Virus record (IMG/VR): IMGVR_UViG_3300007623_000037 | Coordinates: 1 to 22,146 of that record | Length of the DNA: 22,146 nucleotides | Direction: 5' to 3' (one strand) | DNA from: a virus | Shown: positions 1 to 22,146 of the stretch, in pieces | Layout of the letters: each line of letters starts with the position of its first letter | Numbering within the stretch: position 1 is the first letter of the stretch | Made by a program: the position numbers and the translations under genes | The notes under the pieces: model-generated | The model's database searches: none | What the model saw: only the letters and a program-made list of their open reading frames with translations | Told to the model about the DNA's origin: nothing

Positions 1-346
1 TAGCTGTCCCGCTAACAGAACTATAATATAAATTAACGATATAAACACCAGTATCTGGTAAAAATCCCTTTATTGCTACATTTGAAGCGGTATAATCCCC
101 TGAATAGTAAATTCCGTTTGCCCCCACAACGCCAGGATGCGTTAAATATTCTACAGTTCCTATTAAATTATTACCATCAACACTAATTGTACCATCAACA
201 TCCGGCGATAACACTGGTGATGGGCTATTACCTAATTCATTTATAATTTCTTCATATGTTTTACCATTAAATCTAACAGCATCAGGAGAAACAATTTCAC
301 CAGATCCTAATCTTTTTTTAAACCCTAAGTCTTTAAAAATACTCAT
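1..346 (-). CDS. Probable virion/tail-associated protein, C-terminus beyond window
   Basis: The frame opens at an ATG (346) with an AAGGA Shine-Dalgarno ten bases upstream and stays open to the left edge, giving 115 codons; the C-terminus is missing. The N-terminus reads MSIFKDLGFKKRLGSGEIV, followed by a part rich in Gly, Asp, Val and Tyr with beta-strand-like alternation, as in phage fibre or decoration proteins. I do not recognise a family. It is the third gene of a compact minus-strand block (619-1104, 357-608, this one) with gaps of about ten bases, so it is probably co-transcribed from the late promoter at 1170. A structural role is inferred from this context and composition only. Confidence 0.6.
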   Translation of the reverse strand, partial: MSIFKDLGFKKRLGSGEIVSPDAVRFNGKTYEEIINELGNSPSPVLSPDVDGTISVDGNNLIGTVEYLTHPGVVGANGIYYSGDYTASNVAIKGFLPDTGVYIVNLYYSSVSGTA

Positions 347-356
347 GAGTCAATCC

Positions 357-608
357 TTATAAACTTTCTACTAAAGTCTCAATAGCTTTCAGTTCAGGAA
401 TTTCAACACCATTTTTATCAGCAATAGTAATAATCGCCCTTCTCATTGCATTTAATTGATCTTCAATAGTATATTGTTTTAAAATTTCTTCTCTTTTAAC
501 AGCATCAGTTCTAGAGTATTCTCTTTCTGCGTCTGTATATTTATTTCTAACATATGTAACACCATTAGCGTTAGTAACTGTTTTTTCTTTTCTTTTAATA
601 AAACTCAT
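357..608 (-). CDS. Small putative tail-associated protein (83 aa)
   Basis: An 83-residue charged protein whose ATG follows GGAGTGAATA. It starts ten bases after the stop of the upstream gene and ends ten bases before the next start, so it sits in the middle of a three-gene block. The second half (about residues 45-83) has the pattern YTIEDQLNAMRRAI...IPELKAIETLV, a helical region that resembles short tail or fibre-associated proteins of large phages. That resemblance is only by eye and no catalytic motif is visible. A function in the virion or its assembly is inferred from the neighbours and the shared late promoter. Confidence 0.6.
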   Translation of the reverse strand: MSFIKRKEKTVTNANGVTYVRNKYTDAEREYSRTDAVKREEILKQYTIEDQLNAMRRAIITIADKNGVEIPELKAIETLVESL

Positions 609-618
609 TATTCACTCC

Positions 619-1104
619 TTAAATGGTTTCTAAATCTGCCAATACTGTATCAGCGTCTAAAATTGAATTTACCTGTGCAGCAATTGATCCATAAGCGTAT
701 GTACATCTAAACGTTTTACCGTCGTACGCACCTAAACCAGAAATAGTATTTCCAGAAATTGATAAGTCTTCAACTCTCATTTCAGCATAAATAAGATCGT
801 TTTCAATAATTTGAATATTCCAAATTTGATTATCTGTTGGGAAGTTGCTTAACTCAACCGCACCAGATGTAATTGTAAATTCTTCAGTATCAAAGCTCGT
901 AGTAGCATATGTACTTTTAGAAATTAAAACCCATGTATTATCTGAAGCATCATATCTATATGTAGCTTTTCCTGCACCGGCATCAATATCAGCAATTGCA
1001 TCTTTAACCAAAACCACCATGTGGTCAACTTTATTTACTAATGCGTTTCTATCAGCAATAGTATTAACGGTTCTATCAAAAGAACTATGTCTTGTTATAG
1101 CCAT
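619..1104 (-). CDS. Putative virion structural protein (161 aa)
   Basis: A 161-residue acidic protein beginning MAITRHSSFDRTVNTIADR, with GGAG seven bases before the ATG. Residues 1-40 look helical (Ala, Val, Asp-rich). Residues 45-150 look like a beta-sandwich: a YRYDASDNTWVLIS hairpin, then alternating hydrophobics and Thr/Ser/Gly turns. The C-terminus repeats the helical 'LNSILDADTVLADLET' character. Such all-beta proteins are typical of tail or fibre components of large myoviruses, but I cannot assign a named family. It is the promoter-proximal gene of the left block; a T4-style late promoter lies 66 bases upstream of the start. Confidence 0.65.
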   Translation of the reverse strand: MAITRHSSFDRTVNTIADRNALVNKVDHMVVLVKDAIADIDAGAGKATYRYDASDNTWVLISKSTYATTSFDTEEFTITSGAVELSNFPTDNQIWNIQIIENDLIYAEMRVEDLSISGNTISGLGAYDGKTFRCTYAYGSIAAQVNSILDADTVLADLETI

Positions 1105-1169
1105 AATTTTTTCTCCTATTTTTTTTTAAATATATTTAATCCACGGCTGTGATTCAGCGGAATTATTAT

Positions 1170-1177
1170 TATTTATA
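1170..1177 (-). promoter_or_regulatory. T4-type late promoter for the left virion block
   Basis: The plus strand reads TATTTATA, so the minus strand has the T4 late consensus TATAAATA. It lies 66 bases upstream of the 1104 start. The leader between them contains a short GCTG/CAGC hairpin near 1146-1158. Chance occurrence of this 8-mer is not negligible in such AT-rich DNA; position is the supporting argument. Confidence 0.55.
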
Positions 1178-1222
1178 ATACTTTATAATCAAACAAAACA
1201 GTTTAACATATCATTTTTATTC

Positions 1223-1234
1223 TATTTATAAATA
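1223..1234. promoter_or_regulatory. Palindromic TATTTATAAATA late promoter
   Basis: A 12-base perfect palindrome that presents TATAAATA on both strands (plus 1227-1234, minus 1230-1223). The plus-strand copy lies 22 bases before the 1257 ATG, just ahead of its AAAGGAA ribosome-binding site, and is the likely promoter of that gene. The minus-strand copy could add a second start for the left block. The same palindrome occurs at 9117-9128. Confidence 0.6.
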
Positions 1235-1256
1235 TTGATAAAAGGAATACGACAAA

Positions 1257-1574
1257 ATGAATAGCAAAATCGACTCATTTAAAACATTTTTAGAATCAAT
1301 GGATGTAAATGAAATGAGACTAAACAAATATATGAATGATTTAGATGGTAATTTGTTTAAATACACTCATAAAAAAATTATTTTACCAGATTATAATAAA
1401 ATTAAAAAAATGACAGGCGCAAAAGAACAAGAACTAGACGGTTCAGATGACGAAGGTCTTGTTTCTGCACTTATTGTTAATAAAAAACATATATTGACAT
1501 ATGATGAATTTGAAGGTTTAATTTATAGTAATTATCAATTAAAAGATTTATTAAAAGGTAATATTAATAATTAA
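1257..1574 (+). CDS. Unknown late protein with helical N-terminus (105 aa)
   Basis: One of only three plus-strand gene starts in the window. AAAGGAA precedes the ATG, and a TATAAATA element lies 22 bases upstream, which marks it as a late gene. The 105-residue product is acidic/lysine-rich. Its N-terminus MNSKIDSFKTFLESMDV vaguely resembles the capsid-targeting helix of T4 internal head proteins (pattern ...FxxFLxE/S), but this is weak. No domain is recognised. The gene converges on the C-terminal uvsW piece and their 3' ends overlap by 11 bases. A role in the virion is possible given late expression, but not shown. Confidence 0.7.
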   Translation: MNSKIDSFKTFLESMDVNEMRLNKYMNDLDGNLFKYTHKKIILPDYNKIKKMTGAKEQELDGSDDEGLVSALIVNKKHILTYDEFEGLIYSNYQLKDLLKGNINN

Positions 1575-1896
1575 TTTCACTTAATGGATATTCTATTTCT
1601 GATATAGGAAATTCTTCAGGATTATATGAAGTACTTTTTCTATGTTCATATTGTTTATAGAATATCCCACCAGGTTTACGAACACCAAAGTCATCAACTA
1701 AATCATACACAACAAATTCGGATTTAGTTTCATGTAATCTCATACCTCTACCAATACTTTGTGTAACTGTAGTATATGCTTTTAATGGCGAACTCAATAC
1801 CATGTTATGCAATTTTTTAATGTTTACACCAGTTGATAAAAGTTGATACCCTGATACTAATATTTGATTTTGTTTTTCAATCTTTTTTATTTTCAT
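1564..1896 (-). CDS. uvsW: UvsW-like helicase, C-terminal fragment (110 aa)
   Basis: This is the C-terminal end of a T4 UvsW-type superfamily 2 helicase, the enzyme that unwinds R-loops and branched DNA and moves T4 from origin- to recombination-dependent replication. It carries motif V (STGVNIKKLHNMVL), motif VI (QSIGRGMRLH) and a following YDLVDDFG, matching T4 UvsW in order and spacing. The ATG at 1896 is preferred over the one at 1932 because AAAGGAA lies ten bases before it and the homology starts a few residues later (EKQNQILVSGYQ). The start lies inside the 3' end of the endonuclease gene (20-base overlap), so translation is probably coupled. It lacks motifs I-III and cannot act without the other fragment (2668-4041). 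Confidence 0.85.
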   Translation of the reverse strand: MKIKKIEKQNQILVSGYQLLSTGVNIKKLHNMVLSSPLKAYTTVTQSIGRGMRLHETKSEFVVYDLVDDFGVRKPGGIFYKQYEHRKSTSYNPEEFPISEIEYPLSEINY

Positions 1897-2554
1897 AATA
1901 TTCCTTTGCATATTTGGATGTTGTGCCAACATATTTTATATTTTTAAATTCATAGAATAGTTCTTTTGGTATTCGTTTCATAATCTTTTCTTCTAAATCA
2001 AAACACGTAATTGTATTCTTACTTTTTAATCCTTGCTTTTGCTTTGCTTCATCAGAATGTGTTTTACCATACATCCCATTCTTTATACCGACAGAACCCT
2101 TTTTCTTATTGATTTCATCTGAATATTTTCTACCCTTTGATTCTGCAATTAAACCTCTTTCTTTTGCTTCTTGAACATCTATTTTAATCTTATCACCATT
2201 TTCATCTATATAAACAGCTTTGTCTTTAGAATATTTACCTACTTTTCTTCTGAAGTCGTCAGTCACATTTGGACCAACCCCGTCTAATCCATTTTCTTCT
2301 ATTAGATTAGCCCAATTATCTGATTCAACAATATTGTTTTCTCTTGAAAAATTTATTGCAGTGATTATAAGTTCTTCGCATTCATCTTCAAACTCAGCTA
2401 AAATTTCGGTAGATATATCATTACCATATTTCTTTAAGTGATTTCTCCAATATGTACCAGAACCATAATAACCATAAGGATCGTCTTGTTTAGTTTTACC
2501 GAAATATTTTAATCCGGTTTGATTATGGGTTTTTATATAAAGTTTTATAGACAT
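1877..2554 (-). CDS. GIY-YIG homing endonuclease with NUMOD3-like repeats
   Basis: A 225-residue homing endonuclease. The GIY-YIG core is at residues 1-45: 'LYIKTHNQTGLKYFGKTK' supplies the two motif strands, followed by YYGSGTYWRNHLKKYG, typical of phage Seg/Mob-type members. Residues about 140-185 carry NUMOD3-like DNA-binding motifs (GRKYSDE and NGMYGKTHSDEAKQK). The start has GGAG eight bases upstream. The gene sits exactly between the two parts of uvsW and its tail overlaps the start of the C-terminal piece, so it appears to be the invader that split the helicase gene. A late promoter (2688) and a strong hairpin (2593-2642) lie upstream, suggesting late expression. It looks full length. 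Confidence 0.9.
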   Translation of the reverse strand: MSIKLYIKTHNQTGLKYFGKTKQDDPYGYYGSGTYWRNHLKKYGNDISTEILAEFEDECEELIITAINFSRENNIVESDNWANLIEENGLDGVGPNVTDDFRRKVGKYSKDKAVYIDENGDKIKIDVQEAKERGLIAESKGRKYSDEINKKKGSVGIKNGMYGKTHSDEAKQKQGLKSKNTITCFDLEEKIMKRIPKELFYEFKNIKYVGTTSKYAKEYYENKKD

Positions 2555-2592
2555 TTTTATACTCCTATTTTTGATTAATCATAAGAGTGCAG

Positions 2593-2642
2593 TTGGCGGA
2601 CTGCATTTAATAAATTGCCAATCATCTCTTTAAGTCCGCCAA
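2593..2642 (-). promoter_or_regulatory. 10-bp inverted repeat / structured RNA upstream of the endonuclease
   Basis: TTGGCGGACT at 2593-2602 pairs perfectly with AGTCCGCCAA at 2633-2642, with a 30-base loop. A competing hairpin (GCAGT 2589-2593 with ACTGC 2600-2604) shares one arm, and AAGAG copies at 2583 and 2641 can pair with CTCTT at 2626. The G+C-rich stems stand out in this AT-rich genome. The element lies between the late promoter (2688) and the endonuclease start (2554). It has no U-tract, so it is not a simple terminator; a regulatory or intron-like RNA is possible. Confidence 0.6.
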
Positions 2643-2667
2643 GAGTAAAGAAACAAAAGACAATTTA

Positions 2668-4041
2668 CTAAATACCTCTTATATAATTATTTATATATTT
2701 TTCATCAATATCATCATCTTCAGTCAAATCTTTTGCTAACTTTAGTGTTCCGTCTTTCAATTTAACATCATCATTACTATGCAGATGAATTATAGTATTA
2801 TCTTCAAGGGTTATTTCAAAAAAATCTTCTTCGAGAATTTTTCTAGTTTTTTCCCTGGTCTTAGCATCATCACTTCCAGCAATGTAATAAATGCCATATT
2901 TCTTTTGAAATTCAAAACTATGTTTACCTGTTATCTGTTTTTGTTCTATATCAACACCCGGATGTAATTTTTCCATAATACCAAGATACATGGTTTGTAA
3001 ATGATCTATATGTTGCCCAAGAACTAACGTATTACCTTTTGCTCTTAATTTACATGTAAGATTAACAATAAAATCATTTCTTTGTTCATGTTCTTTTAAA
3101 AATTTTAATTGTTTTGCATATAATTTACCAGATTCTTTAAATAAATTTTTATCATTTTTTGAATATTTAAATATTATACTATTAATTTTGATAGGAGTGG
3201 CAAGTCCTCTTTCTATTAAACCAGCACTAGTTATATATGTTTTAGGTAAACCAAATAATCCGAATAATTCCATTTTCATAATTGGATCTTCTGGTAATGT
3301 ACCGGTAAAACCCCATTTAAATTTACAATTTAATGTACTTTTAACAATAGCAGCAGTTTCATTACTAGCGAATCTATGTGCTTCATCAGTTATAACGTAA
3401 TCTAACTTATCAAGTTCATCATGCCAATTTTGCATTGATTGCCAAGTTGATATAGTAAGTGAATTATTGAAATGCCTATCATTATTACCACCACCGATAA
3501 CATGAGTATCATCATAAAGGTCCATAAGATTATAATCCCTAATATCAGATTTAAACTGTGTAAGTAGGTTAATATTTGGAACAAGTAAAAGTCCTTTTTT
3601 ATTTTGTCTTCTCATAAATTCGGCTATTAATGAGATTGTCATTGATTTACCAGAACCTGTACACATCTTATTAATTTGTTTTACATTTAATATTGATTCT
3701 TTAAATGCAATTTCTTGAAAATCATAAGGTGGAAATGGTAAAATTTTTTTAACATCATCTAAATAATTATTAATATCATCAATAGTATAATCAGATTCAA
3801 GTTTCTCTTGTTCTACACCGAATGATTTTAATAATTGTAAATGACCATTCATAACCACTAACATTTTATTTTGAATATTCCCGAAATATTCGTACGGCGA
3901 TTTATAACCAGCTTTAACAGCTGGTTCAAAATATGCGCCTGGTCTTTCTACTTTCAAATATTCAAATAAATTTTTAATAGTTGTATTATCGGATTCTATA
4001 ACAGAAAACGATTCATTTAATTTATTTACAGTTATACTCAT
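2668..4041 (-). CDS. uvsW: UvsW-like helicase, N-terminal fragment with foreign Hint-like tail (457 aa)
   Basis: This is the N-terminal part of a UvsW-type SF2 helicase. Walker A is CTGSGKS (residues 127-133), the DEAH box is YVITDEAHRF (219-222) and motif III is GFTGT (244-248). The second RecA-like domain then runs through 'YYIAGSDDAKTREKTRKILEED' (about 385-406). Homology stops there, just before motif V. Residues 407-457 are unrelated and read like an intein/Hint block B region (EITLEDNTIIHL, then KDGTLKLAKDLTEDDDI), then a stop. The ATG at 4041 is chosen because UvsW homology begins there and the upstream TTG start lacks support. The stop of a 20-codon leader ORF overlaps this ATG (ATGA). 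Function needs assembly with the 1564-1896 product, or repair of the split. Confidence 0.87.
   Translation of the reverse strand: MSITVNKLNESFSVIESDNTTIKNLFEYLKVERPGAYFEPAVKAGYKSPYEYFGNIQNKMLVVMNGHLQLLKSFGVEQEKLESDYTIDDINNYLDDVKKILPFPPYDFQEIAFKESILNVKQINKMCTGSGKSMTISLIAEFMRRQNKKGLLLVPNINLLTQFKSDIRDYNLMDLYDDTHVIGGGNNDRHFNNSLTISTWQSMQNWHDELDKLDYVITDEAHRFASNETAAIVKSTLNCKFKWGFTGTLPEDPIMKMELFGLFGLPKTYITSAGLIERGLATPIKINSIIFKYSKNDKNLFKESGKLYAKQLKFLKEHEQRNDFIVNLTCKLRAKGNTLVLGQHIDHLQTMYLGIMEKLHPGVDIEQKQITGKHSFEFQKKYGIYYIAGSDDAKTREKTRKILEEDFFEITLEDNTIIHLHSNDDVKLKDGTLKLAKDLTEDDDIDEKYINNYIRGI
2688..2695 (-). promoter_or_regulatory. Candidate late promoter for the homing endonuclease
   Basis: The minus strand reads TATAAATA here, inside the last codons of the uvsW N-terminal fragment and about 135 bases before the endonuclease ATG. 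T4 intron-encoded and free-standing endonucleases are often driven from internal late promoters, which this arrangement resembles. Confidence 0.45.
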
Positions 4042-4100
4042 AATATACTTCTTTCTTGTGCTTGCATAACAAACCCAAAACCAACTATACAAATTTTCAT
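4038..4100 (-). pseudogene. 20-codon leader ORF, possible dehydrogenase relic
   Basis: ATG at 4100 follows an excellent AAGGAG, and the 20-residue product starts MKICIVGFGFV, which looks like the first beta-strand and glycine-rich loop of a nucleotide-sugar or related NAD-dependent dehydrogenase (usual form GxGxVG). After residue 11 the resemblance ends and the frame stops in an ATGA overlap with uvsW. An even shorter ORF (4097-4129, MIKYTYKEYI) stops in an ATGA overlap with this one, giving a cascade of coupled starts. Best reading: the 5' end of a deleted gene whose ribosome-binding site now feeds uvsW. The match is too short to be certain. Confidence 0.4.
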
Positions 4101-4209
4101 ATATACTCCTTATATGTATATTTAATCATATCTTTCCTTTTTTAATAAAAAATAAGTAACACATTGCTATAACATAATATACAAATAAACAATATAAAAT
4201 AATATCCAT

Positions 4210-6870
4210 TTATTTAATATATCCATAATACTCTTTTACGAATGAATCAACAATGTAACCTCTGTGACCAACTACACCTGGCTCATTCTGTTTAGTAATT
4301 TTATAACCACATTTATCCAATAAGAATTTTAATTTTTTATCTTTGTTTATATTTTTTGGTAAATATTCATCGTATATTTCTTTTTGACCATAATTTAATA
4401 GAACATTATAGAAATGTAAATCATCGTTTTTACTAGATAACACTGCTTTTGATACCAAATGTCTTACATCCGAGTCTTCCCATATTTTTTTTGTATAGTT
4501 AAATACTATTTTAAAATATTTACATTTTTTTATAAATGATCTATCTATTAAACAATGTTCTAATAACTTTGCCTTTATTGTCTTATCACAGTCTTTAATT
4601 TCTTCATCAATTTCCGCTAGAACTCTTAATGTTTTGTCAGAATCGGAACTCATAATGATATTAGTTTTTTCAATTTCATTCAATTCTAAAAATTGATTAA
4701 CATTACTTTGTAAAATAAATTGTTTGTCATCCCTAACTTGCTTTTGGTATTTTCCTAGAATATTAGAACTAAATGTTTTATTAATAATTCTTGGTTCTTT
4801 TAAGAAATGATATTTCAATAGCCACATCATTGCATCTTTATGATTAAATGCAAGTATGTTTTTAAATGTATCAATTTTAATTGCTTTTTTACCAACCTCA
4901 GATAATCTATATTCACCATAGTCATCAATCTTAAATAAGTAGTTCTGTTCGATGTTTTTACCTATATTACCCATGTATTCGTCTCTAATGTCATTATAAC
5001 TGGTTTTTAAATAATTAGTTTTTTGTTTAATAAACAAATGTATTTCTTTAGATTTTCTGGTTCTTTTTATCATCTGAATTGAACTAATTACATCAGTACT
5101 CATTGCAGTATCATAATGAAAATGATATGGCACATTGTTTAGATTTGATACACCAACTGTTAATGTTGGACTGAAAATAAGTACATCCCATTTATCGTGA
5201 TCTTCTTTTTCAAACAAACCATAAATTAATTCTTTAGTGCTTTCTGGTGTTTCGGCTGTTAATGTAACAACTTTTAATCCTTTTTTCTCCAAAAGTAATT
5301 GTAAACTATTTATGAATGCTAGTGACGTTGCACTAACGGTAACTTTATGTTTTTGTGTATGATAAACTAATGAATCAACGAAATGGTTACTATCTTCATA
5401 ACTATATAAAATAGTAGGATCTCTATAAATGTTATCAATAAGATGTATGTTTGTTTCTTTGTTATTTAATAAAAAATTCTCATAACCTGTTAAAAATGCG
5501 TCAGCAATAACTAATTTTTTATTAAAACAACCAAAGAATTTTGCAATATTGATACTGTTGTTATTAAGATTAGATCTACTATGCATCATTAAAGAAATAA
5601 ATTCATCCATAATAACAATATCAAAGAATTTTATATTATACCGCCATAGCGAGTCAAATTGACACACTAAACTATCGCCGATATCGTATTTGTCTTGATT
5701 GTATACTTTCATATTATATTTTTTACCGAAATCTTGAGCTACAGATATTCTATTAGTAATAATAAGAACTTTCATATCTTGTTCATGGCATTCTTCTATA
5801 ATATGATGAATGATAGTACTTTTACCAGTACCCATAGGACTTCTAATACTTAATAGACCATCTCGATGATTTAGAAAATCATCAATTGTTTCACCAATTA
5901 CCTCATCAACTTTTAGATATTTTTCATTAACAGATATTACATTTGTGTCTGTATTAAATTGTAAAAATTCATTATCATAATTAATATCTTTTTTCATTAG
6001 TTCTTTTGCTTGAGGTAATTTCCTAACATTATCAAAAATATTAATACTTTTTGTGCTATTATTATGGTGCATAGTATACGGAGAAGAACTAAACCAAAAA
6101 TAACCACCCGGCGACTTTTTTTCTGATGGGTGTTTGAAACTTATTGACTCATTGGTATTATTTTTTATGGCAGTAAAGTTCATCGATTGAAATACTTTTA
6201 AACAAAGTTTTTCCATTGTATCAGCTTCGATATTTTCCAATTCTTTAAAATCAATTTCAATACCTTCACCAATATATTCTTTTTTAACTTCATTAATATG
6301 TTCAATTGCTTCTTTTTTTGTATATTTAAATCTTTCGCCATCTTCATTGTTTAAAAATATATTATTTCTAAGTATTGGTGCATTATATGTTGCTCTTCTA
6401 CCAGCTGCCTCATCAACAACACAATGATCTTTTAAATCATGATGTATCATTGACAAAATTGGTTTCAAATCATTTGAACTAACACATTCAGTAAATAGAA
6501 TACCTTTTAAATTAAAGTTATTGATACCATTGTATGATTTACTCTCACCAATAATACATTTAAAGTCTTTAAAATATTCCAAAATTATTTGTTTATCGTA
6601 TTCTGATTTTATATTATCTAAGTCTATTACAACATACGAAATACAATCATCATAGTATTTTTCTAAATTTACTTTTCTTCTAAATGTTCTGATAGGTTTA
6701 TTAATATGAATTGGTATATTTAATATAAAGTGAGACACCATCACAGAATATAATTCTAAGTTTGTCTTGGCTTCAAATGTTTCAAAAATAAATGTATTAT
6801 CATCAAACGGTGACCAAGGTTTTTTAGTACTAGTTTTCTTTGCATGGAAGATCGTTACCTTCTCATTCAT
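4210..6870 (-). CDS. AEP-primase-like / UL9-like (origin-binding) helicase fusion (886 aa)
   Basis: A large replication protein. The C-terminal two thirds is an SF2 helicase of the herpes-UL9/origin-binding type: motif I SPMGTGKSTII (about residues 345-354), Ia LIITNRISVAQDF, motif II IVIMDEF (DEF, about 420-425), motif III VSATS, a late VGVSNLNNVPYH block and motif VI QMIKRTRKSK. The N-terminal third has features of an archaeo-eukaryotic primase fold (acidic YVVIDLDNI at about 79-87, GESKSYNG, LKGILFTE), then a WFSSSPYTMHHNN link seen in primase-helicase proteins. The start at 6870 is chosen because AAAGG is six bases from it and too close to the ATG at 6876. It has its own promoter (6897-6922). 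The primase part is a fold guess; the helicase part is firm. Confidence 0.8.
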   Translation of the reverse strand: MNEKVTIFHAKKTSTKKPWSPFDDNTFIFETFEAKTNLELYSVMVSHFILNIPIHINKPIRTFRRKVNLEKYYDDCISYVVIDLDNIKSEYDKQIILEYFKDFKCIIGESKSYNGINNFNLKGILFTECVSSNDLKPILSMIHHDLKDHCVVDEAAGRRATYNAPILRNNIFLNNEDGERFKYTKKEAIEHINEVKKEYIGEGIEIDFKELENIEADTMEKLCLKVFQSMNFTAIKNNTNESISFKHPSEKKSPGGYFWFSSSPYTMHHNNSTKSINIFDNVRKLPQAKELMKKDINYDNEFLQFNTDTNVISVNEKYLKVDEVIGETIDDFLNHRDGLLSIRSPMGTGKSTIIHHIIEECHEQDMKVLIITNRISVAQDFGKKYNMKVYNQDKYDIGDSLVCQFDSLWRYNIKFFDIVIMDEFISLMMHSRSNLNNNSINIAKFFGCFNKKLVIADAFLTGYENFLLNNKETNIHLIDNIYRDPTILYSYEDSNHFVDSLVYHTQKHKVTVSATSLAFINSLQLLLEKKGLKVVTLTAETPESTKELIYGLFEKEDHDKWDVLIFSPTLTVGVSNLNNVPYHFHYDTAMSTDVISSIQMIKRTRKSKEIHLFIKQKTNYLKTSYNDIRDEYMGNIGKNIEQNYLFKIDDYGEYRLSEVGKKAIKIDTFKNILAFNHKDAMMWLLKYHFLKEPRIINKTFSSNILGKYQKQVRDDKQFILQSNVNQFLELNEIEKTNIIMSSDSDKTLRVLAEIDEEIKDCDKTIKAKLLEHCLIDRSFIKKCKYFKIVFNYTKKIWEDSDVRHLVSKAVLSSKNDDLHFYNVLLNYGQKEIYDEYLPKNINKDKKLKFLLDKCGYKITKQNEPGVVGHRGYIVDSFVKEYYGYIK

Positions 6871-6896
6871 ATCCATCCTTTAGTTTAATTAATATT

Positions 6897-6922
6897 ATTA
6901 TATTAAAATATCTATTAACATT
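6897..6922 (-). promoter_or_regulatory. Candidate early/middle promoter for the primase-helicase
   Basis: The minus strand has TATAAT (6902-6897) preceded by AATGTTAAT about eleven bases upstream, the arrangement seen at 7682, 13333 and 18700. It lies 27 bases before the 6870 start. Confidence 0.5.
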
Positions 6923-6923
6923 T

Positions 6924-6942
6924 AGGGTTTTTAAAGAACCCT
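6924..6942 (-). terminator. Hairpin after the 6967-7653 gene (terminator-like, no U-tract)
   Basis: AGGGTT and AACCCT form a 6-bp stem around the 7-base loop TTTAAAG (plus strand). It lies 25 bases beyond the stop of the upstream gene and just before the promoter at 6897. The same loop occurs in the hairpin at 13294-13316. There is no U-tract, so it may be a processing or stability element instead. Confidence 0.45.
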
Positions 6943-6966
6943 ATAACTTATATCTATATATGATTA

Positions 6967-7653
6967 TTATTTCTTTTTAATTAATATATCATTATCATCA
7001 AAATCAACATTATCTATTTCAAACGATGATAAATTAATTTCTAACGATTTAAAGTCATCCCATGGTACAACAGACCCAGCTACATTAATAGTATAGTATC
7101 CATCACCTTGGTCAACCACTTTGTTTACATTTCCACCTAATGCTTTTTTAGACACTTTTTTAACAATATCCATATCAGATGCTTCATTAACTTCTTTTGT
7201 AGATTCATTAACATCTTTTACAGATAATTCTTTTAATAAATCTGCTAATTTTGCTAAGTTTTGTGTAGCATCAAAATGTAATGTTCTTAATTCATTAAAT
7301 TTTTTTCTATCTAAAGATTTTTCTAATTCTTTAGTTTTCCACATGTCACCGAACTTATAAACTTCACTCATTGCAGTATTAAATTGTTTATAAACTTCGC
7401 TTTTTTCAAATTCATTTGCTTCGTCCATTTTTCCAGTAGCTATTACTTGTGTAATTTGTGTTTTTGCATATTTAACAAAACCTTTAACATCTTGGATTTT
7501 TGCTTTTTTAGCAACCATTTCAGCATCTTTTTCTAAATCTTTAATAGATGGTGTTTCGTCATCACCATAAATACCTTTTAATTTACCTAAAGCAATTCTA
7601 AATTCTGATGATACTGATTTATCTCTTGCTTCAATTAATTCCCTAAATTTCAT
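6967..7653 (-). CDS. Putative internal head/structural protein with capsid-targeting-like N-terminus (228 aa)
   Basis: I chose the ATG at 7653 because GGAG lies six bases before it; the ATG at 7665 would overlap that site. The product starts MKFRELIEARDKS, similar to the short N-terminal targeting helices that T4 head protease cleaves after Glu (pattern L-x-E|A). Residues 15-140 are lysine/glutamate-rich and helical. A further VNEAS at about 155 would fit a second protease-type site. The C-terminal 60 residues are beta-rich and acidic. It is the last gene of the capsid cluster, yet has an early-type promoter (7682), so timing is ambiguous. No family is recognised; the head role is inferred. 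Confidence 0.65.
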   Translation of the reverse strand: MKFRELIEARDKSVSSEFRIALGKLKGIYGDDETPSIKDLEKDAEMVAKKAKIQDVKGFVKYAKTQITQVIATGKMDEANEFEKSEVYKQFNTAMSEVYKFGDMWKTKELEKSLDRKKFNELRTLHFDATQNLAKLADLLKELSVKDVNESTKEVNEASDMDIVKKVSKKALGGNVNKVVDQGDGYYTINVAGSVVPWDDFKSLEINLSSFEIDNVDFDDNDILIKKK

Positions 7654-7681
7654 ATTATTCTCCATTTTTTTTTTATTATAT

Positions 7682-7707
7682 ATTATATCAAAATAAAATT
7701 AAACCAA
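7682..7707 (-). promoter_or_regulatory. Candidate early/middle promoter, extended -10
   Basis: The minus strand reads TTGGTTTAAT, ten bases, then TGATATAAT (extended -10). It is almost the same as the elements at 13333 and 18700 and lies 29 bases before the 7653 start. Confidence 0.5.
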
Positions 7708-7709
7708 TA

Positions 7710-7979
7710 TTAATCGACAATAAATACTGATTTATTTTTAATCTTTATATTAAACCCTTTTAGCATATCTTTAATATCATCATCTTCATATTTTTTGGCA
7801 AAATCAATTTGAGTACCGAACGAAGTAGGCGTAATTAATTTTATTTTGACACCTGCTCGCCTAAGTATTTCTTCAGGTTTTTCCGCTTCTTCGGTAATAA
7901 CCTTTTCATTAATTTTGATATTAGCTGTCGAACAATCAACATTGTCTTTTTCCTTAATTATTAAATCCATAAATTTCAT
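7710..7979 (-). CDS. Small protein of the capsid cluster (89 aa)
   Basis: Starts MKFMDLIIKEKDN, again a short hydrophobic/charged helix like that of the next gene downstream (MKFRELIEA), followed by an acidic linker (TEEAEKPEEILRRAG) and a C-terminal alpha/beta stretch ending IKNKSVFIVD. The start has GGAT eight bases upstream, and the preceding gene stops eleven bases before it. I recognise no domain. A shared N-terminal targeting helix would make it a candidate internal head protein; the Glu-Lys junction (IKE|K) is not an ideal protease site. Confidence 0.6.
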   Translation of the reverse strand: MKFMDLIIKEKDNVDCSTANIKINEKVITEEAEKPEEILRRAGVKIKLITPTSFGTQIDFAKKYEDDDIKDMLKGFNIKIKNKSVFIVD

Positions 7980-7990
7980 TTAATTCATCC

Positions 7991-8215
7991 TTATTTAACG
8001 TCTGTAACGACTGATATCATTTCTAACGCTTGATCAACATCTTTAACTTTTGAAACGTCAATTGTAACGGTTTTTCCTCTACGCGATGATTTTGGCCCGC
8101 CAACTATTTCAAACATTTTAGCTACAGATACGTCATTACAAACAAAAGTTATTTTTTTCTTTTTCTTGTAATATATTACTTCACCAAAAAGTGATTTCTT
8201 TATTTTATCAAACAT
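7991..8215 (-). CDS. Small basic protein of the capsid cluster (74 aa)
   Basis: A 74-residue basic protein: an N-terminal segment MFDKIKKSLFGEVIYYKKKKK, then an alternating beta/alpha pattern (ITFVCNDVSVAKMFEIVGG, TVTIDVSKVKDVDQALEMI). It looks like a compact alpha/beta domain, possibly nucleic-acid or protein binding. CGGAT precedes the ATG and the upstream capsid gene stops 14 bases away. The family is unknown. The operon position suggests a head assembly or capsid-associated role. Confidence 0.6.
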   Translation of the reverse strand: MFDKIKKSLFGEVIYYKKKKKITFVCNDVSVAKMFEIVGGPKSSRRGKTVTIDVSKVKDVDQALEMISVVTDVK

Positions 8216-8229
8216 ATTTTATCCGTTAA

Positions 8230-9096
8230 TTATGCGATACTAAATTTAAATAACATTTCATTATCAACTTCATGTAATGGTGAAGCCGTAATTGAAAACC
8301 TATTGAAGATAAAGAAGTTAACTTCACCAGTATCAGGATCTTGTGCCTCAACAATATCATCAGCAAATGGCGCGAATACTGCACTAGACTTAGACATATT
8401 ATTTTCGTCTTTTAAACCAACATAAACAGTTTCAGATGTAGAATCTGGATTTAAATAAAATTTAGTTTTTCCATGATTACCAATATATAGCCCAGATGAA
8501 TCAACATCACCGCCCAGGTACTTAGACAGAGTTTGTACACCACTTGCACATTTATATGGTACAACAGCGAATGCTTCGAATGTTCTTTGATTTTTACTGT
8601 TTGCTCTTGATATTAATTCTTGTATTTTTTGAATTAAATTCATATAATTAGCTTCAACTTTATTTGTAGACGTTTCTAGATTGATTCCAGCTTCGGCTAA
8701 ACAATTTGATTCTAAAAATTCTAATGTCTTAGTATTTTCTTGTTCATTACTTAAACCTCTTAGTAAAGTACCTATTACATTTTTTGCTTCAGTACCGTAT
8801 TGTGATTTAATATCTTGAATTACCTCTCTAGTTAAACCGGTATTAATACTCTCAGATGGAAACACTTCGGCTTCATTTCTTAATAATACAAATTTATTAG
8901 TTAAACTATCCTTTTTGATATTAAATAATGCTGCAGTTGGTCCTTCCATTTGAACAACTGAAAAAATTTCCCTACCTAGAGATGGTAGCGCTTTTTGCTG
9001 ATACATTTGTCCAACAGATAAATCTTGGTCAGTGGTTGCAATATTATCAACTGCTGCACCGGTAGTATCTTCTAATATTTTTTTGATATCTTCCAT
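8230..9096 (-). CDS. Short T4 gp23/gp24-like capsid protein (288 aa)
   Basis: I assign this to the T4 gp23/gp24 HK97-fold capsid family by pattern. Near residues 35-65 LPSLGREIFSVVQMEGPTAALFNIKK matches the gp23 region where the N-arm enters the core. Residues 85-125 give the spine-helix region. Residues 195-288 (YIGNHGKTKFYL, VYVGLKDENNM, SAVFAPFADD, DPDTG, FNRFSITASPLH) match, in order, the gp23 C-terminal strands KYRVYID, FTVGYKG, IYYAPY, DP and RYGIGINP. At 288 residues it is about half of T4 gp23 (521) and also shorter than gp24, lacking the inserted subdomain. Late promoter TATAAATA is 21 bases upstream, with AAAAGGA before the ATG. It could be the major capsid protein or a minor/vertex paralogue. 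Confidence 0.75.
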   Translation of the reverse strand: MEDIKKILEDTTGAAVDNIATTDQDLSVGQMYQQKALPSLGREIFSVVQMEGPTAALFNIKKDSLTNKFVLLRNEAEVFPSESINTGLTREVIQDIKSQYGTEAKNVIGTLLRGLSNEQENTKTLEFLESNCLAEAGINLETSTNKVEANYMNLIQKIQELISRANSKNQRTFEAFAVVPYKCASGVQTLSKYLGGDVDSSGLYIGNHGKTKFYLNPDSTSETVYVGLKDENNMSKSSAVFAPFADDIVEAQDPDTGEVNFFIFNRFSITASPLHEVDNEMLFKFSIA

Positions 9097-9116
9097 ATAT
9101 CTTTTCCTTTTTATTT

Positions 9117-9128
9117 TATTTATAAATA
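9117..9128. promoter_or_regulatory. Palindromic divergent late promoter TATTTATAAATA
   Basis: A perfect 12-base palindrome giving TATAAATA on both strands: minus for the capsid gene (start 9096) and plus for the gene 4 stub (start 9133). The two late promoters therefore overlap, and two polymerases could not use them at once. Confidence 0.7.
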
Positions 9129-9132
9129 TAAC

Positions 9133-9252
9133 ATGTATAAAAATGTAAAACAGGGTTGGTATAATCTATTAAATGCTGCAAAATTTCAAAAACTAATAGA
9201 CGAGCACATGAAATCATTTAAAGATGGTAAATTGCTTCTTTTCTTATATTAA
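9133..9252 (+). pseudogene. 5' stub of an older gene 4 (head-completion nuclease)
   Basis: ATG at 9133 opens a 39-codon frame whose first 29 residues (MYKNVKQGWYNLLNAAKF..., then LIDEHMKSF) line up without gaps with the first 29 of the intact gp4 at 9495 (MYANAKKGLYKVINKNKV..., then PIDNHMQSF); I count 15 identities. After KDGK (about 9231) the frame enters the reverse complement of the endonuclease remnant and stops at 9250. It keeps a late promoter (9121-9128). It is a truncated leftover of a second, diverged gene 4, not a functional protein. Confidence 0.75.
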
Positions 9253-9442
9253 AAATCTTAATAATCTTATATTTGTAATTAAGCGGATTATCTTTCTGAT
9301 CCTGAATAAAATCTTTATCATTTGAACTACTAAAATATTTTATTCCTAAATCTAATTTAGGTTTAATGGATGACGTTCTTGTCCCATAATAATATAATTT
9401 ATCTTTAATATTTGTAATTCTATATACATAATGATATTTCAA
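9218..9442 (-). pseudogene. Truncated GIY-YIG homing endonuclease
   Basis: From a TTG at 9442 (GGGG nine bases upstream) the frame gives 74 residues: KYHYVYRITNIKDKLYYYG, containing the two GIY-YIG strands, then TRTS, 'LDLGIKYFSSSNDKDFIQ', NPLNYKYKIIKIF and RKEAI. This matches the N-terminal catalytic half of a phage GIY-YIG family. It ends abruptly at EAIYHL, where the sequence becomes the gene 4 stub; the rest of the catalytic domain, including the usual downstream Glu region, and the DNA-binding half are absent. The longer upstream open frame is the antisense of gp4. A TATAAATA (minus 9479-9472) lies 30 bases before the TTG. Confidence 0.75.
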
Positions 9443-9455
9443 AACAACATCCCCA

Positions 9456-9463
9456 TATAAATA
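9456..9463 (+). promoter_or_regulatory. gp4: Late promoter of intact gene 4
   Basis: TATAAATA on the plus strand, 31 bases before the TTG at 9495. Reading the plus strand I found this 8-mer only here, at 1227 and at 9121, in each case just ahead of a plus-strand start. Confidence 0.65.
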
Positions 9464-9471
9464 TTTTATAT

Positions 9472-9479
9472 TATTTATA
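9472..9479 (-). promoter_or_regulatory. Late promoter of the truncated endonuclease
   Basis: Minus-strand TATAAATA, 30 bases upstream of the TTG at 9442. It overlaps the leader of gene 4 on the other strand, so the two transcription units face each other with crossed promoters. Confidence 0.45.
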
Positions 9480-9494
9480 ATTTGGAGTAAAATA

Positions 9495-9974
9495 TTGTAC
9501 GCTAATGCAAAAAAAGGTTTATATAAAGTAATCAATAAAAATAAAGTAAAAAAACCAATAGATAACCATATGCAATCATTTATAATTGAAAATAATAATG
9601 TTTTTTTAGAGTATAAAAGTTCATTAGAATTAAAAGCAATAAGATATTGTGATTTCAACAAGTATATAACTTCGTTTGCATTAGAACCATTTGCAATAAA
9701 ATATATTAAACCAACGGACGGAAAATATCATAGATATTATATAGATTTGTTTATTGAATTTGTGACTGGCGAAAAATTTTTAGTAGAGATTAAAAGTAAA
9801 GGTGAAACAATAAGACCAAAAAAGCCTAAGAAAAATACTGAAAAGGCTAAGTTAAATTATGAAAAGTCTTTACAGACATATATAATTAACCAAGCTAAAT
9901 GGAAGGCCGCTAAAGAGTTTGCAAAATCAAATGATTTAAAATTTATTATATTGACTGAAGACGAATTAAAATAA
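9495..9974 (+). CDS. gp4: Head-completion nuclease, T4 gp4 (gp50) homologue
   Basis: A 159-residue protein of the T4 gp4 family, which acts after DNA packaging to complete the filled head before neck attachment; the fold is a TnsA-like PD-(D/E)xK nuclease. Visible matches: EYKSSLELKAIRYCDFN (T4 YRSSWEHRFFKWCD), DGKYHRYYIDLFIEF (D and HRYxxD), the active-site strand FLVEIKSKGE (ExK), RPKKPKK, QAKWKAAKEFAKSNDLKF and the ending ILTEDEL. The start is a TTG with GGAG seven bases upstream; no in-frame ATG fits. It converges on gp14, with one base between the stop codons. A diverged 5' copy of this gene survives at 9133-9252, suggesting that this one replaced it. Confidence 0.9.
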   Translation: MYANAKKGLYKVINKNKVKKPIDNHMQSFIIENNNVFLEYKSSLELKAIRYCDFNKYITSFALEPFAIKYIKPTDGKYHRYYIDLFIEFVTGEKFLVEIKSKGETIRPKKPKKNTEKAKLNYEKSLQTYIINQAKWKAAKEFAKSNDLKFIILTEDELK

Positions 9975-9975
9975 A

Positions 9976-10683
9976 TTAAAATTTACCAAAAACATCATCT
10001 TCAGTTTTATCAATAATTGGTTTTTTGATTTTATTATCTATATCACCAGTTTTTTGAACGGTTGTTACTTGAGGAATTACTTCAACTTCTTCTTTTTGAT
10101 CGTCTGCAGTATCTATTAACTCAGCAAAATAGTTATCCAATGTTTCATATTCCACGGTTTCTTCGTTGCTAATATCTAAATTATCAACTTCGTTAACCAA
10201 TTTCATATCGTAAGTTTTACAACTTAATACATAAACCGACTTTACATCATTATTAGTATAAAGATTATTAATACCCGGAACTTCCCACTCTATATTTGTT
10301 ATTTCTAGAATTCTATCATTTGGCAGTACTAATAAATTACCAAGTATATCATTAAAGCCATTAGAATCGTCCATATCTGGAAATATTTCGTCCATCGATG
10401 ACCTACTAACAAATAAACTTATACTATCAAAATTAGTTAAACCGAAAGAATTGAAATCAAAACCTGTTTGATCCCAGTTTTCAGAGTTTTCCGGCAAAGC
10501 ATTTATCGTGAATATTTTATCTGAGTCCGTTTTTAAATGAGAAAAATCGCCAAAAACGATATCATCTTTATTAATCTTTTGAACTACTAAAAATTTTATT
10601 GGTATTCCATATAAATTAATAAGTTCATTTGTTAATGACGTGTTTAAACTATATTCTGGTTGGTTTGAAAAATTAAAATTCAA
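9976..10683 (-). CDS. gp14: Neck protein, T4 gp14-like (235 aa)
   Basis: A probable neck (head-tail connector) protein of the gp14 family. The region 'INKDDIVFGDFSHLKTD' followed by 'FDFNSFGLTNFDSISLFVSR' and 'LLVLPNDRILEITNIEWEVP' follows the T4 gp14 order of DLIFGED, FSNFG..DEVTLSI and DLIYFPMDNSLFEINWVEP. Length is close to T4 gp14 (256). The C-terminal 70 residues are acidic and low-complexity (ETVEYETLDNYFAELI, then EEVEVIPQVTTV), ending DDVFGKF. The start is a TTG with AGAGG upstream. A TATAAATA lies 19 bases from the start and abuts the stop codon of the preceding gene, consistent with a late switch in transcription. Confidence 0.7.
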   Translation of the reverse strand: MNFNFSNQPEYSLNTSLTNELINLYGIPIKFLVVQKINKDDIVFGDFSHLKTDSDKIFTINALPENSENWDQTGFDFNSFGLTNFDSISLFVSRSSMDEIFPDMDDSNGFNDILGNLLVLPNDRILEITNIEWEVPGINNLYTNNDVKSVYVLSCKTYDMKLVNEVDNLDISNEETVEYETLDNYFAELIDTADDQKEEVEVIPQVTTVQKTGDIDNKIKKPIIDKTEDDVFGKF

Positions 10684-10701
10684 TGTAAACCTCTTTTATA
10701 T

Positions 10702-10709
10702 TATTTATA
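10702..10709 (-). promoter_or_regulatory. gp14: Late promoter of gp14
   Basis: Minus-strand TATAAATA ending one base after the stop codon of the RecB-like gene and 19 bases before the gp14 TTG. It would uncouple late gp14 expression from the replication operon upstream. Confidence 0.6.
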
Positions 10710-11465
10710 TTATAGCCAATCCAATTTCTTGTGATCCAATTCAAATTCCATGTCATCTTCACCAGTGCAATGCCCAAATTCTTTAAATGAACACCAATTA
10801 CATAATGCCGAAGGTTTCTTTTTAAAAGTATTATCATTTTCTATAATATTAACTTTTGATTTGAAATATTCTAGGTATGCATTTAATTGATCTTTAGTAA
10901 AGATATAAGATTTTGTTGTATTATGTTCAATAAAAACAAATACTGCTTTAACATTATCAATATTTGGATATCTAATAAACATATAAATTGCATACATACA
11001 CGCTTGATCATAACCAAATTCTTCCTTTGATTTATCTTTACCTGACTTATAATCAAAAATAAAACCTTTATTATCTTTTACATAATATAAATCAGCTGAT
11101 CCTCTAAAATGAGTATTATCACCTCTGTATTTTGTAAGTTCTTTATCAAAATTAAATGCAAAGTTTTCTTCTAAATTAGATATTGGTATTAATTGTTTAA
11201 ATAAATCGCCAAGTTCAGAATTTTCAAATTTCCTAACAATTTCGAATGTTTCTAACATATGATTTTGATTATATACATATGATGTTTTAAAAGAAGTACC
11301 ATAATCAAAGTTATTTTCTAAGATTTTATGAATATGCGAACCTTTTAATAAAGCCTTATTTGTTTCAAAAGGAACCTTAATTTTGTCTATATAATTTAAT
11401 TTAAATTTATATGGGCATTGATTGTAGGTTCCTAATTTAGAAACACTGTATGGTTTGTATTTCAT
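10710..11465 (-). CDS. RecB/Cas4-like PD-(D/E)xK exonuclease with Fe-S cysteines (251 aa)
   Basis: Architecture of the Cas4/AddB-type exonucleases. Active site: H46 in GSHIHKILE, D125 in RGSADLYYV, D138-x-K140 in FDYKSGKD, and Q154-x3-Y158 in DQACMYAIY. Four cysteines placed as in Fe-S members: C17 (NQCPYKF) near the N-terminus and C222, C225, C233 (CNWCSFKEFGHC) near the C-terminus. Single-strand 5'/3' exonuclease activity in DNA end processing or recombination is expected from the family. No adjacent cas genes or repeats are present, so a CRISPR role is not supported. The ATG follows the GapR-like gene's stop with no clear ribosome-binding site, suggesting reinitiation after that gene. Confidence 0.85.
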   Translation of the reverse strand: MKYKPYSVSKLGTYNQCPYKFKLNYIDKIKVPFETNKALLKGSHIHKILENNFDYGTSFKTSYVYNQNHMLETFEIVRKFENSELGDLFKQLIPISNLEENFAFNFDKELTKYRGDNTHFRGSADLYYVKDNKGFIFDYKSGKDKSKEEFGYDQACMYAIYMFIRYPNIDNVKAVFVFIEHNTTKSYIFTKDQLNAYLEYFKSKVNIIENDNTFKKKPSALCNWCSFKEFGHCTGEDDMEFELDHKKLDWL

Positions 11466-11466
11466 G

Positions 11467-11754
11467 TTATTTAGATATGATTAAACCAATCATATCATCT
11501 ATCTGTTGATTTGTTTGTAACCATTCTTTAATTTGATCTTCTTCAAACAATTCTGAGTCTGATTTTTTCTTTTCGGCCTTAATAGAGTTAAGTACTTTAG
11601 AAACAATCCCAACAGGTACACCTTCTTCTTTATATTCTTCTTTTAACTCTTTGATTTCTTCATCTAATCTTTTCTTTTCTAATAGTTTGTCCATTAATGC
11701 TTTTGAAAAATCTTCAATGTTTTTTCTTGCTTCTTCTGATGTTCTGATTTCCAT
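11467..11754 (-). CDS. DsbA/GapR-like double-strand DNA-binding protein (95 aa)
   Basis: A 95-residue, mostly helical, highly charged protein. The central stretch 'KRLDEEIKELKEEYKEEGV' followed by 'VGIVSKVLNSIKAEKKK' and a short C-terminal helix matches the pattern of T4 DsbA (IKDIRIRAKDELGVDGKMF...) and of GapR/DUF2312 proteins (coiled-coil helix, G-x-x-V turn, basic helix). T4 DsbA binds double-stranded DNA near late promoters; GapR dimers clamp overtwisted DNA. In T4 the order is rnh-dsbA-33-59-32; here it lies in the same block as rnh and gp32, which supports the call. AAGG precedes the ATG by six bases. Confidence 0.65.
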   Translation of the reverse strand: MEIRTSEEARKNIEDFSKALMDKLLEKKRLDEEIKELKEEYKEEGVPVGIVSKVLNSIKAEKKKSDSELFEEDQIKEWLQTNQQIDDMIGLIISK

Positions 11755-11764
11755 ATTTTACCTT

Positions 11765-12217
11765 TTAATTATCTAATTTTTTATAAATGTAATTTACATA
11801 TTCGTTATATTGCTTCTTATTGTCACAATTAACATACACAAATTCTGATGTAATTTTATTTTGTCCATTAAAGTCAGTAAATGTAACCAAATGACTTAAA
11901 TTAAAAATTACCCTGTTTTTCTTTTCAGAGAACTTAATAGAACTTATTTCATTTGAATTAATATAACCGTTACCATTTACTTGATCTATAAAGTTTTCTT
12001 TAAAATATATATCTTCATTTAATTTTATCAAATTATATGACATATTATCTTGGTCTATCGCATCCCAGTACACATAATCAGAAATAAATTTATCTTTTAT
12101 CTTAATTGGGTAATTTAAATTAAAAACAATTCTATACCTATTAGTATAATTGTCGTTTATAATATTTATATTGCTTACATTTTTTAGATTAATCAATCTA
12201 TCATTTGTTTTAAACAC
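11765..12217 (-). CDS. Unknown protein with internal duplication (150 aa)
   Basis: Starts with GTG (GGA six bases upstream). The protein consists of two related beta-rich halves of about 65 residues. Half 1 (8-72) has LINLKNVSNINI...RYRIVFNL...ISDYVYWD. Half 2 (84-148) has YINSNEISSIKF...RVIFNL...ITSEFVYVN. The shared order is I-N-x3-(I/V)-S-x-I, then R-x1-2-(V/I)-F-N-L, then I-(S/T)-(D/S)-(Y/E)-(V/F)-V-Y. I know no family with this pattern. It lies between primase and the DsbA-like gene behind a promoter almost identical to that of gp45, which suggests a DNA-replication or transcription role, but this is only context. Confidence 0.75.
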   Translation of the reverse strand: MFKTNDRLINLKNVSNINIINDNYTNRYRIVFNLNYPIKIKDKFISDYVYWDAIDQDNMSYNLIKLNEDIYFKENFIDQVNGNGYINSNEISSIKFSEKKNRVIFNLSHLVTFTDFNGQNKITSEFVYVNCDNKKQYNEYVNYIYKKLDN

Positions 12218-12224
12218 TTTCTTT

Positions 12225-12270
12225 CCTTTATTTTATTATGTATTATTATAACATAATTTTATTTAATTTT
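12225..12270 (-). promoter_or_regulatory. Promoter copy shared with gp45 (see 16593-16638)
   Basis: On the minus strand an AAAATTAAATAAAA block, a -10 TATAAT (12250-12245), AATACATAA and AAAGG follow each other exactly as upstream of gp45. The two 46-base stretches differ at only a few positions, so this is a duplicated promoter/leader for the 150-residue gene. Confidence 0.6.
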
Positions 12271-13265
12271 TATAGTTTTGATTTAATTCTTACTTCAGCC
12301 ATAATACCTGTAAATACATTATGATCAATCATGTTTGAAATATCTAAACCGCTATGTTTTAAAAGTATATCATTCATGTCTTTTTCTAAAATATTGTTTG
12401 GTTGTATATAAACGTTATAACCTTTTCTCGCATAATTAAGTGAATTTAATAATCCAGTTTTATCATTATCTAAACAAAAAATTGGATATTTTATTTCTTC
12501 TAACCTTTCATCAGGTAATTTAGCGCCCATTAAAGCAATAACGTTTTTCTTTCCACTTGCCATAGCATCAAATATACCTTCAAAAATATATACTTTTTTA
12601 TCTAAATCTATATTGAAAAAATTCCATACTTTATAACCAATATTTGCTTCTGGCATATATGTAGCGAATTCTTTGTTATATATGTTTCTTGAATAAAATC
12701 CGTACATTTCATTATTGTAATATAATGGTATAATTAATGAATTTGATGTTTTATAAAGTTTATCACCTATCTTTAGATCTTGTTTTCCAAAATACCATTT
12801 ACCATAATGTTTTTGATCATATTTAAAACCTCTTTTTATAACATAATCTAAAGCTTCCTGAGAATTTTCTATAGATTCAAAGAAATCAAACAGATTGTGC
12901 ATTACTAAATTTGTTTGTTTTTTTTCTTCTTTTTTGAATTCAGCAAAAACATCGGTACTATTACCATTTGCTAATTTTTCCATAGTGTTACCGAACTGTT
13001 CTCGTTTATATTGTGGTAATAATGAAGGATAAAAATCTTTTAAAAATGAATATACTGTTTTATTATGACATGAACAATCTCCATTGAAACAAGAAACATT
13101 TGTAACTGTTCCTTTAGTATATAAATGTAATCTTTTTTTATGTTTATGAGTTCTGGAATCTCCACAAATTGGGCAACGAGCAGCAATATCAACATCTGTT
13201 TCTTTCCCTATTCTATCCATACCAACGGCAAGTTTGAAGTATTTTATATCTATATTAGATAACAT
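12270..13265 (-). CDS. gp61: DNA primase, T4 gp61 homologue (331 aa)
   Basis: Synthesises RNA primers for lagging-strand replication with the gp41-type helicase. N-terminal zinc-binding domain: CPICGDS (C31, C34) and CFNGDC (C59, C64), with a basic HKHKKRLHLY segment between. The TOPRIM catalytic core runs from about 222: VYIFEGIFDAMASGK (E229), then ALMGAKL and FCLDNDKTG (D266, D268). Length is close to T4 gp61 (342). The start has AAAGGA eight bases upstream. It follows RNase H and gp32 on the same strand, but has its own promoter (13333) and a leader hairpin (13294). Confidence 0.92.
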   Translation of the reverse strand: MLSNIDIKYFKLAVGMDRIGKETDVDIAARCPICGDSRTHKHKKRLHLYTKGTVTNVSCFNGDCSCHNKTVYSFLKDFYPSLLPQYKREQFGNTMEKLANGNSTDVFAEFKKEEKKQTNLVMHNLFDFFESIENSQEALDYVIKRGFKYDQKHYGKWYFGKQDLKIGDKLYKTSNSLIIPLYYNNEMYGFYSRNIYNKEFATYMPEANIGYKVWNFFNIDLDKKVYIFEGIFDAMASGKKNVIALMGAKLPDERLEEIKYPIFCLDNDKTGLLNSLNYARKGYNVYIQPNNILEKDMNDILLKHSGLDISNMIDHNVFTGIMAEVRIKSKL

Positions 13266-13293
13266 ATCTTTCCTTTCATCTTACGGGTCACCA

Positions 13294-13316
13294 CCTAGAT
13301 TTTTAAAGAATCTAGG
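13294..13316 (-). promoter_or_regulatory. Leader hairpin of primase gene
   Basis: CCTAGATT and AATCTAGG form a perfect 8-bp stem around the loop TTTAAAG (plus strand), between the 13333 promoter and the primase start. It has no U-tract in either direction. The loop is the same as in the 6924-6942 hairpin. Confidence 0.5.
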
Positions 13317-13332
13317 AAAACTTAATTTTTAT

Positions 13333-13359
13333 ATTATATTAAAAATAATATTAAAACAA
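13333..13359 (-). promoter_or_regulatory. Candidate early/middle promoter for primase
   Basis: Minus strand: TTGTTTTAAT (13359-13350), eleven bases, TATAAT (13338-13333). The upstream box is identical to the one at 18716-18725. It starts directly after the RNase H stop region. Confidence 0.55.
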
Positions 13360-13366
13360 GATTAAC

Positions 13367-14605
13367 TTACCAACCAAAGTCATCAGCTGTTAAATCTCTT
13401 TGTACAGTTAAATAATTTGATAATTCTAATAAAATTCTATCCATTTTATTTTCTTTAAGATATTTAATATACTCAGTATCATTATATGTAGTTTTGGCTT
13501 CTTTAAATTGTATAATAATTTCATTCCAAATATTATTAGGAATGCCTTCTTCCATTACCAATGTAAAGTTTCTTTCATAATGCTGTCTATATAATGGGTG
13601 AGAGTCTAGCCATTCTTGAAATCTTTCATGTTCTGTGTTATCATCAACTGTTAATGATTTTATTTCGGCATTAATTTCTTTAATTTTTTCTTTATTACCT
13701 TTATACTCTTTTTTTAGAGTTTCTAATTCTTTTTTCTTTAAATTGATTTTATATGCACCGCTTAATATTTTTTTAATATCTGATGCACCAAATCTAATAT
13801 TTTTATAAACATCTAATATACCGGTACTTTCGCCTTTTTTATTTAATTTATAAACATCAAAACTAGATAGAACGTTTTGTTTAGTTTCATTATCTAGGTC
13901 TTTTGATTTTTTAAAATTAAAAGGGCTATGTAATTCTTTATTAATATTATGTTTATTTAGATGATCAATAAAAGAATCAGAAAATTCAGTATGGTCAATT
14001 ACCTTAGGAACCTCATCAGATGCATCGCCTAAAACAACGTGTTCCATAATCCAGTGGTCCATATGATCATGTTTATTTTCTGGTACTAACCATTTTTTAG
14101 TTAATGCAGAATATTGAAAAACATTGTCTGTATCCCGTTGAGCTTGAATCATATCTTTATCAGGAGAATGTATTAATATTTTTTCAGATGAATTAAATTC
14201 TCGCGCTAGAACTAACATAATATCATCTGCTTCAGCTCTCGGTACAGCAATAACTTTCCAAGGTAAATTTAATTCAATTTGTTCAATTAACCCATCGATT
14301 TCAGAAAATACTTCGCTAAAATTAATTTCCGATTCTTCTCTACCTTTTTTTCTTCCTGCCTTATATCCCTTGTACACATCTTTACGCCAATAACCACCGG
14401 CAGATTTGTCTAAACATATAATCATATCACCAAATTTTGGAGAAAATTCTTGTTGTATAGAAAATAGTTCTTGAGATATTAAATATTTCGTATAGTGTAT
14501 AAATTCAGAAGTAACGTATGTACCATTTTGTTTTGATGGTCTAATGTTAGCAATAGATGTATGTATCATTCTATGTATAATAGAACTAAAATCTATAAGT
14601 ATCAT
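13367..14605 (-). CDS. rnh: RNase H / FEN-like 5' nuclease, T4 Rnh homologue (412 aa)
   Basis: Removes RNA primers from lagging-strand fragments as a 5'-3' nuclease. Acidic active-site residues follow T4 RNase H: D5 (LIDFSS), D66 (ICLDKSAGGYWRKD, matching T4 CIDNAKSGYWRRD), EADD at 125-128, D149 and D151 (SPDKDM) and D194/D197 (LGDASDEVP). At 412 residues it is about 100 longer than T4 RNase H (305). The extra length includes a lysine/glutamate-rich likely coiled coil near 285-315. It starts directly downstream of gp32, separated only by a strong hairpin (14620-14646), with AAAGGA before the ATG. Confidence 0.92.
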   Translation of the reverse strand: MILIDFSSIIHRMIHTSIANIRPSKQNGTYVTSEFIHYTKYLISQELFSIQQEFSPKFGDMIICLDKSAGGYWRKDVYKGYKAGRKKGREESEINFSEVFSEIDGLIEQIELNLPWKVIAVPRAEADDIMLVLAREFNSSEKILIHSPDKDMIQAQRDTDNVFQYSALTKKWLVPENKHDHMDHWIMEHVVLGDASDEVPKVIDHTEFSDSFIDHLNKHNINKELHSPFNFKKSKDLDNETKQNVLSSFDVYKLNKKGESTGILDVYKNIRFGASDIKKILSGAYKINLKKKELETLKKEYKGNKEKIKEINAEIKSLTVDDNTEHERFQEWLDSHPLYRQHYERNFTLVMEEGIPNNIWNEIIIQFKEAKTTYNDTEYIKYLKENKMDRILLELSNYLTVQRDLTADDFGW

Positions 14606-14619
14606 ATAATTCCTTTATG

Positions 14620-14646
14620 AATATAAGGGGTAAATCCCCTTATATT
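14620..14646 (-). terminator. Perfect 11-bp hairpin at the gp32 stop codon
   Basis: AATATAAGGGG and CCCCTTATATT form an 11-bp perfect stem with a 5-base loop. The stem reaches into the gp32 stop codon and ends 14 bases before the RNase H start. There is no U-tract, so full termination is unlikely. It could block 3' exonucleases and keep gp32 mRNA stable and in excess over rnh, or act as a weak attenuator. Confidence 0.65.
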
Positions 14647-15649
14647 ATACTAATCCGTTTAAAAGATCGTCTAATGATGTAGCGGCTGGTGCAGGTTTTG
14701 CTTCAGCAGTTGGTTGTACTTCAGCAGTAGGTTGTACTTCAGCAGTTGGTTGAGATACCGCGGCAACCGCAGCAGTTGGTTGTACTTCTACAGCCGGTTG
14801 TACTTCTGCAGTAGGTTGAGTAACTGTGGCAACTTCCGCAGTTAATGTATTTGAAGAACCGTTGTTTTCTTCAAATGTAACCCATTTCATTTTATCTTGT
14901 AATTGTTCATAAGTCATAAATGATTCAGGTTTTAATAAATCAGATAGTAAATAAGTATTACCTTTAATATCTTCTAATGCTTCTTCAACAGATCCATAGA
15001 TACTATTTACTTCATTAATCACTTCAGATGAATCATAATTGATTTGTCCATTAGAACCTTTTTTAGCAACCAATCTAAATGAATTACCAGCTAATGGGTT
15101 AAATAATTCTTTTGGTTGAGCACCTAATGATCTATCTTGTTCAGATGGGTCAACAGCATTTTGAATTTTATCTTTCATAGCACCAGACATTTCATATAAG
15201 AAGATTTTACCTTCATTTTCAGGATTTGCTGGGTCTTTTAAAACTTTAATGTTAGTAACATATTTGATACCTCTACCAAATGCTTTAGAACCTAATTGTG
15301 TAATATTACCAGCTTCATCAAATTTATTTTCTTTAATACCACCATTCCATAATTCTTGCCATTTTTCTTGGAACGGGCAAGGTTGTCCGATTGTACTTGG
15401 AGAATATTCAGATACAAATCTTTTTTTACCATTTTTTGTAATTGTAGTATTGATTTTAAATAATTTTTGAATCATACCATTTTTTGAATCAGGTAAGAAC
15501 CTAATTAATGCAGCACCATTACCGTCTTTATCTTTAGATAGTGTATAGAATCTTTCATCTTTACCATATTTGTTAGTTTCCTGTGCGAATGGGTTAACTC
15601 CCACAGCTTCTTTCATTGCGTCAAAATTAAATGCACTTGCGTCGATCAT
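14645..15649 (-). CDS. gp32: Single-stranded DNA-binding protein, T4 gp32 homologue (334 aa)
   Basis: Coats ssDNA during replication, recombination and repair. N-terminal helix (FNFDAMKEAVGVNPF), OB-fold core (ALIRFLPDS..., GIKYVTNIKVLKDPANPENEGKIF is the T4 [20 protein letters not shown] strand), NSFRLVAKK, and an acidic end SLDDLLNGLV matching the T4 C-terminal tip DLDDLLNDL that binds partner proteins. The ATG at 15649 follows AAGGA at ideal spacing, so the longer GTG start at 15682 is rejected. The T4 zinc site (H-C-C-C) is not conserved: only one Cys (QPCPFQEKW) remains in the core region. The C-terminal linker holds QPTAEV-type repeats (see 14698-14823). Confidence 0.93.
   Translation of the reverse strand: MIDASAFNFDAMKEAVGVNPFAQETNKYGKDERFYTLSKDKDGNGAALIRFLPDSKNGMIQKLFKINTTITKNGKKRFVSEYSPSTIGQPCPFQEKWQELWNGGIKENKFDEAGNITQLGSKAFGRGIKYVTNIKVLKDPANPENEGKIFLYEMSGAMKDKIQNAVDPSEQDRSLGAQPKELFNPLAGNSFRLVAKKGSNGQINYDSSEVINEVNSIYGSVEEALEDIKGNTYLLSDLLKPESFMTYEQLQDKMKWVTFEENNGSSNTLTAEVATVTQPTAEVQPAVEVQPTAAVAAVSQPTAEVQPTAEVQPTAEAKPAPAATSLDDLLNGLV
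14698..14823 (-). repeat. gp32: QPTAEV hexapeptide repeats in the gp32 linker
   Basis: Roughly six imperfect 18-base units encoding QPTAEV, QPAVEV, QPTAAV and variants, ending in AKPAPAAT. The linker is Pro/Ala/Glu-rich and lies between the OB core and the acidic tip. Slippage-prone repeats of this kind probably vary in number between relatives. Confidence 0.8.
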
Positions 15650-15777
15650 ATTATTTCCTTTTTTATTCGAGTTTTTAGTCACGTAGGACTTCTTCTAATT
15701 AAATCTATTTTCTTTGTTTATAGTGAATTAACCACTTCTTCAAATATCTTCGAAATTCCAATTTTGAGCCATATTAC

Positions 15778-15820
15778 TCATACAATAATTATATCAATAC
15801 TTTATTTAATAATTGTATGA
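15778..15820 (-). promoter_or_regulatory. AT-rich inverted repeat in the gp32 leader
   Basis: TCATACAAT (15778-15786) pairs with ATTGTATGA (15812-15820) around a 25-base AT-rich loop that includes a TATAAT on the minus strand. The stretch 15650-15881 holds no convincing gene. T4 gp32 represses its own translation by binding its leader, so a structured, AU-rich leader is expected, but no specific operator can be shown here. Confidence 0.4.
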
Positions 15821-15831
15821 ATAATAAGAAA

Positions 15832-15869
15832 ATCCCAAGTTTGGCACATTGTTAAGAGGTGCTTGGGAT
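15832..15869 (-). terminator. Terminator-like hairpin after gp45
   Basis: ATCCCAAG and CTTGGGAT form a perfect 8-bp stem; in the minus direction it is followed by TTTTCTTATT. It lies 13 bases beyond the gp45 stop. A CAC/GTG pair can extend the stem inward. This is the classic form of an intrinsic terminator, although the U-tract is interrupted. Confidence 0.6.
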
Positions 15870-15878
15870 ATGTTATTT

Positions 15879-15886
15879 TATTTATA
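15879..15886 (-). promoter_or_regulatory. Possible late promoter at the gp45 stop codon (for gp32)
   Basis: Minus-strand TATAAATA overlapping the gp45 stop codon. It could give late gp32 transcripts that begin just before the 15832-15869 hairpin. It is weakly supported, since it lies 230 bases from the gp32 start. Confidence 0.3.
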
Positions 15887-16586
15887 CTTTTACTGTAAGT
15901 AAAACCTTATAACCTTCTAATGATTCATTATTTAATAAAATTCTGTAAGAATCTTTTGCCGAATTATATTTTACATCTACTGTATAATTTGATTCTGAAA
16001 ACATTTTAAAATTTTCAACAGGAATTTTAATTTCAAATTCTTTTGATGTATTTGCTGGTTTAGTAACAGAGTATGTATTAGATTTTGCATTAAATTTATT
16101 TGTTGCACCTAATGAAACTTTTACGTCGCCGTCTTTTGATGTAAAAATTACTTCAGTTAAGTCTTTAAATACGCCTGACGCAGATTTAATGTTTTTAATA
16201 TCATCAACTGTTAATTTAAATGTAGCTACACTTGCAACTGCTTCAGTTTTTTCAAAAGGAGTTGCATCCTTGTCCCAAAAATCCATTAACGCCGAATTAG
16301 CAGTAATATATTTAGATTCAGTCGAATCATCACTAATATTAACAACGTTTCCTTCAATGCTAACTGATTTATCATCGCTAAATAATCCAAATAATGAAAT
16401 AAATTCACTTAATGAATCTTTTAGCGGCACGTCTTCAAATACATCGCTATCTAATTTTGAAATATCGCATTGTACTAATACATCCATTGACGATGATACT
16501 GCAACCGTAACAGGGTATTTTAAAATAACTGTGTCAGTAACTTTATTGATTTCCTTTAATACTGTAATAACATTCTTGTTAAACAT
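15882..16586 (-). CDS. gp45: DNA polymerase sliding clamp, T4 gp45 homologue (234 aa)
   Basis: A trimeric clamp that tethers DNA polymerase and, in T4, activates late transcription. Length matches T4 gp45 (228). The order of features fits: N-terminal helix and strand (ITVLKEINKVTDTVILKYP), the central acidic DSLSEFISLFGLF (T4 DLNGFLGILSLV), 'VSIEGNVVNISDDSTESKYI' (T4 AEISQSEDGNIKIADARSTIF), the mid-protein repeat FKLTVDDIKNIKSASGVFK (T4 IKAEDLQQLLRVSRGLQ), and the final strands IPVENFKMFSESNYTVDVKY (T4 INMANMKMQPGNYKLLLW). AAAGGA precedes the ATG. It has its own promoter and a terminator-like hairpin, so it can be made as a single-gene transcript. Confidence 0.88.
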   Translation of the reverse strand: MFNKNVITVLKEINKVTDTVILKYPVTVAVSSSMDVLVQCDISKLDSDVFEDVPLKDSLSEFISLFGLFSDDKSVSIEGNVVNISDDSTESKYITANSALMDFWDKDATPFEKTEAVASVATFKLTVDDIKNIKSASGVFKDLTEVIFTSKDGDVKVSLGATNKFNAKSNTYSVTKPANTSKEFEIKIPVENFKMFSESNYTVDVKYNSAKDSYRILLNNESLEGYKVLLTVKV

Positions 16587-16592
16587 TTCTAT

Positions 16593-16638
16593 CCTTTTTT
16601 TATTTATGTATTATTATATAATAGTTTTATTTAATTTT
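16593..16638 (-). promoter_or_regulatory. gp45: gp45 promoter/leader
   Basis: Minus strand: AAAATTAAATAAAA block, TATAAT (16618-16613), AATACATAA and AAAGG. Nearly the same 46 bases lie before the 150-residue gene (12225-12270). The upstream box differs from the TTGTTTTAAT of the other promoters, suggesting a second promoter class. Confidence 0.6.
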
Positions 16639-16670
16639 TATGTGTTTAAACTCAAAAGAAAAAAATTCTT

Positions 16671-17627
16671 TTAAGCCTTTGTTAATGCATATAGGAAAAA
16701 CCCAATACTATTATAAAATTCATGTTTTGTTTTTGGTACTTTAATAAAACCATCTTCTGTTGATTTAAAGATTGTACTTCCACCGCCAGACAATGAAATA
16801 AAATCACATTTATCTAAAATTTTTCCATATTTAGATTCAATTAACTCTAATAATTCTTTTAGATAACCTTTTTTAACTTCATCAATATAATCATTAAATG
16901 GATGTTTTTGGCCTCTTAGTTTATAAATCCCAGTATCAATAATTTCTTTTGCTTCATGTAAAGTAATTTTTCTACCATGTAATTCAAATACTTTCTTAGC
17001 AACCAAAGTAGCGATTTTCATAACACCTTCTCTTTCAATACCTTCGAATAGATTCGGCGATGTTTTGCCATCTGTTACTAAGAACATATCTAATGTATTA
17101 AAACCAATATCACAACCAACAAAACTAGTCGTTCCTAAAAATTCTTCTTGAGGAGTTGGGAAGTTATTTCCGTATTTATCAATTGTTAACTTAGATCCAG
17201 CACCTTGCGGCAAAATATATACTTCGTCAAAAATAAATCTTTCTTGATTAACTTCAAAATCCATAAGACCTTCTTTAAAATGCCCAGAATTTTCGATTTG
17301 CGCTTTAGAAAGCCCCGAAACAATAATATCAGGTTTTTTCCCAATCATTTTAATTACATGATATAAAAATAGTGGTGCATAATATTCTAAATTTTTATAA
17401 TCAGTAATATCAATTAAGTTCTCTGAAGGTAAATGCAGTGCATTTTCGCCAACATAATAACTATGATCCCTGAAGTCATAAATTCTATTATCTGACACAT
17501 GTTGATTTCTTTTTGTAACGCCGATTGTACTAGTGAATTTAAATTGTTTTTCGATATGTCCTTCTGAAGTACCATAACTTACTTTAACATCACCAAATCC
17601 GATGTCAATTCCTAAAACTGTTTTCAT
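16671..17627 (-). CDS. ParM/Alp-type actin-like ATPase (318 aa)
   Basis: A bacterial-actin-type protein like plasmid ParM/StbA and archaeal or phage Alps, which polymerise with ATP to move or position DNA. Actin-fold signatures: phosphate 1 VLGIDIGFGDVKVSYG (D8, G10, K15), phosphate 2 VGCDIGFNTLDMFLV (170-184, with D173 and D180), and adenosine loop ISLSGGGSTIF (277-287). The end NSIGFFLYAL is also typical. Length 318 fits ParM (320). AAAAGGA precedes the ATG, and a TATAAT (17658) suggests its own promoter. Upstream come a zinc microprotein and two pairs of small proteins; none is clearly a ParR and I see no centromere-like iterons. The fold is near certain, the cellular role open. Confidence 0.88.
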   Translation of the reverse strand: MKTVLGIDIGFGDVKVSYGTSEGHIEKQFKFTSTIGVTKRNQHVSDNRIYDFRDHSYYVGENALHLPSENLIDITDYKNLEYYAPLFLYHVIKMIGKKPDIIVSGLSKAQIENSGHFKEGLMDFEVNQERFIFDEVYILPQGAGSKLTIDKYGNNFPTPQEEFLGTTSFVGCDIGFNTLDMFLVTDGKTSPNLFEGIEREGVMKIATLVAKKVFELHGRKITLHEAKEIIDTGIYKLRGQKHPFNDYIDEVKKGYLKELLELIESKYGKILDKCDFISLSGGGSTIFKSTEDGFIKVPKTKHEFYNSIGFFLYALTKA

Positions 17628-17657
17628 TTTGTAATTATCCTTTTATTTGATATCTAT

Positions 17658-17683
17658 ATTATAATATAATATTATTTAACATT
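17658..17683 (-). promoter_or_regulatory. Candidate promoter of the actin gene
   Basis: Minus strand: AATGTTAAAT overlapping the end of the zinc microprotein gene, ten bases, then TATAAT (17663-17658), about 30 bases before the 17627 start. It matches the 6897 promoter best. Confidence 0.4.
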
Positions 17684-17755
17684 TCCGCATTTACTACAAA
17701 TAACAGAATCATTTAAAGTATTGCATTTTAAGCAAACCCACCATTTATTACTCAT
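17672..17755 (-). CDS. 27-residue zinc-finger microprotein (RanBP2-like)
   Basis: A short gene with a strong AAGGAG five bases before the ATG; the Shine-Dalgarno sits in the intergenic gap after the 17765 stop. The whole protein is one zinc-finger-like unit: W-V-C-L-K-C-N-T-L-N...C-S-K-C-G, i.e. two CxxC pairs at C8/C11 and C20/C23 with the Trp before the first pair and the Asn after the second Cys, as in RanBP2/NZF fingers (spacing two residues shorter than usual). Such fingers bind ssRNA or ubiquitin-like partners in eukaryotes; here the ligand is unknown. It sits between the acidic protein and the actin gene, so it may be part of that operon. Confidence 0.75.
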   Translation of the reverse strand: MSNKWWVCLKCNTLNDSVICSKCGNVK

Positions 17756-17764
17756 AATAACTCC

Positions 17765-18076
17765 TTATAAATCTAATTTCTTTAATTCATCCGCTACTTT
17801 TACAGGACGGTTGACATCATTTATTATAGGTTTTTGAACAATATCTTGAGAAACTGACCCAAATTCAGCATCTAAATCTAAATAGTCATCTGTTCTTTCA
17901 GGTGATTTCTGTTTTGTTTCTTTAGATTCTTGTCGTTTTTTTGTTTTTTGTTGTGTTTCTTTAGGTTTTTTATGTGAATTGTCATCTCCGCCTACCACAG
18001 TACTAGTACCATCTGAAAAGTTTATAGACAATTCATCTATATCTTTTGTACATTCTATAAGTAATCTAAAAGACAT
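17765..18076 (-). CDS. Charged small protein, second copy of the paired module (103 aa)
   Basis: ATG at 18076 (GAG seven bases upstream) is preferred to the GTG at 18088. The gene starts inside the last 11 bases of the membrane microprotein gene, so translation is coupled. Residues 1-28 form a beta-hairpin-like module (LLIECTKDIDELSINFSDG). Residues 33-65 are disordered, Lys/Gln/Glu-rich (KKPKETQQKTKKRQESKE). The end VQKPIINDVNRPVKVADELK, then KLDL, aligns without gaps with the end of the 98-residue protein at 18223 (KP-x-I...V-x2-E-(M/L)-x2-(M/L)-(D/E)). No known family. The shape (small fold, floppy linker, short conserved tail) suggests an adaptor. Confidence 0.7.
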   Translation of the reverse strand: MSFRLLIECTKDIDELSINFSDGTSTVVGGDDNSHKKPKETQQKTKKRQESKETKQKSPERTDDYLDLDAEFGSVSQDIVQKPIINDVNRPVKVADELKKLDL

Positions 18077-18221
18077 GATTAATCTCACTTTTTATTGTAT
18101 CAAAAGTTCTTAACAATATTTGGGTTTCCGTTAATTCTGGATTATTAAATCTTATTTGTAATGATATTAAAACAATATATATTGAAAGAACCAATACAAT
18201 TATTTTTAAAATTAAACTCAT
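18066..18221 (-). CDS. Single-pass membrane microprotein, second copy (51 aa)
   Basis: ATG at 18221 with GGAG eight bases upstream, inside the final codons of the preceding gene. Residues 3-21 (LILKIIVLVLSIYIVLISL) form one transmembrane helix. The remaining 30 residues are polar, probably cytoplasmic (IRFNNPELTETQILLRTFD, then TIKSEINHVF). The tail FD-x-I pattern recurs in the 44-residue protein at 18516 (SSFDNIID). It overlaps the next gene by 11 bases. Function unknown; membrane tether is a guess from its architecture and coupling. Confidence 0.7.
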   Translation of the reverse strand: MSLILKIIVLVLSIYIVLISLQIRFNNPELTETQILLRTFDTIKSEINHVF

Positions 18222-18222
18222 A

Positions 18223-18519
18223 TTAGAACTCCATATCAGTCATTTCTGACGGAACCGCTTTATGTTCTTTTCTTTCAGGTATTTGAGGTTTTTCTACTGT
18301 AACATCATTACTTTCATCATTCATATCTTCTGATATTTTTTTAGAAAATTGCCCATCAATTACATCTTTTGCCATTTCTTCATGTATTTTTCTTGCTTCA
18401 GATTTTTCTATATCTATCTGTGGCATTACATTTGAAACTTCACCGTCTTCAAATTCAATATCAAAAGAAACGCTTTTAATATTTCTATCTTTCGGTAAAT
18501 CTTCTATTTTAATTATCAT
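18223..18519 (-). CDS. Charged small protein, first copy of the paired module (98 aa)
   Basis: The ATG overlaps the TGA of the 44-residue membrane protein (ATGA), preceded by GAGG, so the two are translated together. Residues 1-32 form a beta module (IIKIEDLPKD, IKSVSFDIEFEDGEV). The middle is acidic and helical (EKSEARKIHEEMAKDVI). The end EKPQIPERKEHKAVPSEMTD-MEF is the counterpart of the tail of the 103-residue protein. The gene is not in any family I recognise. Its last codons contain the GGAG used by the following membrane-protein gene, so the whole 18650-17765 block reads as one coupled operon. Confidence 0.75.
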   Translation of the reverse strand: MIIKIEDLPKDRNIKSVSFDIEFEDGEVSNVMPQIDIEKSEARKIHEEMAKDVIDGQFSKKISEDMNDESNDVTVEKPQIPERKEHKAVPSEMTDMEF

Positions 18520-18650
18520 TTTTTTTCCTCATTAATTACTTTCATATCTATTATGTTATCAAACGATGAGTTTAACGTATCGTTTGCATTAAATAAGAAT
18601 AAAATAAAAATCATTGCGATAATCGCAAATAAAATTGTACCATCACTCAT
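18516..18650 (-). CDS. Single-pass membrane microprotein, first copy (44 aa)
   Basis: ATG at 18650 follows AGGGGG, the strongest Shine-Dalgarno in the region. Residues 6-21 (ILFAIIAMIFILFLFN) form a transmembrane helix. The 23-residue tail (ANDTLNSSFDNIIDMKVIN, then EEKK) is polar. It is the first gene after the promoter at 18700. Its TGA overlaps the start of the 98-residue gene. Length, topology and the FD-x-I tail motif make it a likely paralogue of the 51-residue protein at 18066. Confidence 0.7.
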   Translation of the reverse strand: MSDGTILFAIIAMIFILFLFNANDTLNSSFDNIIDMKVINEEKK

Positions 18651-18699
18651 ATAACCCCCTGTTTGATTTACCGTTTAATATCCTTTTTTTTATAATATA

Positions 18700-18725
18700 A
18701 TTATATCAAAAGAATATTAAAACAA
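18700..18725 (-). promoter_or_regulatory. Promoter of the small-protein/actin operon
   Basis: Minus strand: TTGTTTTAAT (18725-18716), then TGATATAAT (18708-18700), an extended -10. It sits 50 bases before the 18650 start and directly after PhoH. Confidence 0.6.
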
Positions 18726-18737
18726 GTTTAAATTTGA

Positions 18738-20111
18738 TTAATTTTCAAATATTTTTTCAGTCCATTCAGTAATTTTACCTCTAACAACTTTATTAAGTTC
18801 AGTTCCGAATATATTTAATTCATCATGTTCAGTCTTTGATGCTTTCATAAGTACAGATAATCCATTTGTATATTTGTTCACATACGGGTGGTCGATTTGT
18901 CTATTAGAACCTATACAAACAACTTTTGAATCTTTATCCATTCTTGATAATACTGTTTGCAAACTAGTTTTGGCAAAGTTTTGTACTTCATCAACAATAA
19001 CGTATGCATTTGAAATAGTTCTACCTCTAATCGACCCATTCCACATTGTTTCTATATTATATTTAGTAATCATTTCTTCAACTTTACTATCAATACTATC
19101 TTGTATATTTACATTTTCTTTTTTCTTCATTTCTTTTTGTGCAATGAATTCTAATGTATCATATAGAGGATAATTATATATTTTAAATTTTTCTTCCAAA
19201 CCTGGCAAGAAACCTACTTCTTCAGCTTTATCTGTGCTTTCAACAGAATTCCTTATATAAATGATTTTATCATATTTACCTTGTCTAACTTGTTTCATAC
19301 CAGCAGCTAACGCTAATAATGTTTTTCCAGATCCAGCCAATGCTTCTATAATACAAACAGCGAACCTTTCATCCAACATACCTGACATAGCGAATAACTG
19401 CCCGACATTTAACGGTTTAACAATATTTTTTCTAAGTTCGTCTTCTTTGATAAAATTTATTTGTTCATTAACAATATATGCTAACTGTTCATTCCCATCT
19501 GTACTTTTAAAATGATAACAATAGTTTTCAATCTTATATTCTGAATCATATTCTTTAATATTTTTCATTTCCATTGAATTAAATATACTAGAATCAATCG
19601 TTAGTTCTTTAATAAATTCATTTGATAATGATTCCTTGTTTCTTAATTGGCCTTCTGTTTTTACATTTAATGATATGGCCCTGGTTCTGCACATAATGTC
19701 ATTAGATAATAATATTGTACTTTCTGGTTGTTCATAATAATTAGTAACAAATTGTGCAACCTTAATGATCTTTCTATCATTGATAACTGATTTATCAACA
19801 TCAACTAAACCGTAATCTTTAAACGATACAATGTCAATAAAAATATCTTTAACTTTAACTGACATAATCGTAACATCTTTTTTAGATCCAGCTTTTTTGG
19901 TTTTAATGACTTCTGCCTCAGATAAAAGTCGGCCAAATTCCCTAGCTTGGAAATTTATTTCGCTGAAACCAGATTTCTTACTATCTAATTCGTCGATTAC
20001 TGTTTCAGGAAGAACAATTAAGTTTTCTCCAGATTGACCTATTGCAATCAATTGATTTGCATCTTCTAATATTATATTAGTGTCTAGAACATATATTTTT
20101 TCAAAATTCAT
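18738..20111 (-). CDS. phoH: PIN-PhoH protein (PhoH2-type RNase/helicase, 457 aa)
   Basis: An N-terminal PIN nuclease domain with acidic residues D10 (VLDTNI), E36 (PETVIDELD), D112 (NDRKI) and D138 (SNDIMCRTRA) is followed by a PhoH ATPase domain: Walker A LAGSGKTLLALAAG (258-271), YIRNSVES, GFLPGLEEK, Walker B VIVDEVQNF (372-379), and GSNRQIDHPY. PhoH2 proteins unwind and cut RNA; PhoH-like genes are common in marine T4-like phages. The four PIN acids appear intact. The start has GGAG eight bases upstream and begins three bases after the upstream gene's stop, so the two are coupled. The extended promoter at 18700 separates it from the small-protein operon. Confidence 0.92.
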   Translation of the reverse strand: MNFEKIYVLDTNIILEDANQLIAIGQSGENLIVLPETVIDELDSKKSGFSEINFQAREFGRLLSEAEVIKTKKAGSKKDVTIMSVKVKDIFIDIVSFKDYGLVDVDKSVINDRKIIKVAQFVTNYYEQPESTILLSNDIMCRTRAISLNVKTEGQLRNKESLSNEFIKELTIDSSIFNSMEMKNIKEYDSEYKIENYCYHFKSTDGNEQLAYIVNEQINFIKEDELRKNIVKPLNVGQLFAMSGMLDERFAVCIIEALAGSGKTLLALAAGMKQVRQGKYDKIIYIRNSVESTDKAEEVGFLPGLEEKFKIYNYPLYDTLEFIAQKEMKKKENVNIQDSIDSKVEEMITKYNIETMWNGSIRGRTISNAYVIVDEVQNFAKTSLQTVLSRMDKDSKVVCIGSNRQIDHPYVNKYTNGLSVLMKASKTEHDELNIFGTELNKVVRGKITEWTEKIFEN

Positions 20112-20114
20112 TAC

Positions 20115-20651
20115 TTATTCTCCATCGGTTATTTCAAGTTCATTCAATACATATGCGATTCCGTCTTTAAAAGATAATTCGTTATCACTTAACTCGGTAT
20201 TATTTAATTCATCATAATATTTTAAAATATCTTGTAGCTTTTCTTCTAAATGATTCTCAACAGCTCTTGTTTCTTTTTCAATTTTTTCTGCTTTTTCAAT
20301 TATTTTTATTATATTGTCTTTATATTTAATTTCAAACCATTCTTTTGATAGTGTAGTGGGTGGTGTATTATCATACATATAAGCCAAAATTTTTCTTTCT
20401 GTTTCATTTATATCTTCAAACATTTCAGATATATACAACATTTTACAAGTAGGATAAGGCCGGTCAGAATTATATCCAACTAGTCTTTTAAAACAATCGC
20501 TAGTTCTTCCTACTTTGATATACGCTGGAAATAAAGAATCGTATACAATATACATAAATCCTCGCCGATCCGTATATTTTTCTTGTTGAGGTACCTTATA
20601 ATCTCTTAAATCAAAATCTTCAAGATCTTCGGTATTCGGTACTTTAATCAT
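20115..20651 (-). CDS. T5orf172-type GIY-YIG-like protein (178 aa)
   Basis: Residues 31-110 match the T5orf172/MUG113 branch of the GIY-YIG superfamily: GFMYIVYDSLFPAYIKVGRT (the two strands, with KVGRTS as YIG equivalent), FKRLVGYNSDRPYP and an E-x2-E helix (EDINETERKILAYM), then the closing KEWFEI. These are nucleases or inactive relatives found in phages and in DNA-modification contexts. The N-terminal 30 residues and the glutamate-rich coiled C-terminus (120-178) are extra. AAAAGGAG precedes the ATG. It is directly upstream of phoH in the same transcript. It is not an obvious homing endonuclease because it does not interrupt anything. Confidence 0.75.
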   Translation of the reverse strand: MIKVPNTEDLEDFDLRDYKVPQQEKYTDRRGFMYIVYDSLFPAYIKVGRTSDCFKRLVGYNSDRPYPTCKMLYISEMFEDINETERKILAYMYDNTPPTTLSKEWFEIKYKDNIIKIIEKAEKIEKETRAVENHLEEKLQDILKYYDELNNTELSDNELSFKDGIAYVLNELEITDGE

Positions 20652-20684
20652 ATTACTCCTTTTATATATTTATTATATAATATT

Positions 20685-21344
20685 TTAAATTAAATATTTC
20701 CCAGATTCGTCGCCTCTAATTTTTACTTGTTTATATTTACCATCTTCGAAATATGGTGTTTCGGTAAATTTTACTAATTTTTCAGTTTCCCTAAATACTT
20801 TAAAGTTTAACTCGGATTCAAATCTACCGGGTTCTTTAAAATCGTTATTATTTTCCAATAAAATTTGATTGTCATCTAAAAAATTTTTTATCATCTTATT
20901 TGTAGCTAAACACACTCTATATTTATTACTATAATATTTGCCGAAATACCAAATTTTTCCAGGATAATCTTTTGATAGTTGTTGTGCTTCTTCTCTATTT
21001 CTTATTGTAAAAAATACCGAGTATTCCGATTTTCTTGATTCTTTTAATGGCTCGTTCTCAATAAATTTTAATAATGCGGCCGGGCCGTTGTCGTTTTCTC
21101 TTCTAAGTAAAATATATTCTTCATTGGGTCTTAGCGGTTTTACAGTATTTACCATCCACCGATTTTCAGAATTTGTAGATTTGTCATAATTAACCATTAT
21201 AGGTTCTTTTTCTAATTCAAAATACCAATTAAACGGTGGTTTTATATTAATATATTCTTTAAATTCGATTTTGTTGTTTTTTAGAGCTTCTTTACATTCA
21301 TTATAAAATGTAATAGAATAATAAGGATCTATCGTAATAAACAT
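20685..21344 (-). CDS. Unknown late protein (219 aa)
   Basis: A 219-residue protein that I cannot place. It begins MFITIDPYYSITFYNECKEA and shows a mixed alpha/beta pattern with many aromatic residues (INIKPPFNWYFELEKEP, GKIWYFGKYYSNKYRVCLA) and a C-terminal GRFESELNFKVFRETEKLV. No signal peptide or membrane helix. A TATAAATA lies 20 bases before the ATG and AAAAGGA nine bases before it, so it is a late gene, probably virion-linked or involved in lysis/attachment timing. It is isolated from the FG-GAP gene upstream by a strong terminator. Confidence 0.7.
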   Translation of the reverse strand: MFITIDPYYSITFYNECKEALKNNKIEFKEYINIKPPFNWYFELEKEPIMVNYDKSTNSENRWMVNTVKPLRPNEEYILLRRENDNGPAALLKFIENEPLKESRKSEYSVFFTIRNREEAQQLSKDYPGKIWYFGKYYSNKYRVCLATNKMIKNFLDDNQILLENNNDFKEPGRFESELNFKVFRETEKLVKFTETPYFEDGKYKQVKIRGDESGKYLI

Positions 21345-21363
21345 ATATGTTATCCTTTTTTAA

Positions 21364-21371
21364 TATTTATA
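21364..21371 (-). promoter_or_regulatory. Late promoter of the 219-residue gene
   Basis: Minus-strand TATAAATA, 20 bases before the ATG at 21344 and just beyond the terminator at 21376. Confidence 0.65.
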
Positions 21372-21375
21372 TCGG

Positions 21376-21410
21376 TTAAAAAAAAGAACCTAGTATTACC
21401 TAGATTCTTT
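21376..21410 (-). terminator. Intrinsic terminator of the FG-GAP gene
   Basis: In the minus direction an 11-bp stem (AAAGAATCTAG with CTAGGTTCTTT, one G-U pair) and a six-base loop are followed by a run of at least seven T. It starts five bases beyond the stop of the FG-GAP gene. This is the best terminator in the window. Confidence 0.85.
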
Positions 21411-21414
21411 ATTT

Positions 21415-22146
21415 TTATTCAAATATATATACTGAACCTGCATCACCGATTCCATTTGGATCTTCCTGAGGTGCGCCAACTATAATTTTAGATTCATTAC
21501 ATGCTACTGAAAAACCAAAATAATCATATGATGCAGCATCAGAAGCAACAATTTTAATCTCATTGGTTCCATCTAAATCATATACATATACTGAACCTGC
21601 ATTAGCAAGGCCATTTGGATCTTCATAAGGTGCACCAACTATAATTTTAGATTGATTACATGCGACTGATACACCAAAATAATCATCTGCTGCAGCATCA
21701 GAAGCAACAATTTTAATCTCATTAGTTCCATCTAAATCATATACATATACTGAACCTGCATCGCCGATTCCATTTGGATCTTCATTATATGCCCCAACTA
21801 TAATTTTAGATTCATTACATGCTACTGAATAACCAAATCTATCACTTCCATCAGCATCAGAAGCAACTATTTTAATCTCATTGGTTCCATCTAAATCATA
21901 TACATATACTGAACCTGCCCCGGCGATTCCATCTGGGTCTTCATTATATGCACCAACTATAATTTTAGATTCATTACATGCTACTGAATAACCAAAATAA
22001 TCACTAACCGCAGCATCAGAAGCACGAATTTTAATCTCATTAGTTCCATCCAAATCATAAACATATACTGAACCTGCAGCACCGATTCCATTTGGGTCTT
22101 CATAATATGCACCAACTATAATTTTAGATTCATTACATGCTACTGA
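21415..22146 (-). CDS. FG-GAP beta-propeller repeat protein, N-terminus beyond window
   Basis: The frame is open to the right edge, so the start is outside; 243 residues are visible. They consist of about 4.5 copies of a 53-residue repeat: DLDGTNEIKIVASDA, DYFGxSVACNESKIIVGA, EDPNGIGDAGSVYVY. This is the FG-GAP_2 form of the integrin-alpha beta-propeller blade (FG..., VGA..., AGSVYVY). The DxDG loop could bind calcium. The protein ends shortly after the last blade (SVYIFE). Such repeats in a phage suggest an adhesin or receptor-binding structural protein. Its late timing is inferred from the neighbouring terminator and late unit only. Confidence 0.85.
   Translation of the reverse strand, partial: SVACNESKIIVGAYYEDPNGIGAAGSVYVYDLDGTNEIKIRASDAAVSDYFGYSVACNESKIIVGAYNEDPDGIAGAGSVYVYDLDGTNEIKIVASDADGSDRFGYSVACNESKIIVGAYNEDPNGIGDAGSVYVYDLDGTNEIKIVASDAAADDYFGVSVACNQSKIIVGAPYEDPNGLANAGSVYVYDLDGTNEIKIVASDAASYDYFGFSVACNESKIIVGAPQEDPNGIGDAGSVYIFE
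21423..22146 (-). repeat. 159-bp tandem repeats encoding FG-GAP blades
   Basis: About 4.5 head-to-tail copies, period 159 bases, with long identical blocks (for example around TAATCTCATTGGTTCCATCT, at about 21555, 21714, 21873 and 22032). Differences cluster at two places per unit: before FG (residues about 16-19) and after VGA (about 37-47). Confidence 0.9.

Follow-up and report, generated by a model that had tools for sequence, protein, structure and literature searches.

What becomes of a phage helicase when its gene is cut in two by a homing endonuclease gene? The question is raised by a 22,146-nt stretch of viral DNA (IMG/VR record IMGVR_UViG_3300007623_000037; hereafter the window), in which three frames lie on the minus strand in the order uvsW-N (2668-4041), endonuclease (1877-2554) and uvsW-C (1564-1896). 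A preliminary description had proposed that uvsW is split around the endonuclease, and our analysis upheld this, with the break between motifs IV and V. The N piece encodes 457 aa, begins with MSITVNK and carries Walker A (CTGSGKS), DEAH and TGT as motifs I-III. The C piece begins with MKIKKIEKQN and carries motif V (STGVNIKK) and motif VI (QSIGRGMR); the earlier assignment of motifs I-III to 2668-4041 and of motifs V-VI to 1564-1896 agrees with both the motif reading and the domain matches. As also described before, the ATG of the C piece sits within the final codons of the 225-aa endonuclease, with an overlap of 20 nt, and is preceded by AAAGGAA.

The helicase part of the N piece (residues 1-404; 2830-4041, minus strand) comprises the N domain, RecA1 with motifs I-III and the first part of RecA2. 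It matched ResIII (E 1.1e-17) and T4 UvsW (2OCA, E 1.6e-29) and is 70% identical to an intact Vibrio phage UvsW. The helicase part of the C piece (1564-1863, minus strand), which holds motifs V and VI, matched T4 UvsW at E 4.3e-12, and the C piece is 63-85% identical to most other C parts. The SF2 motifs I-III and V-VI together with the T4 UvsW homology identify the split gene as a UvsW helicase. On 2OCA the N piece covers residues 112-364, with a marginal extension as far as 393, and the C piece covers residues 398-474, which places the break in the loop before the RecA2 motif V strand, with no helicase residue lost, and thereby within the second RecA-like domain, where it had been put before. 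Seven IMG/VR loci and six Vibrio phages match the N piece at 70-78% identity; in 12 of these 13 homologues the similarity ends near residue 404-405, the exception being locus L001, and the intact homologues inspected run uninterrupted across the break into motif V. Two stretches are not UvsW sequence: residues 405-457 of the N piece, which end in DFFEITLEDNTIIHLHSNDDVKLKDGTLKLAKDLTEDDDIDEKYINNYIRGI, and roughly the first 10 residues of the C piece. We refer to them as the tail (53 aa plus stop; 2668-2829, minus strand), which resembles half a Hint domain or IntN, and the head (MKIKKIEKQNQ; 1864-1896, minus strand), which resembles the first IntC strand; neither is present in intact UvsW.

The same split was found in other phages. 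Besides the window, L001 carries a split allele, in which tail and head are of the same kind and the endonuclease is related, and L018 is a third case. When the tails were used as queries, split uvsW genes turned up in 19 Dickeya limestonevirus and 58 Vibrio phage records, of which representatives rather than every record were read, and split uvsW with a tail is also present in the marine contigs L032 and L034-L037 and in L102. At least five lineages (the window clade, the Dickeya limestoneviruses, Vibrio phages K471/K476 and two marine groups) have related tails and heads at this break in uvsW, the tail directly after the same UvsW helix and the short head, MK[IP]xK[IV], before the motif V strand. 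A matching head accompanies the tail wherever both were read; the contig of L037 ends after the tail. Among 80 marine relatives, 72 have a clearly intact uvsW, and most of the others are cut by the contig end. No convincing tail match outside uvsW was found in IMG/VR, in 50,697 phage records or in the whole genomes of K471, K476 and the limestonevirus PP35, none was found in bacterial genomes, and a scan of viral contigs with the K471 tail gave no match. The L001 tail had only weak matches elsewhere, some of them within intein-bearing genes. In the window, L018, L034, the limestonevirus, K471 and K476, the C piece starts within the preceding frame or right at its end, which suggests that it may be expressed by translational coupling.

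The window endonuclease matched phrog_314 (E 1.8e-9), and family homology thus supports the earlier naming of a GIY-YIG homing endonuclease; we read LYIKTH...LKYFGKT as its GIY-YIG motif, while the Pfam GIY-YIG family did not come up for this protein and NUMOD3 lay just below the cut-off. A GIY-YIG-like endonuclease is located at the break in the window, L001 and L018. By PHROG, the endonucleases of the limestoneviruses and of the marine loci L032/L034 are HNH types (phrog_655 and phrog_12434). In L102, about 150 nt with an endonuclease remnant separate the halves, and in K471 and K476 the halves overlap by ATGA without any endonuclease.

Comparison of split and intact alleles indicated what had been inserted. 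L001 has 947 nt where the related, intact L005 has 38 nt, and limestonevirus PP35 has 1132 nt where Shigella phage AG3, 90% identical and intact, has 46 nt. Between L034 and L032, dS is 1.20 in the helicase body and 1.27 in the C part but only 0.08 in the tail and 0.09 in the endonuclease; the head region is identical, and the similar block begins at the tail and ends just past the head. Since tail, endonuclease and head are near-identical inside diverged genes, they move as one cassette, and the limits and low dS of the block show that the tail is cargo of the mobile unit rather than random read-through. This transfer lends indirect support to homing of the endonuclease into intact uvsW.

What, then, is the tail? 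When seven tails were aligned by hhalign with the N fragments of five split inteins (gp41-1 and NrdJ-1 checked against the PDB; gp41-8, Npu DnaE and NrdA-2 as provisional sequences), the probability was 88% (88-90% over runs) with E 3.1e-6. None of 200 column shuffles reached this score, and reversed tails gave 0.18%. The two subgroups of tails matched each other at 97%, and each beat all of its own shuffles against the inteins. With verified inteins alone (gp41-1, NrdJ-1 and JA11), the probability was about 11-13% (12.7%, E 0.0023), again reached by 0 of 200 shuffles. The AF2 model of the window tail alone had a pLDDT of 87, and the tail within the N-piece model about 61-77. With this tail model, the top PDB match in Foldseek was Npu DnaE IntN (probability 0.99 but E 0.21), 37 of the 38 rows returned by VIA were inteins or intein-like domains, and Hint and intein proteins were among the first matches in BFVD. 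The best VIA match was to the half of IntN spanning residues 53-99 (Z 5.3, rmsd 2.2, 46 residues, for a domain of 53 aa). Pfam and PHROG scans of the tails gave chance-level matches only, and a PDB sequence profile search with the tails returned no intein. We regard the tail as intein-like because sequence register and structure agree; a Z near 5, or any single score, would be insufficient. On these models, the tail is best read as a beta mini-domain corresponding to the second half of the N fragment of a split intein.

The residues needed for splicing are missing. The uvsW tails start where IntN residue 53 or so would be, the first ~50 IntN residues being absent, and the Cys/Ser nucleophile is lacking in all tails as the half of IntN with residue 1 is gone; the Ser that follows the UvsW homology in K471 and the limestonevirus precedes the second IntN half only. 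At the position aligned with the His of block B (TxxH), the seven tails have D, T, K, E, V, E and N. The heads stop after one strand and lack the IntC end of His-Asn followed by Cys/Ser/Thr. An active split intein was rejected as a candidate on these three features, and since neither Cys1 nor the block-B His nor the C-terminal His-Asn is present, protein splicing is very unlikely. Elsewhere, a helicase of the Dickeya phage JA11 does contain a genuine split intein, with Cys1, TEDH and VLVHN followed by Cys. In that locus (L048; MH389777, 128551-131657), the canonical split intein cuts another helicase just past TAT (motif III) and surrounds a frame that resembles an endonuclease and runs on the other strand, and the annotation gives only two helicase genes.

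Our preferred reading, to which we assign a probability of about 0.66, is that a splicing-dead half-intein docking cassette makes the two chains act as one helicase. A homing cassette of tail, endonuclease and head would have inserted into uvsW in the loop that precedes motif V and split the gene, and the sequence it added at both new ends would be the docking device. The head of the C chain probably pairs with the tail strand to strand, as IntC does in split inteins. With the splicing centre gone, the chains would stay unligated and be held non-covalently, RecA2 being completed across two polypeptides. The endonuclease would carry the cassette into intact uvsW alleles and could be replaced or lost, whereas tail and head would be retained, as the helicase has come to need both. 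From this anatomy we infer head-tail pairing, assembly, helicase activity and the endonuclease target. Whether we are dealing with a class of mobile elements of split-intein origin, which no longer splice, dock non-covalently through halves of their own, pass between uvsW genes in distant phages, swap or lose their endonuclease and leave an obligate two-chain helicase behind, is in our judgement an evenly balanced proposition.

It is also conceivable, though unlikely, that the two chains do work together as a helicase but that tail and head have no assembly role and are inert leftovers or serve, for example, translation coupling. RecA2 might reassemble by itself, the break being in a surface loop with no residue lost, and an older case of an endonuclease-split gene is that of T4 topoisomerase subunits 39/60 (PMC2988022). 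That the tail folds alone in AF2 would fit an inert domain, as would its faster evolution, its pN/pS being about 1.7 to 2.9 times that of the helicase body. However, between K471 and K476, in which synonymous change is saturated and no endonuclease is left, omega is 0.07 for the N body and pN/pS is 0.13 for the C piece and 0.26 for the tail, and the two tails share 31 of 50 residues compared to a maximum of 16 in 20,000 neutral simulations, fewer than 10% of which keep an open frame. The tail is likewise kept in L102 beside a mere endonuclease remnant, and the constant presence of a matching head also argues against inert sequence.

Slightly less likely again is that the split uvsW is dying or dead and is kept solely by endonuclease-driven spread. 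As far as is known, uvsW is not strictly essential in T4, and the C piece of L034/L032 has an 11-nt frame break, which points to possible damage in some cassette alleles. Apart from this, however, the split alleles keep open frames, and in pairs that include a split allele of the window clade the pN/pS of the halves (0.03-0.32) is like that of intact pairs (0.07-0.20), a sign of purifying selection; the low N-body omega of K471 and K476 is found without an endonuclease to drive spread. A second intact uvsW, which the preliminary description had said would make the locus a pseudogene, is absent from the three complete split-bearing relatives PP35, K471 and K476, each of which has one uvsW, the split one; the window itself is a 22-kb fragment, so its own phage might have a second copy.

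A self-splicing intron that joins the halves in RNA, as assumed by the authors who annotated a 'putative intron I-LimI' in uvsW of LIMEstone1 (ORF122-124; PMC3296691), is highly improbable. An Rfam search at E up to 1 found no group I intron in the window or in seven other loci (L001, L010, L011, L018, L032, L034 and L102), whereas the T4 nrdB intron, the positive control, was found at E 1.6e-6. RNA splicing, by which the earlier description had allowed that its two-chain model might fail, was therefore rejected on the negative result in these eight loci. In addition, the tail shows conservation at the protein level, and the ATGA overlap in K471/K476 leaves no room for an intron. As neither an intron nor splicing residues were found, I-LimI is probably the tail/endonuclease/head cassette, which corrects the 'intron' annotation in cultured Dickeya phages. 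Least probable of all is that split-intein trans-splicing rejoins the halves, in spite of the intein-N-like sequence and fold of the tail and of a gene order (N-extein and tail, endonuclease, head and C-extein) as in the fractured JA11 gene, since the tails lack the first IntN half with Cys1 and the block-B His and the heads lack the remainder of IntC with the His-Asn-Cys/Ser/Thr end that JA11 has. With no intron signature, no protein-splicing residues and a single uvsW in the complete relatives, the two-chain helicase suggested earlier is the best-supported reading.

The closest known system is nrdA of phage Aeh1, in which, according to what Friedrich (2007) and Crona (2011) reportedly found, the order is nrdA-A/mobE/nrdA-B, the ends carry unique sequences and the NrdA chains reassemble. 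As in Aeh1, an endonuclease insertion without an intron has split an essential-type enzyme gene in uvsW, with unique extensions on both pieces; the split of nrdA and its function have been reviewed (PMC2988022). The preliminary description was correct in this likeness but not in regarding this as an isolated insertion of the Aeh1 kind, since the same break occurs in at least five lineages; it had overlooked the tail and head, the intein-like fold, the recurrence and the movement of the cassette. Unlike in Aeh1 NrdA, the uvsW tails are intein-like, occur in several lineages with different endonucleases or none, and are transferred as part of a cassette; the tails of the two systems show no similarity in sequence. 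Genes fractured by split inteins with an internal endonuclease, reportedly described by Dassa (2009), share with uvsW the order of N-extein and tail, endonuclease, and head and C-extein, but the uvsW tail and head lack all three JA11 signatures (Cys1, TEDH and VLVHNC) and most of the Hint domain.

LIMEstone1 has the same gene, the same break and a related tail and head as the window, and differs in its annotated intron, its HNH endonuclease (by PHROG) and its unrecognised tail (PMC3296691). T4 segE, located at inh/uvsW, is listed as a GIY-YIG endonuclease with uvsW as target, which is also the presumed target of the window endonuclease, but SegE adjoins uvsW without splitting it (PMC2988022). 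Gene 43 of Aeromonas phages 25 and 44RR, a different gene, is likewise a two-piece replication enzyme tied to a mobile endonuclease, and its pieces co-purify (PMC2988022). In a Dickeya limestonevirus (L016; MG266157.1, 137419-142461), gene 43 is broken into three pieces and accompanied by two HNH endonucleases, and no uvsW-type tails were seen by eye on this three-piece DNA polymerase.

Insertion-derived assembly tails are already known in principle from Aeh1 NrdA. What appears to be new is that the tails are of intein-like origin, that they recur at a single site whether the endonuclease is exchanged or absent, and that they are transferred as part of a cassette. If our preferred reading is true, the split uvsW is a natural intermediate between ligating split inteins and permanently two-chain enzymes, in which a mobile element repairs its own damage by docking and not by splicing. 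It would also give a mechanism for the general idea, put forward for Aeh1 NrdA, that tails derived from an insertion offset the breaking of the gene, and tail and head would be a compact natural two-part dimerisation tag, for which endonuclease-free isolates such as Vibrio phage K471 exist.

Several further observations were made at these loci. The 11-nt insert lies in motif V at L034:3354-3372 (TCC TCG TGA ATGAT TCG GGG) and is exactly the same in four contigs (L034, L032, L035 and L036), with matched TCG codons surrounding an immediate stop. If ribosomes hop, as is known from T4 gene 60, hopping over the insert would restore VASS-GTFSTG; the alternatives are a frameshift, re-initiation at GTG or gene damage. 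A 147-aa frame at 9218-9661 of the window (minus strand), beside structural genes, matched phrog_314 weakly (E 0.0044) and is possibly a second endonuclease or a fragment of one. In Vibrio phage SRILMA, a relative of the window endonuclease is labelled 'head-tail adaptor' (L013; PP083314.1, 120112-121086) and is likely a misannotated endonuclease. Two distinct cassettes (L001:5768-5820 and L034:2306-2440) have TATAAATA, which we take to be the T4 late-promoter consensus, immediately upstream of their endonuclease gene. In the window, the spacer upstream of the endonuclease gene (2555-2667, minus strand), which includes its AGGAG site, is predicted to form a strong hairpin (RNA fold -31.4 kcal/mol); a hairpin is likewise predicted upstream of the endonuclease in L018, where it is also strong, and in L001, where it masks the ribosome-binding site.

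Follow-up and report, generated by a model that had tools for sequence, protein, structure and literature searches.

What is the short peptide that ends the N-terminal fragment of a phage helicase split by a homing endonuclease gene, and does it do anything for the divided protein? The question is raised by the uvsW locus of IMG/VR virus record IMGVR_UViG_3300007623_000037, of which positions 1 to 22,146 (22,146 nucleotides) were analysed as a whole and are referred to here as the window. Our preferred reading, to which we give a probability of roughly 60%, is that the peptide is part of a splicing-dead half-intein that serves as a non-covalent staple for the two halves of UvsW.

Architecture of the split uvsW gene

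On the minus strand of the window, uvsW consists of two ORFs with a homing endonuclease ORF between them (1564-4041). The N-terminal fragment, UvsW-N (2668-4041, minus strand, ATG at 4041, 457 aa), is about 70% identical up to residue 404 to the uninterrupted UvsW found in Vibrio phages, phiKT1024 among them. Its helicase homology ends at about residue 405 and is directly followed by an acidic tail of 51 residues (residues 407-457, FFEITLEDNTIIHLHSNDDVKLKDGTLKLAKDLTEDDDIDEKYINNYIRGI; 2671-2823, minus strand, charge -7). The endonuclease ORF (1877-2554, minus strand, 225 aa) matches a PHROG homing endonuclease family (E 1.8e-9), is GIY-YIG-like by eye and contains a NUMOD3-like motif. The C-terminal helicase fragment, UvsW-C (1564-1896, minus strand, 110 aa), has a start that overlaps the end of the endonuclease ORF and begins with a basic head of 10 residues, MKIKKIEKQN (1867-1896, minus strand, charge +3), after which the helicase sequence directly resumes (QILVSGYQLLSTGVN). 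The insertion site corresponds to the loop just before helicase motif V, where about 30 uninterrupted relatives have a loop of about 5 residues (for example TRQVLE-GHNDA-ILIANY), and the tail is missing in every uninterrupted UvsW relative examined save one. The host halves are under purifying selection, with dN/dS of about 0.04-0.19 where measurable; in this respect the locus resembles genes-in-pieces, in which the host gene is split by an endonuclease gene and both halves are intact and selected.

The intercistronic leader of the endonuclease gene (2555-2667, minus strand) is strongly structured (folding z -4.2), and a hairpin at 2561-2588 (minus strand) would cover the ribosome-binding site of this gene. 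The leader in the environmental phage L041 (3400-3512) is likewise structured (z -3.8), with a hairpin that would lie over the ribosome-binding site and differs in sequence from that of the window. The presence of such hairpins with different sequences suggests translational control of the endonuclease in both elements.

Recurrence of the tail in UvsW and NrdA

When related tails were compared by tblastn with 2.3 Gb of phage DNA, the significant matches were to this tail, again located at the C-terminus of split UvsW-N genes (with the L175 tail as query, Dickeya phages at E 3e-4; with the Vibrio tail, Dickeya at E 9e-5). The tail is thus no chance sequence, which bears out the first-pass annotation in placing a distinct unit, residues 407-457, directly after the helicase homology. 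Tail-bearing UvsW genes are present in the window, in the environmental phages L007, L041 and L175, in Dickeya phages (L002) and in Vibrio phages (L001, L015, L014). In the Dickeya limestoneviruses the tail on the split UvsW-N is accompanied by an endonuclease different from that of the window, L175 has yet another endonuclease family, and the Vibrio Ackermannviridae 144E46.1 and K476 have no endonuclease, the split, tail and head being kept with ORFs that overlap at ATGA. Several phage lineages therefore carry, at one UvsW site, an acidic tail and a basic head around different endonucleases. In Vibrio phages 1.244.A (L014) and 1.255.O, tail and head are fused in a single ORF as an insert of about 50 residues. 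A tail in an uninterrupted UvsW had been named beforehand as a result that would count against an intein origin, and formally it does occur once, in 1.244.A; however, tail and head form there an in-frame internal insert that is best read as a re-fusion.

Among 65 loci with the L175-type endonuclease the tail was found only at L186, which shares its contig with L175. The window endonuclease has relatives too, most of them located at other sites without a tail. No tail was found in bacterial genomes and plasmids, where the matches were ordinary NrdA sequence, and matches in a Sulfolobus virus and a Streptomyces phage were discarded as chance. As a side observation, a Vibrio phage SRILMA gene annotated as 'head-tail adaptor' (L040, 4001-4516) resembles the window endonuclease (38.6%), and this annotation is probably wrong.

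The same module of tail, endonuclease and head is also present in an unrelated gene, NrdA (L087/L086/L251 and L252-L256). The split point lies between DDEGE and the segment ISLCTLGS (intact NrdA: EDEEGRIALCTLGS), and the split gene shows in order the tail EFKLTLDNGQEITLPGQHKVLLSNGEKKKVRELNEEDDIADLLS, the endonuclease and the head MKIIKKVCTRKV. An apparent NrdA coverage of phages P-SSM7 and S-PM2 up to residue 504 was rejected as a gapped-alignment artefact.

The tail as the second lobe of an intein N-half

The tail is very probably homologous to the second lobe (N2) of the N-half of a split intein, without the lobe that bears the nucleophile. In particular, a profile of nine tails had its best PDB match in a DnaE intein (E 0.0018), with most top matches being inteins aligned over the same block-B region, and the NrdA tail matched positions 51-93 of the 155-position profile of the Pfam family Intein_splicing (PF14890; E 0.0012). 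HHalign comparison of the tails with an N-intein profile from phage proteins gave a probability of 97% over 40 columns, which covered only the second half of the N-inteins. A tail HMM also recovers the true split intein of Salmonella phage S16, with a match ending at the end of IntN, its E-value of 3.6e-8 being flattering because the S16 locus itself came from the tail search. A profile of four tails (A6) gave no intein match in the PDB. The window tail alone gave no Hint match in Pfam, PHROGs or NCBIfam; a single divergent sequence carries too little signal, and scores are reached solely with the profile and with the NrdA version.

The predicted structure points in the same direction. The AlphaFold2 model of the tail alone (pLDDT 86) has its best Foldseek match in the Npu DnaE IntN (probability 0.99, TM 0.68, E 0.16), Foldseek E-values remaining above 0.1 because the model is small. 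With VIA, the same IntN was superposed at residues 53-98 with Z 5.5 and 2.1 A over 45 residues, and every VIA row listed for the tail model was an intein or a Hint domain. When the full UvsW-N is modelled, the tail forms an ordered beta meander with pLDDT of about 61-85. Sequence and predicted structure agree on the Hint fold in the form of a single N2 lobe, so that the earlier suggestion of an intein-like block-B region is upheld by the tail profile, the Pfam match of the NrdA version, HHalign and the predicted fold. The first intein block and its nucleophile are, as the first-pass annotation had stated, missing: the tail starts at about IntN residue 53, at the position of the N2 lobe, it has no block A with Cys/Ser at intein position 1, and neither HHalign nor structure comparison found a counterpart of block A in any family member. 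The histidine of the block B motif TxxH is also absent from the window tail, which has SNDD there, and is present solely in the NrdA tails (GQHKV).

The head and the missing splicing residues

The absence of a C-terminal intein half before the C-extein, as originally described, has to be corrected, since UvsW-C carries an intein-like head. MKIKKIEKQN resembles the first strand of a C-intein, and a putative homology is based on where the head lies, its charge and a short motif within about 10 residues. The true phage C-inteins identified in the analysis start with MRLKSIKEIKK (S16, PM2) or MKVTKIEPVE (Campylobacter phage WX1), and among the heads of the family the patterns MKIKKIExxN, MKPTKxxxK and MKIIKKVC occur. 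Neither UvsW-C nor the relatives read contain blocks F and G (terminal His-Asn, followed by C/S/T at +1). With the block A nucleophile and blocks F and G gone, the splicing residues are missing on both sides, and therefore no splicing is expected.

In each of the eight split cases that were compared, tail and head have opposed charges (tails -3 to -9, heads +2 to +5), although the elements that share this pattern are related and do not represent independent cases. Because the same pattern would turn up in about 10% of tail/head pairs taken from other window genes, charge is weak evidence on its own.

Mobility and selection

Along UvsW-N, L007 mostly shows about 83-100% identity per 60-base interval to the intact L011, which comes from the same metagenome, with about 45 bases upstream and about 30 bases downstream of the insert diverged. 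Similarly, in Dickeya phage PP35 the flank ATYGTFSTGIS replaces the ASYGTMQQGVS of the intact L022 (93% identical). Replaced flanks are what co-conversion during homing would leave. Between L087 and L252 the NrdA tails show a dS of 0.75, whereas the flanking NrdA is saturated at silent sites. These comparisons of flanking sequence indicate that tail, endonuclease and head travel as one unit, in line with the earlier proposal that the tail was brought by the endonuclease element.

Most tail pairs are under purifying selection. The NrdA tails have a dN/dS of 0.13 (p 5.5e-5), a Vibrio tail pair without endonuclease has pN 0.22 versus pS 0.85 (p 4e-10), and the tail pair of the window and L041 is also constrained (p 0.03), while selection was not significant for the pair of the window and L007 (p 0.06). 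Within the window group, the tails of UvsW pairs change faster than the helicase, with dN/dS of 0.35-0.53. Of the earlier description of the tail as the remnant of a split intein, the intein ancestry is thus retained, and the word remnant says too little, as the tail module is mostly selected and outlasts the endonuclease.

A proposed staple for the helicase halves

The concept of fractured genes, in which a split intein has a nested endonuclease, was reportedly put forward by Dassa et al. in 2009. Split inteins cut at the endonuclease position begin their association by electrostatic capture between a disordered anionic N2 lobe and a cationic C-intein (PMC11923092, PMC11766414). The locus is read as a homing element inserted in uvsW, in which UvsW-N bears a half-intein tail, an endonuclease gene follows and UvsW-C starts with what would be the opening strand of a C-intein. 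Its ancestor was most likely a split intein with an endonuclease, in the fractured-gene architecture, from which, if we infer the direction of change correctly, the catalytic parts were lost, on one side N1 together with its block A and Cys/Ser1, on the other blocks F and G. UvsW would then be made as two separate polypeptides, whose acidic tail and basic head may pair as in the capture step that opens split-intein assembly and thereby complete one Hint lobe. Such a staple would hold the halves together at the tolerant loop before motif V and presumably allow their reassembly into an active helicase. Selection and persistence without the endonuclease argue for the staple more strongly than charge does, and joining two halves is a likelier job for the tail than keeping the fragment stable, as had been considered earlier. 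The chances seem even that this represents a separate strategy of mobile elements, in which a two-part staple made of a single intein lobe re-joins the host protein with neither RNA nor protein splicing. It is much less likely, and indeed improbable, that the single lobe descended from the postulated half-Hint ancestor of the intein fold and is not a reduced intein.

A rather doubtful alternative is that tail and head are a passive scar, decaying left-overs of a split intein that are tolerated while the UvsW halves associate via their own interface. The fast evolution of the window-group tails relative to the helicase would fit such a scar, as would NrdA of Aeromonas phage Aeh1, which reassembles though its tails are unrelated; on the other hand, the low dN/dS of the NrdA tail, the constraint on the Vibrio tail despite endonuclease loss, the insert retained in the fused 1.244.A form and a tail/head charge pattern that is the same everywhere are difficult to reconcile with mere decay. 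That the tail serves the endonuclease and not the helicase, for instance as a conserved target, a regulatory sequence or a means of translation control, is very unlikely: the tail travels with the endonuclease cassette and has a structured leader after it, but the excess of synonymous changes reveals constraint at the protein level, and tail and head are retained by Vibrio phages that have no endonuclease, while in other phages they accompany unrelated endonucleases. Even less credit can be given to a self-splicing intron, by which the insert would be removed from the RNA. Endonucleases are common in introns and the LIMEstone uvsW insert (I-LimI) has been annotated as one (PMC3296691); against this, the window has no Rfam match at the gathering threshold, the conserved tail and head are protein-coding, the one with a stop and the other with a start of its own, and the Vibrio forms show a mere ATGA overlap. 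Frameshifting or ribosome bypass could yield one continuous protein with tail and head internal as in 1.244.A, and the Vibrio ATGA overlaps would permit coupling or slippage, yet this is highly improbable for the window and its relatives, where an entire endonuclease gene with its own ribosome-binding site separates the UvsW halves. Finally, a natural UvsW insertion domain unrelated to inteins, at which endonucleases happen to insert, would account for the internal insert of the uninterrupted 1.244.A UvsW and deserves hardly any weight, being already contradicted by the identical type of module in NrdA, besides the intein matches and the lack of an insert in the other uninterrupted UvsW examined.

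Relation to known systems

The staple reading places the locus beside the split inteins in UvsW of S16 and PM2, which have the same order of N-half with IntN piece, endonuclease gene, and IntC piece with C-half, and with which the window shares a tail homologous to the IntN end and the polarity of an acidic IntN end and a basic IntC start. Unlike them, the window has no block A Cys/Ser and no blocks F and G, and its insertion lies before motif V and not at motif II. We regard the locus as a new variant between split inteins and genes-in-pieces and not as an intein, because the defining catalytic features were looked for and are absent.

Endonuclease-split genes whose pieces reassemble include Aeh1 NrdA, gene 43 and the T4 topoisomerase (PMC2988022). 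In Aeh1, an important gene is likewise split by an endonuclease gene (NrdA-A/NrdA-B with mobE), the halves are made separately and the split falls in the same NrdA region; by contrast, the tail profile does not recognise its tail and head (L331, 990-4129) as intein-like, and their charges are the other way round (tail +6, head -10), possibly representing an independent charged clamp of opposite polarity. The I-LimI element of Dickeya phage LIMEstone is of the same type and at the same UvsW site as the window element (L002, L021), and the UvsW-N tail of this published intron (PMC3296691) belongs to the half-intein family. The open-licence literature yielded no paper with both 'UvsW' and 'split intein'.

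A review devoted to mobile elements of T4 calls the assembly of endonuclease-split phage enzymes an open structure-function question (PMC2988022). If tail and head are a staple, this question can be tested directly, in enzymes as unrelated as UvsW and NrdA, by means of two short and well-defined peptides. They would also provide a naturally occurring Hint domain of a single lobe, of interest for the proposal that half-domain duplication gave rise to the Hint fold (PMC7664689), as well as a natural tag for fragment assembly without splicing and a way for a selfish endonuclease to occupy an important gene without splicing.

Additional observations

Several other phage loci carry apparently complete inteins. 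UvsW of Salmonella phage S16 (L121, 1646-4372) and Proteus phage PM2 (L122, 1646-4378) has a split intein at motif II with an endonuclease between its parts, which are annotated merely as helicase pieces and a hypothetical protein. In Campylobacter phages WX1 and CPt10 (L124 and L128, 1223-4198) a PhoH-like ATPase is split by an apparently complete split intein with endonuclease, the CPt10 gene being annotated as a pseudogene, and the helicase of Lactobacillus phage Lbab1 (L016, 1496-4309) has an apparent full LAGLIDADG intein near motif II. Elsewhere in the window, an ORF at 9218-9661 (minus strand) includes a terminal fragment (HYVYRITN...) that shares 56% identity with the beginning of the L175 endonuclease and looks like a decayed second homing endonuclease, antisense to the ORF at 9495-9974. 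The minus strand at 21415-22146 encodes tandem repeats, each of about 52 residues (VYDLDGTNEIKI...SVACNESKIIVGA) and by eye FG-GAP-like, which continue past the window end.

Follow-up and report, generated by a model that had tools for sequence, protein, structure and literature searches.

An apparently undescribed actin-adaptor module in T4-like and other large phages

The window, that is the whole stretch of DNA that was analysed, is a virus record of 22,146 bases, and our attention was on its minus-strand block 16671-18650. An ORF check placed six ORFs here, nearly end to end and with intergenic gaps in the actin operon of less than 100 nt, so that the same-strand cluster of six genes with short gaps described in an earlier note on this DNA is real. 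Read in the direction of transcription, they encode a single-TM protein (44 aa), a charged protein (98 aa), another single-TM protein (51 aa), a second charged protein (103 or 107 aa), a small CxxC..CxxC protein (27 aa) and a protein of 318 aa. A Shine-Dalgarno-like purine-rich stretch was clear for five of the six genes, that of the actin gene being weaker. As the operon is flanked by a PIN-PhoH gene on one side and by genes for a gp45-like clamp and a gp32-like SSB on the other, we consider the window to be a fragment of a T4-like phage. The features are listed below, the two charged proteins being called adaptor A and adaptor B.

18738-20111, minus strand: PIN-PhoH protein, neighbour (Pfam PhoH 8.7e-46, PIN_4 8.5e-19)
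18516-18650, minus strand: 44-aa single-TM microprotein, accessory (ORF; no phage relative)
18223-18519, minus strand: adaptor A, 98 aa, tandem relative of adaptor B (32-member alignment A4)
18226-18294, minus strand: adaptor A C-terminal block and tail (..ERKEHKAVPSEMTDMEF) (alignment A4)
18066-18221, minus strand: 51-aa single-TM microprotein, accessory (ORF; no relative in 50,697 phage records)
17765-18076, minus strand: adaptor B, 103 aa (32-member alignment A3)
17999-18076, minus strand: adaptor B conserved N-terminal block (MSFRLLIECTKDIDELSINFSDGTST), predicted beta-hairpin (alignment A3; AF2)
17768-17833, minus strand: adaptor B conserved C-terminal block and tail (KPIINDVNRPVKVADELKKLDL), putative actin-binding element (alignment; AF2 pLDDT 79-89)
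17672-17755, minus strand: 27-aa CxxC..CxxC zinc-ribbon-like microprotein, accessory (ORF)
16671-17627, minus strand: actin-like ATPase of ParM/Ta0583 type, phrog_691, 318 aa (Pfam, PHROG, AF2, Foldseek)
15882-16586, minus strand: T4 gp45-like sliding clamp, neighbour (phrog_223 2.4e-20)
14645-15682, minus strand: T4 gp32-like SSB, neighbour (Pfam gp32 3.9e-27)

The 318-aa protein has the fold of the actin/ParM superfamily together with its three nucleotide-binding motifs. It matched Pfam ALP_N (4.3e-10) and MreB-like_C (5.1e-10), both above the Pfam cut-offs, and is a member of phrog_691, annotated 'partition protein' (E = 1.3e-38). AlphaFold2 (AF2) modelled it with a pLDDT of 91.3 and a pTM of 0.88, and a Foldseek search with this model gave Ta0583 (1e-17) and pCBH ParM (1e-16) as the best PDB folds. 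Searching the PDB with the single actin sequence returned nothing useful and a profile was required, which identified pCBH ParM as the nearest solved relative (E = 7.6e-11). Across 41 phage sequences the phosphate-1, phosphate-2 and adenosine motifs are intact, with D8, G10, K15, D173, G175, T178, D180 and G281-283 invariant or nearly so. The ParM/Alp-type phage actin recognised in the earlier note is therefore secure by Pfam, phrog_691, AF2 and PDB folds. Homologues were found in 35 of 50,697 phage records, at identities of 78% (Vibrio Va1/pv27/phiKT1024), 51% (Campylobacter Firehammervirus), 45% (Rhizobium Kleczkowskaviridae), 43% (Acinetobacter Ab1-TPeters) and 39% (three other Vibrio phages).

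The two charged proteins, whose conserved tails had also been remarked upon, proved to belong to a single family whose N- and C-terminal blocks are conserved, each protein ending in a short acidic-hydrophobic tail (..VA.ELQNLDF). The family plan is an N-terminal hairpin block, a charged low-complexity linker and a tail of the form P.I..R..(V/I)(A/P).E(L/M)..(L/M)(D/E)(F/L). Both the 26-aa N-terminal block, [KR]I.IE......I..I.I.F..G, and the C-terminal P.I....R block are common to the window pair and to the proteins whose genes lie immediately upstream of the actin gene in the Va1 group, the Rhizobium phages, Va2, 150E35-1 and 1.031.O. Residues F3, F20, D22 and G23 of the adaptor B N-terminal block are invariant in alignment A3, as are M1, P90, E92 and M93 of adaptor A in alignment A4 (32 members). 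Adaptor B was listed as a 107-aa ORF starting at GTG 18088; its homologues favour ATG 18076 (MSFRLLIEC..), which we therefore take as the better start. AF2 runs, carried out with the rows from the annotated phage collection left out of the alignments, predicted a short N-terminal hairpin, a disordered middle and, at higher confidence, a C-terminal block. In the adaptor B model the strands span residues 15-19 and 25-29 at a pLDDT of about 80, and the linker lies at about 50-68. Among the 1,571 ORFs of phage pv27 the tail motif is unique to adaptors A and B.

Two adaptor copies, A then B, are present in the window group, while one was found in the Rhizobium, Acinetobacter, Va2-like and Campylobacter phages and in three further contigs (L041, L035, L042). 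Profiles of the single-copy and B-type adaptors aligned over their full length (E = 6e-14). Since adaptor A aligned with adaptor B in its C-terminal block and with the single-copy adaptors in its N-terminal block, the pair is most simply explained by tandem duplication. Neither adaptor matched Pfam, NCBIfam or the PDB, and the sole match in PHROG was to one small unnamed PHROG. The open literature that we searched held no description of the family, an absence which is no proof of novelty.

The adaptor accompanies the actin across deeply diverged phages, one-to-one, even where the two genes lie far apart. Adaptor relatives occur in the same genomes as the actin in all 35 phage records, representing five deeply diverged phage groups (15 Campylobacter, 10 Rhizobium and 6 Va1-group records, with Va2, 150E35-1, 1.031.O and Ab1-TPeters). 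Because there are few members per lineage these are not 35 independent events, and the independent units for the link are the lineages, about five to six, rather than the records. A hypothesis-free all-against-all comparison of every ORF lying up to 8 kb from the actin in six diverged lineages showed that, besides the actin itself, the adaptor was the only family found in five of the six; the next commonest, an RNA polymerase subunit, was found in three. In the sixth lineage, Campylobacter Firehammervirus, the adaptor is present but tens of kb from the actin (F379: adaptor 44796-45095, actin 95512-96498; CP220: adaptor 125899-126195, actin 61960-62946). These adaptors were recovered by profile at E = 7e-5 and 2e-3 (sequences P0001 and P0002) and their sequences are unmistakable (MIIEIKDFP..VKRVVLEFDDSG ... 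VVIPDIEREANVSATMQNLKL). Within Campylobacter phages the adaptor-bearing records are exactly those that bear the actin (15 and 15, with vB_CcoM-IBB_35 split over two contigs). A Campylobacter membrane protein encoded next to PAAR had also surfaced as an adaptor relative through drift in HMM iteration; it was rejected as false, since cleaned profiles matched it weakly or not at all.

When 2.9 million viral contigs were scanned with the adaptor B alignment alone, 36 loci came back, all 36 of them with the actin in the DNA retrieved. Single-sequence scans with the Ab1 and 1.031.O adaptor types found no relatives among the viral contigs, and in two related contigs (L047 and L048) the actin was present with no adaptor within the few kb examined. 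On the actin tree the adaptor is spread over all phage branches, the deep forks of this tree being poorly supported. Linkage of the actin to the charged proteins is thus clear in other phages, as shown by the kind of gene-neighbourhood survey that the earlier note had called for, and contrary to the lack of linkage that it had named as counting against its idea. A cassette of adaptor A, adaptor B and actin was also seen in a contig that had been assigned to a MAG of an uncultured Rickettsiales (L106, CAMKKS010000014.1), which is probably a phage contig, or from a phage of that host.

The reading that we favour, and place just on the probable side, is that of a phage cytoskeletal module made up of an actin-like filament protein and its dedicated adaptors, one or two in number and from a new family, the charged proteins being the actin's likely partners. 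Such an actin would polymerise with ATP, and the adaptors would grip its filaments by the conserved tail at their C-terminus, much as ParR grips ParM. The N-terminal beta-hairpin may cluster the adaptors or dock them on cargo, with the disordered linker giving them reach. Because no DNA-binding fold could be recognised in the adaptor and no repeat centromere was seen, the cargo is probably reached via another phage protein, most simply a replication complex; the filaments might in this way position or spread replicating phage DNA. No cargo candidate was common to all lineages.

An alternative, which we regard as unlikely, is classical ParMRC-type segregation, in which the adaptors would be ParR proteins that have diverged to an extreme and act on DNA at a centromere that escaped recognition. 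The phage actin is in the same family as plasmid ParM/StbA, its PHROG bears the name 'partition protein', and the partners found beside plasmid ParMs likewise have a structured N-terminus, a charged linker and a short C-terminal tail. However, the adaptor N-terminal block of about 26 aa carries a net charge of -3, making it no obvious DNA binder, and its two predicted strands and lack of helices do not allow for a ribbon-helix-helix; nor did the adaptors match Pfam or the PDB. No ParR-type ribbon-helix-helix adaptor was found beside the phage actin, adaptors A and B being without matches and modelled by AF2 as a short hairpin with disorder. Likewise, no parC-like iterons, sought as at least three short clustered repeats, were detected in window positions 15600-20200 or in three further contigs (L018, L002, L004), the repeats seen being coding low-complexity or scattered matches only, and the gaps between the genes of the window's operon are short. 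Lytic T4-like phages, moreover, have no evident need to segregate at division. The earlier note had seen neither a ParR nor a centromere, and to this extent it stands for the DNA beside the actin; the adaptor that it had counted as missing is probably present in the form of the charged proteins. In the DNA searched the module falls outside ParMRC by adaptor type and centromere, while its working may be similar, and a diverged DNA-binding partner may lie elsewhere in the genomes.

Distant relatives of the actin in plasmids and bacterial genomes lacked the adaptor family. The ones examined have a gene of 92-110 aa immediately downstream, the N-terminus of which resembles the ParR ribbon-helix-helix by eye; these ParR-looking genes matched no Pfam model. 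At three plasmid loci (L126 2884-3177, L127 2923-3255 and L128 2869-3147) the ParR-like gene overlaps the ParM stop codon, and its product, outside all Pfam families, has a C-terminal tail ending AWG, EGF or YGW.

Rather more doubtful is the model put forward in the earlier note, in which the adaptors, and with them the actin, are held at the inner membrane by the TM microproteins. The window has two TM/adaptor pairs, a 72-aa TM protein lies between adaptor B and the actin in one related contig (L014), and in Campylobacter Firehammervirus the gene for a single-TM protein of 83 aa lies immediately ahead of the unlinked adaptor (L100 2009-2260, L101 2134-2385). AlpC of prophage CGP3, too, has been proposed to carry phage DNA to the membrane (PMC4446434). 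However, a TM gene adjoins the adaptor only in the window, L014 and two Campylobacter phages, and is absent in about 35 of the 39 surveyed loci; neither TM microprotein of the window had a detectable relative in 50,697 phage records. The zinc microprotein gave only weak short matches in these records, with a 38-aa counterpart at the same position in a single locus of the 39 (L060), and the near-identical contig L012 alone shares all of the window's microproteins. With neither the TM nor the zinc microproteins conserved, membrane tethering is unsupported as a general mechanism, and we regard them as optional, lineage-specific extras. The Firehammervirus TM/adaptor pair is independent, a suggestive echo of the window's pairs which is too rare to carry the tether model. 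TM-like ORFs noticed inside adaptor B in five contigs (L017, L018, L020, L021, L060) were discarded as out-of-frame overlaps.

Improbable, again, is that the adaptors regulate filament dynamics through nucleation, capping or bundling, in place of attaching cargo. Two tandem tail-bearing proteins with disordered linkers would suit multivalent nucleation or cross-linking, and AlpA and AlfB each have an effect on the dynamics of their own actin (PMC5539076). Such a role is, however, compatible with the module that we favour and does not exclude cargo attachment.

The acidic-hydrophobic clamp-binding tails of T4-type proteins, which those of the adaptors superficially resemble, and the clamp and SSB genes that come after the actin in the window and the Va1 group could suggest that the adaptor tails bind the sliding clamp and that linkage to the actin merely reflects a shared replication operon, but this is very improbable, as no gp45-type clamp was detected in the adaptor-bearing Rhizobium, Acinetobacter, Va2, 150E35-1 and 1.031.O phages (a diverged clamp could escape), the pv27 polymerase, SSB, clamp-loader and gp55-like tails lack the adaptor motif, and across lineages the adaptor tracks the actin and not the clamp.

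Turning back to the actin-adaptor module, the only phage actin with an adaptor for which our literature search found experimental work was AlpAC of the Corynebacterium glutamicum prophage CGP3, in which AlpA binds to alpS DNA and efficient replication of the phage requires AlpA and AlpC alike (PMC4446434, PMC5539076). The likeness is a phage-encoded actin-like protein with a small co-transcribed adaptor, in CGP3 one that is needed for efficient phage DNA replication. In contrast to AlpA, which binds specific alpS sites in a Gram-positive prophage and was compared by description only, the adaptor family of the window shows no DNA-binding fold and occurs as one or two IDP-like copies in large lytic phages. 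Type II partition systems (ParMRC, AlfAB, pCBH ParM, ParM/StbA) share the actin superfamily and a partner ending in a short C-terminal tail, as in the structure of R1 ParM with the ParR C-terminal peptide (PDB 4a62), but the phage cassette has no ParR-like helical DNA-binding domain or parC-like iterons, and its adaptor family was unrelated by any search.

The archaeal actin homologue Ta0583 is the closest PDB fold (E = 1e-17, TM 0.77), although only 18% identical to the window actin, and is not known to have such an adaptor. PhuZ, which positions phage DNA in nucleus-forming jumbo phages, is likewise a virus-encoded cytoskeletal protein, but a tubulin where the window protein is an actin. CorM/CorR of Anabaena (PDB 9rmi) is, by the title of its PDB entry, a ParM-like filament solved with a named partner present, from a cell and not a phage. 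No literature was found on the Firehammervirus partition proteins.

The actin-adaptor module is real and apparently undescribed. A bolder proposal, which we offer tentatively, is that it represents a widespread, centromere-free cytoskeleton of lytic phages, in which an ancestral ParM of plasmid type parted with its DNA-binding ParR and acquired intrinsically disordered, tail-bearing adaptors, at first single and then duplicated, through which the filaments are coupled to a cargo of protein, for example the phage replisome. If true, lytic T4-like and other large phages would build an actin cytoskeleton with an adaptor that does not bind DNA. Phage actins are annotated as 'partition protein', and beyond a single prophage they have been little studied. 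Finding that a partner accompanies the actin in every group examined, even unlinked, makes of this orphan annotation a machine of two or three components that can be tested, with the short conserved adaptor tails as directly testable candidates for actin binding.

Elsewhere in the window, beyond PhoH, positions 20685-21344 (minus strand) encode a protein of 213-219 aa starting MF(I/V)TIDPYY, which in related phages is often encoded directly upstream of adaptor A or near it (L014, L019, L027, L039, L046, L051, L052, L106). Tandem repeats of about 50 aa (..FGYSVACNESKIIVGAYNEDPNGIGDAGSVYVYDLDGTNEIKIVASDA), FG-GAP beta-propeller-like, occupy 21415-22146 (minus strand) and are open at the contig end. 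At 1564-4092 (minus strand) a UvsW-like helicase gene lies in two parts: the N-terminal part (2668-4092), with a Hint/intein-like stretch at its end, is followed by a GIY-YIG-like ORF (1877-2554) and then by the C-terminal helicase part (1564-1932), an arrangement that may reflect a decayed or split intein, or an intron.

Follow-up and report, generated by a model that had tools for sequence, protein, structure and literature searches.

A T4-like phage probably encodes, upstream of a ParM-like actin gene, a tandemly duplicated pair of ParR/AlpA-like adaptors (A and B) that serve this adjoining actin and carry no recognisable DNA-binding domain, a reading to which we assign a probability of roughly 0.6. 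The window, by which we mean the whole stretch of 22,146 nucleotides that was analysed (IMG/VR record IMGVR_UViG_3300007623_000037), belongs to a T4-like phage with a sliding clamp, a Gp23-like capsid protein, an exonuclease and helicases. On its minus strand, the interval from phoH to the actin gene holds TM44, A, TM51, B and a 27-aa ORF with four cysteines, laid out as follows.

18516..18650, minus strand: TM44, a single-pass membrane microprotein of 44 aa with one hydrophobic stretch, upstream of A
18223..18519, minus strand: putative adaptor A, 98 aa, built of an N-terminal beta module followed by a low-complexity linker and a conserved C-terminal tail; its family counts 27 members including that of the window, upstream of phage actin genes
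18430..18519, minus strand: N-terminal beta module of A, residues 1-30, recognised by profile; the AlphaFold model is of low confidence and without regular strands
18226..18294, minus strand: C-terminal tail of A, the last 23 residues, conserved through to the final residue across the 27 A proteins
18066..18221, minus strand: TM51, a single-pass membrane microprotein of 51 aa with one hydrophobic stretch, between A and B
17765..18076, minus strand: putative adaptor B, paralogue of A by profile, 103 aa; its family counts 29 members including that of the window
17990..18076, minus strand: N-terminal beta module of B, residues 1-29, modelled by AlphaFold as a hairpin (15-19/25-29) with moderate confidence
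17768..17836, minus strand: C-terminal tail of B, the last 23 residues, conserved through to the final residue across the 29 B proteins
17672..17755, minus strand: zinc-ribbon-like microprotein of 27 aa with four Cys, between B and the actin gene
16671..17627, minus strand: ParM-like phage actin, the proposed partner, 318 aa, matched by Pfam, PHROG and pCBH ParM profiles

Re-reading the ORFs of the minus strand confirmed the positions, lengths and overlaps of the four genes from TM44 to B that a preliminary description of this DNA had recorded: TM44 and A overlap by 4 nt, A and TM51 are separated by 1 nt, and TM51 and B overlap by 11 nt. B would reach 107 aa if started at an upstream GTG. Small Cys-rich, zinc-ribbon-like ORFs recur between B and actin, at 17672-17755 (-) in the window and, among the numbered loci collected here, in L076 (3341-3457, 38 aa) and L025 (3219-3437), where the ORF also carries a membrane stretch. 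A 219-aa protein encoded at 20685-21344 (-) of the window belongs to PHROG 12147 (unknown function), and its look-alikes often end between a few nt and 70 nt before A (e.g., L025, L030, L037, L059, L063, L065, L135, L153); it may lie in the same operon as A. Elsewhere in the window, an ORF with four FG-GAP repeats (21415-22053 (-); PF14312, 7.2e-62) is unusual beside replication genes, and the UvsW-like helicase gene (1564-4092 (-)) looks interrupted, its N part (2668-4092) entering non-helicase sequence and its C part occupying 1564-1932. Between these parts lies a GIY-YIG-like ORF (1877-2554), which may belong to an intron or intein; Rfam gave no intron match at the interrupted helicase, and Pfam none for the two smaller ORFs.

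To define the two families, seed HMMs of A and B were searched against 16,745 ORFs from the collected loci, and both genes were found in 32 of 59 actin loci. The curated set comprises 27 A, 29 B and 9 single-copy sequences. The A and B families omit near-identical or same-contig copies (e.g., L010, L026, L027, L036, L039, L054, L067, L071) as well as fragments (L008-A, L024, L034, L044, L046); the profiles exclude seven further loci from a scan with B (L105, L113, L117, L121, L132, L133, L135), and alignments A2 and A3 omit KT1024, A2 also omitting L041.

The gapless 23-residue C-terminal tail that the preliminary description had noticed in both charged proteins is present and above chance, with five identities and a BLOSUM62 score of 19 that was reached by 0.2% of 20,000 shuffles (p = 0.002). 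By full-length local alignment, A and B of the window are not significantly similar (p = 0.44, shuffles). The window pair alone supports the tail only, and the kinship is secure because the tail profiles of the relatives find each other: against a background of 4,645 C-termini, 27 of the 29 B tails rank in the top 0.1% under the A-tail profile, while under the B-tail profile 18 of the 27 A tails do so and 25 rank within 1%. Counted from the C-terminus, A tails have M at -6 (25/27), E at -7 (26/27) and F or L at -1 (27/27), and B tails have L, I or M at -6 (28/29), E at -7 (25/29) and F, I, L or Y at -1 (29/29), giving a consensus whose final position is the C-terminal residue, R-x3/4-[VI]-[AP]-x-E-[LM]-x-[DN]-[LIMF]-[DE]-[FI]. 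Single-copy adaptor forms match both the A and the B profiles, and two of them (L051 and L045) join an N-terminal module resembling that of A (E = 5.6e-7 and 3.3e-7, respectively) to B-like tails that outscore all 4,645 background tails under the B profile. Profile comparison thus finds the relation proposed between the two charged proteins, through cross-ranking tails and single-copy intermediates, though HHalign of the full A and B families, with P = 0.001, returned a probability of only 21%, which is weak. Judged on these profiles, A and B are diverged paralogues.

Both proteins share a conserved architecture of N-terminal beta module, low-complexity linker and C-terminal tail. An N-terminal module in each of the two, as claimed earlier, is supported; the A and B modules do not match each other directly in profile searches (best E about 3) and are linked only through the single-copy forms. 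The AlphaFold models of A and B are poor (mean pLDDT 69 and 67, pTM 0.25); the weak model of B contains a hairpin within residues 15-29, a short helix at 96-99 and a disordered linker, and that of A is almost without regular structure. Profile searches with A, B and the single-copy forms returned no Pfam match at cut-off and no match in the PDB, and 27 B members yielded no informative Pfam family. The sole PHROG match in the adaptor family is PHROG 38645, an unannotated group (unknown function) that contains the Campylobacter phage member (5.6e-64) and that A and B of the window do not reach by themselves. No relative of B turned up in plasmids at E 0.1, nor any A or B match in the 21 bacterial loci that carry remote actins, and the literature, covered mostly at the level of titles and abstracts, yielded no description of these adaptors.

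The preliminary description had taken the duplicated unit to be a membrane microprotein plus a charged adaptor, and had suggested that the two resulting pairs make up a heteromeric membrane complex. The tight TM44/A and TM51/B overlaps speak for such a complex. In the window, the 146-nt gap between A and B is occupied by TM51; in 24 of the 26 other loci with both genes, by contrast, A abuts or overlaps B directly (-4 to +27 nt) without membrane genes, the exceptions being L041 (253 nt) and L048 (232 nt). TM51 has one relative in the viral contig collection, in a contig 99.8% identical to the window, where it is unchanged, and a second copy of TM44 was seen only in this same contig (L002), with two synonymous and two non-synonymous changes; neither gene was found in another species, and no TM44-like ORF was seen upstream of A in other loci. 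Of the proposed conservation of the four-gene order, the A-B order therefore stands in many relatives, but TM44 and TM51 do not. Nor are TM44 and TM51 recognisable as paralogues with similar FD-x-I tails, since their likeness is no better than that of shuffles (p = 0.51 for the whole proteins, 0.13 for the tails). Because A abuts B without the TM genes in most loci, TM51 is restricted and TM44 is unlike TM51, the conserved duplicated pair is, on the sequences compared here, A plus B, with the membrane microproteins as a local addition.

Membrane proteins encoded directly upstream of an adaptor are also found elsewhere. Campylobacter phages carry an unrelated gene for an 83-aa single-pass membrane protein directly before the adaptor gene, the 15 records that have it being those that have the adaptor, and a membrane protein gene ends 8 nt before A in L048. 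Membrane protein/adaptor pairings recur and are not the rule: together with the window, these are the clear cases among the adaptor genes examined (3/42), with a borderline hydrophobic ORF upstream of the adaptor in L042 and L072. No membrane gene is conserved beside each adaptor copy, and the A/B genes track phage actin; a heteromeric membrane complex is unsupported as a general feature, and we consider it very improbable. The tandem charged pair itself was found neither in T4 nor in six other actin-less phages. Two further hydrophobic signals were set aside. A match of TM51 to PF24874 Piezo (4.5e-4, below cut-off) was taken as an artefact of hydrophobic composition, and out-of-frame hydrophobic ORFs over the B start in several relatives (L028 3156-3326, L029 3185-3316, L031 1609-1755, L008 244-390, L076 3056-3172) are closed in the window and most likely due to chance.

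The actin gene of the window matches ALP_N (4.3e-10) and MreB-like_C (5.1e-10) in Pfam and PHROG 691, a partition protein (1.3e-38), and its profile matches pCBH ParM (1.8e-10), which by sequence makes it a ParM relative. In several large-phage groups, the actin-like gene is annotated just as 'partition protein' or 'MreB-like ATPase', and we found no account in the literature of the role of this actin in lytic infection. A scan of viral contigs with the actin profile (alignment A1) recovered 59 loci, and 42 of them contain an A/B-type gene. For nine of the 17 adaptor-less loci, the contig ends less than 600 nt upstream of actin; the other eight include L064 and three Campylobacter records, whose adaptor lies in another part of the genome or contig, two short contigs within which actin occurs without an adaptor (L060, L061), and two very distant actins without an adaptor at the locus (L079, L080). 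A scan with B alone, blind to actin, returned 37 viral loci; actin was present in all 35 that were re-read (in L135 on the other side), and the remaining two (L035, L046) had also been found by the actin scan. Among 37 loci for which the spacing was measured, the adaptor gene comes before actin, at most 110 nt away in 27 of them and 170-2437 nt away in the other 10.

The two genes also co-occur among sequenced phages. Of 50,697 phage records, 35 contain the actin, and these phages also carry an adaptor. The adaptor queries were each specific to one clade and drawn from genomes with actin, and could miss remote adaptors that occur without it. The adaptor accompanies actin in Rhizobium (10/10), Vibrio (9/9; six records with B, two more, plus Va2 by profile) and Acinetobacter (1/1, by profile) phages, and in Campylobacter phages each gene occurs in 15 records, 13 of them shared accessions and two being IBB_35 records on different contigs. 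In Campylobacter phages and one viral contig, actin and adaptor lie apart, even at a distance of about 55 kb, and both are kept. When actin-bearing records were searched whole, 14 of 15 contained the adaptor, the miss being an 8.1-kb fragment, and the same profile found it in none of seven actin-less phages, including T4 and NCTC12673 from the sister Campylobacter genus. RYC gave a marginal actin match only (0.0045). Since the linkage persists where the neighbours differ, we take the partner of A and B to be actin in preference to PhoH, the clamp or a membrane protein. In Campylobacter phage CJLB-12 (L176 360-739), the adaptor loses its reading frame within the linker, with both conserved ends intact in two frames, and the adaptor matches of CJLB-14 and CP21 come in two pieces; the adaptor may be dispensable in these three phages, or those reads may be wrong.

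The A/B tails might instead be sliding-clamp-binding motifs that tether something, possibly actin, to the T4-type clamp gp45, in the manner of the gp43, gp55 and gp33 C-termini on flexible linkers. The clamp gene adjoins the actin gene in the window, and the A/B architecture matches that described for T4 gp33 and gp55, both of which end in a hydrophobic and acidic peptide carried on a flexible linker (PMC2988020, PMC7892883). Strong tails (rank 1-2 of 4,563) occur in the single-copy forms of L045, L051, L052 and L053 and in the Campylobacter form, and the five phages without a detected T4-type clamp include three with weak tails (ranks 133, 133 and 468) and two with fair ones (2 and 8); the clamp-less phages are, however, also the most distant, so that this trend is confounded. 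Unlike gp33 and gp55, the A/B family tracks actin and not the clamp, 6 of 12 actin-bearing records having no T4-type clamp match, and G005 is one phage without such a match whose adaptors have ordinary tails nonetheless. The tail also appears unlike most polymerase C-termini of these or related phages, which rank 568 (KT1024), 640 (G006) and 46 (Campylobacter) of 4,563 under the adaptor tail profile, with only G005 close (12) and T4 gp43 at 1,258. Clamp binding is an unlikely explanation of the tails. As an observation on other ends in this clade, the 5'-3' exonuclease of the window (13367-14605 (-)) and its relatives have a conserved end TADDFGW and the polymerases end in ...LDDW or ...LEEW, possible candidates for clamp-binding ends on sequence grounds. 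Two separate genes encode DNA polymerase B in L014 (39293-42226; phiKT1024) and in L169-L174, and in the G004 contig the second part of the polymerase runs into what is presumably intein-like sequence.

Returning to A and B as adaptors of the phage actin, a tether role is suggested because two conserved ends sit on a flexible linker, the tail being predicted as a short amphipathic segment at the exact C-terminus. We infer physical binding to actin, whereby one end would engage the actin filament and the other would hold a cargo, whether phage DNA, a complex for replication or packaging, or a site on the membrane, which the filament might position or move during infection. In this phage A is flanked by TM44 and TM51, and one may guess that these tie the system to the membrane. 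That A and B join a cargo to actin is proposed by analogy with AlpA, an adaptor co-transcribed with its actin in the alpA-alpC operon; AlpA links phage DNA to an actin-like filament, and efficient replication requires both (PMC4446434, PMC5539076).

A and B could also regulate the assembly state of actin, by nucleation, capping or disassembly, with no cargo linked. The co-occurrence and operon evidence applies to a regulator as it does to an adaptor, and AlpA is reported to stimulate disassembly of AlpC filaments in its DNA-free state (PMC5539076). A protein whose two conserved ends are separated by a long flexible linker, however, resembles a tether more than a capper, an argument from architecture only, and we regard pure regulation as doubtful. 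A more elaborate version of the adaptor reading, which we offer tentatively and think improbable as a whole, is that viral actin is coupled to the phage replication machinery by a hitherto unnamed family of duplicated adaptors that are mostly disordered, the tail docking on the sliding clamp or the filament and some lineages adding their own membrane microproteins as an anchor. If this elaborate version is true, T4-like phages would possess a cytoskeletal system for positioning replication without ParR or a centromere. The co-occurring adaptor, found even where unlinked, offers a handle on what the phage actin carries, and provides an annotation for small 'hypothetical protein' genes in Vibrio, Campylobacter, Rhizobium and Acinetobacter phages.

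Among known actin systems, the arrangement resembles AlpA-AlpC of the Corynebacterium glutamicum prophage CGP3 in gene order (PMC4446434, PMC5539076): a phage actin with a small adaptor gene upstream, close by and in the same operon. In the same sources, AlpA is a demonstrated binder of specific DNA sites, whereas A and B have no recognised DNA-binding fold. A and B further differ from AlpA in forming a duplicated pair in T4-like phages, and the Campylobacter phage adaptor departs from the AlpA-AlpC layout by lying elsewhere in the genome. With ParM-ParR-parC systems (e.g., pCBH, PMC6599009), the present system shares an actin that is a ParM relative by profile and a small partner gene beside it; unlike in those systems, the partner gene lies upstream of the actin gene and not downstream. 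No ParR-type ribbon-helix-helix match was found in A or B, no helices are predicted in the N-terminal module (in low-confidence models), and positions 16500-19000 of the window contain no parC-like iteron array, the sole three-copy repeat family there lying inside the coding linkers. Because the adaptors differ from ParR in position and fold family and no iterons were found near the operon, we do not consider the system a member of ParMRC. A and B together with the actin would rather constitute a phage actin-plus-adaptor system, a variant outside ParMRC with an AlpA-like gene order.
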